Assembly (NCBI GenBank): GCA_026770025.1
Contig: JAMXDE010000017.1
Coordinates: 930,001 to 994,000 of the forward strand
DNA length: 64,000 bases
Direction of reading: 5' to 3'
DNA from: Craspedostauros australis
Taxonomy: Eukaryota; Bacillariophyta; Bacillariophyceae; Mastogloiales; Achnanthaceae
Shown: positions 1-64,000 of the stretch, piece after piece
Layout: each line of letters begins with the position of its first letter
Position numbering within the stretch: position 1 is the first letter of the stretch
Notes under the pieces: generated by a model
Database searches by the model: none
Seen by the model: only the letters and a program-made list of their open reading frames with translations
Told to the model about the DNA's origin: nothing
Position numbers and translations under genes: made by a program

Positions 1-86
1 AGTACTCGACATCATCGTAACTCCGCTCCGTAGGTACGTTGGGTGACTCCTTGCTCTTCTATTCCAAAACGTCACACTATCTTATG

Positions 87-3000
87 TTAGAGCGAGTGAA
101 AGCCAAGGATGGATGTCAACAGCAGGATCAGTCCCATCGACGTTGCAGCACGCGCCGATGTGGCACCACCGCTCTTGCGTTGCAAGAACGGATTGTCAAC
201 GCCGTCATCGCTTGATTCCGTGTTGGATTCCATTGGCGTGGATGTAGGTGCAAGCGTGGCAGCGTTGCCATCATCAGTCGCCGAAGATGTGGTTATCGGG
301 ACCGTTGGTTCTTGTGTGGTTGGCGCCATCGATGCATTGATCGTTGGCGTTGACGTCGGTTGTCCGGTTGGCGTGGCCGTCTCTTGATTTTGCGTCATTG
401 TTGGAGACGAGGTTGGGATCGACGAAGGACGAGCCGAATTGACGACGGTGGGAGATACCGATTGACTTTTCGTTGTCGGTCGCAAAGTTGGAGGCGCAGA
501 AGGGGATACGGAAGGCTGGGCCGTCGGCATCACGGTTGGTTGCGACGTCGGCAGGGCGCTTGGTTGCTGTGTGGGTGTTGCAGTTGGTTGGGATGTTGGT
601 ACAACAGTTGGCGTCGATGATGCCTTCGATGTCGGCGAGGAAGTTCCTGATGGTGCTTGCGACGGAATCATGGTTGGTGCACCGGTCGGTCCGCTTGGCA
701 ATGCCGACGGCTGGGCTGTTGGCTGGCCTGTTGCCATCGTGGGTGCGTCAGTTTGTTTGGAAGGCGCGCTTGATTGTTCGGTTGGAGAGGCGCTTCGGGC
801 ACTCGGAGCACTGGATTGCTGGGTCGGGGATGCAGTGACTACGGTTGGTAGGTTCGACTCCATTGTTGGTGCATTCGACGCCAGAGTTGGCGAATCCGTT
901 TCGATTGTGGGAACGTCTGATCTCAGAGTGGGAGCCGACGTTGTGATGGTTGGGGCAGGCGAAGACTGGGTGGGTGTGTCCGTCTCCATCGTCGGCATAG
1001 CACTAGCCATGCTTGGTGCATGCGTCTCAAGAGTGGGCGATGCAGTGGTGATCGTCGGCGACGACGTGGCTCGTGTGGGGCTGGAGGTTGGCCCGGACGT
1101 GGGCGGGATGTCGAATCGGCCGTAGACGATGATTTCCCACTCCACCAATATCTCCGACCCGTCATTCGTGGCGTCTTCGTCTCCCACAACTCCCTTCGAA
1201 ATGTCCGCCACTGTGAGCTTCCATTCGCCAATGGGAGATTCGCCCCAGTTGCGCATGGTGAGGAACTTCCAATCTTCGGCCGACCTGGTCTCTGGCCTGT
1301 TGCCAGGGTGCAAGATGGACTCGACTCCGGTTGGAGATGTGAGCTTGATATCCAGATCTCCACGTGATGGGTGGTCGATGTGGATGTACACTCCCACCGA
1401 TTCGGTGTAGAAATGATGCAACTGGGTGACCGGACCAGTAGTTTGTGACAGCGCACCATCGGACGATGAAGGCAGCATGATGCTGGATTGCACGGGAGCT
1501 GTGCTATCGTCTGGGATTGGCACATTCAGCACCCCGGATTCTCCGACCACGATGTCCTCAGGCGCGTACGGCGTCCACGTTTTCGCAGCGGCAACCGCCT
1601 TGGCCGCGTCAACAATGCCGAAGCCGTAGTAGTACGAGTGGTGCACTCCGGCTGTGTTCTTCACCCAATCATTGTCAAATTCATCAAAACCGTCTGTGGC
1701 AAACACGGGGTCGGACGTTTGTGCCAGGATGCCCTGCACGTCGCGCCATGTCAGTTCAGGGTTTGCCTCCAGCACCAGAGCAAGCACGCCCGATACAACC
1801 GGTGCGGAGAACGATGTCCCGAGTCCGTTGATGGCACAGGAGCCGTCGATGCCGGTTGTCACCATATTTCCCATATAATCGCCGTCTCCACCGGGTGCCG
1901 ACACAAGCAGCGCTGCGCCGGGTGTGGAATACGACGCATGCTGGCCGGACCTACCAACCGCGCCGACGGTGATGGTGAATCGTGTGTTCGTGAAGCCTTG
2001 CGCGTTGACGTTGGCGCCGGCCTCGAAGTTGTTGCCTGCCGAAAAGACGTAGAGGACGCCCTTGCCGTCTCTGCCCCGCGTGATGCCCTCGATGAGACCA
2101 CTGCTTTGAGATGGCAGAAGGCTGTTGTACCTGCAAACTCCATCGTTGAGGCGCAAATCCAGAAACTCGACGCAACCGACCTGATCTTCCTTGTAGTACC
2201 TGGAGCAATGACGGGTGATGGCATCGCGACAGTTGCCATCATCCCTTGGCGACGACATGAAATCGCAGATGTCGCATGGGAAAGAAGTCGCCACAGTGTT
2301 GCCGCTTCCAGAACCAGAATTTGGACGGTACGTGAAGGGACACTGTTGCAAGTGCCTGGCATTGATGCTGTATCCTGGTGCATCCTCGGACAACCAGCGA
2401 GAGCCTTTGTTGCTGTCGCTGTTATTGTCGCTGTCGGCAACCTGATCCAACACGACACGGCAGGCGGGGCTGCCGTAAGAATTCTGTGAGATATCCAAGC
2501 TGTCAAGGTTCAATGACAGGTACGTCCCGTCGCCCACCTCCAATATTCGGGGGTTGTCCTCTTGTACCAAATTGCACGCGGACAGAGTCGCGCCAGGTGC
2601 GACGCCGGTGCCGCATTTGGCGTTGTTGCCACTTGCCGCGAGGATGGATGCCACCCTGGTTCCGTGAGATTGATATGACGATGTGTCGATGGGAGACGGC
2701 AGGTATTCCTCGCAGGATGACGCCGTGTCGAAACGTCCTGCGAATTCGTCCAAGGTGGACTGAACACCGTTGTCGTTGACCCGCACATGGATGCCGCTTC
2801 CTGTGTAGCCCTGGTCCCACACGCTTCTGATGTTGATCATGTCCCATATCCATTTCTGCGCATCGTAGAGTGGATCGTCGAACGCAGGGTTGAACGATGA
2901 TTGGCACATTTCGTGTGCCGTTTCTGTGCTTCCCGATGCCAACGATGCCTTCAACGACACGTAGTCTGGAGCTTCGCACGTCGAGATTGTGCTACGGAAC

Positions 3001-3692
3001 AAGTAGTACGGTGAATTGAAGCAGGTTCCGTCGGTTGGGCACCAATTGCATCCGTTGTCCAGGCACCCCGTGCAATCTCCTTGGTACTGTCTGCAGAAAT
3101 CGTCGCAATCGAGGCAGTCGGCATCGTAGCAGGTGTCGGATGGGGAAAGTCCTGGCTTGCCGTGCTGCGAATCGCAGATTCCATTGCGCGCGGATGCGCA
3201 GCCATCACGGAAGACGTCGCAAGAAAAGTCGTTGAGGAGGTTGTCCAAATGGGCATCGGTATCGTCGCCATCTAGTTGTTCCTGCGCCATGAGGCCATTG
3301 AATGATTGCCTCAGTTGCTTTTGCTGCTGCTGCTGCTGCTGCTGCTGTTGTTGTTGTTTCTGAATAAAGGATGGATCAACGTATTGCTCTCGATGCAGAT
3401 CCACATTCAGATCCATTGTCTCTTCATATGCGTGGGATTGCAATGACGGTGCACTTGCCGCTGCACTTGCCGTCGCGACGATCAGAGATATCTTCAACAT
3501 GATGATTGCCAACGTTGGTTTGTGTTGCTGATTGACTCCATGCTGCGAAGGTGGCATCTTGGTGGTTCTTGTTGTTGCTGCTGTTTTGTGCTTTGTAGGA
3601 GATACCGAGAATGTGCCAGGAGATGCTGAGAGGTTGGTGATGTTGATGTTGGTGATGTCGATGTTGGTAATGTCGGAGTCGGTGGTTGGCAC
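87..3692 (-). CDS. Kexin/subtilisin-like serine protease with P domain and Pro/Thr-rich stalk
   Basis: Secreted or surface-bound endoprotease of peptidase family S8. The 1201-residue frame has the catalytic triad: Asp307 in VNDNGV, His343 in SHGTRVAS, Ser627 in GTSFSAP, with oxyanion Asn near 554 in SAGNN. Residues about 750-857 form a P domain as in kexin and furin (HPSRGDLDIKLTSPTG; WGESPIGEWKL). Residues 157-263 are Cys-rich. Residues about 863-1170 are a stalk of SPT/APT/QPT repeats, and the last 20 residues are hydrophobic, suggesting a GPI anchor or membrane tail. A signal peptide begins at Met65 (MLKISLIVATASAAASA), so translation may start there (position 3500) or at Met46 rather than at Met1. 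A Gln run at 113-124 is coded by CAG/CAA repeats. Family is clear; substrate is unknown. Confidence 0.9.
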   Translation of the reverse strand: MPTTDSDITNIDITNINITNLSASPGTFSVSPTKHKTAATTRTTKMPPSQHGVNQQHKPTLAIIMLKISLIVATASAAASAPSLQSHAYEETMDLNVDLHREQYVDPSFIQKQQQQQQQQQQQQKQLRQSFNGLMAQEQLDGDDTDAHLDNLLNDFSCDVFRDGCASARNGICDSQHGKPGLSPSDTCYDADCLDCDDFCRQYQGDCTGCLDNGCNWCPTDGTCFNSPYYLFRSTISTCEAPDYVSLKASLASGSTETAHEMCQSSFNPAFDDPLYDAQKWIWDMINIRSVWDQGYTGSGIHVRVNDNGVQSTLDEFAGRFDTASSCEEYLPSPIDTSSYQSHGTRVASILAASGNNAKCGTGVAPGATLSACNLVQEDNPRILEVGDGTYLSLNLDSLDISQNSYGSPACRVVLDQVADSDNNSDSNKGSRWLSEDAPGYSINARHLQQCPFTYRPNSGSGSGNTVATSFPCDICDFMSSPRDDGNCRDAITRHCSRYYKEDQVGCVEFLDLRLNDGVCRYNSLLPSQSSGLIEGITRGRDGKGVLYVFSAGNNFEAGANVNAQGFTNTRFTITVGAVGRSGQHASYSTPGAALLVSAPGGDGDYMGNMVTTGIDGSCAINGLGTSFSAPVVSGVLALVLEANPELTWRDVQGILAQTSDPVFATDGFDEFDNDWVKNTAGVHHSYYYGFGIVDAAKAVAAAKTWTPYAPEDIVVGESGVLNVPIPDDSTAPVQSSIMLPSSSDGALSQTTGPVTQLHHFYTESVGVYIHIDHPSRGDLDIKLTSPTGVESILHPGNRPETRSAEDWKFLTMRNWGESPIGEWKLTVADISKGVVGDEDATNDGSEILVEWEIIVYGRFDIPPTSGPTSSPTRATSSPTITTASPTLETHAPSMASAMPTMETDTPTQSSPAPTITTSAPTLRSDVPTIETDSPTLASNAPTMESNLPTVVTASPTQQSSAPSARSASPTEQSSAPSKQTDAPTMATGQPTAQPSALPSGPTGAPTMIPSQAPSGTSSPTSKASSTPTVVPTSQPTATPTQQPSALPTSQPTVMPTAQPSVSPSAPPTLRPTTKSQSVSPTVVNSARPSSIPTSSPTMTQNQETATPTGQPTSTPTINASMAPTTQEPTVPITTSSATDDGNAATLAPTSTPMESNTESSDDGVDNPFLQRKSGGATSARAATSMGLILLLTSILGFHSL

Positions 3693-3998
3693 GTGTTCCG
3701 TGACAACGAGTTGGTAACGTGGTGGTTTGGCGCTTGCAAAAATGTGAGAGGTGCTCCGTTTTGGATGTGTTCATGATGTATTCTCAGGGCTAAATACAAT
3801 ATAATGAATTACGGTTATTGATTAACGCTTGTCAGAAACAGTCATTGCGCAAACCAAGCGTGTCCCATTTCAAGATTTGGTAGACAGATCTATTCTGAAT
3901 CATGGATAACGGCTCCAGGAACCGGGAATGGTGTCAGAACAGATGCTCCGCTGGGAAGTGAGTTGTGCTGTTGTGGTTTTGACTGTGTGCGTACTTAT

Positions 3999-4160
3999 GA
4001 CCCGCCTGAGCCAAAATAGTACACCAAAGTCGGCGTCGCATCTGCGATCCTGATATAAACTTTAAGAGGCCTTACCATATACTTCCTTTAGATATATGTA
4101 GAAGAACTACATTCTTAAAACGTATATTGGATGGGTTAGGAGGTCATGAAGGTACCTATT
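3999..4160 (+). repeat. Dispersed repeat, copy A (inverted relative to copy B at 16.8-17.0 kb)
   Basis: The core at 3999-4042 matches the reverse complement of 16961-17004 at 42 of 44 positions. Weaker similarity continues for roughly 120 bases on the same side (to about 4160 here, down to about 16835 in the other copy). The core translates in one frame as TRLSQNST.KSASH in both copies. The family is not recognised. Confidence 0.7.
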
Positions 4161-7124
4161 CTTTCGTGTTGTATCGTGCATTAGATTCAGTTTTTGGGAT
4201 GCGACATGGATGCGACTCATCACTGACTCCAAATTTGATGTTGGCGAGCGGCGAAAATGTTCTTTTTTCCTCTCGCAGACGAACTTCAGCAAGACACTCT
4301 AAGCTGAACTCAGACGTGTCTACAGTCGTGTGAACGGGCACACATTCCGGCTGTTTTTGGCCCCAATTGATTGCACGCAGTTTCTCGCGGTGGACTTGGA
4401 ACAATAGGTGAGGAGGAGCAAAACTGCATCAGAATGCGATGGTACGTGCGTGCACTGCGCCGTACCATACGACATTAGGATGGGATGAAGGTGCAGAGCT
4501 ATCAGAATATTCCACCAGGTATAGTGGGATGCTACTTTTGCCTTTGCTGATGCTGGTAGTACTTCGTGAGCGCGGGAACTGTGATCACTGGCGGGTTCGT
4601 CAGACCATGATCTCGCGCGTTCCACGTGTGGCCTCTCATTTCATACAAGGGGCACGAGACTCTGTGACAAGATAGGTGCAGGAGGATAAGGTTCTTGTTC
4701 TGCGAAATAAAGTCAGCTGGCGACTACGGCACATTCCTGATGTACGCTGCTGTGCTCTGCTGTGCTCTTCTCGAGTTGCTGAGTTGCCGAGTCGCCGTTC
4801 GTTGCGCCTCTTCTGGAGGATTTCGGAGTCTTGTTGCTGTTGTGGAAGTTTGTGGCTTCATTTTGCTCTTTTCTTGATCACGTTTCATTCCTTTTCCTGG
4901 TTCTTTTCCATGTCGCACCCAAAGAATTGCTGTGTACTTTTTCAGATGTTGGTGGACAGACAGACGTGAGATGTGGTGTTTTGGTGGAAACATGCATGGA
5001 ACAAAACCAAATCAGATACTGCGCTCGCGAATTCTGGACTGCTTTGTGCCTGTTGATACACATTCCCCACGGAATCGTTTCTGGAGCGCCACAAAACTGC
5101 GGAGTGGCTCTGCGAGAACAGAATGATGTACCGCACTGAACACAGGAAGGAGAGTACAGCAGGAGATCATGTAATACATCTGTTTTTTATCGTACATGCC
5201 CACATTTGTATTATTCGCCCATCGGAGGCTGATCACGTTCGATCTTGTGATGGATCGGCTGACTTCCGCAGAATCAACATTCCACCGTCAATTCCAACCG
5301 TCAATTCCAACCGTCAACGATGGTGTTGCATCCACAAGGTGCGCTTGGTGGTCAGCGGCGCAGGCAGACTTGGAGTGCGAGGATTGTCAGCATTGTTACC
5401 CTCATAAGATAGGTATGACGATCAGTTCCATGGTGCGTTATCGTCTCCAGAGTTGTTGTGGATCAAAGACGAAGAACAACGATGTGCTGACCATCTGGAC
5501 GCCATATTGTGGATTGAGTTTAGGGTAATTGTATTGATTTGACAGCAGCGACGCATAGAACAACAATTCTTCTTGGCGCTGCGGCAATACGATGACAATT
5601 TTGCTCCAGGCGAAGACATCGATACCATCGTGTGTCTTTTTTTTTTTGCGCCATGAATTTGGTAACATCACTCGCTCTCGCTGATCGTCGTCATTCTCCG
5701 TTGTCTGCTGGGGCCGTTCGTGGCAGTCTGGATAGTCACAGAGCAAGCAACAGCCGGCGCCAACCATGAATGGCACCGGCGGTTGATGATTGGTGAACGC
5801 TGTTCCACAGGCGGATGCGATTTGTTGTCTCCCCCAGCGGTTGTTGGATGAGCGATAGACGAGAAGCTGGTGGTGATCATCTGTACGGAAAGCGTCAGGG
5901 CAGATGGGTGGGATGTTCTGAGCAATGAAACAATAGTGCCATACTAATGGATGAGGTAGTGTGGATGAGGCTGAGAGCTTGTTCCGATTTCCTCGCAAGC
6001 ACAAACATTTCCTAATTGATGGCGTGTGCTCGTCGTCTCTCCGCGATTGACTTGTGTTCGCGTGAGAGCAAAATGTGAGCCACTGCTCTGCGCCGAGAAC
6101 TGGTGTCCATTCGCAAGAGAACTGCGCATCCCGATTCACAAGTCGAGCGACAAATCGCGCACACTCCAGAATACATTCGTGACTTTCCGATACGATACGA
6201 CACGACATGACACGCTACTAATACCAGTACCATACGTATTGGATAGATTGACGAATGGATGGATGGAGCGAGCTGTGATCATCCCAAGGATACCGTATCG
6301 ACACACTTGGCGACGAACCATAGTCCAAGCATTGGTACCATCGCAGGACATGGTGCAGATGGGTGGAGCAAACGCTGGTACGTGCAGCCACAAATTGCTA
6401 CACGCAACTGTGAAAGGGAATGGCGCAAGTCACTGATTAGCTCATGGGCAGAAGGCAGCACTTTTGCCTTGGAGTCAGTCCATTTGTACCAGACAATGTT
6501 ACCAGCATCGTGGAGATTGCGTTGTACTTGGAGCAGAGCATTTGGGATCGATCATTCAAGAATCTTATTCCATTCGGCATGCCGCTTGGTGTCGGCGGCG
6601 ATGGTGTCCATGTAGCATTCTGTGGCAATGCTGCAGGTGCCCACCTTGTGCCTACTCTAGCAATCCACTGATTAGATTCTTATCATTGAACGATAGGTAT
6701 GTTCATACACTAGACAGTGTACGACAGCACCATCATACCCACTCTGGCTTGCGCAGGAGTGTGAGAGCCACAACCAGGAGTTGTGCCGTGCCAACTCCTT
6801 GTTTGCCTTGGGTCCTCCGTATCCAATTTCTGGTTCCCCGATTTTCTCCCAAATCATTCTTGTGGATTTTTCAATAGTGGTATACGATGTTGTTGCGTGG
6901 GTAGCGCATTTGCAAACATTACTGCATTCATCCTTTGCACGATCCTCTCCGTTGGATGAACTCCATACCTTGATTTCAACGCTGCCGACATACCCACCCA
7001 CCAATACGATGCATGCGATTCACCCTGTGCTATTTTTAGTTCGGCGCGTTGTGTTGCCGGATTCTCGTTTTCTCTCGTGTTATTTCTCACGATAAAGTTG
7101 CAATATCTTCCCCTTTCCGCTGCG

Positions 7125-7466
7125 TTCACGGACTCCATCGGTTTCGACAGCCACATGCCCGGACTGCCATCGTCTTCTTCGCCTTGTCGTCTACTTTTTA
7201 GTCGTCCAATTTCATTTCGCAATTCCGCCTGGTGCTATTCCTATGCCAACAAAAGCATACCTATGTAGGGACCCCGTGATATTCTTCGCACTAACATTTT
7301 TGCACCCTCACCTGAACGTTTCCATCACGCATTCTATCAGTTTCGACGTCTGGAGGGACGAACCACTCTCGTCCCCTCCGCCTCATTGTTTACTTTGTAG
7401 TCGTCCAATTGTTATTTCGCAATTCCGTCTGGTGCTATTTCTATCCCACCAAATCCATACCCATGC
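7125..7466. repeat. Diverged 199-bp direct repeat, two units
   Basis: The segments around 7125-7266 and 7324-7466 are related at an offset of 199 bases. The best-preserved part is AGTCGTCCAATT, followed by a TTTCGCAATTCC segment and TGGTGCTATT. Divergence is substantial, so the duplication is not recent. No function is evident. Confidence 0.6.
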
Positions 7467-8181
7467 AAATTCCGCTCCGTCGACATGCACCTTCTGGAGG
7501 GCATCGTCAGTGTCATGCACGATTGCCGCGATTGAGATGAGTCTATGCCATTCCAGTTGCATCAACCATTCATATTCCTCAATACTGTATGGTGTCCGGC
7601 TGATGGGAAAGGGGAGGTTGTGCCTGAGCGATCTACACGCTCCGAATTGATGTTGCTCGCAATCCTCTTGCGAGGGCTCCGGGCTCCTGCAGACTGTGTG
7701 TTGACTTTCAATTACTCGCGGATCCGTGTGGTGTTGGCCTTTTCGAATTCCACCAATGGAAGGAGATGAACATGGCATTGATACAGATGGTTACGCAGGT
7801 TTGCGGATGACCCGGATGCTGGAGATGCTGCGGGGCATGATTTCCTACCGCTTGGCATCACGAGGCCAACGACTCAACCAACAGAATCGACGATCAGCGA
7901 CGGCAGTGGACTAATGGCAGCGGCTTCCGAAATATGTGAAACTACGGACGCGCTTCTGCACCATTGTAATCGCTGCGCTTTTGCGGTTCCATCATGGTTC
8001 GAAGATCGACTTGGCGTCTTCTACTTGTCTCATACTCGACAATACACTGCATGCCATGGTCGATGCCCGATCCAGTTTTGGTGTCTTGATCGAAAATGTG
8101 GGTGTGGTGTGGGAGTTGTTGTTGTGATTTTGGCGCACCTCGGTCGAATCTGATTGGATGGGAATCATCAATGGTTCAGTG

Positions 8182-8220
8182 TAAATGTCGTTTGTTGCTC
8201 ACGAGGATGAACGACATTTA
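8182..8220. repeat. 11-bp perfect hairpin
   Basis: TAAATGTCGTT at 8182-8192 is mirrored by AACGACATTTA at 8210-8220, with a 17-base loop. It could be a small foldback remnant or a structured RNA end. No gene end lies next to it. Confidence 0.4.
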
Positions 8221-8369
8221 ACAAACGAACAACGAAGAACCAAAGTATGTCCGAAAATCAAGAAAACAACACGACGAGATCACAAATGACAGATTCATGG
8301 ACCAACCACCAATCTCCGACGCACCAATCAAAAGCAACAGGCAGAACAGAATGTCCGCCCCCAGCGAAC

Positions 8370-8544
8370 TCACATCACACATCACACATCACACATCCCG
8401 CATCCCACACCACACACCACACACCACACACCACACATCCCACATCCCACATCACACATCACACACCACACACCACACACCACACACCACACACCACACA
8501 CCACACACCACACACCACACACCACACACCACACACCACACACC
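8370..8544. repeat. CA-rich minisatellite, 7-bp unit CCACACA
   Basis: A nearly continuous tandem array built on CCACACA, with variant CATCACA and CATCCCA units at its left end. It is open in several frames (His/Thr/Pro runs), which explains the spurious open frames here. Confidence 0.9.
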
Positions 8545-8830
8545 CAACGACTGTACTCTTGCCCATTCACTGCGGATACTTCAATCGTCGCATCTGAGAC
8601 GATCGGCACCGACAGCCAACACAACTCCAAATGGCAGCCAACGAAGAACAGATCGATTGTATTCAACCGTGTTGCGTTCGGCCACCAGGGAAGTAATCAT
8701 TACACACTCGATCGCCTCTCACGATGCCAACGCAAATGATGAGAAATTGAGGCTACAATCGATGAGAATAAAAGTATTATGAAATTCAATAGAGAATGAA
8801 TGGACAGACGGATTGATGTAGCACTCGTTG

Positions 8831-8849
8831 CTCTCTCTCTCTCTCTCTT
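8831..8849. repeat. CT dinucleotide run upstream of the 9208 gene
   Basis: About nine CT repeats lie about 360 bases upstream of the ATG at 9208. Similar CT/GA runs lie upstream of other genes in the window (24230-24249 and 27362-27387). They may be promoter-proximal pyrimidine tracts or ordinary microsatellites. Confidence 0.5.
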
Positions 8850-9207
8850 GCACTTGCACTTGCTCTCTCGTTGTGTTGGCGCCGCGTCACACTCACTCTT
8901 TCGCCAGAATAAAAATCGCAGATGGTTCCACATACATTCTCCAATCACAACCACGTATGCACCCATGAGCGACCGTTGAACTGTTGCTGCCGATCTCGAC
9001 ACAAACACATCCCTCATGCTGTTGTGAACAAATAGGCATGTGCTGCTTTGGCTTGTTGAGTGTTGTTGTCGCTGTCTGCTGCATTCTCCTATCTACAATG
9101 TTAGCACAACACTCAGTGCTCCCCAACATCGAGATCATTCAGAATCATCCGTGCCTTCCCCCACCTGCATCATCCATCAGCCACCAAGCCACCACCGCTA
9201 TCGCATC

Positions 9208-12200
9208 ATGACCCATCCACGTGAGGATTCAAGCATCGATCCCAATCCATCCCAATCAAAGGTGCAACGTCGAACAGCAAATGCTGGCACATCCATCCAT
9301 CACCAACCACCTCATGGGCACTACGCATCGTACCAATACTCTGCACCTGTCGGGCCGAACAACCATGGCAGCATCCACAGCCCTCCTCTCCCCATGGTTG
9401 CGAATCATCATGTCCCTCCCAATGCACAACCTCCTTCCTTTTGCATCCCCAGCTACATCAGTACAGGCATGGGTGGTCTACCATACTCGACATTCCACCC
9501 CAACAACAGCATAGCAACTCCCACTTCCAACTACATGGGGCCCAACTGTTTTGGCATTATGCCTTGCAAGCAATGTCTGACCCTGTTCTGCAGTCACTGC
9601 AGTAGGCCACCATTTTGCCCAAACTGTGCGTCATCCATCGGCGGAGGTGCACGTCACGCAGGTGTGAATGCCTTTGTGCCACAGGCAAATTCGTTCTCCA
9701 TTGGGACTCGTAGTGATGCTGCTGCGCCCACACGCCCCAAGCGCAAATCATCAGCAACCAGACGCAGGACGCCAAATCAACACGCAGGAGATGATGTGCT
9801 CGCGCGACGAGATGTCGCTGTGTCTATGGAAGAGTGCGAGTCGGATTGTGCGAGTACGAACAGTGCCGATGACACCGATGTCGAGTATGTTCCAGAAGCA
9901 GAGGATGCTGTAAACAGAAAAGGACTACTTATATCTATCTTCAGATCAGCAGGCATTGGCATTCGAGCAATTTCGAAATTCCCTGTGCGTGGATTTGGAG
10001 GCATCCCACCAAGGGGAGCCAAGCGCCACTGGAGTCTCATCAAACGAATCTGGAAAGAGCTGTGTAGCGGAACATCCGAACATGCAGTCTTCCCTGGCGC
10101 GAAACCATCACCTCAACTTTGGGAAGCCATGACCTTCGTGCGACATCGCAAACAACTCCCTCCTGTGTTGCTGGAGCAGACTCTCTGTCATTTAGCCTTC
10201 TGGGGGAATCGAGACCTGTCACTGACTGCTCGTGCGGTTTTGGCAATGACCTGCAACTCTGGACGCTGCACCCGAATCCTGGCCATGCACTACGGTGGCT
10301 TGTCGAAAGAGGACAAGGCGAAGGTCATGCCAGGATGTCGAACCATGTCTCGTACAGCACACAGGCGACTGTCGCGCGCTGGAGGTGCGATCCTTGCTGG
10401 AGGCCAGTTCCCACACGCAGACTACAAGTACCGTGTCAAGGAATCTAGTCTCCAGGGCGTAGTCTCGTTTCTCACCTCCATGTTCCAGTACCGGCCAGGC
10501 ATCACAAGGAGCGTCAAGTTGGCTGGTGTTCTGTTCCCAGACCTGCCTATCTTCATTCGCGGATCAATACCAGAAGAGCAGCTCTTTGCCAAGTACAAGA
10601 ACACAACAGATGACCCAGTTGGTATGCCTGCCTTCAAGAGTATCCTGACATTGCTCACGCGACGTGGCAAGTGTCAAACCGGCCTGTCCTCCTTCTACAC
10701 AGACACTCTGACTGTATTCATGCACTTTCAAAGCATGATCAAGAGAGTCATGGAACTGCTTCAGACTCAGAACAAGGAACATCAAGACAAAGAGCTCGTG
10801 TCTGAACTTCTGGATGATGCACAGGCCATCATCACGGACAGTGATTCTGTTCTTTCATTTGCGAAATGGGAATACGCGAACAAGCACATCCAGGTGAAGA
10901 CAACAACGGATAATCTACATTCCGCAGAGTTCGCACTGACAAATGGCTCCCTCCCGTTTGTGAACCAAGCATGCAAGCAATGTGCAGATGTCATGACGTT
11001 TTTCCCGATTCGTGTTCGCAACTTCATGAAAACTGCCACCAACAGCATCACTGGCAACACGTTCGAATTGGATCGCATGGCTGCAGCAATTAACCTGTGT
11101 GATGACGCTCTGCGCCAGTACATGGCCCACCAAGTGAGACAAAAGGTACAAGCGCAGAAGATCAAAGAGGAAAAGGAGCGCCTCAAGGACCATCCAGATC
11201 GCATCATTGCCGTGCTTGATCACAAGCAACGCATCCTCCCAACGGAGAATCAGGAAGCTCAGAAAGCGTTCTTCGGAAAAAACGGAATGTCTCTCCTTGG
11301 TGTCATGACAATCCAATACAAGAACGGTAAGTTCGAGTACCGATTCATTGACATGGTGATGAAGGGGCGGAACAAGCAGGATCATGTCCAAGTTGCTGGT
11401 GCCATCAAGATTCTACATTCTACTGTGCTTCCAAAGCTTCACAAGGGGGTCAAAGAGGTCGTATTCCAAAGTGATAATGCCAGTTGTTTCGCGAGTCCGG
11501 CACTGATGAGGTACATGCATGGACTGAACCAGGGAGAGGTTGAAGTTGAATACATGATGCCGGAGAAGAAGAAGAAGAAGCGGAAGACAACAGCCAAGAA
11601 CAAGGGCAAGCACAAGGACAAGGCTAAGTATCCACCTCCCCCCAAAATCAACACAGAACAGTCATCTTATCATGACGCGAAGGCTGCATCATCCACGAAG
11701 GCCAAAGCACAGCAAGACACCGGAACCCGCCCTCCCAAACCACAACTCCAAATCATCCAATGGCTGTACACCGAGGCACAAGCTGGCAAGAGCGCTTTGG
11801 ACGGACACTTCGGTTTTGTCTCACGTCAACTCAGGTTGTATGTGGACAGTGCCAGGGACGCAAAGATTGCCACCGAAGGCGATGTTTTCAAAGTGCTGAA
11901 AGCTGCCAACATCAAGGGGACAACAACGCTTCTGTTGGATCTGAGCAGATTGGGACATGCCATCATGTGTGGTGTGGACGGAAAGGAAAAAGCATTCGCG
12001 ACCAACCGAGTTTCCGTTCGCGCCACCCATCAAATTGATCTGATTGATGACAAAATCCAGGTCACAGCATCATCGGGCTTGACGCATCCAGAGACTATCA
12101 CGCAGGGCAAGATCGACAAGTTCGACATTCTCCATCTCGATGTCACTTGCAATGATGAGGACATCACCGAGGTCTCACCAGCATTCGTGATGGATCCACA

Positions 12201-12858
12201 GAATATCCGCGGCTCACAACCGACTGAGCGACGACACGCAACAGCAACAAACAAGAGCACCACCAAGACGGAAGTGCTCAAACGCGTCCTCACTTCGCGT
12301 GTTCTGGAACCAGCAGCGGCAGCAGCAGAAACGGCAAATTGTGAAGGAAATGCCAAAGTGGACTTCCCTCGATCCATCAGGCAGGGATGGGCGATCTGCC
12401 ACCCAGACAAAGCCACCTCACGAAAGAAGGATCCATCAGCACCTCCGACAACCAAGGTACCGTCCATGTCGAAACAAGTGGCGCAGATTGTGTGCGATGC
12501 TGCGATTGCTTGCAGGAACCCAGACACGAGGAGGAGCGCCCATGTGCTTCACGAAGAGCTGATGGCCGGGCCTTTCATGCTTGATTGGGAGCAGAGGATC
12601 AAGGTGGACATAACGTACCTGAAATGCTTCCTGGCAGCTCCTGACGGTCGAGCGGAGAGATACCTTGAGAACAATGGCTACTTGGACGACGAGGAGTGCG
12701 AAGAGTGCCTGAACGAGATGCATGAACTGCGGATCATGGCATCCAAGGAGAACACTCAAAGCGAAGAAGCGCACGAAGAGCAGGTTCTGGATGATCGCCC
12801 ATACGATGGGCAGGACGCTGATGTGATTGATGGCAACCTGCTACCTTCCGATGATTGA
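9208..12858 (+). CDS. Large transposase-like protein with RNase H-like (DDE) pattern
   Basis: The frame is open from 9040. Met at 9208 (MTHPREDSS) gives 1216 residues and is the likely start, because the upstream part is not protein-like. Numbering from 9040: a CxxC cluster at about 176-196 (PCKQCL, FCSHC, FCPNC) may bind zinc; 230-250 is basic and nuclear-signal-like; 700-940 resembles the core of eukaryotic DDE proteins, with Asp727 in AVLDHKQ, Asp812 in FQSDNASCF and, after a Lys-rich insert, EAQAGKSALDGHFG (Glu912, Asp921). The SDNA and GKS..D..FG pattern recurs in many uncharacterised transposon-derived proteins. I could not place it in a named superfamily and saw no terminal repeats, so it may be a transposon copy or a host gene derived from one. 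The frame is intact over 3.6 kb. Confidence 0.7.
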   Translation: MTHPREDSSIDPNPSQSKVQRRTANAGTSIHHQPPHGHYASYQYSAPVGPNNHGSIHSPPLPMVANHHVPPNAQPPSFCIPSYISTGMGGLPYSTFHPNNSIATPTSNYMGPNCFGIMPCKQCLTLFCSHCSRPPFCPNCASSIGGGARHAGVNAFVPQANSFSIGTRSDAAAPTRPKRKSSATRRRTPNQHAGDDVLARRDVAVSMEECESDCASTNSADDTDVEYVPEAEDAVNRKGLLISIFRSAGIGIRAISKFPVRGFGGIPPRGAKRHWSLIKRIWKELCSGTSEHAVFPGAKPSPQLWEAMTFVRHRKQLPPVLLEQTLCHLAFWGNRDLSLTARAVLAMTCNSGRCTRILAMHYGGLSKEDKAKVMPGCRTMSRTAHRRLSRAGGAILAGGQFPHADYKYRVKESSLQGVVSFLTSMFQYRPGITRSVKLAGVLFPDLPIFIRGSIPEEQLFAKYKNTTDDPVGMPAFKSILTLLTRRGKCQTGLSSFYTDTLTVFMHFQSMIKRVMELLQTQNKEHQDKELVSELLDDAQAIITDSDSVLSFAKWEYANKHIQVKTTTDNLHSAEFALTNGSLPFVNQACKQCADVMTFFPIRVRNFMKTATNSITGNTFELDRMAAAINLCDDALRQYMAHQVRQKVQAQKIKEEKERLKDHPDRIIAVLDHKQRILPTENQEAQKAFFGKNGMSLLGVMTIQYKNGKFEYRFIDMVMKGRNKQDHVQVAGAIKILHSTVLPKLHKGVKEVVFQSDNASCFASPALMRYMHGLNQGEVEVEYMMPEKKKKKRKTTAKNKGKHKDKAKYPPPPKINTEQSSYHDAKAASSTKAKAQQDTGTRPPKPQLQIIQWLYTEAQAGKSALDGHFGFVSRQLRLYVDSARDAKIATEGDVFKVLKAANIKGTTTLLLDLSRLGHAIMCGVDGKEKAFATNRVSVRATHQIDLIDDKIQVTASSGLTHPETITQGKIDKFDILHLDVTCNDEDITEVSPAFVMDPQNIRGSQPTERRHATATNKSTTKTEVLKRVLTSRVLEPAAAAAETANCEGNAKVDFPRSIRQGWAICHPDKATSRKKDPSAPPTTKVPSMSKQVAQIVCDAAIACRNPDTRRSAHVLHEELMAGPFMLDWEQRIKVDITYLKCFLAAPDGRAERYLENNGYLDDEECEECLNEMHELRIMASKENTQSEEAHEEQVLDDRPYDGQDADVIDGNLLPSDD

Positions 12859-13172
12859 TCCTGACGACCGCCGCGAGTATGCCAACATTATTATATTGCA
12901 TTCTATTCTACGATACTATACTCCGTGTCACATTGATACTATCAACTTGCAGCATGGCGATATCAACTGCAGTAACTGTGTGTCCACAGGGATTACGAGA
13001 GGAAGCTGTTGTTGGTATGTATAGAGTGGCTCTGATGTTATCGGTTGCTATGATCTTGACATGCACAATGGAACCACCATCGCCGTGCATCTACTCAATT
13101 CGCACATGTGCTTGCTATGTATGGTATGATACACGATTAGAACACTGCGTGCATAAATCCAAATCCAGTCCA
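12859..13172. other. 3' flank of the transposase-like gene
   Basis: A/T-rich spacer between the plus-strand gene ending at 12858 and the minus-strand gene remnant ending at 13173. An ATTATTATATT motif lies about 30 bases after the stop, similar to motifs after other stops in this window. No further gene is seen. Confidence 0.5.
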
Positions 13173-15355
13173 TTACTCGTCAGCTGACTTCTCGGCATTC
13201 TTCGACAACGTCATGAACATGAAATCGTACGCCAGCGCAGTCATGAAGGCGTCCTGCTTCGGCGTTGCATGAAGATCGTTCCCGCCCTCCACATTCTCAT
13301 CGTATTATGACAGCCATCGTTTTCCCTGAACCAGGCTCCACAGCTTCTTCACCATCTTGCATGCATGCGCTGGGTTATCCGATCATCGTTCGTGCGGCAG
13401 TGAATAGGATTGGTAGAAAATTTGGATCCTATTTGATGTTGTGGTACAGCGAGGTCTACCCCGTGAACATCTCCAATCGGACGCGTCCGGATCCAAATTC
13501 GTCGCGCATATCGGTGCATCGTCCGAATGCAGATCTTTGACCGCTTGATGACATGGGTTGACTGCCCAACGCACCGCGCTGAACAGTTCAGGAGCATCGC
13601 GAAAGCATCCGCACCACCAATCCTCCGCCTGATCCGCCGCGGATGGCCAATGTTTTGGCTTTTCATTTTTTCGACCAAATCAAATCCTCAGCAACTGCGA
13701 TGAAGTCTTCGGGTGGTTTGGTGCGCTTTTCGCGCACCGCGCCCTCCAGCGAGACGATATTGCAGCAATTCAGACACATGGTTGGAGTGGAGTCCATCAT
13801 TCGGGATGAGAGTGTGTGCGAGCAGTACCACAGAATGGGCGCAGTTTGTATCATATCATGCCATGCCAACCAATCGGACATTGATTCAATTGTGAGTATG
13901 ACTTGAAGTGAAGTGAGAATACAAATGGAAAAGAATGAAGGAGTGAATGGCAGGTGTTCCCACAAGCTCCGAAAGTCGTACTCCTCCAATGCGCCTATTG
14001 TGTGCACGCTTTCCATTCCTGATTTTTTGGTCTGCTCTGCGCCGCGCACATGTCATGCACAGCTGCGCGAGTGAACAACACAACCATACACAGCAGCAAC
14101 AACATCGACAATAATTGGCACTCACCTGATGCCAGCTGGGACCAAATTCTTCATCACCACGCACGTTGGCTTCCGCGCACACGCCGCCACATTCCAACCA
14201 TGCCAGACCTGTTGCGGGTTGTAATGCGGACCGCCACGACCTCAAAGGCACCGTAGGCGTAGAGCAAGGTGGGTCCGCTTGTTCGTGGGGACGCCTCTTC
14301 GACATCATGAAGTGCAGAGCATCGGTGCTGTCTTTGCTTTCTGCGATGCATTGCATGACGTCCAAACCTTTTGAATCGAAATGACTCGGTAGCAATTGCA
14401 GCTTGCTGCCAAGGTGGACCTCTGGATCGACATGCTTCATGATCTCCATGTCTTCGCCATCAAACACGGACGCATCGCCGAGCCACAGCATGGTGGGCCT
14501 GTGTAGCTGGCAGTGTGGCCCAGAATCGATGGCCTTGTTGGGATCCGCAGATCGGACGCTGGCGCAGGCGATTGGGGCCTCTCTCGACTCCAGCAAACAC
14601 AGCTGTTGATCCCTTCCGATTGGTAGAATCCAGCTTTGATCTGGCATGATCAATGTGCAGGAGGATGAGGTCGTTCTTCGTGACTGTGTGGTTTTCGCGG
14701 GGGAGGTTGTTGGAAGGTTCGAAGAGGGTGTGGTATATCCGATACTGATCCAATTGACAGATTTTTGACTTTGACGTAGATATGGATCTGGCCATGAATG
14801 TCTCGGCCCCCTCAGGTGACCAGTCGGATCACAATGTCACCCTGAGAACGTGCCAACGAAATCGGTGTCCAAATCTTCTGGCGCAAGCCAGGGTTTGAAA
14901 TCTGGCGGATCTCCCGTCTCGATTCGGGTTTGATGTCTGGGCGGCAGCATGTGCTCGTACTTGACCTTCCATATCCAGAATTCGGTGGTCTGGTGGGTGA
15001 TGGCTCTCGTGCGGATTTCGTAAATGCCCCTGCCGCGCACCCTCTGATCGTCAACGTAGGCGGAGACCGCGATGTCGGATTTTTCACCTTCGAAGACCAC
15101 GAGCGCCGATGCCAGATCCGTGCCTCTGACCCACTCGCGGATCGTCCTGGAGTATCCTGCCTTTGTGAGAGACGAAGGATCAAAATCCGCTGCGGCCAGG
15201 AGGATGTCCCTCATTTTGCAGCAGGATCTGGTCTTGGGCCTGGTGGGACCGCCGAGCGTGTTGAGGCACATCTCGTTGGCCTTGGAGTCGAAGATCATGG
15301 AGGATTTGCTATCCTCATCCTCCAACGAGATGGAGGGATCGTCTGCCATGTTCAT
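13173..15355 (-). pseudogene. Eroded or multi-exon gene of unknown function
   Basis: The first block is convincing: MNMADDPSISLEDED starts at 15355 and stays open to 14837 (about 172 residues, including FWIWKVKYEH and FKPWLAPEDLDTDF). A second block at about 14655-14127 contains PTMLWLGDASVFDGEDMEI and ends at a textbook donor, CAG|GTGAGT, with the intron beginning at 14125. A likely acceptor near 13907 leads to a third block (SDWLAWHDMIQTAPILWY, IVSLEGAVREKRTKPPEDF). Beyond it the same frame continues protein-like (LPILFTAARTMIG) but holds about five stops, each a codon one C-to-T change from CGA, CAG or CAA. The last piece (TPKQDAFMTALAYDFMFMT) ends with a stop at 13173. I read this as a decayed host gene, though extra introns could explain part of it. 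No family was recognised. Confidence 0.45.
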
Positions 15356-16131
15356 TTCTCTTTGCGTTGTGGTGTGTTGTGGTGGGTGATGGTGTGTTGT
15401 GGCGTGGTGCATTGTGATGCGTTGGAATTGTCACGGTCGCACAAGCAGGAATGAGTGACCGTAACGGTACAACCCACCAACTGAACACGAGCGGCGATCG
15501 GTCAATTGATCGAATCGATGAGAGATGCCAGTTGGGCGTGGGATGAAGCACTCCAGAAGATGAACGTGCTTGTGCATGATGCTCTTGATTGAAAAAAGAT
15601 GATGGCGAGCGAGTATGGTACGTGCGGTTGCCAAGGCATGCCGATGGAAATGGAAATGGCAACGGCAATGATGCGAAGCGACGCGACGCGACGCGATGTT
15701 TCCCACCAGTCAACACAGGGCCCCTTTCGTCTCTTGTGTTGACTTGTTTCTTGTCTTTGTTTGTCCAAGTCTGTCTCTTTGGATGGCTCGTGCGTTGAGA
15801 TTCTCAACGAAGCCTTCACGCCAAGGCGCCTGGTTTTACTCAGCAGATATGGCGTCTGTCCGGATACCGCAGTCACAATCGACAATACTGATTACTTTTC
15901 ATTGGCGCCAAAGAGTTCAAAGGGCGTTCTGGAGCATACCTTCGGTGAAAGAAACAGCGAAAATGATTGAAATCGAATCAAAAACGCTGGAACGGCGGCC
16001 GTTGAAATGGATCGAAACAGTGCAGGAAGCAAAAAAGTGGGAGAAAAGCAAGAGTTCGCGACAAGGGCAACACCAGAGCGACGGAGGAGGTAACTGTGTG
16101 CAGATGACGTTGTTCAGGCATAGTCATCAGG

Positions 16132-16365
16132 TTGCTCAGGGTTAGAGTTAGGGCTGGGGTTCTGGCTTGGGTTAGGGATCGAGGGAAGCAGTTGCTCAGG
16201 GCTAGAGTTAGGGTTGGGGTTGGGGTTAGGGTGCCGGCTGGGGTTTCGGCAACTTGGGAGAGACGAGGGAGGCAACTGCGTGCGGCTGACAATACTCACA
16301 CAGAGCCAGGAAGTTACTCGATGTCAGGGTTAGGGATGGGATTAGGGGGCCAGAGGGTCAAGACC
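16132..16365 (+). repeat. Degenerate interstitial telomere-like tract (TTAGGG variants)
   Basis: Many copies of GTTAGGG, GTTGGGG, GCTGGGG and GTTAGAG occur in one orientation, in two dense blocks (16132-16250 and 16325-16390) split by a non-repeat stretch. TTAGGG is the telomere unit of many eukaryotes, including diatoms. Here it is internal and diverged, as expected after an old end fusion or break repair, or from ordinary G-rich satellite drift. Confidence 0.65.
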
Positions 16366-16829
16366 TGGATTAGATGTGTGGGTTGGGGTTGCCACTGCGT
16401 ACATGACTGTGGCAAGGGCGCTGTCCATTTCCATCTTGGGACCAGCAATTCACATCGTCCAATTCAGCGCTGCGCAACTTGCATCGTATGCGTCTTGTGC
16501 ATTGCAGCCAGTGCACCCACCTTGCTACCATGCTGACATAACAGACAGGAGGAAGAGTACCAAGGGCCGTGCCTACCATCCTGGTTGATGGCCCATTGCA
16601 CATCGCACCGCATCACAATATGATACATCATATCACTCTCCATGCAACAACAGTTTTGTGTTCACACCAACGATTCTGTGCGAGCACAAGATAGAGTCAC
16701 GCTCCGGAAATTCAAGAATCGCGAACAAGTCCCAAACGACGGAAGAAAAAAGAACGTTTTGGGATGAATGACCACTGCGACTCCGTTGAAGCGCCAACGA
16801 GCACCGTGGCGTCTGTGCGTTATTCACCT

Positions 16830-17004
16830 AATAGGTAGCTTTCCCATGAGTTTTAGCCCTCCATAACTCTTAAAAGATAACGCCTTCAAGAGGTAGAAGG
16901 TGTTCAATAGAAACTTAACATTGATAGGAAGAGTATTATATGGTTGGATACCCGATCCGTGATGCGACGCCGACTTTACTGTACTATTTTGGCTCAGGCG
17001 GGTC
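16830..17004 (-). repeat. Dispersed repeat, copy B (inverted relative to 3999-4160)
   Basis: The core at 16961-17004 matches the reverse complement of 3999-4042 at 42 of 44 positions; similarity decays towards 16835. On the minus strand this copy keeps an open frame (TRLSQNSTVKSASHHG, then LKALSFKSYGGLKLMG) that copy A does not keep. Confidence 0.7.
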
Positions 17005-18891
17005 TTATGATGGTAGTCTGCATCAGGCTTTGTACCCAAATCTCCAGTTCCTCGGAAGTGTATGCTCTGCGCGCTTCTGGGACTGGCGCTCTCTGGCTTC
17101 ATGACGCTGTGCTCGTCCCCGGCTCGCGAAGTGCTGATGGTCTGATGATGTTCCTGATGCTACCGCCGTTGTTGGCGTTTGGTGCAGTATTTGTGTGCAT
17201 GCGCAGATCGGAATTGAAGGTTGTTGGGAATGGTGGTACCAGTGAATCTGATTTCTTTCAGAGAGAAGATGGGCGCGCCCCATCAGCGTGCCTACGGAGT
17301 GGAGCCTCGAAGCTTCGCTACGATGTGATAGTAACTGCCATAGAGCCGCGACAGATGTGCATTCCAGTTCGCTGCCATGCTATTTGGACCGCACCTTGCT
17401 CGTACTCCACGCGTACGGTAATATTCTATTATACTACACAACCACTTCACAAAAGATAGAGATGATCATGCTGAGCACAGGGACGTTGATGCCTCAATCG
17501 ATGCGACAGCGCAGCGCCATTGCGGCCATCGTGGTGTGTGAGGCTCTTGTCATTGCGTCCAAGAAATGCATGTCGCTTCCAACGCAAGCCTATCTGACGC
17601 GGCAAGAATGTCAATCGGCCTCGTGCAAGTTCGGTTTCGTGATGCGGAAGGAAGCAAGAAGACACCATATTTTTGGCGGTGGAAGTGAAATGGGTGAAGT
17701 TGGTCGTGGTTGGTATGGTTGCGACATGAATTGGCGCGTCGTATTTAACATATGATTGGACTGAATCGTGTCTTCAACGCCCTTCCGTATTCCCCGTGGT
17801 GGATGGTTTCTCCGTCAAGGGGAAAGAAAGGCAGCCAGCATCGCCGTCGTGGTTGAAGGAGGGTATGTGGCTTAGAAAAGTACAAAAAACAGAGTGATTC
17901 TGGGCCAGACACGGACGTTGGGGTACTATCTGCCACGAGCTTGTTGGTGCAGATGAGACGCATTGTATCGCAGTGGGGTAGCGACGTACGATGATCTGCT
18001 TGCAGAGCAAGCGGAGTTCTTGAACCGTCCTGCGTGAATAATTGTTCACACTTTCGGTTGGTGTCGACCTCCGCAAGACCAGTACGCCACAACGACAACA
18101 CACCATGGCGTCACAACGATGTCACCAAGATTGCAGCATCGCGAACCTCTTTCTGCTGGCGCGCTGTCGTTTACGGTCTGGGGGAGAGCGGAAAGGGACG
18201 CAGCACGCAGGGCAAGCAGGGCACGCAGGCACGACAAGAAAAAGACAAGAACCAAGGAAGTTGAGAAGCGGAGACAAAAAGGAGGCAGAGACCAATAGTT
18301 GGTGGCACAAAACTTCCCGTCACCGAACTTGTCGGCCTTCACACACACGGCCATCGCCGCTTCTTGCCTCCTCGCGATCACCTCTCTGGAACAGAGAAGT
18401 CGCCAGAGCACTAGTACCAGCATCGTTACGCAGGCGGGCTGCGAATCGGAGTATCATACGACTGGCAAAGAAAGAAACAACAGCACAGCACAGCAAGAGT
18501 GGCAAAGAACACACCACTCCTCGCCACAGGAGCCAGCGTCATCTTCAAGCAAAGCAAAACAGACGGCCTCCCTCTTCTCGTTGGGGTGTGCGTACAAGGC
18601 TCTCTGTCTGGCATTCCCATTTCGCGCATGCAGAAGCGAGTTTGCACGCGACTGAGTATCTGGACCCACACACTTCGTTGTTCCGGAGACTGCTTGTCGG
18701 TTCCGTTTGTGCTATTGAGGAGCTGCCTCACTCTCTCCACACAGACTCTCTCTCTTGTCACACTTTCGATCGACAGAGAAGACAACAACGCTGCCACAAC
18801 ATCCAGCAGACAGGAGTTCACCACTGTTGCATTACATTCGCATTTGTATTTGCACTCGCAAAGCAACAGCCCAACCAAGAGAAAGGACGCC

Positions 18892-19380
18892 ATGATGCTC
18901 AATCCACCAAGCCAAAGCGTATCAATGTCGATTCAGAACCACCGCGGCACAGAACAGAGGCTTCGCCCATCACGCGGCGGTACCATTGGCATTGACAATG
19001 ACAATCACAATGACGGCCGCCGCAGAGACAACAGCAAGGGCGCTCTGAAGAAGTACCTCTTTGAGAATCCGGCCATGGACACCATCGTCGATGAAGACGG
19101 CGACTGCGAGCAAGATTGCTGCAAATCGCGGCAGATGTCCGACAGCACGGCCGCCACCACGTTGACAGAACAATCTTCCATGGGATCTACACGACCGCGA
19201 CCTCGACCACGGCCATCCAACAGAAGACCCGCACAGCCACGCACGGCGGCACCCACGCGCACATCGAGCGGATCGACGGCAGCACCGAAACGAGCCAACG
19301 GCTTCATGGTCGTGCCGACCGCGTTTCAGCTGGATTCCAACGCCAAGTCCATCGCCACGAGGATCCGTCCGACGAATTGA
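18892..19380 (+). CDS. Small basic, disordered hypothetical protein (162 residues)
   Basis: The frame is open from 18499, but the protein-like part begins at the paired Met codons at 18892/18895 (MMLNPPSQSVSMSIQ); the upstream sequence is CT/CA-rich and leader-like. The product is polar and Arg/Pro/Ser-rich, with an alternating basic stretch (TRPRPRPRPSNRRPAQPR), an acidic patch DTIVDEDGDCEQDCC, a short ordered segment KGALKKYLFENPAMDT, and a terminal segment NGFMVVPTAFQLDSNAKS. Such layouts are typical of regulatory or RNA-binding disordered proteins, but no family was recognised. A TA-rich motif (ATATAATAC) follows about 75 bases after the stop. Confidence 0.55.
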   Translation: MMLNPPSQSVSMSIQNHRGTEQRLRPSRGGTIGIDNDNHNDGRRRDNSKGALKKYLFENPAMDTIVDEDGDCEQDCCKSRQMSDSTAATTLTEQSSMGSTRPRPRPRPSNRRPAQPRTAAPTRTSSGSTAAPKRANGFMVVPTAFQLDSNAKSIATRIRPTN

Positions 19381-19887
19381 TTCATTGATTGACTCATGAA
19401 TTGATTGCATGGATGTATACACGCATACATGCATGCGTGGTGTACCAATACTTGTACAATATAATACAATATCAGATTACAACAATCTAGAGAGTTATCT
19501 ACGTCTTGTGCCTTGGTGGTATCACCAGATTGTTCTTGCGAACTCGCTCCAGACTTGCTTTGGCTGTTCATTGCAGCGTTGTTTTTCGCAGTTCGTGGTG
19601 GTTGTGGGTTGCTCTGGCGCATACAGGTTAAACTAGAGAGACCGATCTGTTGCGTCGATCTCTCCCTTCCGCCGGGGAAGAATCATCTGTTTGGTGAAGT
19701 TCGAGTAGCCAATCACTTCAGCACAAACTCAAGATACTCTATTGCCACGAGCCACAGCTCAACACTCTTTTAGAACCATAGCACGTAGAGTATGCTATGC
19801 TATGATAGATATATGTGTTTGTAAAAATGATTACTCCAGAATGGATGGGATGGCATTGCATACATACCACACAAGACACTAGAAACC
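19381..19887. other. Convergent intergenic spacer
   Basis: Lies between the 3' ends of the plus-strand gene at 18892-19380 and the minus-strand gene at 19888-21069. It holds TA-rich motifs near both ends (19452-19470 and 19790-19812), which may be 3'-processing signals. Nothing else is seen. Confidence 0.5.
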
Positions 19888-21069
19888 TCAACCCAGCTCC
19901 AACTCGACATTGCCGTCCATCTGAGATACGCCTTGGATGGAGATGGGGCTTGCCGCGCTTGGCTGCGGTTGTTCCACCTCTTCCTCCTCGCTGTGCTGCT
20001 GCACAACCGGCTTCCTACGTTTGGATTGCTTCGTTATCTTTGGCTTGACTTCCTCTCTCGTGTTTGTGCGGTCATCGTACGCGTACTCTTGTTCGTACTC
20101 CTCATTTTCGTCATAGTGTTGCTGCTGCTGCTCTTGTCGTTGTTGCTGCGCAGCACCATGGCCATAGCGATGGCCGCGATATCCCGTGCCCTTGGTGCTC
20201 TCGGGGCCGAAGATACCGTACTGCTTGCGCGACGCCAATCGTTCCTCAAAGGCGCTCGCGATGCGGCCGTCGACGATGACGACATCAAGCGCACGCGGTT
20301 TGATGTAGAGGGAGGCGATGACACAGGCCACGCACCATAGAATGCACGATGCGATGATCACGAGACCGCCCTGATCCAGAGTGCACTCGCTGTCGAAGCC
20401 CTGGTCGGAGACGAGGCTCTTGCACAGGTAGGATTGGAAGATGACGAAGGTGAGGCCGCAGAAGATGATCTCCATGCCGCACAGGACGCGCATGACCCAT
20501 ATCTGGAAGCGGCCCATGCTGAAGCAGGAGAGGAAGATGATCCAGAAGATGATGGCCCAGCCCATGAGCACGGCAAGGACGGAGAAGATGCGCGCAACCT
20601 CGAAGGGGTAATCCGAGACCTTATCCAGCACGGCCTCCGAGTATCCGGCGCAGGATCCCTCGCTCCAATCCAGATCGGCCTCGAAGGCCTTGAGCCACGT
20701 GTAGAGACCTGCTCCGATGCGCTGTTCTGTGGGAGCCGTGTCGGCTGTCGGATCGAGGAAGATGTTGTTGAAGTCGCTGCCGCGGTCGGAGATGAAATCG
20801 ATGTAGAGGAACCGGCAGGAGCTCACGCCCCACATTGTGCTGCCCAGCGCAGCGATGCAGCTCAGCCACAACCCCAGCACGCTCCACCCGCCGTGGGGAA
20901 AGGAGCTGCGCAATGGCAACAATTGTCGTCGTACGAGGATGTCATGTTTGGAATATTGTTGATGGCAGTTGAAATTGTGGAGGCGATTGATTGCAGTTGA
21001 TTGCAGTTGATTGCAGTCGATTGCAATTGAAGCAGTGATTGAGAGAGTGATTGAGAGAATGGGCAACAT
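19888..21069 (-). CDS. Four-span membrane protein with acidic/Gln-rich cytosolic tail
   Basis: 393 residues. Four hydrophobic segments lie at about 61-85, 158-183, 188-215 and 234-256, with a Cys-containing loop at 86-157 (including DLDWSEGSCAGY), an arrangement like tetraspan or claudin-type proteins of algae. The 137-residue tail is hydrophilic, with a Gln run (QQQRQEQQQQH), a Glu/Tyr cluster (DENEEYEQEYAYDD) and a basic patch (KQSKRRKP). No catalytic motif is seen. The first 45 residues are coded partly by a 10-bp tandem repeat at 20987-21030, so the true N terminus may be shorter or spliced. Family unassigned. Confidence 0.75.
   Translation of the reverse strand: MLPILSITLSITASIAIDCNQLQSTAINRLHNFNCHQQYSKHDILVRRQLLPLRSSFPHGGWSVLGLWLSCIAALGSTMWGVSSCRFLYIDFISDRGSDFNNIFLDPTADTAPTEQRIGAGLYTWLKAFEADLDWSEGSCAGYSEAVLDKVSDYPFEVARIFSVLAVLMGWAIIFWIIFLSCFSMGRFQIWVMRVLCGMEIIFCGLTFVIFQSYLCKSLVSDQGFDSECTLDQGGLVIIASCILWCVACVIASLYIKPRALDVVIVDGRIASAFEERLASRKQYGIFGPESTKGTGYRGHRYGHGAAQQQRQEQQQQHYDENEEYEQEYAYDDRTNTREEVKPKITKQSKRRKPVVQQHSEEEEVEQPQPSAASPISIQGVSQMDGNVELELG
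20987..21030. repeat. 10-bp tandem repeat, unit TTGATTGCAG
   Basis: Four to five head-to-tail units at the 5' end of the four-span protein frame, the last ones diverged. A second short array built on TGCGTTG lies at about 21123-21155, just upstream of the gene. Confidence 0.75.
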
Positions 21070-22535
21070 TGTGAGCGCAGTCGATCAATAGCTCAATAGC
21101 TCCACAGCTCATCTATCCATTTGTGCGTTGGTGCGTTGATGCGTTGTTGCGTTGGATCATCAAGCCACATGTCTTGCCAGAGGGGTGTTCTGAAAGTCAA
21201 GTGAGTAGCTGAAAGGTGTGCAATCAAGGAGAAAGAGTGCTCACACCATTCACATCATCCACATCATCCACATCACCCGCGCCATCCAAGGAAGATATCA
21301 TCCTGGATACACGCTTGGGACGCACCAAATGCCGTAGAACTTCGCCATGGTCGGTTGCTTGTGTCGTGATGCTCCAAACAAAGCCTTCTTGCTCTGCTCT
21401 CCTATCTCCCTTCTTCTTGCTTCTTGCTTCTTGGTTCGCCGAATCTATCTCCTGTCGCGGATGCGCTGGACAATGTCGTCTGCGCAGGCGCTTGCTGCCT
21501 TGCCCACTTGGCTCTTCAAGGCCGAGAGATGGATACTGATACTGATGGAGTGCTCGAATGCAGCAATGACAATGACAATGACGGCGATGAGGATGAGGAT
21601 GGAGATGATGGAGGTGGCGGCAATGGTGATAGCGGCGGCAGCAGTGGTGGTCCTCGTGTCTTTGTACTGTCTCTTGTGGCAGCGCCTTCCTTTCTCTTCC
21701 ATCGAGCTGCGCCGTGTTGGGCCGTGCTGCGCTGTGTCGTGTCTGTGTTCATTTCGCTTCGTTCGCTTCGTTCGATTTGGCGTCCGACTTCCCACCGATG
21801 TTCTTCACGACTCGACCCTAATATAATCGAGGTTTGTTGGCCAATTGCATTTAAATTTATTCGGATCTCAATACGATCATTACCGCTTCCATCAATCGTG
21901 TCACAAAATCGCTTCGTCTATCAACAATTTGGTGAGTGGCCATCGAAAGCGGACGCCCACACGCACAAAGCTGTGTGCACGAGAAGAGCGAGCGACATCA
22001 GATCTTCCAAGCCGATGGCGGCATCCCATCGTTTGCGGAGTTGCGGTGCCATGCCAACTCACAGCCAAAATGACGCATACCGTAGACCGCACGAATGCAG
22101 CAGGCTCAGCTCGCACACTGCCGCACGTCCTCGGACTTGTATTGCATGCAATTCCATCACAGCACCTCATCGCAAGTGCAATACGGAAGTATGGTATGGT
22201 ATGGTATGTATGGCAATGTATTGTATTGTACTCGTATCGTCTTGTCTTGTGCTCGTCTTCATCATCTTGATGCTCCGCACGATGTGCCACCCCATGCCAT
22301 AAACGATCGCATTCGATCGAGTATGCAAACAGCATGGGTGGTCGCACAGCTAACGCCGTTGGTCGGTCGGTCAACTATTAACCGATTCGGCAACCGAACC
22401 GACCAACCGGCCAGGGAAAACTGATCCTTTGTCTCTCTCTCTCTCGCGTTGCGTTGCTTTCTTCGTCAACTGCACCCGCCTTCCTTCCTTCCTGCCTCAT
22501 CGCCCCTCCGTCGCCAACCACTCCAGCCGACTTCG
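21070..22535. other. Divergent/intergenic stretch with one possible small membrane protein
   Basis: Between the four-span gene and the phosphoesterase gene. Most open frames are interchangeable across strands. The best candidate, at 21445-21795 on the minus strand, is listed separately. A CT run lies at about 22433-22444. Confidence 0.45.
21445..21795 (-). CDS. Possible small single-pass membrane protein
   Basis: 116 codons. An N-terminal basic region (RTKRTKRNEHRH, EEKGRRCHKRQYKD) is followed by one long hydrophobic segment of about 30 residues (AAAAITIAATSIISILIL and onward) and a polar tail ending in IVQRIRDRR. A GAT/CAT-rich repeat in the DNA creates both this segment and an acidic run on the other strand, so the frame may be accidental. 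No family was recognised. Confidence 0.3.
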   Translation of the reverse strand: MGSRTPNRTKRTKRNEHRHDTAQHGPTRRSSMEEKGRRCHKRQYKDTRTTTAAAAITIAATSIISILILIAVIVIVIAAFEHSISISIHLSALKSQVGKAASACADDIVQRIRDRR

Positions 22536-24074
22536 TCACTCCGGTTCCGCCTCAACTTGTTTCTCCGCACGATGCGGATGCGTGGGCCGCTTCTTCGAAT
22601 GCCGATTCCAGTCACCGCGCTGACGATCGAAGCGGATCAGCCCGCCGCCCAACACGAGCTGGTTGCCGGTCTCCTCCACCAGCGGGATTAGATTGCCGTC
22701 CGCATCCGTCGCCGCGACTTCCACCATGAGGGGGTCCGACAAGCCCAGCTGGTCCAGCTGGATGTCCGTCATCTGCGGCCACGCCAGCTGCTGCCGCAAC
22801 TTGATGTTCACGTCCCAGCTGTGTCCGTCGCCGTGCACGTACAGGAAGGGCAACGATCGTCGCTCCCCCACCATGAAGGTTGACATGTACTCGAAGATGG
22901 GCCGCGTGGCGGGGGACCGGTTGGCGTGGCCCAGCACGATGACGGCGCGAGGTTGCGTTGTGGTATCGTCGTCATTGAAGTACCGCGTGAACGTCGCGCG
23001 GATCCAGGCCCCCGCCTTCTCCATCATGGGCGCGTAGAAGGGATCCGTTGGTGCGATGTTCGAGAGGTTGATCGTGACGAATAGGACGCCCTCCTTGTAG
23101 AATGAGAACATGTATTCATGATCTGGATCATGCCGCATGCTCGGGAACACGGGCGTACCCAGCGCTTTGCTTTCGCCAACGGATGAGACGTCCCAATGCG
23201 TGTAAAATTTGCCAAAGATCTGAGTGAACAGATCGAACCGTCCCTGCTTGTCCTCGCAGTCGTACCAGTCGTTGTCACCATGCAGCACGAACATGGGCAG
23301 AGGCGCCGTGCGGAGGATGCCCTCGATGAACCGATAGTACGATGGCTTGCACTGCGTGCGTTCGACGCGCTGGATGTCACCCACGTGCGCAATGAATTCG
23401 AAAGGCGTGCTCGTGCCATTGGCAGAACGCGTCATGGAGGGAATCTGTTGCACCAGCAGCTTCTCCTCGCGGGTGGAGTACGGCGTGTCGCCGATCACGT
23501 AGAACCCGAATCCGCCGAACGTCGGTCTGTTGGCGCTGTGAGGTGCCAAGGTCTTGTCCTTTGCGGTCGCGAGAGCCTGCGCTGGATCCGCTTTGGGTTT
23601 GGACCAGCTGGAGACGACGCTCCGACGGCTGACATTCCGCGCCCATCCAAAGCCGGCGAGGGAACTGACGAGGACGATCATGTACAAAACGTTTACCATC
23701 ACCATCCAGAACCGACGTTTGCATGCGGGTGACAGCAGCCACGCTGATAGTGTCCATGGCGATGACGACGATGGTGATGGCGATGGTTTACGGAGGGACG
23801 ATGGCGATCCTGGTGGTGACGACGCACCTCGTGGTAGCGAAGGCGTCACCATGACCCTCGTCGGTGTCTCGATATCTCGCGTACGCTCCTGTCGAGGAAG
23901 GAGAGGAGACCGCGTTGTGCGAGTAGGGCTTCTTGAAATCATCTTCATGCCGCTGCTGTTGCTGGTGATGTGGTTGGTGTTGCTCTCGTTGCTGGTGATA
24001 TTACTGGTGATATTGCTGCTGTTGCTCTCGTTGCTGGTGGCATCGCTGCTGTTGGATCTTTCGCGGACCTTCAT
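22536..24074 (-). CDS. Membrane-anchored calcineurin-like metallophosphoesterase
   Basis: 512 residues with type II membrane topology: a long Ser/Thr/Asn/Pro-rich N terminus (1-118), one membrane segment at about 121-145 (RFWMVMVNVLYMIVLVSS), then a lumenal or extracellular phosphoesterase domain. Metal-site motifs appear in order: GDTPYS (Asp196), HVGDIQ (Asp233), HGDNDWYD (Asn268, in the place of the usual GNHE), LGHANRSP (His383) and VHGDGHSWD (His414/His418). This matches the calcineurin-like fold; members hydrolyse phosphomonoesters or diesters with two metals, and the substrate here is unknown. The N terminus carries SNITSN-type repeats. A CT/GA run lies at 24230-24249, about 160 bases upstream of the start. 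Confidence 0.85.
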   Translation of the reverse strand: MKVRERSNSSDATSNESNSSNITSNITSNESNTNHITSNSSGMKMISRSPTRTTRSPLLPRQERTRDIETPTRVMVTPSLPRGASSPPGSPSSLRKPSPSPSSSSPWTLSAWLLSPACKRRFWMVMVNVLYMIVLVSSLAGFGWARNVSRRSVVSSWSKPKADPAQALATAKDKTLAPHSANRPTFGGFGFYVIGDTPYSTREEKLLVQQIPSMTRSANGTSTPFEFIAHVGDIQRVERTQCKPSYYRFIEGILRTAPLPMFVLHGDNDWYDCEDKQGRFDLFTQIFGKFYTHWDVSSVGESKALGTPVFPSMRHDPDHEYMFSFYKEGVLFVTINLSNIAPTDPFYAPMMEKAGAWIRATFTRYFNDDDTTTQPRAVIVLGHANRSPATRPIFEYMSTFMVGERRSLPFLYVHGDGHSWDVNIKLRQQLAWPQMTDIQLDQLGLSDPLMVEVAATDADGNLIPLVEETGNQLVLGGGLIRFDRQRGDWNRHSKKRPTHPHRAEKQVEAEPE

Positions 24075-24898
24075 TCTTTGCTGGTGGTGGCTTTGCTTTG
24101 CCTTGCCTCCGCGAGTGCTCGGTTGCTCTCTCTTGAAAGTTTGCCTCTTTGCGTTTCTCTCTTTGGCTCAGTCTTTGTCTCTTCACGCGTCGTTTGCGTG
24201 GTTGACTCCGTTTCTGTCTCGCAGTGTCGCTCTCTCTCTCTCTCTCTCTTGTACTCCTGCCAATACGCATGCATGCGAGTCCAGTGGATTTCTGTATTCT
24301 CGAATGAATCCAACTGCTAGCTTGGGCGGCTGACCGAACAACTGATTGACTGATTGGTTTGGTGTATGGGCTTCTTTTTATAATCGCAGTGCCACCTCTG
24401 GGTGCGATGAAGCAAGCGATGGGGGGAAAGATACTTGTGGTGCAATGAGAAGTGCCATCTCATGACATGGTGATGATACGTACCTGCCATACTTCTCGTC
24501 GCTCGAGTGTTGGTGCGAGCGAAAGTCCGAGGATGAATGGATAGCGCAGTGCTCTCATCACTTGTTTGATTGATTGGTCGCATGGGCACCATGCACGCAT
24601 GAGTGTTGTACTTGCAGGTGCTTGTGCAGAGCACATGGATGTGTGTGCGCTGTACCCAACGAGAAGCATGTTGCGGAGGAGACGACGGACCCAAGCCAGT
24701 TTGGCAGTTCCAGTCATACCGTTGGCATGGGAAAGAACGATACGGATTGCTGTTTGTGTGCGCGCCACAACTTTCATTCGTTCGGATCATAAAAAGTATT
24801 CAGATACGAATATATTTGAGAAAGATACCGAACGGTTACAGAAGCCGATTCACTGCTGTAGCCGTTGTCCAGTAATTTCCGCGTGTATCAGAGCCACG
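24075..24898. other. Intergenic, no gene seen
   Basis: Upstream region of the phosphoesterase gene. It contains the GA/CT run at 24230-24249 and otherwise only short overlapping frames on both strands. Confidence 0.5.
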
Positions 24899-25057
24899 TC
24901 AAACAGCCTTGTCGAGTGAACGAAGCCGATTTGGGGAATCTGCCACATTGTGTGGTTCTTGTTTTTCGTTCGTGGCCGACCCAAAGATACCGACCACGAT
25001 CAGCACCAACGAACCAACAATGATGAAGATGGCCGCTTCCTTCACTCGCTGCGCCAT
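24899..25057 (-). CDS. 52-residue single-pass membrane protein
   Basis: A short frame, ATG at 25057 to TGA at 24899-24901. It begins MAQRVKEAAIFIIVG and continues as a strongly hydrophobic helix (LVLIVVGIFG), then a polar tail (ATNEKQEPHNVADSPNR) ending LRSLDKAV. The layout of a short amphipathic start, one helix and a charged tail is that of small membrane subunits of respiratory, photosynthetic or secretory complexes, but no family was recognised. It could also be the last exon of a longer gene; no acceptor was required to read it. Confidence 0.45.
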   Translation of the reverse strand: MAQRVKEAAIFIIVGSLVLIVVGIFGSATNEKQEPHNVADSPNRLRSLDKAV

Positions 25058-25895
25058 GCAAGCAGCATGCAAGGATGATCAGACAGGTACACACATGGAC
25101 AGATCATCGGCATGTTGGTCTCACGGAGTTGAGGATCGAAGGAAGGGAGCAAAGATATATTCTGCGATGCTATCGTAGAGCATAATTGTCGGTTCCTGGT
25201 TCTGCGCTGATCTCATGAGATATTGGTGGATTTGGTCTTGGTGCCATTGCCATCATGTGTGCAACCTGTTATCAATACCATCGTCATATGATGGTATAGT
25301 CCTCGGGACCATTGCTTCGATATTGGTACGTGCATGGTGTCGCTATCAATGAATGCGGACACGTGGACGCGGATACGAACATGTGCAAAGACATGATGCG
25401 AAGGGGCTGAAGCCACGAGCAGCGCATGGGAGAAAGTTGAAGTGAGAAGGGGAGGCACCTCGCAGAATAGAGTATTATATGATTTCCTCGACAGAGACCA
25501 GGCAGAATGTGAAATGAATCGAGGTCCTGCACCTCGTGCTACTAATCGATGGTAATTCTTGTACACGAACGAGAGAATTCTGCGGTCGTACCACACAGAG
25601 AAGCGCGGCGAGCTTTATTTCAGAGCGGCGGATGCTTTTGCGCCATCTACGGAATGTTCGCGTGTGGCTCCTGGACTTTTGCACATTCCACCACTCCACA
25701 TGGGTACTCGTGTTTTTTTTTTGCTGTATCGGGATGCACATAGTATAGTGGACGCCTTCTTGATTCACTGGCATTGTGGAGTCATGTCTCTTCCACTCAA
25801 AAGTGTTCGTTTCATTCCCTTCGGTATTGCCAACAAGAGTCGCAGCCTTTGACGGAGGGCACACCCCAACAGGTAGCGATTGGGTAGATCTCCGC
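25058..25895. other. Intergenic, no gene seen
   Basis: Between the small membrane protein and the 3' end of the spliced glycosyltransferase-like gene. A frame of 173 codons (25475-25996, minus) overlaps exon 2 of that gene in a different frame and is treated as a shadow. Confidence 0.5.
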
Positions 25896-27110
25896 TTACG
25901 CCCCAGTATGGCGCCCATCCAAATGGCGGATGAATGGTGGCGCATTGGGTGGTCCGAGCAAGTGCGGTCCCCACTTGGAGCAATTCCGAGACGCATGCCA
26001 CCTCATAAGTTGTTCGGTGGGGAGGCCGAACGTGAAGTTCACACCGTGCTGATGATATCGCTCCCAGAACAAGTTGAAGACGTCGTGGTAGTACGATACC
26101 GTTGTGAGATGATTGCTATCGATGGAGTGGTGCAAGAATGAATGGGTCATTGGCAAAAAAGGAGAGATGGAAACACAAATGAATGAAGGGAGGGAGGAAG
26201 GTACCATGAGGATGACATTGTCGTCGGATGGCATTGTTGAAGCGGGCGCAAAGCCCAAAAAATCGCAGAATACGCACAATGATAGCCACGCGATCACTTA
26301 CTTGTCAGACCATCCGGGAGTCTTGGTGAACTGCAAAACACCCACATCCTCGATGCTCGTGTCCAGGCCGAAGCATGGCCCCCTATCCGCGCCTGCCGCA
26401 ACGTTGGGTCTCTTGTTGAAGCGAATGCATTCCAACGTGGTGGGGTACTTCTCCATGGCATGCACAATCTCTTTGTGCAGGACGGGCCGAATGAACGCGA
26501 AATCGTGCTGAATGACGTACACGTACTTCGTGGTCATGCGTTCTATGGACTGCTTGATGTTGCCCGTGATCCCGAGATGGTACGGCGCCTCGACGAGGGT
26601 GACATGATCATGAATGCCGTACGTGCTGTTGAGATTGTCGATGTACTGCCGCAGCCGATCCAGATCTCCCGGCTGCTTCTCTGTCTCCGGCTTATCGATG
26701 GAGAAGAAGATCGGGGCATCGTGCGGCAGGCCAACCAGCTGGCCCAACGACTCGATCGTCTTGCTGATGATCTCCAAGGACGGATGCGTCGGGATCAGCG
26801 ATGTGAGAATGAGGATGCTCGTGTCGTTGGCTGCGTCGTACTCCGCGGCCGACATGTGCAGATCTTCCAGCGGATCGAAGTACTTGGACTGGTCTGCGAA
26901 GATGGGTGCGGGACTGATGGCTGTGTACGAGTAGTTCTGGGCGGACGATTGGAACTCGGCCGCGAACTTCATGGTGTTGACCATGGACACCTCCGAGTAC
27001 ATGGAAAAGAAGAAGCTCACAGCGAAAGCCGCGACGAAGGCGAGGTACGTCGTTCGTCTCGACTCATTCGCTGGCGTTGTTTCCTTTTTCTCACTGCGCT
27101 TTTTCGCCAT
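25896..27110 (-). CDS. Type II membrane glycosyltransferase-like protein, two exons
   Basis: Exon 1 is 27110-26302 and exon 2 is 26115-25896. The 186-base intron (26301-26116) has a perfect donor GTAAGT and acceptor TAG; joining restores SDN|NHLTT and gives 342 residues in one frame. Residues 1-20 are basic, about 21-38 form a membrane anchor (TYLAFVAAFAVSFFFSMY), and the lumenal part resembles nucleotide-sugar transferases of the GT-A type: LILTSLIPTHPSLEII at the start of the fold, FFSIDKP, and YVYVIQHDFAFIRPV, where HDF may stand for the metal-binding DxD-like site. Exon 2 ends with the aromatic-rich LFWERYHQHGVNFTFG. The exact family and sugar are unknown. Confidence 0.75.
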
Positions 27111-27895
27111 GATGCGTTGCTTCCTGTGCTGCGTTGCTTGTCGTTTGTCACAGATTGCGGATTACGAACGACGGATTGCGTGTCGTAAGAGTGCTACTAC
27201 TACTCTTCTGTACTCGACCCTACTCTCTGGAAAGAGAGTGTTCCACAACGGTGTTGCACTTGGTATTGCACTTGGCGTTGCGGATGTCTTCAAGTCAGGC
27301 TGCGTGGCAAGGATTTATGAATGGGAGCCTCTTTTCAATGGGCAGTCTGTTGCAATGCTGTGCTCTCTCTCTCTCTCTCTCTCTCTATCCGGTCTTTATG
27401 TGAGTTGTTGGTTGTTGTTGCTGTGGATGTTGTTGTGGATGGTGTTCGTGGTGACCCTTCGACAAGTATTGCGATTATGATTCCGGAGAATGTCGACCAC
27501 CACGAGGAAAGGTCAACGAAAAGGGCGCGTTTGTTGGTCGCGAAGCCGCTTCTCGATGCTGTTTTCAACGGTCAACACCTCGCCACTGGTCAGCAAGCAA
27601 CAGAACAGGAAGAACACCAGGTGTTGTTCATTTCTTCAGACTACCGAAGTACCTTCAGAAACTCGAAACACTGGTGACATGTCTACGCGCGCGAGCTAGA
27701 GAAAGGTTATCGCAAAAAATTGAGAAGAGCATCGGCAGAGTATTATCGTGTCCGCAGAAAACGTTGGAAAGAGCACGCGGGTACTCGTACCATGCATAAT
27801 ATAATACTATACAACACGAGCACGTTGCTACTCTTTTCAAAGGGTATATAATGCTATACAGACGTTCACCATCGCTACTATCATAATCGTAAACT
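27111..27895. other. Intergenic with CT run
   Basis: Upstream of the glycosyltransferase-like gene and downstream of the 27896-30565 gene. A (CT)13 run lies at 27362-27387. TA-rich motifs at 27793-27812 and 27844-27858 lie 40-100 bases past the stop of the 27896 gene and may mark its 3' end. Confidence 0.5.
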
Positions 27896-30565
27896 TTAGG
27901 ATTCGATGATGTAAAATGCCAACCCTTCCTGAAGTGACCCGAGATCTTCATATCCGTAGCCATAGAGGACATACACATAATCCTCTTCAGTCTGCCAAGA
28001 GCATCCATTGATGCATTCCGCGATCATACAAGTAAGCCGGGTGCATGCATTGCCGCCCAGACCTCGGGGATACTTCATCACCGAAAGGCCAAACACGTCC
28101 CAGGCGTGCTGTGTGCCAAACGGTGTTTTGAGGGTGAAGAGTTTGCCGGTTCCGTCCACTTCATACCACAGCCCAATCGGAAGCTCGGAATCCGAGATTG
28201 GCGCGCCGAGTGTATGATAGCATGCAGGAGGAACATCGCTATCAGGGGTCGCCGAAACCAGGAAGATGTCCCCACCCATGGTGCAATCGATGAAGTCCTC
28301 GTTCGGGATGACGTTGTCGCCCGTCACGTTGGGATCATCGGATACGACGAACACGGCGTCATTGATGTCCAGTGCGTTGACGCAGAAATCGCCAGGAACC
28401 ACTCCAGTGATTGAGAAGTCGGAGACAGACAACACGAAGTCGCCTGCCTCGCCAGGCTTTCCGTGTACCAGGATGTAGTACATCTGCCCTTCTGTGGTCA
28501 TCCAACGAGCTCTACTCTGCTGCGAGCTGCAGCTGTCGTCGTCGCCGACGTGGCACGTCATCAGCTGGGCGCGAGACGACAGCAGGGACTCGAGGCTGAT
28601 CTCGCCGTTGCGCCAGCGGTAGTACTCGATGGGATCGTCACTGTGCGTGTCGAACTCAAAGACGGAGATCTGAGTATCCCAATCCGCGCGTCCGCATGTG
28701 GTGACAGCGATGGCCTCGCCGTTTCCAATGACGCTGTACCATGCGCCTTGCGTGGTCTGGGCTGTGGCCGGCCCGCAGGATGGGGCGAGACTGTCGTCCA
28801 TCGTGGCGTTCGTGCTGCTGAATCTTCCTGCAGCAAGTCTTCGGTTGTTCCCACGGAGAATGACCGAGCTGTCACCATCGGGTGGAATCGAGGAGGCGTC
28901 ACTCGCGATCGATCCGGGAAGGAGGAGCTCGTTTCCTGTTGGATTGATTGGGCCGTACGCAAACATGGAATTCGAATTCGGCCAGACACTCAGCTCGAAG
29001 GTGTCGGGGCTTCCGCTGCCGTCGCGCAAGACTGCGATGAAGTAGTCGCGCCATGGTTCCGCAATCCAGGAGTGGTGCCGCAAGTCGCGGTCGGTTATGA
29101 TGGAAGAGATGCAAGGCATGTACAAACATTGCATGACATTGTCAGAAGATGGCGGAGCATCGAAGACGTACGCGGAGTAGCCATCCGTCACGTACGCGGT
29201 GACAGGCTGCGTCTTGTCTGATCGAAATCGATACCACAGGCCGAATCCGGACGAGATGTTGTCCGCTTCGCAGACCCGATGGAATATTTCTTCAAGTTCT
29301 CGGTTTGCAGTAGAAGCTATGACTTTGTTGTCGTTCCCAATGCCGATGGGATGCGCTGAGTTGCAGTCACGGTTGTCGCCCAGGGTCGGCGATTGGGTCG
29401 GATTCATTGATGGCGACAGTGTGGGGTTGGTTGATGTGGGCGGTGTGGGGTTGGGTGATGGCGACGGTGTGGGGTTGGTTGATACGGACGGTGAATGGGG
29501 TGATTCGTCCGTCGAGGGAGGCGTTGTTGGAGCATCCGCGATGTTTGTGGTTCGCACACCGTTGCTACCCGACTTGTCGAATTCGCCGGTCGCTGCGAGA
29601 GCGATCACGACAATCGCAGCAATAGCAACAATGGAACAGCAAACGAATGGAAGAACCATCCGTCGACGTTTCTGCTTCTCCTCCTGCGGAGGCGTTGTGT
29701 CATCGTCTTTGTCGTGAGGACCATGTGAGACAACCTGAGCCTCGGTCGCCTCTAGCAGCATTCTCTGCCTCGTGTCAGATTCAATGCGTCTTCGTTCTTC
29801 TGGGGACACCCCGATTCGGCTGGTTCGTACTAGCTCGGCATGGACGGGCGCTGGTGTATTGTCAGCCACGGGTAACTCTGGAGCAGGGCTAGTGTCCTCT
29901 GTGGGCGGCAGGTCATCCATCTCCGCAGATTCTGACGTTCCCCGAACTGCTGTGCCATGGACTCGGAGAGCACCCGTCAGTGTGGGTGCTTCTTTATTCA
30001 GCATAGTGTCACTTTTGGCATCGCTGTTGATGCTTGCATTGTCATTGATGCTTGCATTACCGTTGATGCTAGCATTGCTATCGGTGTTCTTATTGCCACT
30101 AATGTTCTTACCGCCATTGATGTTCTTATTGCCACTGCTGTTGCGATTGCCATCGTTGGCACCATTGCCGACACTATTGGCATTGATCTTGCGGCTGAAG
30201 ATGGACTGCTGATTGCTCCTCTGGTTGATGGGAACCTGTGCTTGCAGAATAGCGAATTGATGCTTGGACGATCTCGTCGCCCGGCCTCGTCCTTGCGCTT
30301 CGCCGCCCATGGCCTGGTTCCGATCTGCCTCGTTGTCTCCGCTCTCGACTGTCGTCGTCTGGTCCGTTTCCTCATAACGGCTGAGTTCCTCAAATGCTCC
30401 GGGAACGCTTGGCGATTCTACATTTGACTGCGCATCCTTGTCAGCCTGATCGGCTACCAAGGCTGGAGCATCACTGGCGCGTTCGTTGGTGCCGCTACGG
30501 TTCTCATCTTGGCGAGATCCTGCACCTTCCTGGTCGCCGCTGGAGGCGTCTTCCTTTGATCCCAT
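27896..30565 (-). CDS. Large single-pass membrane protein with Pro/Thr stalk and ectodomain
   Basis: 889 residues. A polar, disordered N terminus (1-298) includes Asn/Ile/Gly repeats (NINGGKNISGNKN; SINGNASINDNASIN). One membrane segment lies at about 303-326, preceded by KQKRRR, so the N terminus is probably cytosolic. A stalk at 343-396 repeats NPT(P/L)SPS. The ectodomain (398-889) has regularly spaced Cys and three related units that each carry a GLWYRF/GAWYSV/GLWYEV-like strand followed by a segment ending in AYVFDA, ISVFEF or FGLSVM; this looks like a repeated beta domain. Similar architectures are abundant among uncharacterised diatom surface proteins. No catalytic motif is seen; a receptor-like or adhesive role is a guess. 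Confidence 0.75.
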   Translation of the reverse strand: MGSKEDASSGDQEGAGSRQDENRSGTNERASDAPALVADQADKDAQSNVESPSVPGAFEELSRYEETDQTTTVESGDNEADRNQAMGGEAQGRGRATRSSKHQFAILQAQVPINQRSNQQSIFSRKINANSVGNGANDGNRNSSGNKNINGGKNISGNKNTDSNASINGNASINDNASINSDAKSDTMLNKEAPTLTGALRVHGTAVRGTSESAEMDDLPPTEDTSPAPELPVADNTPAPVHAELVRTSRIGVSPEERRRIESDTRQRMLLEATEAQVVSHGPHDKDDDTTPPQEEKQKRRRMVLPFVCCSIVAIAAIVVIALAATGEFDKSGSNGVRTTNIADAPTTPPSTDESPHSPSVSTNPTPSPSPNPTPPTSTNPTLSPSMNPTQSPTLGDNRDCNSAHPIGIGNDNKVIASTANRELEEIFHRVCEADNISSGFGLWYRFRSDKTQPVTAYVTDGYSAYVFDAPPSSDNVMQCLYMPCISSIITDRDLRHHSWIAEPWRDYFIAVLRDGSGSPDTFELSVWPNSNSMFAYGPINPTGNELLLPGSIASDASSIPPDGDSSVILRGNNRRLAAGRFSSTNATMDDSLAPSCGPATAQTTQGAWYSVIGNGEAIAVTTCGRADWDTQISVFEFDTHSDDPIEYYRWRNGEISLESLLSSRAQLMTCHVGDDDSCSSQQSRARWMTTEGQMYYILVHGKPGEAGDFVLSVSDFSITGVVPGDFCVNALDINDAVFVVSDDPNVTGDNVIPNEDFIDCTMGGDIFLVSATPDSDVPPACYHTLGAPISDSELPIGLWYEVDGTGKLFTLKTPFGTQHAWDVFGLSVMKYPRGLGGNACTRLTCMIAECINGCSWQTEEDYVYVLYGYGYEDLGSLQEGLAFYIIES

Positions 30566-31331
30566 CGTGGACGGCAGTGATGCAAGAGAGGAATTCGATA
30601 TCCGGCTGACCTGCGCTTTGCTTGGCTTCCAAGGAGCTCGCAGAGTTTGTGATCAGTTGGTGGTCCCGAGGTGAGCAAGATTGTTGCCATTCAGCCGTTC
30701 GGATGGGAGATGTTATGTTTGCTGGGCCTTGTGCGCAATGGCAGTGGCGACAGCATCGTCCCCCTCCATCTCCGCCTTCACAGCGAGAACAAGCCGGTTT
30801 GGTGGTGGCGATGCTGTTGTTGGTGAAGTTGCTTGATGGCTTGCTTCGCAGATCGCATGGCGCCTCCAGTTGTTGACACCTGCAACGAACAGAACACACA
30901 ACAAGGAATCGCTCTTGTCGAAATCTTAATCACTCCTGAAAGCAGTCACTAAAACAAGATCACGTTTGCTACATCCGGGTGCCCGCAGTCTTCAGGGAAG
31001 AAGCGAGAGGGGTGCAATCTCAAGAACTTCATACGGGTTGGGTTCAATAGCAACAGAGAAGGTATTATATTTGGTACGCGTATGGTAGAGTTATCTCTCT
31101 CTCTACTTGTACCGATCTTATTTTCTGGCAATGTTAAAGCAGAAAGGCAGTCAAGTCTCTTGTTGAAGTTTGTGGCTGGTCCCCTGCAACCAGCACTTTG
31201 TCATGAGTATGCAACTGTGGAACAGTTGTACTCGTGGAGCGTTTGTGGAGTAGGCCCAACATGTCAGATTCTGCTGCAAGTCCTGCCACGTATAATACTA
31301 ATCTATTACACTTACATAGAGAGGTACGACT
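30566..31331. other. Intergenic, no gene seen
   Basis: Upstream of the large membrane protein and downstream of the serine dehydratase. TATAATACTA at 31291-31300 lies about 35 bases past the dehydratase stop. A shorter CT run is at about 31092-31104. No gene is supported. Confidence 0.5.
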
Positions 31332-33065
31332 CTACTCCAGAATCTCGCTCTTCCATTGCTGCAGAAGGTCGATGTTGACGCCGCTGCCACCGCAAACCTC
31401 AATGACGATGGCCTTGCCTTTTGGAATATCCTTGAGATGCTTCTGACGCAGTGCCTCATCGTAGACAACGGCCAGCGCCGCACCGCAGGCGGGTTCCACT
31501 AACATGCGGTATTCATCCGCGAATTCCATGCAAGCACTGACTGCGCTTGCATCATCCATCGTGGCAGACTCCAAGATGCCGCCTGCTGCAACATGTGATT
31601 GCCCTCGCTCAATCACGGCTGGCGTCACGCACGTGGCTCCCAGCGACGTCGCAACCGAAGCGATGCCCGGCAGCGTGACCATGGCCAGCGCCTCTTGTTC
31701 GAGCGACGCGTCCCACGACGCCGCGAAGCTCGCAGCACCCTTGGTTTCGGCAGCGACGACGGTGACGCCGTCCTGATTCTGCGTGCGTGCGAGACCTTCC
31801 AGAACGCCGCACAGCAACCCGCCACCGCCCACGCTGACGACGATGGCACCGAGCTCCTTGCCTTCGAGATCCTCGATAATCTCATCCACCACGCTGGAAT
31901 GCCCCGTCCACAGCAGCGCGTCGTCGAAGGGATTCACGTAGGCCGCGCAATCGCCATTGGCGCCCGCCGCACGTTTGCGCGCCACGGCATCGGCCGCATT
32001 CCAATTCTCGCCCTGCACCGTGACGCTGGCTCCGAGGTCCTTGAGCTTTTGCACGACGAGCGGTTTGGTGGTTTCGGGGACGATGACGTCCACCGACAAG
32101 TCGATATCCTGCGCGAACGGTCCCGCCGCGCTTGCCGCGACCGTGGTGACGGCCAAACCCGCGTTGCCGCCGGAGCTGGAGATGAACTTGGAAACGCCCT
32201 GCGTTTGCTGCATCGATGTGCAGAGATGCGCCATGCCGCGGTCCTTGAAGCTGCCCGAGGGTTGCAGGAGATCGAGCTTGAGGTAGACTGGGTTGGATGC
32301 CAGCTGGGAGAGCGTGGGCGAGTACACGAGGGGCGTCTTGCGGATCCAGCTGCGTGCCAATGGCGTGATGGGCGCCTCAGTCTTGCTGGATGCGACGTTC
32401 TCAGATGTGGAGGCGGAGGCAAGCGCAGACGTGGACTTTGGCACTGGGACGGTGAACGATGGATCCCGCTGCTGAAGGTGCCTGCTGACGCGTGGAGAGG
32501 CAGGCCTGCCGGACATGAACGCCATGGAACACGCTGAGGATGCCAGCTTTGATCCATGCCGGTTGAACGGAGATCTCGCAGCGCCTGCCATGCGTGGCAG
32601 AGTGAACATCGCGGTTGTCATCATCATCATCATCATTGCTGCGGTGGCTATCATCGATGTTGCGAATGATGTCGTGAAGCGCGCTCTCGATCGAACGGTC
32701 TTGCCGCAATTGCGATCCATGACTCTGAGATCTTTGCGTCCGATGGAATTGGATTCAGCCGTGCTCTCTGCGACGCTTGCTGCGCTGGATATGGTTTGGA
32801 TCTCAAGGGAGATGGAGGCACCACGATGGACCAGTGGATTGTGCGTAGTGCTAGCTACGCCTTCTTGCGCTTCGTTCTTCAGCCGAAGATGGACTGTTGG
32901 TTTGTGGGCGTTATGAGACATGTTTGTGGGCGCTTGGAAGATCGGTGTTGGGAAACGCTGTGCGAGATTCTGGTTGGCATCACTCGTATCTTTTGTTCCG
33001 TTGCCGATTTCGTTCTCTTGTGTTGGTGGCAACCATCGAATCGTTGGACTAAGATTCTCAATCAA
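31332..33065 (-). CDS. L-serine dehydratase / L-threonine deaminase (PLP fold type II)
   Basis: Deaminates L-serine to pyruvate, and likely L-threonine to 2-oxobutyrate, using pyridoxal phosphate. The catalytic part (about 235-577) has the hallmarks of the eukaryotic SDS/SDH group: LLQPSGSFKDRG with PLP-binding Lys274, SSGGNAGLA (298-305), phosphate-binding SVGGGGLLCGV (411-421), LVEPACGAALAVVY (522-535) and EVCGGSGVN (556-564). The N terminus is about 230 residues longer than in the animal enzyme. Internal starts at Met116 (position 32720) or Met138 (32654) would leave a basic, Ser/Ala-rich leader with a run of six Met coded by an ATG repeat, which may be an organelle presequence. The frame also has no stop between Met1 and Met116, so the start is undecided. 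Confidence 0.85.
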   Translation of the reverse strand: MIENLSPTIRWLPPTQENEIGNGTKDTSDANQNLAQRFPTPIFQAPTNMSHNAHKPTVHLRLKNEAQEGVASTTHNPLVHRGASISLEIQTISSAASVAESTAESNSIGRKDLRVMDRNCGKTVRSRARFTTSFATSMIATAAMMMMMMTTAMFTLPRMAGAARSPFNRHGSKLASSACSMAFMSGRPASPRVSRHLQQRDPSFTVPVPKSTSALASASTSENVASSKTEAPITPLARSWIRKTPLVYSPTLSQLASNPVYLKLDLLQPSGSFKDRGMAHLCTSMQQTQGVSKFISSSGGNAGLAVTTVAASAAGPFAQDIDLSVDVIVPETTKPLVVQKLKDLGASVTVQGENWNAADAVARKRAAGANGDCAAYVNPFDDALLWTGHSSVVDEIIEDLEGKELGAIVVSVGGGGLLCGVLEGLARTQNQDGVTVVAAETKGAASFAASWDASLEQEALAMVTLPGIASVATSLGATCVTPAVIERGQSHVAAGGILESATMDDASAVSACMEFADEYRMLVEPACGAALAVVYDEALRQKHLKDIPKGKAIVIEVCGGSGVNIDLLQQWKSEILE

Positions 33066-33480
33066 TGGAGGACCGCTCCGAGTACTTCAAAAGGACCAAC
33101 GGAATTGTGACTGCCGACTCTTGGAATGGAAAATGGCTCGTGACTCGGAGTCATTATTCTGGGTCTTGGTAGGTCGTCGTAGATTGAGTACTGTGTCGCT
33201 CACTCTGCAAAAGGACCAGTTTTCGCTTTTGGTGTTACTTTTTCTTGTTGTTCTTGTGTTGGTGGGAGGAACCGGAGTGTTCGTTGCCAACAAGAGAGAG
33301 CGACAACAACAACAACACGAAGAGAGCGGTTCCGTTGCACGGATACCAACAAGAAGAAACGGAAACAAGAACGGTTGTGGACAAACAGAATCGAAACAGC
33401 CATCAACCAAGAGACCGGCAGAGTTGACGGCATCACATACACACCGACAATCGTCATCAACCGAGAGAAGGGAGTTCAAG
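33066..33480. other. Divergent promoter region
   Basis: Lies between the start of the minus-strand dehydratase gene and the plus-strand LURP-one-like gene. A plus-strand frame across it (from 32920) holds a hydrophobic stretch but overlaps the dehydratase 5' end, and is treated as chance. Confidence 0.4.
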
Positions 33481-35326
33481 ATGGTGCGTTGAGATCTTGG
33501 TTGGATGCTTGCGCGGGACGGAGATGAGCTGCCTTGTCGTGGGAAGTCAGCGGCCGAACGGGAACAAGATCGCGAAGTCTTTCTTGGAAGAAAAGCCCGC
33601 GCAGAAGCGACATCCAGCGAAGCGATAGTGTCGGGCATGATCGTGGACCATGGCGATCTCTCGGCTGAAGCGAAGACAGAGAGACGATTGGCGTGTATCG
33701 CGCTGCTCTGCCCCGCGTTGGCTGCTTTCTGACCCGTCTCTCACATGCTTTGCCCGCCAACTGATCATCCTGTATTCTGCCCCAACGATGCCATTCGCAA
33801 CAGCCGACCCGATGCATGGCAGGATTGCCGCAAACGCGGGAGCTGATCGGATTGAAGGTCCCGTTCGGAGCGTGGGAACCGGACACGCTGATCACGGACA
33901 CGTTCGGCAACCCCATGTTCTCCGTGCTCGATGTGCAGCACAACTCCATGGGAGCCTTCGAGGCCATCTTCGGTGACGAAAATGGTCACAAGCTGTGCTA
34001 CGTCAAAAGGCGGCTCATCACCACCTACCACAAGGATGGCTGGGACTTCTGCACCTACAAGCCGAACTTTCCTGGTCAGCCAAAGTACAAGGAGCGTGAC
34101 ATGTACGGAAGTAAGTTGAATCGATGTATTGTACATGATGTACTCCGTGGCATTGGAATGGTGCTTCGAGTCTCAATACCCATGCCTAACATCTCTCAAC
34201 CTTGCATCTCTCTCTCCCTTGCCTCCTTTTCTCTCCGCTTCTTTGTGAACCCACAATTTGTGCCGTTTGTACCTTTCGTGCATCACACATTGTACATCAC
34301 ACATTGTACATCACACATTGGATACTACACTTTGCAGAGTCCATCTTCCCATTCTCCTTCCTCTCGATCCGCCCGTTGAAGTGCAGGTACCAATATTCCG
34401 TGCACAAGGAAGATCTTGACGGCATGGAGACCGTCCTACAGGCCATGCACGGTTGGTTGGGCAGCATGACGGTGTGCTGCACGCCGATGGTCCGCTTCGG
34501 AAAGTGGCAGATCGACTTCCACCGAGAAAGCGCGGGCGACCCAGAGCTCAACATCGACCAGTCCAAGAACCTGCTTGAGGTGGAGCGCGGCAACGACCTG
34601 CTGGCGGCGCTGTGCATCGCCTACGCATTCGACAAGGCGCTGTGCCAACCCCTCGTCACCATCATCGGATACCAGGAGAAGGAGCACATGGACGACGACG
34701 ATGATTCCTTGGATTCCATGGACCCATCGCTGCAGCCGGGCATCAACCAGGGCATGCCCGATCGGCGTGCCGTCCCCATGCAGCGTGGCATCGATCGAGG
34801 AGATGGTGGAGCTGATGGATCCATGTATAACACAGACGGAGCCTCGCTGTACGGCAGGGACGATCTGGGCAGCGCTGGATACATCACGAACGGCAACGAC
34901 GGCGACCAGAGCCAGTACGAGAACGGCAGCGCATACGGTGGCAGCGGCGAGCCGTCCGCATACCTCGAGAACGGCGACGCCAGTTTCTACGGCGATGGAC
35001 AGTCGCAGCAGCCGGACAGCTATTACAGCGACGGTCAATCCCAGCAGCCCGATAGCTACTACAGCAATGGTGACGGCTCTCAGCAACAGCCGGACAGCTA
35101 CTACAGCGAGGGCGGATACTCCCAGCAGGAACCGGATAGTTATTACAGCAACGGCGATCAGTCGCAGCAGGACGGCAGCTACTACGGTGATGAGCAGAAC
35201 ACCGCTGCGGGCGAATCGTACTACGACCAATCCTACGCCGGCGAAGCCCAGGACAGCTACTACGGCGACGATGCCACCTACAACACCGAGGCTGATCCCA
35301 GCCAGCCAGGTGGAGTGATGTCGTAA
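33481..35326 (+). CDS. LURP-one/scramblase-like (tubby-type barrel) protein with Tyr/Gln repeat tail
   Basis: The core is certain from about 33816 (MAGLPQTREL). It continues FGNPMFSVLDVQHN, EAIFGDENGHKLCYVKRR and GWDFCTYK, then a donor GTAAGT at 34111. The intron 34111-34337 ends in TTTGCAG, and exon 34338-35326 continues in frame with YQYSVHKEDLDGME and ALCIAYAFDKAL. The alternating strands and the final helix with an aliphatic core fit the LURP-one/scramblase barrel family, which binds membranes or lipids. The tail (about 34980-35230) repeats SQQPDSYYS(D/N)G five times and ends in an acidic, Tyr-rich segment. The start is uncertain: an ATG at 33481, immediately followed by a GTGCGT donor and joined at 33804, would give 432 residues in frame; otherwise Met at 33816 gives 427. 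Confidence 0.65.
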
Positions 35327-35789
35327 GGAGTCCAGCTGGTGGATGGGCGTCGCCCTCGAGAGTTTGTCATTGCATATTCGCGGAGTCCGAGTACAGGTAT
35401 CGCAGAGCACATATTTGTAGGTATTCCATTATTCAGTACATTACCGTCAAGTGCTCTGAAAGAAAGCGTGAGATCGATGATTGCGTGCTACGTGAACGAC
35501 TGGCTGGCTGCTTGAACACTGGAAGATGTGCAATGCGGAAGCGATCAAGGCAATGGGCGGATGCAACGCACACCTTGTTCCAATCGCTGCAAACGGACCA
35601 TAGTGGGAGTATTAAGAATAAAATGCAAAGCCGGCTAATGCTTCTTAAGCACATACTGTCCTTGTGTTGGAATCATACAATCTGAATGAAGCCCTTGTGG
35701 TTGTGAACGAAGCGGTTGTTGAGGGGATAGAGTACCGCAGTTAACATTGACATGCAGATGATCGCTTCGAGATTCTGTCATGAGACTGT
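35327..35789. other. Convergent intergenic spacer
   Basis: Between the 3' ends of the LURP-one-like gene and the Cys-rich secreted protein. Nothing recognisable beyond A/T-rich 3' flanks. Confidence 0.5.
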
Positions 35790-36476
35790 TCACAGAACGG
35801 TCGCCACAAGCATCCATGCAAATCCAAGGAAACTGACGCCCTCGCCGACGGCCGCGCTGCGATCAGCATCCTCACTTTCCGACTCCGCGCCCAACGACCC
35901 ATCCACATCGGTGCTCGCGATACACTCCCCCTTGCAGTTGACGCCGACGCAGCTGCCTTGCGCGACGTTGCGACAGTCGTAGGCCAACGCATTGTCCTTG
36001 CAGAAGGCGCATTTGAAGCACGTGTCCGTGTTGGGCGCATCCTCGAGCTGTCCCACACCGATGGTGCATTCGCAGTCGGCGTAATTCTGCAAGGCCGGAT
36101 CGAATTGGGGGCATGCGAGGACGAGGAAGGTGTCCTGTCGCGGCGTGTTGGGGATGGTGCAGTACCGGTTGTCGGTGCCTGTCGACGTGTCGGTGTAGCA
36201 GTTAGCGGAGCTGATGGTGCTGTCCTGCAGGTTGCGGCGCAACGTGGTTGGTTCCCACGTCATGGGCTCCTCCAAGCGCAGCTTGTGCTGTGGCTGCGTC
36301 TCCTCTTGCTGCTGCACTTGCTGTTGCACTTGGTGCTGCATCTCTGCAGTTCGCAGCGGCTCATCGCCGAGTCCATTGTCGGCCAACGCGAGCGCAGGGC
36401 TCAGATGGAAGAAGAGGAGGGAGATGGTGGCGATGACGGAGATCTGTTGCTTCATCTTCAAAGCAGTCTTCAACAA
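35790..36476 (-). CDS. Secreted Cys-rich protein with probable GPI anchor
   Basis: 228 residues; Met8 (position 36455) is an equally good start. A signal peptide lies at about 8-32 (ISVIATISLLFFHLSPALA). A Gln-rich segment (HQVQQQVQQQEETQPQ) and a dibasic site in TLRRNLQDS suggest a propeptide. The mature part has 12 Cys between 93 and 185, including CECTIG, CFKCAFCKDN and CVGVNCKGEC, consistent with six disulfides. A Ser/Glu/Asp stretch is followed by a hydrophobic C terminus (VSFLGFAWMLVATVL), as in GPI-anchored proteins. No named domain was recognised. It is likely a cell-surface or wall protein. Confidence 0.75.
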   Translation of the reverse strand: MLKTALKMKQQISVIATISLLFFHLSPALALADNGLGDEPLRTAEMQHQVQQQVQQQEETQPQHKLRLEEPMTWEPTTLRRNLQDSTISSANCYTDTSTGTDNRYCTIPNTPRQDTFLVLACPQFDPALQNYADCECTIGVGQLEDAPNTDTCFKCAFCKDNALAYDCRNVAQGSCVGVNCKGECIASTDVDGSLGAESESEDADRSAAVGEGVSFLGFAWMLVATVL

Positions 36477-37251
36477 GCAGTCTTCAAACGAGTAATGCTC
36501 GGGAGTGGTCGTGGAGTAGATCGTACTGGTATCTTGGCTGGGCTTGGAGGCTTTGTTTGATTCTTCTGGATCGTGGATTGTTGCGGAATAGAGTTACGGA
36601 TGATGTTGTACGTAGAGAGTGTTGGTGGTATGGAGTGAGCTGTGATCGTCTTACAATGATGATGATGATAATGATGATGCTCTTCTTGCTTCTGCTCCTT
36701 TCTTGTGAGGAATGGCTTTCTTGTTTGCCTTGTTCTGGTGGGTGCCGTTGTTCGTCTCTCCAATTGTCACGAAGACAGCGGTTTGGGGTGAAGAAGGCAA
36801 TGCGGTTTTGTATGTGCTCACAAATTTGAGAAACCGCGATCGGCACAACGTTACCGTCAGACGTTAACAAGTGCGCGAAGACAGGAGACTAATAATTTCG
36901 GAGCAAGAGCTGCGCCGTGCTGACACAGGCTCATTTTCATGATGCTGAAAGTGCTCAATTTCGGAGCATGAGCTGAAGAGATTGGTGAGAAGTATTCAGT
37001 TATTCACATTAATTCAGGTATGATATATGAGTTGCGTTCTTTGACGTGGTGATGTGCGCATTGAACAACAAGAAAGATCTTGTCTCGTTGTTCATTGGAT
37101 AAACCACCACGCCAAGCAGACAATTCGACAATTTGGGGATTCAATCCCTCATAGGGAAACGTTCGGAGAGTGTGCATCTATTCTGGTCGTCTCTGGAGCT
37201 GATGCCGTTTCATCTCCGTGCTCGTTCCGGCGGTTAGATTTCAACGGTAAA
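36477..37251. other. Intergenic with GAT microsatellite
   Basis: Upstream of the Cys-rich gene and downstream of the hexapeptide-repeat gene. An imperfect ATG/GAT repeat lies at about 36654-36680. No gene is supported. Confidence 0.5.
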
Positions 37252-38202
37252 TCATGCGGAGCTAGGAGCCTTGGTGAGCTTGGAGCTGTCGGACTTGACC
37301 TTTGGCATCTTCGTTTCCTTTGGCGCCTTGGTCTTGGGTGCCTTCGTCGCATCAGGGGACTTTGTGGTATCTGGTGCCTTGGTTGCGCTTGGCGCCTTGG
37401 TCATCGACGGTGACTTTGTTGCGTCTGGAGCCTTGGTTGCGCTTGGCGACTTGGTCATCGACGGTGACTTCGTTGCGTCTGGAGCCTTGGTTGCACTTGG
37501 CGACTTGGTCATCGACGGTGACTTCGTGGCATCTGGAGCCTTGGTTGCGCTTGGTGACTTGGTCATGCTTGGCGATTTCGTGGCATCTGGTGCCTTGGTT
37601 GCACTTGGCGACTTGGTCATGCTTGGCGATTTGCTTGCCTTTGGAGCCTTGGTTGAAGCGGAGCTGGCGAGGGCGGCTGCAGCTGCGGCGGCATCAGATG
37701 GAGACTTGGTTTCCTTTGGAGATTTGGTCTTTGGTGTCTTGGTACCATCTGGCGCCTTACTCTCCTTAGGAGCCTTCGTCTTTGGAGCCTTCGTCGCGTC
37801 TGGTGCCTTTGTGGCATCTGGAGCCTTGGTTGCGCTTGGCGACTTGGTCATTGAAGGCGATTTCGTGGCATCTGGTGCCTTGGTTGCACTTGGCGACTTG
37901 GTCATCGACGGTGATTTCGTGGCATCTGGAGCCTTGGTTGCGCTTGGCGACTTAGTCATGCCTGGTGCCTTGGTTGCACTGGGAGCCTTCGATGCATCCG
38001 GTGACTTGGTCTTTGGCTCTTTCGTTTCCTTTGGAGACTTGGTCTTTGGTGCTTTTGTTTCCTTCGGCGACTTGGTCTTGGGTTCCTTCGTCGCGTCCGG
38101 TGCCTTGGTCATGCTTGGAGACTTGGTCTGCAGACGACGGGATTCCGCGTCGGTGGATGCCATGATGGCAAGGAAAGCAAGGACGGCGACGGAGAACTTC
38201 AT
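37252..38202 (-). CDS. Secreted Lys/Ser/Pro hexapeptide-repeat protein, silaffin-like
   Basis: The frame opens at 38253, but Met18 (38202) begins a clear signal peptide (MKFSVAVLAFLAIMASTDA), giving 316 residues. Directly after the predicted cleavage lies SRRLQ, an RRL site of the kind at which diatom silaffin precursors are processed. The rest is almost wholly a hexapeptide repeat, TK(S/A)P(S/D)(A/M), with Lys every sixth residue, organised as an 18-residue (54-bp) higher unit TKSPSMTKSPSATKAPDA. There are two repeat blocks, split by KETK/KTK segments and an Ala run (about 188-197). Composition is dominated by Lys, Ser, Thr, Pro and Ala, with no Cys and almost no aromatics. This fits the loose class of silaffin-like, silica- or wall-associated proteins; sequence homology to a named silaffin is not claimed. 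A long plus-strand frame over the same DNA is its mirror. Confidence 0.75.
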   Translation of the reverse strand: MKFSVAVLAFLAIMASTDAESRRLQTKSPSMTKAPDATKEPKTKSPKETKAPKTKSPKETKEPKTKSPDASKAPSATKAPGMTKSPSATKAPDATKSPSMTKSPSATKAPDATKSPSMTKSPSATKAPDATKAPDATKAPKTKAPKESKAPDGTKTPKTKSPKETKSPSDAAAAAAALASSASTKAPKASKSPSMTKSPSATKAPDATKSPSMTKSPSATKAPDATKSPSMTKSPSATKAPDATKSPSMTKSPSATKAPDATKSPSMTKAPSATKAPDTTKSPDATKAPKTKAPKETKMPKVKSDSSKLTKAPSSA

Positions 38203-39283
38203 CTTGCTGATGGATGTATGGGTTGGCTGTGTCTCGTTTCCGTTTCTATTCAAGTGCGATCAGTCTGTTGGTTGGGAGATTTTATGTCTGTTTCACGTTG
38301 CCGTTGACGTTGATCAGATGTCGATCAAATTGTGGTGGGGATAAGATGTGAAGTTGTGTGAGACTGTGGAGAATGCGGTAGCAGTGCAATTGTGCAACTT
38401 CGTTACGACGCAAGTTGTGTGAGTCGATTTGGTGACGAAAAGGTGAACGAGATTGTTTGCAAGCATGTGTTTTGATACCAGTGCACATCACAGGACGAAC
38501 GAAACATACGCGGATGATGATGATGATGAATGGCTCGACTCTCCGTTGCACAACACCAAACGAGTGCCGTACCTCGAGAGAGTGCTTTGTTTGATGTGCT
38601 TTGTTGGTTCTTCTTGTGTTTGTTTTCTTTGCGCGTCTGAGAACAGGGCGAATTTGTGCGATGCGTTGGCTTTCTGATGTCCGCGCGTGTGTGTGTGTTA
38701 CGAGTGCGCGTGGATGGGCGAGGCCAGATATGCGAGGTTGTGGCAGCGAGAATGGCCGATCCGGCGTGCCAAATCGTGCCGCAACGGCCGACCGAGGCTT
38801 ATTGTCGGCACGTGTCTGTCTCACGACACCATCATACCATAACAAGTTTTGTCGATGGCTGTCGCCAAATCTGGAGCGACAGAGAACCCGCTTTGACTAC
38901 ATCGACCAAACATTTCTTTCAATCGTACATATAAAAAATCACGTAATGTGTATGTCCGTGTGTCCGTCTCTGTATTCATTTGCTTCGCCATCCAAACGCA
39001 AACGTCGCTCCTCACAAAACCAAATCTTGTGATCTCCATCACGAGAACCTCTGTGCAAATCCATCGTTCCACGATGATCATCATCGATCGCCAAGTCGCC
39101 TCTTGACACTCTATCATTCCATTGGAGGGGCTTCTCTCGCTTCCTCCCACGCTCCTCACACATTCATGGTTGCTGCTGACTCCGATCGTGTAGATCTCGC
39201 ATCCAAATCAATCAGCTGCGAGCGAAACGTGAAAATCATTACTCTACTTCACAAGCAGAGCACTTCGAGGAACGTGACGCACG
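38203..39283. other. Divergent promoter region
   Basis: About 1.1 kb between the start of the hexapeptide-repeat gene (-) and the TrhO-like gene (+). It holds a GAT microsatellite at about 38512-38530 and no supported gene. Confidence 0.5.
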
Positions 39284-41161
39284 ATGAGCGGCAGCAAGGA
39301 AGACGACGTCGTGATTGCGCAGAACGCCAAGTCGGTGGCCAACGCACCGCTGCCAGCTCCGTTGGACGACAACGATCCCAACTCCAAGCTCGGGAGCATC
39401 CTTCTGTTCTACCAGTACAAGGAGCCGGAATGGACGGACAAGGAGCACAAGCAGATGCTGAAGGACGTCATCGCCCTGGGGCGGCACTGCAAAGTCACGG
39501 GTCGCGGCCGCGTGGCGCCGGAGGGCCTCAACTGCACGCTGTCCGGCAGACCCAATGACATTCGCAGCTTCTGCGCTGGGTTGCGCAAGTGCGATCCCTT
39601 GTTCCACAATACGGATTTCAAGATCACGGATGGCATTCCGATCGCCAAGCTGTTCAAGAGCCTCAGCATCCGCAAGACGAAGGAGCTCGTGGCGTACGGG
39701 TTGGCAAGGGAGGACAAGGCGCCGTCGCTGGCCAAGTTCGCCGGGACGCATCTCAATGCCACGGAATATCACGATGCCATGAAGGACAAGGATACGGTCA
39801 TCATCGATGTTCGCAATGCCTACGAATCGGCGATCGGCCACTTCCAGCCACCGACGGACGGAGCAGAGCTGGTGGATCCCAAGATGCGCAATTCCATCGA
39901 ATTCCCAAAGTGGTTGGCCGATGAGCGGACGCAGAAGAAGTTGCACAACAAGAAGGTGCTGATGTATTGCACAGGTGCGTTATTCTTTTCATTCCGTGAA
40001 TGAGGTGGACTGTGTGCTTGCTTTATGTGGAAGAGTCCTCAAGCATGGAATATTGTACATTGGCCAGTCTGAACATTGATTGCCTTACCAAACTGAGAGG
40101 CACACTCGACTTGACAAGCAGCGTCGCCTCTTTCTAATGGATTGACTCTTATTTGTCATGTCGCATCATATACTTCGCTACTTGGACACAAAATTACTTG
40201 GACACACAACAACTACAACAACGACGACTACAACTGGATTGATGTGGCAATCGCAGGCGGAATCCGGTGCGAACGAGCCACGGCCTTGCTCAATCAAATG
40301 TCGTCGATCAATTCCAAACAGTGCAAACCAAAGGGCGTTTACGAACTGCAGGGCGGCATCGAACGATACGTCAAGACGTACCCGCAGGGCGGATTCTGGA
40401 AAGGCAAGAACTACCTCTTCGACCGTCGAATGGAGCAGATCCCCGGCGACAAATCCGAACATCAGGCCGATGCGGAGATTGGCAAGGACTGCACGTGCGT
40501 TGTCTGCAACAAACCATGGACGAAGTACCGCGGCAAATACGCATGCTCGCGCGGTCTATGTGGCGTGCCCGTGGTCGTGTGCGATGATTGCAAGATGACG
40601 GCGACGACCAATCCCGAGCAACTCACTTGCGTGCTGTGTCGTGATGGGTACAAGGCGCCGCAGCTCATGCCGGATCTCGTCGGGATGAAACGGAAAGCAG
40701 AGAGCCAAGCGGCGGTCATTGATGCAGACACAGATGCAGACAGCTCGTCGCGAAGCAACAAAAAGTCAAAACGGAACGCCTCCAACGAAAACAATGCCAA
40801 GGTGAACATCAAGGATCGATTGTTCCTGTCGAGGCTGCCGCTCACGGCCACAAGGACCAAAGTTGCGGAAACCTTGGGCGATGCGCGCATAAAGGCATTG
40901 CAATGGCTGACGGATAAGAAGACTGGCGCATTCTACGGCTCCTGCATTGTTCAGGTGGAATCGGAACGCAAAGGAGAGGAGATCATTCGATCTGCGAAGA
41001 GTGGATACAGGATGGACAAGAAGAAATTCCGGATATCTTTCTGTCAACGCAGGGCCGCAAGCGACGACGGCGGCGACAATGGAGCTGAGAAATCGAAAAG
41101 CGAGAGTGCTTGGCCACCGCCTGGCCATGTGGAAAAGGAGTATCCGCCGATCGGCAAGTGA
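39284..41161 (+). CDS. TrhO/TSTD2-type rhodanese fused to a C-terminal RRM, two exons
   Basis: Exon 1 is 39284-39974, exon 2 is 40257-41161; the intron (282 bases) runs GTGCGT to GCAG. Joining gives 531 residues. Residues about 38-110 are the N-terminal domain of the bacterial TrhO (YceA) family (VAPEGLNCTLSG). A rhodanese domain follows (VIIDVRNAYESAIGHF), with the active-site loop MYCTGGIRCER, catalytic Cys229. A Cys-rich zinc-type region lies at 309-358 (CTCVVCNKPW, CDDCK, CVLC). Bacterial TrhO hydroxylates U34 of tRNA. After a basic linker (NKKSKRN), residues about 417-493 look like an RNA-recognition motif (RLFLSRLPLTATRTKV; KKFRISFC). The intron splits the Gly codon two residues after the catalytic Cys. 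A role in RNA modification is inferred. Confidence 0.85.
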
Positions 41162-41436
41162 AAGCACATGCATGAGCTGTACAGCATAAGCCTCCGTAGA
41201 GAGAATACGATTATAGAGTAATGCACTCCATTCCACTCCATGTGTGTATGTCACATGCGTCCAAAGCACGATGATGTGACAGGACTGTGACAGTACCATG
41301 ATGGAATGTGGTTGTGGTTGTGGATGGACCGTCGACGATGGCGGCGAGAAATCTTGCGGCGCTCGTGGTGGCGATGAACTGAATCATAATCGGTACCAGC
41401 CGACCCATTCGTCTGTGTGCATTGCATGGTGATGTT

Positions 41437-42168
41437 TCATTTCCGTGTTGTTATCGAACTTGGCTTGACAGACGTTGACTGCGATCCGAGCATGACATTC
41501 CAAGCGAATGTCCAGCAGTTGTGATTGATGAGATGCAGGTCTTTTCTGGAGTATTCCCTAGCACAGGATGCCACAGACTCTGCCAGCTCCATTGCATCGG
41601 GGTGCGACTTGGCTATCATTGACGAGGTCGGTGACGACGATGCTGACGGTGATATTGATGGTTCTTTGCTGATCTGCACGGCTTGACTCCCCGTGCCATC
41701 TCGATAGTCGAATATCCTGATTTGGCCTGGCACGTCCTGCAGCGTGATCAGTTTCTGGAGGGTGGCGCTGGATGTTGCATTCAATGGAATGAAGTCCACC
41801 ACCACAAGCTCCACTTCCCTGCGAGTGTTGCTGTCCTTGCCATGGTTACCACTCTCGTCAACAATGACGTTGGCATCCACGGCCACAACAACCTGCACGT
41901 GCAGCGGCAGCCAGGATGGTCCACCGATGAGCGGTTTCATCTTGAGACGCAGATGCCTCGCATTCGACACGAACTTTGGCGGCAGTGAGATGGTGAACGC
42001 CGATGCCGTCGCGATAATCGATTGCCCCTGATCAGTCCTCCATGATAGCGCCAGCAGGAGGACAGCCAGCCAAACGAATGGCTGGGCTGGACATGCCGAG
42101 TACTTCGAATTTGTCCGCATCATAGTTGTGCGTGCGTTTGGCGTCTTGTTCTTGCAGAGTGCCTGCAT
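41437..42168 (-). CDS. Putative plastid-targeted protein with His-Asn-Cys (papain-like/LRAT-type) motif
   Basis: 243 residues. A hydrophobic segment at about 30-42 (PFVWLAVLLLALSW) is followed by ATASAFTISLPP: ASAF at 55-58 is the cleavage motif of bipartite plastid-targeting leaders in diatoms and other secondary-plastid algae. The signal segment starts unusually far in, so Met1 may not be the true start (Met16/17 are alternatives). The mature part has an Ig-like or barrel-like first half (LPLHVQVVVAVDANVIVD; VELVVVDFIPLN), a Ser/Pro linker, and a C-terminal segment LHLINHNCWTFAWNVML. The HNCWTFA pattern resembles the catalytic Cys segment of LRAT/PPPDE-type papain-like proteins (NCxxFA); the matching His is not assigned with confidence. 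Confidence 0.65.
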   Translation of the reverse strand: MQALCKNKTPNARTTMMRTNSKYSACPAQPFVWLAVLLLALSWRTDQGQSIIATASAFTISLPPKFVSNARHLRLKMKPLIGGPSWLPLHVQVVVAVDANVIVDESGNHGKDSNTRREVELVVVDFIPLNATSSATLQKLITLQDVPGQIRIFDYRDGTGSQAVQISKEPSISPSASSSPTSSMIAKSHPDAMELAESVASCAREYSRKDLHLINHNCWTFAWNVMLGSQSTSVKPSSITTRK

Positions 42169-42504
42169 CTACTCCCTATAATAAGGATACGAGTATGTAT
42201 GGTACGAATACGTACGTGCGGGGTGATCTTCTTCTGCCCTGTGGTCCGGTCTGTGTGATGCGCAATTGTCGCAAATGCCGCAGTTGCTGCGATTGGAGCG
42301 ATGCAGACCTCGGTTCATCCATTTCATCCTCCTTTCCAGAAAAAGTGTCAAACAAATACGTAGCCTGATGGTACGAACCTAGAGATAGAAAGATGCCGCA
42401 AGTGTGCAGAGAGTACATGCACCACACCGCTATTCTCCCTCCCCCGACGAACGCAGCAGCATTGGCGGTATTATTGCCACGACTATGCAATACTTGTATC
42501 ACGA
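42169..42504. other. Spacer ending in the 3' flank of the tandem array
   Basis: From about 42340 the sequence is near-identical to the 3' flanks of array copies 2 and 3 (from about 54028 and 56274), so the array's left edge lies near 42340. The rest is the short upstream region of the 41437-42168 gene. Confidence 0.7.
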
Positions 42505-43860
42505 TCAACTTTCCGCACGCGGTTTATCCATGGCAGCCTGAAGGATCGCCAACCAGGGATCCGCATCATCGTGTGGTTTCAGAATTCTCGCTGTGCGGTT
42601 CCCCTCCATGTTCTCATCGAATCGCACAACCGTCCACCCGAAACCGCCTTGGCTGAGTTTTTCCATACTGAACGGCATGATGTTTGTGATGCGACGGTGT
42701 GCGTGCCTCATCCAAGCAGCCAGGACCGACAAAGCAGATGAAGAACCAATTAAGATGTCGGAATGGATCATTTCAGTAAGGGCATCTGCGACGGTCGCCT
42801 TACTGTCTCGGCCCATCACAGTCATATGCTGGAGATCATTGTTGGTCAGACCGATTCGTGACGTCACATTGGCCACCTTGCCATCCGAGTGGATCACAAA
42901 CTGAAGATCAGGTGGGTTGGGCATCCGCTCGGCAGCCTGCTGAAGATTGCGAATGATTTGCTGGTACAGTTCGCCTGGCTGAATCCGCCTCCTCGCATCT
43001 CCCAGGCGGTAATGCACGACGACGCGGATTTGATGGATCGAATTCGATCCACTATCTCGCATTGTTGTTGAATCCGGCTGTGACCTGATGCCAGGTTCTA
43101 CGATCGGGCTTATGCCATTGTACCACATGTCCTCCATCCACCTGCTCTCCTCGTTGTCTTTGGCGAGCAGGCAGTACACAAAGTCCCAGCAATTGTCGGC
43201 GGTAATGACCGGGATCGGTTTGTGTTCAAAAGAGGAAGCACCATCGCACGCTTTCGTCCGTGTGTCCTCGTCGAACCAGCTGGCTCTTCTGCATCTACCG
43301 ACGCTTGGGAGTGGATCTCTGCGCTCGATTTTCATGGTGAGGTCATCGAAGAGCAATCCTCCCGTCGCCTCCACCGTGCGATGCAACCCGAAGAATGCTT
43401 CCATCTCCCTGGGATTTGCTCCATGCTCCATCTGCGACATCGGAAGATGCACGTAGGTGAGATTCAGCATGGCGGCAGCCATCATGCACGACAGCTTGGC
43501 CTCCAGTTGATGGCCGAATCCGTCAATCCCATAAGAGCTGATCATGCACTTTGACTTGCGTTCTTGCATCGATGCCGTGCGATAGACATGATACTGCCTT
43601 GTAGCTTCATCCATCTCGATGGCAGATGTCGATGGTGACCCTGCTGGTGCTCCCGATGGAGGTTCTGTTGATTCGATGTTCATCGCCAACGTGTTGGTTG
43701 GAGATGTCAAGGTGAACATGTGCAGGTTCTGATTCTGTGACACCAGATTGTCAATGACAAGGCCGACGACCATGCCAAGCACAGCCACGCTCCTGAAAAA
43801 CCTGGGTGGCTTTGGCGTTGCCGGCGCCTCATCAGAGTTGCCAATCGATGTTCGTTTCAT
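42505..43860 (-). CDS. Fucosyltransferase-like type II membrane protein, array copy 1
   Basis: 451 residues. A short basic cytosolic tail, a membrane anchor at about 22-40 (FRSVAVLGMVVGLVIDNLV), a Ser/Pro/Thr stem, then a GT-B-like domain: DGFGHQLEAKL (113-123) resembles the G-G-Q loop, and VVHYRLGD (281-288) the HxRxGD-type donor site, of eukaryotic and bacterial fucosyltransferases; DLQFVIHSDG and SDILIGSSSALSVLAAW resemble the C-terminal nucleotide-sugar half. Sugar donor and acceptor are unknown. Copies 2 and 3 (54188-55543 and 56434-57792) are close paralogs in the same orientation. The C-terminal half of this copy agrees better with copy 3 than with copy 2. Its upstream sequence is cut by the 9.4-kb element 23 bases before the start. 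Confidence 0.75.
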   Translation of the reverse strand: MKRTSIGNSDEAPATPKPPRFFRSVAVLGMVVGLVIDNLVSQNQNLHMFTLTSPTNTLAMNIESTEPPSGAPAGSPSTSAIEMDEATRQYHVYRTASMQERKSKCMISSYGIDGFGHQLEAKLSCMMAAAMLNLTYVHLPMSQMEHGANPREMEAFFGLHRTVEATGGLLFDDLTMKIERRDPLPSVGRCRRASWFDEDTRTKACDGASSFEHKPIPVITADNCWDFVYCLLAKDNEESRWMEDMWYNGISPIVEPGIRSQPDSTTMRDSGSNSIHQIRVVVHYRLGDARRRIQPGELYQQIIRNLQQAAERMPNPPDLQFVIHSDGKVANVTSRIGLTNNDLQHMTVMGRDSKATVADALTEMIHSDILIGSSSALSVLAAWMRHAHRRITNIMPFSMEKLSQGGFGWTVVRFDENMEGNRTARILKPHDDADPWLAILQAAMDKPRAES

Positions 43861-43885
43861 CTCAATGTGGTGTCGATATATCGTA

Positions 43886-43939
43886 CGACCTGCGGATACC
43901 GGAAAATGCGTCGCGCGATAACGCTAGTTGTAGAGTTTT
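43886..43939 (+). repeat. Left terminal inverted repeat of the 9.4-kb element
   Basis: 28 bases identical to the right end (inverted), then, after a short length difference, a further 26 bases with 22 matches, including CTAGTTGT and GAGTTTT. It begins directly after the TA at 43884-43885. Confidence 0.9.
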
Positions 43940-44159
43940 GGGTCCTTGTTGCCACTGGTTTGCTTGCTTCTGGGAGAAACGGCGATTAGATATTTAGAGC
44001 TATTTCGTGTTTGCTCTCGCTGATCCGTCTTCTACGTCACAGGGAACGGATTCCACGTCATGAAACACGAGTCACAACAGAGGAAGAGACATCGTGTGGC
44101 TCTTCCTCCACAAGACAACATGATGACTGTGCGAAGCAACGATCACACACGATGCTACG

Positions 44160-47100
44160 GTGTCATCTTTGCCATCGCAGCAGCAGCAGCAGCAGCAGCA
44201 GCAGCGCAAGCAAGGGGCCAAACTGGGCCTTGTGTCGGCGACGTTGGGATTTGTCGGGACGATGTTTGGAAGAAAGGCTGCCGGTAATGATGCATCCAAG
44301 TCAGAGAAGGGTAGGGAAACTACGGATGCTCAATCGAACACCACCCCCACTGTGCTCAAAGCAGCAACGTCAACCGCAACCTCCGTCGACCAACGCAATG
44401 CCACGACGGCAGGCAGCGGAGCCACTTCAGTCAAATCCACACCCTCCACTCAACACGCCACAGCCAGCGGATGCTCGGCGGCGCCGAGCTCCGTCCGAGT
44501 CGGAGAGAACCAAGCCCGAAACAACCCTGCCATTGTGGCACTGTCCAGGAAAGAGGCGGAAGGTTCGGTATCTGTCATCCCTGCACCCACTTCGGTCAGA
44601 AAGATGCGTGGTAAGCAGGCGGTGGCGGCCTTCGGTGCAATTGCTGCCTCTCAGTCGATGCCAAAGTTCTACAACAATTCGCTTGGCAAGGAATCACCAT
44701 CCAGGATTGGACAAAGCAAGAATGCAAGCGCCGGAACCGAAAAGAGCACCATCTGAAGCATTCACAGCAATCATGATGGTCAGACCACATCCATGGACGT
44801 CACGGATCGCGTCTCCAACCAGCGACATGACAACAGCATGATGCAGGTCCGAATCGCGTCGCCAACAGCCTCTGCAACAGGCATCGATCTTCCAGCGGGA
44901 GCATACGTTGCGAACCGTGTGCTTGCTCCAAATAAGCGGTAACCGGCCCAAACAGCGCGTTCCGCATCCTTGTCTTCTGGGTCCGAGGCCGACCAGCAGT
45001 CGAACGATCAACAGCAGGCCAAGAAATTGGCACGAAATGCCGAACCCCCACCTGTGACCATGACGCAAGCTACCGACAGCGGAGAACAGACCGACAACAT
45101 CGAAGTGCGGGCCGTTTCGGTCATAGATGAAGGATCGCAAAAGTCGGTCCGCTTCAACGAATCAGACTCGTCCAGCACGCAACAATTCCACCAACACCGC
45201 CGACCAAGCGTGATCACAGGAGCCAGCTCGCCACACAGGCCTACATGGTGCAACGACACGTTGTCAAGCGGATCGGTATACTACGACGATTCGACGTACT
45301 CGAACGGAGAGTCACGCTCCAACCGTTCTAATGGCAGCATCAGCAACGGTATTTTCATTTCTGGGGCCGTGGTCGGAGCAGCCGCAGTTGGCGCTGCAGC
45401 GGCCGTGGCAGCTGCAGTTGCATCATCTTCCAACACACGAGACAGATCATCATCCGTCGGTGGAACAGCAACGGAAACAATGCAGAACGCCGGTGGCAGC
45501 AAGCAGTCGCGTCCGTCGGCAGAGAGCAGCGCAAGTGGAACATCCAGCCTGGCATCCAGCGATGTCTACACGAATCGTTCCGAAGGCGTCAAGAATGGCA
45601 ACGTCCGTGCCGTTGACCTCTCTTCTTCGACATCATCTGACTACGAGGCGAAGATTGCAGCAATGATTCGCTTGCAGATGCAGAGAGAAGGCATCGAACC
45701 TCTCACAGAGACCAACAGGCCTCCTCCGGTTCCTCTCGAAGACATCATGGACCTTGCTGCGGCCAAACTGGCTGCTGGTAGTTCATACGAAACCAGCAAC
45801 AAGGACAAATCTGCCAGCAATGACGCATGTCAACCAGGATCTGAAGAGCAAGAACTAGTCGCCGGTGCAGCCAACCCAGTGATAGTCGGCCACCTCGTGG
45901 AAACCGTACGTTCATCTGATGACATCCCAGTTGTCCAGGGCATGGATATTCTCATGCCTGCGCGAGGAACGAACAGCGGTCAATCCACAGCCTCCGAATT
46001 CACCGTCTCCAAGAATGAACGGTCGGTGAGATCTGGTGCAGCTTCCACCAGGAAGTTGTCTTCCAGCTCTGCAGAAAACGAACGCCCTTCGTCGTTCAAT
46101 GACTCCGTCTTGAACAGCCTGTTGGACTCTGACTTGGAAAAGGTTGGGGCACTGGTCGGGCACCAAGACCAATCGAGGCCATCCACAACTCAGAGCGATC
46201 GCAGCTTCGGGAAAGATGACAACAGCAACAAGGACGACGACGCCAACACATTGAAAACCACTGCAGCTATTGGCGTGGCCGCAGCAGTCGTTACGGCGGC
46301 ATCTGTGGCAGCTGCGGCCAAAACCACGACCACGACCACAGCCAAAGCCACAGCTGACGGCAGCCCTGCAGTCAGCGTGGTGACGAGCGCAAGCGCCAAC
46401 TCGAATCCTGTCAATAGCAGCTACACCAACAACACGTCTGCGGCCTCAACAAACGATGTTGCCGACGCCGCTCAAGAAGCATCAGCAACTGTTTCGACTG
46501 GTCACATCAAGTGTAACTCATCCCACAAGTCGATCAGCTCAGCGAAGTCGTCATTGGACGATGTCACCAAGAACGCCTCGACTGGAGTAGCCGCAGGTGC
46601 AGCAGTTGTCCTTGGGGTCGGCGCAGCAATCATGACCAAGTCGTTGATGAATGCAGAAAAGGATTGCAACAATGCTGATGTTGGTGATGCTCCTACTGGA
46701 CATGACCCAATTGATGTCACCGACCACGGAAGCCAGGGTGGTGCGTCACCTGGGAATTGTTCCATCGAGCAAAAAAAAAAACAGCAGAGAGCGTCTCCCG
46801 CTCGCGAAATGTCGAAGAGATCATTGTGCTCGACGACGAAGATGACCACTGCTCCAGTGACAACAAGGGTAACGATGATCACCAGCAGAATCGACCATCG
46901 CAGAGTCATTCCAATGGCGTCATCGTTATCAGCGACTCCATGGAGGAGAAGCATTCGTATGAGGATCCATGGATTGGTGACAGAGACGACGCCCTTGCAT
47001 CACGCGATTCAGCACACAGCACTGGCGCCGACAAGTCTACCACCAACCCAGCTGGTGCAGCACCAGTCATCGACCTTGTGAACTACGACAGCACAAGCTT

Positions 47101-47775
47101 CGAAGTGTACGACGGTGAGAGCGGCGATGGCATTGTGTGCCACAAGATGGATCCCATGGAATCGTGGACAACCCAGCCCAATCCACGACGGCCACAGCCA
47201 CAAACTCACGGGCAAAACAAGGCGCAGTGGTGTCTGAGGAGAGCAAAGGTCAGCAGAAGGCGGGCATCACCTCATCACAGCTGTTGGCCCCGGCTGTTGC
47301 ATCGATGGCCACCATTGGGGTTCTCAGCACCATGGGACGTGCAAGAGACAACGCACAAACGAAAGAAGCCGATGCCAGCACCAAGAAGTCTTCACAAACA
47401 ACCATCATTTCGGAGACGGCATCTGCATCTGCAGTGCCCACTCCGCAAGACGAGACCAGCGCAAAGACTCGATCATGTTCAGCACAAGATGATCCCAGTC
47501 AGGTAATGGGGTCTTCGTCAACACACGATGGCAGCAAAGAGATGGACCCTTCTGCAGCGACGGAGCAAAGCATCCAATCAACACAAACAGGACAGGAGGC
47601 CAAGCGGAACGAATGCGGGCATGACGGCAAGGAGGACGCAACAATCAACGAAGAGGCGTCCAATGGCGACGCACCCAGAAGAGAGGAAGTCCAATCTGCT
47701 CCATCTAGCAAGCTCGAAGCAGTACATGGAGTAGTGGACTGTGCTCTTAGTGTACGAGTATGTAACATATTATAG
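44160..47775 (+). pseudogene. Passenger gene of the 9.4-kb element: Ala/Ser-rich protein with SUMO-interaction-like motifs
   Basis: Starts MSSLPSQQQ after a CAG run at about 44178-44204. The same frame continues from 44160 to 47081 except for a TGA at 44754 and a TAA at 44940; protein-like sequence then moves to a second frame at an 11-A run (46771-46781) and to a third near 47150, ending at 47775. Either the gene is decayed or undetected introns remove these points. The product is Ser/Thr/Ala/Asn-rich with recurrent Gly/Ala helices (LGLVSATLGFVGTMFG; SGAVVGAAAVGAAAAVAAAV; IGVAAAVVTAASVAAAA; GVAAGAAVVLGVGAAIMT; VASMATIGVLSTMG). Three motifs look like SUMO-interaction motifs: IIVLDDEDD (46820-46846), VIVISDS (about 46917-46937) and VIDLV (about 47066-47080). 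No named family was recognised. Confidence 0.6.
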
Positions 47776-48448
47776 GAGCTGCACTAGCACATCACAACAT
47801 AGCATAGTATAGCATACGAGCATTGTATGGTGTGTATTCGTTGCGATCTGCTTCACTCTCCTCTGCTCTACCAATACATGACGATCGTGCTAGCGGCAGT
47901 GCCGTCGGCAGGGCACGAGCAGAGACGAATGATCAGAGGATGCATCGTTGGTGCTCCAGTGACGAGCACAGACGCTGGGACTTGATGGCAGCAAAGATCG
48001 CGAGGGTTGTACATGTGTGATGAAAAGGAAGTGGAGTACTAGCATGGTACAATGTGGTACAGATGTACAAGTGCGGTACCAACAAAGAGGAGCCTTTGCC
48101 ATTCGATGGGTTTGTGCAACACACACCGATTGTACTGGCGCTCCGATCGACGCAGTTGAGGCCTTGGAGCGTTTTTTGTGTGTGGTTCGGCTGGAATTTT
48201 CCGATCAGAGCGGCACAACACAACGTGACGGCTTCACAGCGCGATGGCTCCATCACGCACACCATTCACGACACAAAAAAACGGTCCGCGTCACAAAAAT
48301 CACACCACTCATCACAAAACACAAAACAAACATCACACACCATGCCACACATCACAATCCTCCATGCCATCAAGCAGACGATGTGCACACAGGCACTCCA
48401 ATCACAGGTGCACCTAAAACATATGATAACTAATACTTCGATTTGCAG

Positions 48449-51043
<2,595 letters not shown>

Positions 51044-53260
51044 GGACCCTGCCGCTTGAGCTCTGGTGGGATGCCACCTTCACACAGTCACCAGCGCGCA
51101 GCATGCTTGCGAGGTGAAGAGTTCAGTGGTTGCGGGATGATACAACTACGTCCAATGTTGGTGAAGGTTGACAGAACTGTGTTATTGTGTGTGCTTGTTT
51201 GAAGTGATGGTTTACAAAGTTAAGTTTGTTGAGATTATGAGCTCATCAATAAGAGCTCATCATCTTCCTGTTTTCTACTTCTTGGCTCCAATAATGGTGC
51301 TATTCACCATTGTCCATCATGTTGTAACCATGCCAAACTTCTGGTTACTCTTGCTAATTAGTGTATCTGTGTCCAAACATGTGCTATGACACATGTTTGG
51401 AGGTCTAATAGAGTCTCTTTGATCCTCTTGGATCATCTTCCTAATTTTGTCTTGGGTCTGAAACCCGCATCACATTTTCCGAATTCTTTCGAGTAGTTTT
51501 CTTGGATCTTTCGAATCGAAGTGTGATTGACACAAAGGACTCAAAACTCGAACAACGATTGGATTGATTCAGCACACATGGTCTAACAACAAGGGAACTC
51601 ATGGTGAATACTAGCTGTGTGTCAATAGAGGTTGCAAGCTGATTGTACGAGATTGGCTGGTCATGACGCACATCAGGCACACAAGGAGAACAGCACAGCA
51701 CAGCACAGCGCATCACCAGTCATTGACGCGCAGCACGGCGCAGCGCACCACAGAACGGCATGGACAACACAGGAGGATGGTCACAAGGTGCCTTGTACCA
51801 TCCACTCTTTCCTTCGTGGGAAGGTCACAGTCATTCTACATTCTGTGTAAGCTATGACTACAAGCAGCAGAGAAACAGGAGGAACTCGTTTGAGATGCGC
51901 TGTGTTTCCTCTGTCAACTTTGTGAGGAGGATTTTGTGCCTCTGCTGTATCGTTGTGGAATGGATTCGCAATTCGGGACTCGCAAAGTGTTCTCATTGAT
52001 GAGCGCATTCGGTAGATTTGTGGTTAATTTCCATGGCCCCCAACAGCAAAAACTGTTTGAGAACACCAAACACAACACAACAACACGACAATGGAGAAAC
52101 ACAACAAAACTCCACAAGCGCCGTCGAACGGCATCGATGGCACTGCCACAACCAGCGGTCCAGTGCAAGATCTGAGCGCATAGGCGGAACCGCCATGTAA
52201 AGTTTGGTGGATGAGCGAGAGGGGGATGCCATCCTGGTTTATTTGGGGCCGTGGCAGGCCCACGCGCACACGACACGATTCCGAGCAAAATATGCTCATT
52301 GGATATGGTCTCTGCCTGGAATGCACAGGCCATTCCAACGACCATGGATGGGCAAGACGTATCCAAGAGGATACGATTAAGATGCACACGAAGTTTGAGG
52401 GTGGGGGGTGGCCTGGAAGGTGCCCTCCGCAAGAAACAAGTGGCAGGCAAGAGTTTTTTGGTGGGTGGCGGCGGACACATCACGTGACTTCGCTGGTGAT
52501 GGGTGCCATTGACAAGTCACCCAGATCGCCAAGCCACCCATTCAAGATGTGTTCATAAATAACTCAGGGATCGGTTCATGAAGCATCAGAAAAAACAAAG
52601 GTCTGGAAGAGGCTGCAAGGTGGGATGCACACAAAAGGGGTTTTTTGGGGTGTCGGAAAAACAGCATGATGACATCATCACAAGGAGGTGTACCTTTGGA
52701 GGTATGAACGCCCCACCCATTCTGAACACATCAATGTGTCGCCAGAGAATGTGGGAACGCGTGGGGAGCATGTGGAGGAGCTGCAAGGATCGTATCGACG
52801 AGATACGGATCCAAATACGAATGGCATCCGCGTCGGAATCGGGTGTTCGAAAATTCTGCGTTTCAGTGCAGGGAGCCTTTGGGATATCCAATGCGCCCAG
52901 ATTTTTCTGTCCTTCATGGAGTGGATAGATGGGGGGTGTGCGGAGCCAATGTGGTGCGCGGATTGTGAAAATGCCAGGGATGATAATGATGATCATGGGT
53001 GCTGAAGGTAGGGCAGCATGGTGCCATCGAGAATTTTCTGCACCCACCACCTGACTGACAGCAAGCCAAAACGACATTAAAAATAAAGTTCATACAAATT
53101 TAACTTCGATATTCAGAATCACTGATAGCCACGCGTTCGAATGCACTGTCTATTTTTAATTTTAAACGATGTGTTGTTGAGATATAACATCATAAGCAGT
53201 TGTTTGGATGGTTTTGGGTGTGCTCTATTTTAGTCTACTTTATCACGACTCATCACGAGT
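51044..53260. other. Non-coding right arm of the 9.4-kb element
   Basis: About 2.2 kb between the transposase start and the right terminal repeat, with no supported gene. It contains a perfect 12-bp palindrome at 51372-51401 and presumably the transposase promoter. Frames on both strands are short and overlapping. Confidence 0.6.
51372..51401. repeat. 12-bp perfect inverted repeat
   Basis: TCCAAACATGTG at 51372-51383 is mirrored at 51390-51401, with a 6-base loop, about 330 bases upstream of the transposase start. It could be a protein-binding site or an RNA hairpin. Confidence 0.6.
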
Positions 53261-53322
53261 AAAACTCCACAACTAGTGCTATCGCCTACAGACTCGACGC
53301 ATTTTCCGGTATCCGCAGGTCG
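53261..53322 (-). repeat. Right terminal inverted repeat of the 9.4-kb element
   Basis: Mirror of the left end: 28 perfect bases at 53295-53322, then an insertion of a few bases relative to the left end, then AAAACTCCACAACTAG (53261-53276) matching the inner left repeat. It is followed directly by TA at 53323-53324. Confidence 0.9.
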
Positions 53323-55566
53323 TATTGCTCCAAACTGCGCTACTTTCTGTTCTGAATATTCTTGAGCATTGAGATTGCTGTCCGACTCGTCTCTTGGATC
53401 CAGAGAGCCAGAATGTCCACAGGGTACTTGTTGCGACTGGGGGGGGATGAAGCCCGCTATTGAAGTGAGCGGTATGATGAGGTATGAAGTGGTTCTAATG
53501 ATGGATTATGACTGAAGTCTGTGTGTTTGTTTTGGACGATCTCCTCTTTTGTTGTTCGATGTCTTTTGCCAGTCTTTTGCCGGTCTTTTGGACGCCTTTG
53601 ACGTAGTCCATCGAGTCGTCTCGTTATCCGTGACTGGAGACTCGGTGGAAGATACCAATCAACAATTGGCGTCATCAAACAAGTTCGTGCCCAAAATCAC
53701 AACTCCTCCATCATCTTACGTCGTCTGCCATGTTCATTGAAGCTTCAGATCCTCAGGCATGATGCACCATCTTCAAGCATTGTCATCTTTCGTTCGGCCA
53801 GAAGACTGAAGACGTCAGAGTCATCGGTCATCCTGTTCCGATCACCGCTCTACTAACACTGAGGGCTGACATTTCGTGCCTTCGCACGATGCATGCATGC
53901 CCTCGTTCAACCTCGCACTGCAGTAGAAGACGCAAGTCAAGTCATCATAAATCAGCCTTTCACACTATTACAAGAACGTTTTCCGACTCATTCAACTGCG
54001 CTGCTGCTGCCGTGGCTCCAATAAAAAGCGTCAAACAAATACGTAGCCTGATGGTACGAACCTAGAGATAGAAAGATGGTGCAAGTGTGCAGAGAGTACA
54101 TGTACCACACCGCTATTCTCCCTCCCCCGACGAACGCAGCAGCATTGGCGGTATTGTCGCCACGACTATGCAATACTTGTATCACGATTAACTTAACGCA
54201 TGCGGTTTATCCATGGCAGCCTGAAGGATCGCCAACCAGGGATCCGCATCATTGTGTGGCAGTTTCAGCATTTTCACTGTGCGGTTTCCCATGTTCTCAT
54301 CGAATCGCACAATCGTCCACCCGAAAGCGCCTTGCCTGACTTTGATAGTACTGAACGGCATGATGTTTGTGATGCGATGGTGTGCGTGCCTCATCCAAGC
54401 AGCCGCGTTCGACAAAGAAGATGTAGAACCAATGAAGATGTCGGACTGAATCATGTCAGCAATGGCATCTGTGACGGTCGCCTTACTGTCTCGGCCCATC
54501 ACAGACACATGCTGGAGATCATTGTGGGTCAGACCGATTCGTGACGTAACTTCGGCCAACTTGCCATCCGAGTGGATCACAAACTGAAGATCAGGTGGGT
54601 TGGGCATCCGCTCGGCAGCCTGCTGAAGATTGTGAATGATTTGCTTGTACAGTTCGCCTGGTTGGATCCGCTCAGCCGCATCTCCCAGGCGGTAATGCAC
54701 GACGACACGGATTTGATGGATCGAATTCGATCCACTATCTCGCATTGTTGTTGCATTCGGCTGTGACCTGATGCCACGTGCTACGATCGGACTGATGCCA
54801 TTGTACCACATGTTCTCCATCCGCCTGCTCTCCTCGTTGTCTTTGGCAACCACGCAGTACACAAAGTCCGAGCAATTGTCGGCGGTGAACACCAGGACCA
54901 GTTTGCGTTCAAAAGAGGAAGCACCATCGCACGCTTTCGCCCGTACGTCCTCGTCGAACCAGCTGGCCTGTTCGCATTTGCCGGCGCTGGGGAGTGGATC
55001 TCTGCGCTCAATTTTCATGGTGAGGTCATCGAAGAGCAATCCTCCCGCCGCCTCCACCGTGCGACCCAACCCGAAGAAATCTTCCATCTTCCTGGGATTT
55101 GCTCCGTGCTGCATCTGCGACATCGGAAGATGCACGTAGGTGAGATTCAGCATGGCGGCAGCCATCATGCAGGTCAGCTTGGCCTCCAGTTGATGGCCGA
55201 ATCCGTCAATCCCATAAGAGCTGATCATGCACTTCGACTTGCGTTCTTGCATCGATGCCGCGCGATAGACATGATACTGCCTTGTAGCTTCATCCATCTC
55301 GATGGCAGATGTCGATGGTGACCCTGCTGGTGCTCCCAATGGAGGTTCTGTTGATTCGATGTTCATCGCCAACTTGTTGGTTGGAGATGTCAAGGTGAAC
55401 ATGTGCAGGTTCTGACTCTGTGACACCAAATGGTCGATGACAAGGCCGACGACCAAACAAAGCACAGCCACGCTCCTGAAAAACCTGGGTGGCTTTGGCG
55501 TTGCTGGCGCCTCATCAGAGTTGCCGATCGATGTTCGTTTCATCTCAATGTGGTGTCGATATATCG
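53323..55566. repeat. Tandem segmental duplication, unit A (gene copy 2)
   Basis: A 2.24-kb unit, repeated head to tail as unit B from 55567. The non-coding 3' part (53323-54187) is almost identical to 55567-56433, apart from the length of a G run near 53440 and 55683, which changes the offset from 2244 to 2246. The unit ends at the TATCGTA junction that equals the empty site of the 9.4-kb element. Confidence 0.9.
54188..55543 (-). CDS. Fucosyltransferase-like type II membrane protein, array copy 2
   Basis: 451 residues, same architecture as copy 1: anchor at about 22-40, GFGHQ loop, VVHYRLGD. It is the most diverged copy in the middle of the domain (ERKLVLVFTADNCSDF, EESRRMENMWYNG, GDAAERIQPGELYKQ), but its 3' flank is nearly identical to that of copy 3. 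The frame is intact. Confidence 0.75.
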   Translation of the reverse strand: MKRTSIGNSDEAPATPKPPRFFRSVAVLCLVVGLVIDHLVSQSQNLHMFTLTSPTNKLAMNIESTEPPLGAPAGSPSTSAIEMDEATRQYHVYRAASMQERKSKCMISSYGIDGFGHQLEAKLTCMMAAAMLNLTYVHLPMSQMQHGANPRKMEDFFGLGRTVEAAGGLLFDDLTMKIERRDPLPSAGKCEQASWFDEDVRAKACDGASSFERKLVLVFTADNCSDFVYCVVAKDNEESRRMENMWYNGISPIVARGIRSQPNATTMRDSGSNSIHQIRVVVHYRLGDAAERIQPGELYKQIIHNLQQAAERMPNPPDLQFVIHSDGKLAEVTSRIGLTHNDLQHVSVMGRDSKATVTDAIADMIQSDIFIGSTSSLSNAAAWMRHAHHRITNIMPFSTIKVRQGAFGWTIVRFDENMGNRTVKMLKLPHNDADPWLAILQAAMDKPHALS

Positions 55567-57814
55567 TATTGCTCCAAACTGCGCTACTTTCTGTTCTGAA
55601 TATTCTTGAGCATTGAGATTGCTGTCCGACTCGTCTCTTGGATCCAGAGAGCCAGAATGTCCACAGGGTACTTGTTGCGACTGGGGGGGGGGATGAAGCC
55701 CGCTATTGAAGTGAGCGGTATGATGAGGTATGAAGTGGTTCTAATGATGGATTATGACTGAAGTCTGTGTGTTTGTTTTGGACGATCTCCTCTTTTGTTG
55801 TTCGATGTCTTTTGCCAGTCTTTTGCCGGTCTTTTGGACGCCTTTGACGTAGTCCATCGAGTCGTCTCGTTATCCGTGACTGGAGACTCGGTGGAAGATA
55901 CCAATCAACAATTGGCGTCATCAAACAAGTTCGTGCCCAAAATCACAACTCCTCCATCATCTTACGTCGTCTGCCATGTTCATTGAAGCTTCAGATCCTC
56001 AGGCATGATGCACCATCTTCAAGCATTGTCATCTTTCGTTCGGCCAGAAGACTGAAGACGTCAGAGTCATCGGTCATCCTGTTCCGATCACCGCTCTACT
56101 AACACTGAGGGCTGACATTTCGTGCCTTCGCACGATGCATGCATGCCCTCGTTCAACCTCGCACTGCAGTAGAAGACGCAAGTCAAGTCATCATAAATCA
56201 GCCTTTCACACTATTACAAGAACGTTTTCCGACTCATTCAACTGCGCTGCTGCTGCCGTGGCTCCAATAAAAAGCGTCAAACAAATACGTAGCCTGATGG
56301 TACGAACCTAGAGATAGAAAGATGGCGCAAGTGTGCAGAGAGCACATGTACCACACCGCTATTCTCCCTCCCCCGACGAACGCAGCAGCATTGGCGGTAT
56401 TATCGCCACGACTATGCAATACTTGTATCACGATTAACTTAACGCACGCGGTTTATCCATGGCAGCCTGAAGGATCGCCAACCAGGGATCCGCATCATTG
56501 TGTGGCAGTTTCAGAATTCTCGCTGTGCGGTTCCCCTCCATGTCCTCATCCAATCGCACAACCGTCCACCCGAAACCGCCTTGGCTGAGTTTTTCAGTAC
56601 TGAACGGCATGATGTTTGTGATGCGGCGGTGTGCGTGCCTCATCCAAGCAGCCAGGACCGACAAAGCAGATGAAGAACCAATTAAGATGTCGGAATGGAT
56701 CATTTCAGTAAGGGCATCTGCGACGGTCGCCTTACTGTCTCGGCCCATCACAGTCATATGCTGGAGATCATTGTGGGTCAGACCGATTCGTGACGTAACT
56801 TCGGCCACCTTGCCATCCGAGTGGATCACAAACTGAAGATCAGGTGGGTTGGACATCCGCTCGGCAGCCTGCTGAAGATTGCGAATGATTTGCTGGTACA
56901 GTTCGCCTGGCTGAATCCGCCTCCTCGCATCTCCCAGGCGGTAATGCACGACGACACGGATTTGATGGATCGAATTCGATCCACTATCTCGCATTGTTGT
57001 TGAATCCGCCTGTGACCTGATGCCAGGTTCTACGATCGGGCTTATGCCATTGTACCACAGGTCCTCCATCCACCTGCTCTCCTCGTTGTCTTTGGCAAGC
57101 AGGCAGTACACAAAGTCCCAGCAATTGTCGGCGGTAAAGACCGGGATCGGTTTGTGTTCAAAAGAGGAAGCACCATCGCACGCTTTCGTCCGTGTGTCCT
57201 CGTCGAACCAGCTGGCCTGTTTGCATTTGCCGGCCCAAGGGAGTGGAGCTCTGGGCTCGATGTTCATGGTGCGGTTATCGAAGAGCAATCCTCCCGTCGC
57301 CTCCACCGTGCGACCCAACCCGAAGAAATCTTCCATCTCCCTGGGATTTGCTCCGTGCTGCATCCGCGACATCGGAAGATGCACGTAGGTGAGATTCAGC
57401 ATGGCGGCAGCTATGATGCACGACAGCTTGGCCTCAATTTGATGGCCGAATCCATCCCCTCCATAAGAGCTGATCATGCACTTTGACTTGCGTTCTTGCA
57501 TCGAGGCCGTGCGATAGACATGATACTGCCTTGTAGCTTCATCCATCTCGATGGCAGATGTCGATGGTGACCCTGATGGTGCTCCCGATGGAGGTTCTGT
57601 TGATTCGATGTTCATCGCCAACGTGTTGGTTGGAGATGCCAAGGTGAACCTGTGCAGGTTCTGATTCTGTGACACCAGATTGGTGATGACGAGGCCGACA
57701 ACCATACCAAGCACAACCACGCTCCTGGAAAACCTGGGTGGCTTTGGCGTTGCTGGCGCCCCATCAGAGTTGCCGATCGATGTTCGTTTCATCTCAATGT
57801 GGTGTCGTTATTTC
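55567..57814. repeat. Tandem segmental duplication, unit B (gene copy 3)
   Basis: Second full unit, matching unit A at an offset of 2244-2246 bases. Its right end (57793-57815) leads into a diverged copy of the unit's beginning. Confidence 0.9.
56434..57792 (-). CDS. Fucosyltransferase-like type II membrane protein, array copy 3
   Basis: 452 residues, same architecture as copies 1 and 2. Its C-terminal half is close to copy 1 (GDARRRIQPGELYQQ; SDILIGSSSALSVLAAW), while FGLGRTVEA and part of the C-terminal tail agree with copy 2. This is a mosaic expected after gene conversion among the copies. The frame is intact. Confidence 0.75.
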   Translation of the reverse strand: MKRTSIGNSDGAPATPKPPRFSRSVVVLGMVVGLVITNLVSQNQNLHRFTLASPTNTLAMNIESTEPPSGAPSGSPSTSAIEMDEATRQYHVYRTASMQERKSKCMISSYGGDGFGHQIEAKLSCIIAAAMLNLTYVHLPMSRMQHGANPREMEDFFGLGRTVEATGGLLFDNRTMNIEPRAPLPWAGKCKQASWFDEDTRTKACDGASSFEHKPIPVFTADNCWDFVYCLLAKDNEESRWMEDLWYNGISPIVEPGIRSQADSTTMRDSGSNSIHQIRVVVHYRLGDARRRIQPGELYQQIIRNLQQAAERMSNPPDLQFVIHSDGKVAEVTSRIGLTHNDLQHMTVMGRDSKATVADALTEMIHSDILIGSSSALSVLAAWMRHAHRRITNIMPFSTEKLSQGGFGWTVVRLDEDMEGNRTARILKLPHNDADPWLAILQAAMDKPRALS

Positions 57815-57915
57815 GTACTGCTCCAAACCGTGCTGCTTTCTGTTCTGAATAGTCTTGAGCAGTGGAATTGCTGTCCGACTCGTCTCTTGGATCTGGAGAG
57901 ACAGAATATCCATAG
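57815..57915. repeat. Truncated, diverged start of a further array unit
   Basis: About 100 bases (CGTACTGCTCCAAACC and onward, through TCTTGGATCTGGAGAG) match the first 100 bases of units A and B with scattered differences, then similarity stops. It is the right border of the array and shows that at least one more unit once existed or was cut. Confidence 0.8.
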
Positions 57916-59961
57916 TGATTTTTGTGTGCCTCCGAAGACACTTTCTCCAGCGGAGGTGCTTTCGACAGCACTTTTCGAGCCTCTCGGGAGGAGTCCAAAT
58001 CACAAAAAAAACAGACCCCAACGCAAACAAGACACCCCACTGCGCGAAAACAACACGGTTTTGGCGTTACGCAATACAAACAGACGTTGCATCCGCAATT
58101 TTACTTCTGGTTGCTGTGCTTACAGACTATTGACGAAATTGCGGCACATGCACGCGCAGCACTTGATGTGAGCACGAATAATACACCAAAGCCTCTCCTT
58201 CGACACTGGCTGATCTATACTTCTCCTATGCATGTGGAAGATCGATAATGGTAATAGAAATGCATATATTTCTGCTATGTTACTTTGTACAGTTGCCTTC
58301 ATGGTTGCTTTGCTACGTCTACATGCAAGTCGACGTTTAGACTGACAGATGCGGGAGGACGTCTCTCCTCCATGTGTAGATGAGGTGGTTCCGATTCTTC
58401 TCCTCTGGTTGCGCTGGACGTCGACCTGGGTCATCTATTGATCGTTTTCAAGCTACATGAGACGTCTTCCACATGTTACACTCAATTTCAAACAATTTTC
58501 ATCGAAGCGTTGGAAACGAGGAAATTCACGAACCAGCTCTTTTGAAGTGCCGATTTCCACCAGCCAGCCTGTTTTGTGTTGCTTACCGACTCAAACAGTC
58601 AAAATGTCCATGCGACATCTCATGGACACAGAGGTTTCGCGTCGGCCCGTATGGCTAGTATATTAATTTAGACTTCCAATACCACACATGAAAAGTACAA
58701 GCCACAGCATATATATATATGTTATACTCGTAAAACTATGCCATTCATTAGTCCACAAGAATGAATAGCATCTTATTAAGGGAATCAATGCCTGTTTTAG
58801 TCATAGATAAGCACATCATCCATCTGTTTGCTCCAAGTGCTTGCTTGTGGATCGTATTCGGACGAAACCTTCATTGAAGTTGGATTTTCGTGTGCTGTTG
58901 TGACACGATCCGGAAGGGATGGCCTAGCTGACTGCCAGATTCTAGGAATCTGATGGTGAAGTCAACGTGGGGCGACCGTCTGGAGATTAGTAGTGTATGA
59001 CAATGAAGTAGATTAGTGTTATTGTGCTGATCTTGAGTTGTGCTATTTGTTATTTGAATAGTCTGCATTGTGAGTTAATCAGTTTGAGATACAGGATGAA
59101 GAAACGATAGTCAGTCTGAATGGTGCGGCTCTGCACTGACCTTCAGAGGTTCAGTGCTGAGGGCGGATGGGTCCTCTCTTTCTCTCTTTCTCCAGTATCT
59201 CATCGTAGTCGTTCTACGTTCGAGTACAAAGCTTTGACACCTTGATTGAGGTTGAGATCGAGAACACAGGTTGTTGAGCCAAGGGAATTTGATGTAGGAT
59301 TTCCTGCATGTGTTGAAGCAGGGAAGATCTCTTGACTGTTGTTGTGTAGGGTTATCAGGTTGGTTGCCTGACAACGGAATTCAGGTTGGCTGCATTACAA
59401 TAGTTCAGGAGAGCACATAGTTCCCAGGGTGTCTTGATCCCATTGATTCGGATAGTATTTGAGTCAGTGGTGATTCATGATTGAGTGTGGGAGAAGGAGG
59501 GAAAAGGATGATTGTTCTGTATTTATTGGTGGGAGGTTTCGCGCCAAAATTTCGCGCCAAAATAATTTCATGGTGCGACAAGGAACACACTGAGTGAAAA
59601 GTAGTCCGTTCTTTAGATGAACTTCAACTATTGAAAAGGATAAAATATTACATTCTAACAAGATCGGCGCATTGAGGGCATTCCTATGGGTATAAATCTA
59701 GCTTGCGAGTATCTATATCTGTCTGGAAGAGATGCTGGTATCCAAATCTGTGAATAGTGTACTACAGTGCGATACGCATCCTGCTGTAGTCTTCTGCATA
59801 TCTATGCATTTGGCAGGTCGTTTTGAGAGATCCAATCAGATGCACCACTCCAAACACACTCCAAGGACTACAGCCATGGAGTTTGAAGTCTTAGATCCGT
59901 CTGGAAGCGATCTAATTCTGCAGGTATGCATATCACACAGTTGTTGGCAAGTTCCGTGATT
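57916..59961. other. Gene-poor stretch right of the array
   Basis: No gene is supported. It contains a short TA run at about 58711-58722, a pyrimidine run near 59175, a tandem E2F-like site at 59537-59562 and, at about 59735-59945, a module that recurs inverted inside the loop of the large inverted repeat. Confidence 0.5.
59537..59562. promoter_or_regulatory. Two tandem 13-bp copies matching the E2F site consensus
   Basis: TTTCGCGCCAAAA occurs twice head to tail without a spacer. TTTCGCGC is the core bound by E2F/DP cell-cycle factors in animals and plants. No supported gene lies nearby, so a regulatory role is uncertain. Confidence 0.4.
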
Positions 59962-62098
59962 GGTAATCCACGATCGTGGAAGATGGTGTTGGTTGATAGT
60001 CGTTCGTTTGCTATTTCATTAGTTGGCTACTCCGATCCTCTCGGTGTACGCTCGTTCTCTTGCACAATGCTCTTGGTGCTTCAATCTGTTTTGTAGATTC
60101 AGTCTCCGACTATGAGTCGGTACGCGAGATGCTCTCTTGCTCCTCTCTGTATTCTCTCTCTCTCTCAATATCGTGTGCTTCGTGCTACATGATACTCCGT
60201 GTTCGATGCGTACTCCGCACTCAACACTCCGTTCATTCAGTACTGGCTCCTACTCCAAGAGTACTTACCATTTGAAGTTCACCTTCTGTATCCATCATGC
60301 TGATCCTCTTCGGTCATCGGATCTTCGCCTCCTGCTCTGACTTGGAGACAGATGTCGACGTGGTGACATGATGACATCCTGTCGACGTCAGTAGGCGTCC
60401 TTCTGCTCTCCAGATGTCATGTTCCATTGGTGATGCAGTAGTCTGTCAGATGATATCGTCATCTGAGGTTTAGTTGGGAAGTACCTCGAGATTCTCTTGG
60501 TACCATTGATGGATGGACGGACGATCTTCCAATTCTCTCAGAAATCGTCGATTGCAAATTTCCTCCAGAAATCTTGCTCATATTCGTGTGTTCCATTTCC
60601 GCTGTAATTCTGACGAATCACAGTATACTATCGACACGAATGTAGTTGTACCGTCCAAGTGCGTATGAGAGAATAACGGGTGAACGATGCACATATACTC
60701 GTACATCTCGACATATACTCACATGTACATCTCGACACACAGTACTGAACGGTACGCACCAAGCTGTACAGTGTTCTGAGCATACGTGTATAGAAAATGT
60801 CGATCATATTTCAATACAATAATTCGATGGCTCACAACACACTCCACAGAGTACAGCTATATTGTTTGATGCCATACAGGCGTCAACAAGGCATATCGGC
60901 ATGCGCCCAGGTGATTCACATGTCACAGCGCTGCCAAGTGCCACTGGACATCAGCATCTGTAGAATTACATCTTTCCAAACAGATCTTGGTCTTTCAACT
61001 CCATGGCCATCGCCTTTGGAGTCTGCTTGGAGTAGTTTCACTGGTCGCATCTCTCAAGACGGCTGGCCGGATGCACAGATATGCAGAATACTGTACAGTG
61101 CGATGCGAACTGCACACTCCCGGCCCGCGCAGTGCTGGGGAATATCAGCATCTGCACATATCGATCATTTCCGTACAGATCTAGGACCCCAAACTCCAGG
61201 ATCGTACTCTTTGGAATGTGCTTGGAGTGGACACAGCGTTGGATTGGTATGTGATCGAAATTTTCTGCGTACATGTGCTCAGAACATCGTATAGCTTGAT
61301 GTGCAACGATTGTCGAGATGTACATGTGAGTATATGCCGAGATTTACGAGTATATGTGCATCGTTCACCCGTTATTCTCTCATACGCACTTGGACGGTAC
61401 AACTACATTCGTGTCGATAGTATACTGTGATTCGTCAGAATCACAGGGGAAACGGAACACACGAAAAGGGGCAAGATTTCTGGAGGAAATCTGCAATCGA
61501 CGATTTCTGAGAGAATTGGAAGATCGTCCGTCCATCCATCAATGGTACCAAGAGAATCTCGAGGTACTTCCCAACTAAACCTCAGATGACAATATCATCT
61601 GACAGGCTGCTGCATCACCAATGGAACATGACATCTGGAGAGCAGAAGGACGCCTACTGATGTCGACAGGATGTCATCATGTCACCACGTCGACATCTGT
61701 CTCCAAGTCAGAGCAGGAGGCGAAGATCCGATGACCGAAGAGGATCAGCATGATGGATACTGAAGGTGAACTTCAAATGGTAAGTACTCATGGAGTAGGA
61801 ACCAGTACTGAACGAACGGAGTGTCGAATGTGGAGCACGCATCGAACACGGAGTATCGTGTAGCACGAAGCACACAATGTTGAGAGAGAGAGAGAGAGAG
61901 AGAGAGAATACAGAGAGGAGCAAGAGAGTATCTCGCGTACCGACTCATAGTCGGAGACTGAATCTACGAAACAGATTGAAGTGCCGAGAGCATCGGGCAA
62001 GACAACTGGTGTACACTGAGAGAATCGGAGTAGCCAACTAATGAAATAGCAAACGAACGACTATCAACCAACACCATCTTCCACGATCGTAGGTTACC
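59962..62098. repeat. Large inverted repeat, arms about 850 bp, loop about 440 bp
   Basis: The left arm (59962-60809) and the reverse complement of 61248-62098 align along their whole length with scattered differences (by eye above 90 percent identity in the parts compared), for example GTTGGCTACTCCGAT, GACTATGAGTCGGTACGCGAG and TTACCATTTGAAGTTCACCTTC. Pyrimidine runs in the arms differ in length (left about 60145-60160, right as GA at 61881-61908). The loop holds two direct copies of a roughly 100-bp module (near 60950 and 61145) that also occurs inverted at about 59735-59945. No coding frame is shared by the arms. It fits a foldback-type element or an inverted duplication. Confidence 0.85.
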
Positions 62099-62333
62099 GT
62101 GAGCGGAACTTGCCAACAAACCTTGTCCTCTCCTTACTGGCTAAGGATTGGCCGGGAGCCATGCTGGCCAAGCCCTTGGGTCCCTGGAGAGTTTCGGACA
62201 AGTTCCCTGCGCGACAGAATTCGGCCGGCAGTCTCCAGATCCATCGCAGAGGCCGGCAGCCGCAACTGGTCCGGCGCTCGGAATACAGGTGCCGCAAAAT
62301 CCGGGGAGAAGCTGTTGCAGACGTGGTTGAACA

Positions 62334-64000
62334 CAGAGGCACAATGGTGGTCCTCTCTCTGGGCCCGGTGGTATCGCTGAAGCCGGCAACCACGCTCCAG
62401 GACCACATCAGCAGGCTGGGAGGTCTCGCTGGGCCCATGCTCCGGCACGTCCGCAACTTTGGGCCCCTGCCTTCATCGCGTCTGCCATCTCTGAACACAG
62501 GTGCGTGGCCTGCAGCGACGCTTCTGCTAAGGACTGTAAGGGCGCGGCGGCGATAGTAATTCAAGACAGTATCGACAAGCCGGCCTCGGGAATCATCATC
62601 AGGTCGGAGGTGCCAGAGGGTTCGCAGGCCATGACTTCCAATCGAGCGGAGACGGCTGGTGTTCTCCTCTGCATTCAGTTCCTGCGGGCGTTCGCTCAGT
62701 GGTCGAATGTGACGGGATCAGTGATCATTGCATGCGACAACATGCAAGCGATCCGGGCAGGCCAGCTCAGCAGCCATATCTCTGCCGACGATGCCGACTA
62801 CGACCTACGGCAGGAGATTCAGCGCCAGCTGCGGTTCCCGGGGGTCCAATTTAAGGTCCAACACGTCAAGGGCCACGCGGATGCCATGTCCAACCACCGG
62901 ATGTCGGACTGGGAGGTACTCAATGTGGTTGCCGATCATGAGGCTGGCGAGCACTGGCGGTCCCTCCAACAGGATGGCCGATGGGGTGCGGTGGCAGGAT
63001 CGCCGCAGTCTGCCGGCTGGGTAGTGTCCAGTGCCGCAGGTCCCTTGTCGGAGGCCAGCTACAATGCGGTGTCGCAGGAAGCGGCCACGGCCAGCTTACG
63101 ACTCAAGTGGCGACAAAGATGGGGCACTGATGACCGCTACGGCGTGGATTGGAGGCCCATGTCCAAGGCGTCCGGCCGATGGTCTGGGGGGCAGCACAGA
63201 GCCATCCTCAAGCTGGCATCGGGTAACGCGGCTTCAGGTCGCAACATGTGCAGGCGACAGCAGTCCGACTCAGGAGCGTGCCCACGATGCGGAGCGGCTG
63301 AGGACAATCAGCATGTCGTCCGATGTCAGAGTGATGCCAGCAAGGTGATCTGGGAGGAGTGCATCCAATGCGTTCGTAACGTCATTCAGCCTCCCAAGGT
63401 TCGAAGGGAAGCTGCCCAGCTGCTGGTGAAAGCCCTCCGAGTTCTACAACGGGGAGGCAACCCCTCGCAAGGCATCCGGCGAACGGCCACGCATGGCATT
63501 GAGGTTGCCCAGAACGGAGTGGGGTGGGATGGTCTCATCTGGGGCGGCTGGTCCGACGAGTGGGAGAAATTCAGCCCGAATCCTGCGCCTACAGCTGGTC
63601 GAAGAAGACCGGTTCATTGGCAAGCCGAAGTGACCCATGAACTTTGGCTTATGGTGTTGCAGCAGTGGGCGAGCCGAAACCAGCAGAAGCACAACGCAGC
63701 CACTCATGACACTATGGCCCAGCGCATGGGGTTCTACGGTCGCGCCATTCGGGAGTTGTCCATACAGTCCTTGCCAGTGCATCTCCGCCAGCTCTCCCAC
63801 CAAGTACCCACAACGGCCTCCCGGCAAGCAGAGTGGCTGCTGACCTTGCTCCATGCCATGCCTCACATTGCCGCCACCGTCCCCCCTCCCCAGCTTGCGT
63901 GGATGCGGCGCCAAGCCTCCGCAGCCCCCGGCCACGGCTGCCCCGCCAGCCTTATGCCGCGACGACCGAGTAGGCGAAGCCAGGCCCTAATGCACGCGCC
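62334..64000 (+). mobile_element. LINE-like retroelement, RNase H and zinc-motif end (runs off the window)
   Basis: One frame is open from about 62334 to the window end without a usual start, so this is an internal part of a longer protein. An RNase H domain is clear: VACSDASAKDCKGAA (first Asp), SNRAETAGVLL (Glu), IIACDNMQAIRAG (Asp), VKVQHVKGHAD-like segment, NVVADHEAGEH (last Asp). A zinc-type motif, CPRCGAAEDNQHVVRC, follows about 200 residues later, as in the C termini of many non-LTR elements. No integrase or protease is seen in this part. The region is clearly richer in G+C than the DNA to its left. A reverse transcriptase part was not recognised upstream, so the copy is probably 5'-truncated at the inverted repeat. 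An LTR relative cannot be excluded. Confidence 0.6.

Follow-up and report, generated by a model that had tools for sequence, protein, structure and literature searches.

The window, a 64-kb stretch of Craspedostauros australis contig JAMXDE010000017.1, contains a 9,441-bp element (43884-53324) that is a TA-inserting Tc1/mariner-like DNA transposon, keeps a transposase frame and carries host-gene DNA. The features of the element, including its terminal inverted repeats (TIRs), and its empty site are as follows.

43884-43913, + strand: left TA (43884-43885) and 28-bp TIR, class T1
43914-44140, + strand: left subterminal block, common to most copies read
44135-47719, + strand: cargo A, a host-gene fragment with its donor at C24 near 285 kb
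47718-47759, + strand: 42-bp remnant of cargo C (TPR-like; candidate donor at C49 near 345 kb)
47759-48118, + strand: remnant of the sequence downstream of the host N-acetylglutamate synthase (NAGS) stop, 82% over 365 aligned positions
48452-51010, - strand: transposase from the conserved ATG at 51010, 853 codons, with the frame open to 51079
Transposase codons 161-235 (counted from 51079): helix-turn-helix-like, TIR-linked segment
51080-53294, no strand: right non-coding block, common to other copies, 85-97% in the longer matches
53295-53324, - strand: right 28-bp TIR and TA (53323-53324), class T1
55567-55568, no strand: empty-site TA in the neighbouring tandem unit

Both ends bear TA, the TIRs match at 28/28 bp (30 counting TA), and gapped end-to-end similarity extends beyond them to about 60 bp. 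The flanks, when fused at one TA, form an unbroken alignment with positions 55067-56070 of the neighbouring unit (97.8% over 1,004 bp), where the empty site is a single TA. An earlier sequence-only reading of this DNA had described a base-exact, TA-inserted mariner-like unit with its pre-insertion sequence at 55558-55580, and both claims are upheld. The simplest reading of the empty site is that the tandem array is older than the insertion, although it may instead represent an empty allele or the product of precise excision. With its presumed ATG at 43860 on the minus strand, the first of three reading frames in tandem starts about 24 nt downstream of the insertion; Pfam gave no match for this first frame. 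Elsewhere in the window, a 1,276-codon open frame (9028-12858, + strand) has no significant Pfam match. A genome search with the element's end, proposed by the same reading, retrieved eight matches to the 30-base end with up to three mismatches in the 74.8 Mb searched (90 contigs), and none to the reversed control.

Transposase and terminal repeat classes

The open frame at 48452-51079 (minus strand) contains three aspartates, D391, D554 and D593, that are invariant in all 11 aligned transposases. The second and third are 38 residues apart, and the adjacent D594, which would give 39, is N in one copy; the triad is therefore DD38D and not DD39D as first assigned. The accompanying description of the transposase as intact stands for the open frame and its triad, and in full only if ATG 51010 is the start. 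The stretch upstream of this ATG is out of frame here and in frame in other copies, where it shows a pN/pS of 0.55 over 32 codons. Genome matches covering most of the transposase at 76-100% identity number at least 52, a lower bound from 52 scored of 359 candidates, and eight of them contain stops. The median dN/dS among 18 copies was 0.35, taken from 148 of 153 pairs after exclusion of the five whose dS did not exceed 0.02. In this copy, the catalytic part yielded no Pfam match, and its profile no PDB match, so the superfamily call rests on the TA, the TIRs and the motifs, which we take to resemble those of the mariner superfamily. The variable segment gave only weak helix-turn-helix matches, with HTH_Tnp_Tc3_2 found in one of 11 members (E 0.018). 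Near the transposase C-terminus, a long run of Asn codons (window 48556-48682) varies widely in length between copies and is short or absent in several.

In each of the eight complete copies (listed below), the TIR class is the same at both ends, 23-28 of the 28 bp are identical and TA is present at both ends; it is the central part of the 28 bp that distinguishes the classes. Pattern searches returned 8 matches for T1, 24 for T2, 42 for T3 and 63 for T5, with zero in the controls; facing pairs numbered 8 for T2, 18 for T3 and 11 for T5. In all 18 copies with an assigned class, transposase lineage agreed with TIR class, that of C47 being taken from the right end alone and that of C2 (1,511 kb) from the left end alone. 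In the underlying tree of 20 sequences, of which C5 and C32 were left out of the class count (class unassigned), the sequences of T1 (n=2), T2 (n=3), T3 (n=5) and T5 (n=6, three sequence variants T5, T5b and T5c being pooled) group by class, whereas T4 and T6 are represented by one sequence each.

Other loci bear similar ends. Two 1,569-bp spans between T2-like ends (C8:1,690,692-1,692,260 and C64:229,479-231,047) are possibly short non-autonomous derivatives. A third span (C61:130,859-145,638), excluded from the copy counts, comprises 14.8 kb between two T1 ends with a 1,472-codon AAA-ATPase-type frame, 0.7-kb inverted repeats, some 50 bp of right-end sequence and a partial transposase; it is perhaps a giant non-autonomous relative, or else two separate ends.

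Host-gene sequences in a single slot

The complete copies are:

C15 (this element): 9,441 bp
C51: 9,320 bp
C12: 8,866 bp
C28: 9,518 bp
C31: 7,065 bp
C52: 7,703 bp
C72: 7,827 bp
C14: 9,322 bp

Common to the copies are the left block, the transposase and the right block, while the slot that separates the left block from the transposase, filled with host-derived sequence, differs in content. Eight complete copies of 7.1-9.5 kb with this same plan bear out the proposal of an unusually large mariner-like element with relatives in the genome, and they rule out a chance nesting of a smaller element, the outcome expected had no other locus shared its ends and plan. The question raised earlier, whether all copies carry the second gene, has a divided answer: relatives were found, but their slot cargos differ and several have other TIRs. 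The copies read were picked from hit lists and not at random, so that their frequencies are uninformative on the genome, and the genome search counts are lower bounds. Cargos other than cargo A were assigned as follows.

C52 and C72: NAGS
C1 near 3,779 kb: NAGS, decayed
C1 near 1,517 kb: PCMT-like piece flanked by NAGS-like ends
C31 and C26: TPR-like gene (cargo C)
C28 and C20: Ser/Pro/Thr- and Cys-rich protein

Pfam backs the amino-acid kinase and PCMT parts of the cargos; the names NAGS and TPR-like are our own reading. The NAGS donor lies at C24 near 208 kb (93%, frame 891) and the candidate donor of the TPR-like cargo at C49 near 345 kb. These two loci and the cargo A donor reach past the respective cargo on both sides, and no element blocks were found in the stretches read there. 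The two donors on C24 are less than 80 kb apart on one contig, which may be chance. The Ser/Pro/Thr-rich cargo has at least 46 matches at 76-100% and at least 71 at about 45-51% (117 scored of 428 candidates), and its match on C13 (85%) sits in a 919-codon frame. The NAGS cargo of C52 and C72 has a 617-codon frame with no stop in the compared codons and a dN/dS of 0.32 between the copies, and might still be read.

Cargo A spans about 3.6 kb, and C24 near 285 kb holds the same sequence within a 5,037-codon open frame that runs beyond it on both sides, which makes cargo A an internal fragment; the donor gene encodes a giant disordered protein. Measured against the host frame, this copy has stops in frame at 44754 and 44940 as well as two indels, near 46779 and 47155, that shift the frame. 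What had been taken for a second gene of the element is thus a decayed piece of a host gene, probably without function in this copy. Stops, frameshifts or both occur in 10 of 10 element copies of cargo A compared, some of which were read in part only, and the median dN/dS is 0.63 (45 pairs). A working passenger gene is rejected for cargo A by its position inside a host gene and by its stops and frameshifts. A large mariner element whose second gene is native to it and works on its behalf would fit the full length of the cargo in several copies and the stop-free NAGS-type cargo with its low dN/dS, but this explanation is very improbable given that cargo A comes from within a host gene, that all 10 copies are disrupted at a median dN/dS of 0.63, and that other copies hold unrelated cargo. 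An additional copy at C23 near 506 kb, left out of the 10-copy comparison and other counts, has no transposase match in the stretch read; for its cargo, the genome search reported an open frame of 1,276 codons, whereas direct reading of the same stretch gave a single stop, several indels that shift the frame and no frame longer than 535 codons.

In all 10 copies tested, NAGS sequence surrounds the slot, and a remnant of cargo C is retained here; the captures are thus nested, NAGS having been captured before cargo C, and cargo C before cargo A. The left junction of cargo A is marked by AGCAAC (44135-44140), a 6-bp microhomology between element and donor, and at the right junction only about 2 bp are common to both. 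A smaller T3 element (C16:161,804-167,083) measures 5,280 bp between TIR pattern matches; reading inward from the left end for 750 bases gave part of the left block followed by transposase-side sequence, and no NAGS match. This relative would represent either the state before capture or a later loss of cargo.

Histories of cargo and transposase

Cargo A was found with TIR classes T1, T3, T4 and T5. Several independent captures, requiring no exchange between lineages, would be compatible with the closer similarity of the C51 cargo to the host copy (96.3%, versus 92.7-95.1% for the other nine), a difference that allows for a second capture or a conversion. However, the left junction is the same in the seven other cargo A copies with the left end read, six of seven right junctions checked resemble one another, and the C51 cargo joins the following block as in other copies; independent captures are accordingly improbable. 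Five copies with both parts read were used for topology tests, in which the cargo favoured ((C15,C47),(C51,C12),C14) and the transposase favoured ((C15,C47),(C12,C14),C51). Each part rejected the topology of the other, the cargo with p-AU 2e-4 and the transposase with p-AU of about 2e-145.

Between this copy and C20, transposase dS is 0.06 in codons 24-160 and 1.74 in codons 161-235 (0 of 10,000 permutations), and the reverse is found with C47, of the same TIR class (0.35 in codons 76-160 and 0.07 in codons 161-235). Over all pairs, mean dS peaks at 0.56 in codons 151-225, versus 0.14-0.48 elsewhere. A pattern of this kind would result from recombination around a binding segment linked to the TIR. 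Rapid evolution of the variable segment by selection alone, without recombination, agrees with its expected role as the TIR binder and its difference between TIR classes; it is nevertheless highly unlikely, since synonymous divergence rises in the same segment, the dN/dS of the segment is low (0.28) and the cargo and transposase trees conflict. TIR classes match transposase lineages while the cargo and other stretches have different histories, and the copies have therefore recombined.

Judged from sequence comparisons, the most probable reading (about 0.82) is that transposase-bearing mariner-like elements serially captured pieces of host genes and traded them by recombination, while the TIR and the DNA-binding segment were kept matched. 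Capture could proceed by template switching at short matches as a break within the element is repaired, cargo would move between lineages via recombination or gene conversion among copies, and selection would retain those combinations in which the DNA-binding segment of the transposase fits the TIR. A broader and more tentative proposal, for which we would give somewhat less than even odds, is that of a modular family in which TIR and binding segment define compatible groups and one slot takes up, overwrites and trades host-gene pieces. If this modular reading were true, transposase-bearing elements would circulate host-gene pieces in the manner of bacterial mosaic mobile elements. Most descriptions of gene capture by DNA transposons concern copies that lack a transposase; in this case, open transposase frames occur in one genome together with candidate donors, captures made in succession, a smaller relative and recombinants. 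The junctions, the succession of events and the rule matching TIR to binding segment are directly readable and testable, and the TIR classes offer natural pairings in which to study the divergence of transposase specificity.

Relation to known gene-capturing transposons

The element has a duplicated TA target, short TIRs and a DDD triad, features of the Tc1/mariner superfamily. Plant-type mariner-like elements likewise have a TA target, short TIRs and a DDD triad, which in their case is DD39D. The present family differs from the DD39D group in its spacing of 38 residues between the second and third D, in its transposase of about 855 aa and in the lack of a profile match, and it has a larger body, 7-9.5 kb with cargo and 5.3 kb in the relative that showed no NAGS match in the part read. 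No relatives were confirmed elsewhere by pattern scans of viral contigs (19 stretches) and GTDB genomes (16 stretches).

Pack-TYPE elements, including the rice Pack-Mariners, are defined as non-autonomous in PMC8903248. As in the elements described there, host coding fragments, partly from multiple loci, lie between TIRs and were multiplied with the element, but here an open transposase frame, recognized as such from its sequence, accompanies the fragments, which are nested in one slot and combined with varied TIR classes. For animal Pack-TIRs, the accessible part of PMC8277862 sets out gap-filling and FoSTeST models with microhomology of 1-36 bp (median 2 bp); the cargo A junctions, with about 2 and 6 bp, are similarly consistent with template switching at microhomology, whereas nested captures and exchange between TIR classes, as suggested here, are not mentioned in that part of the source. 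Nor did any of the matches listed from the open-access literature (including PMC13317346 and PMC6431247, as excerpted) describe mariner-like elements that bear a transposase along with nested and exchanged cargo. The element family is thus best read as a variation on the known Pack-TYPE gene capture, its new features being cargo that is borne alongside a transposase, nested and exchanged.
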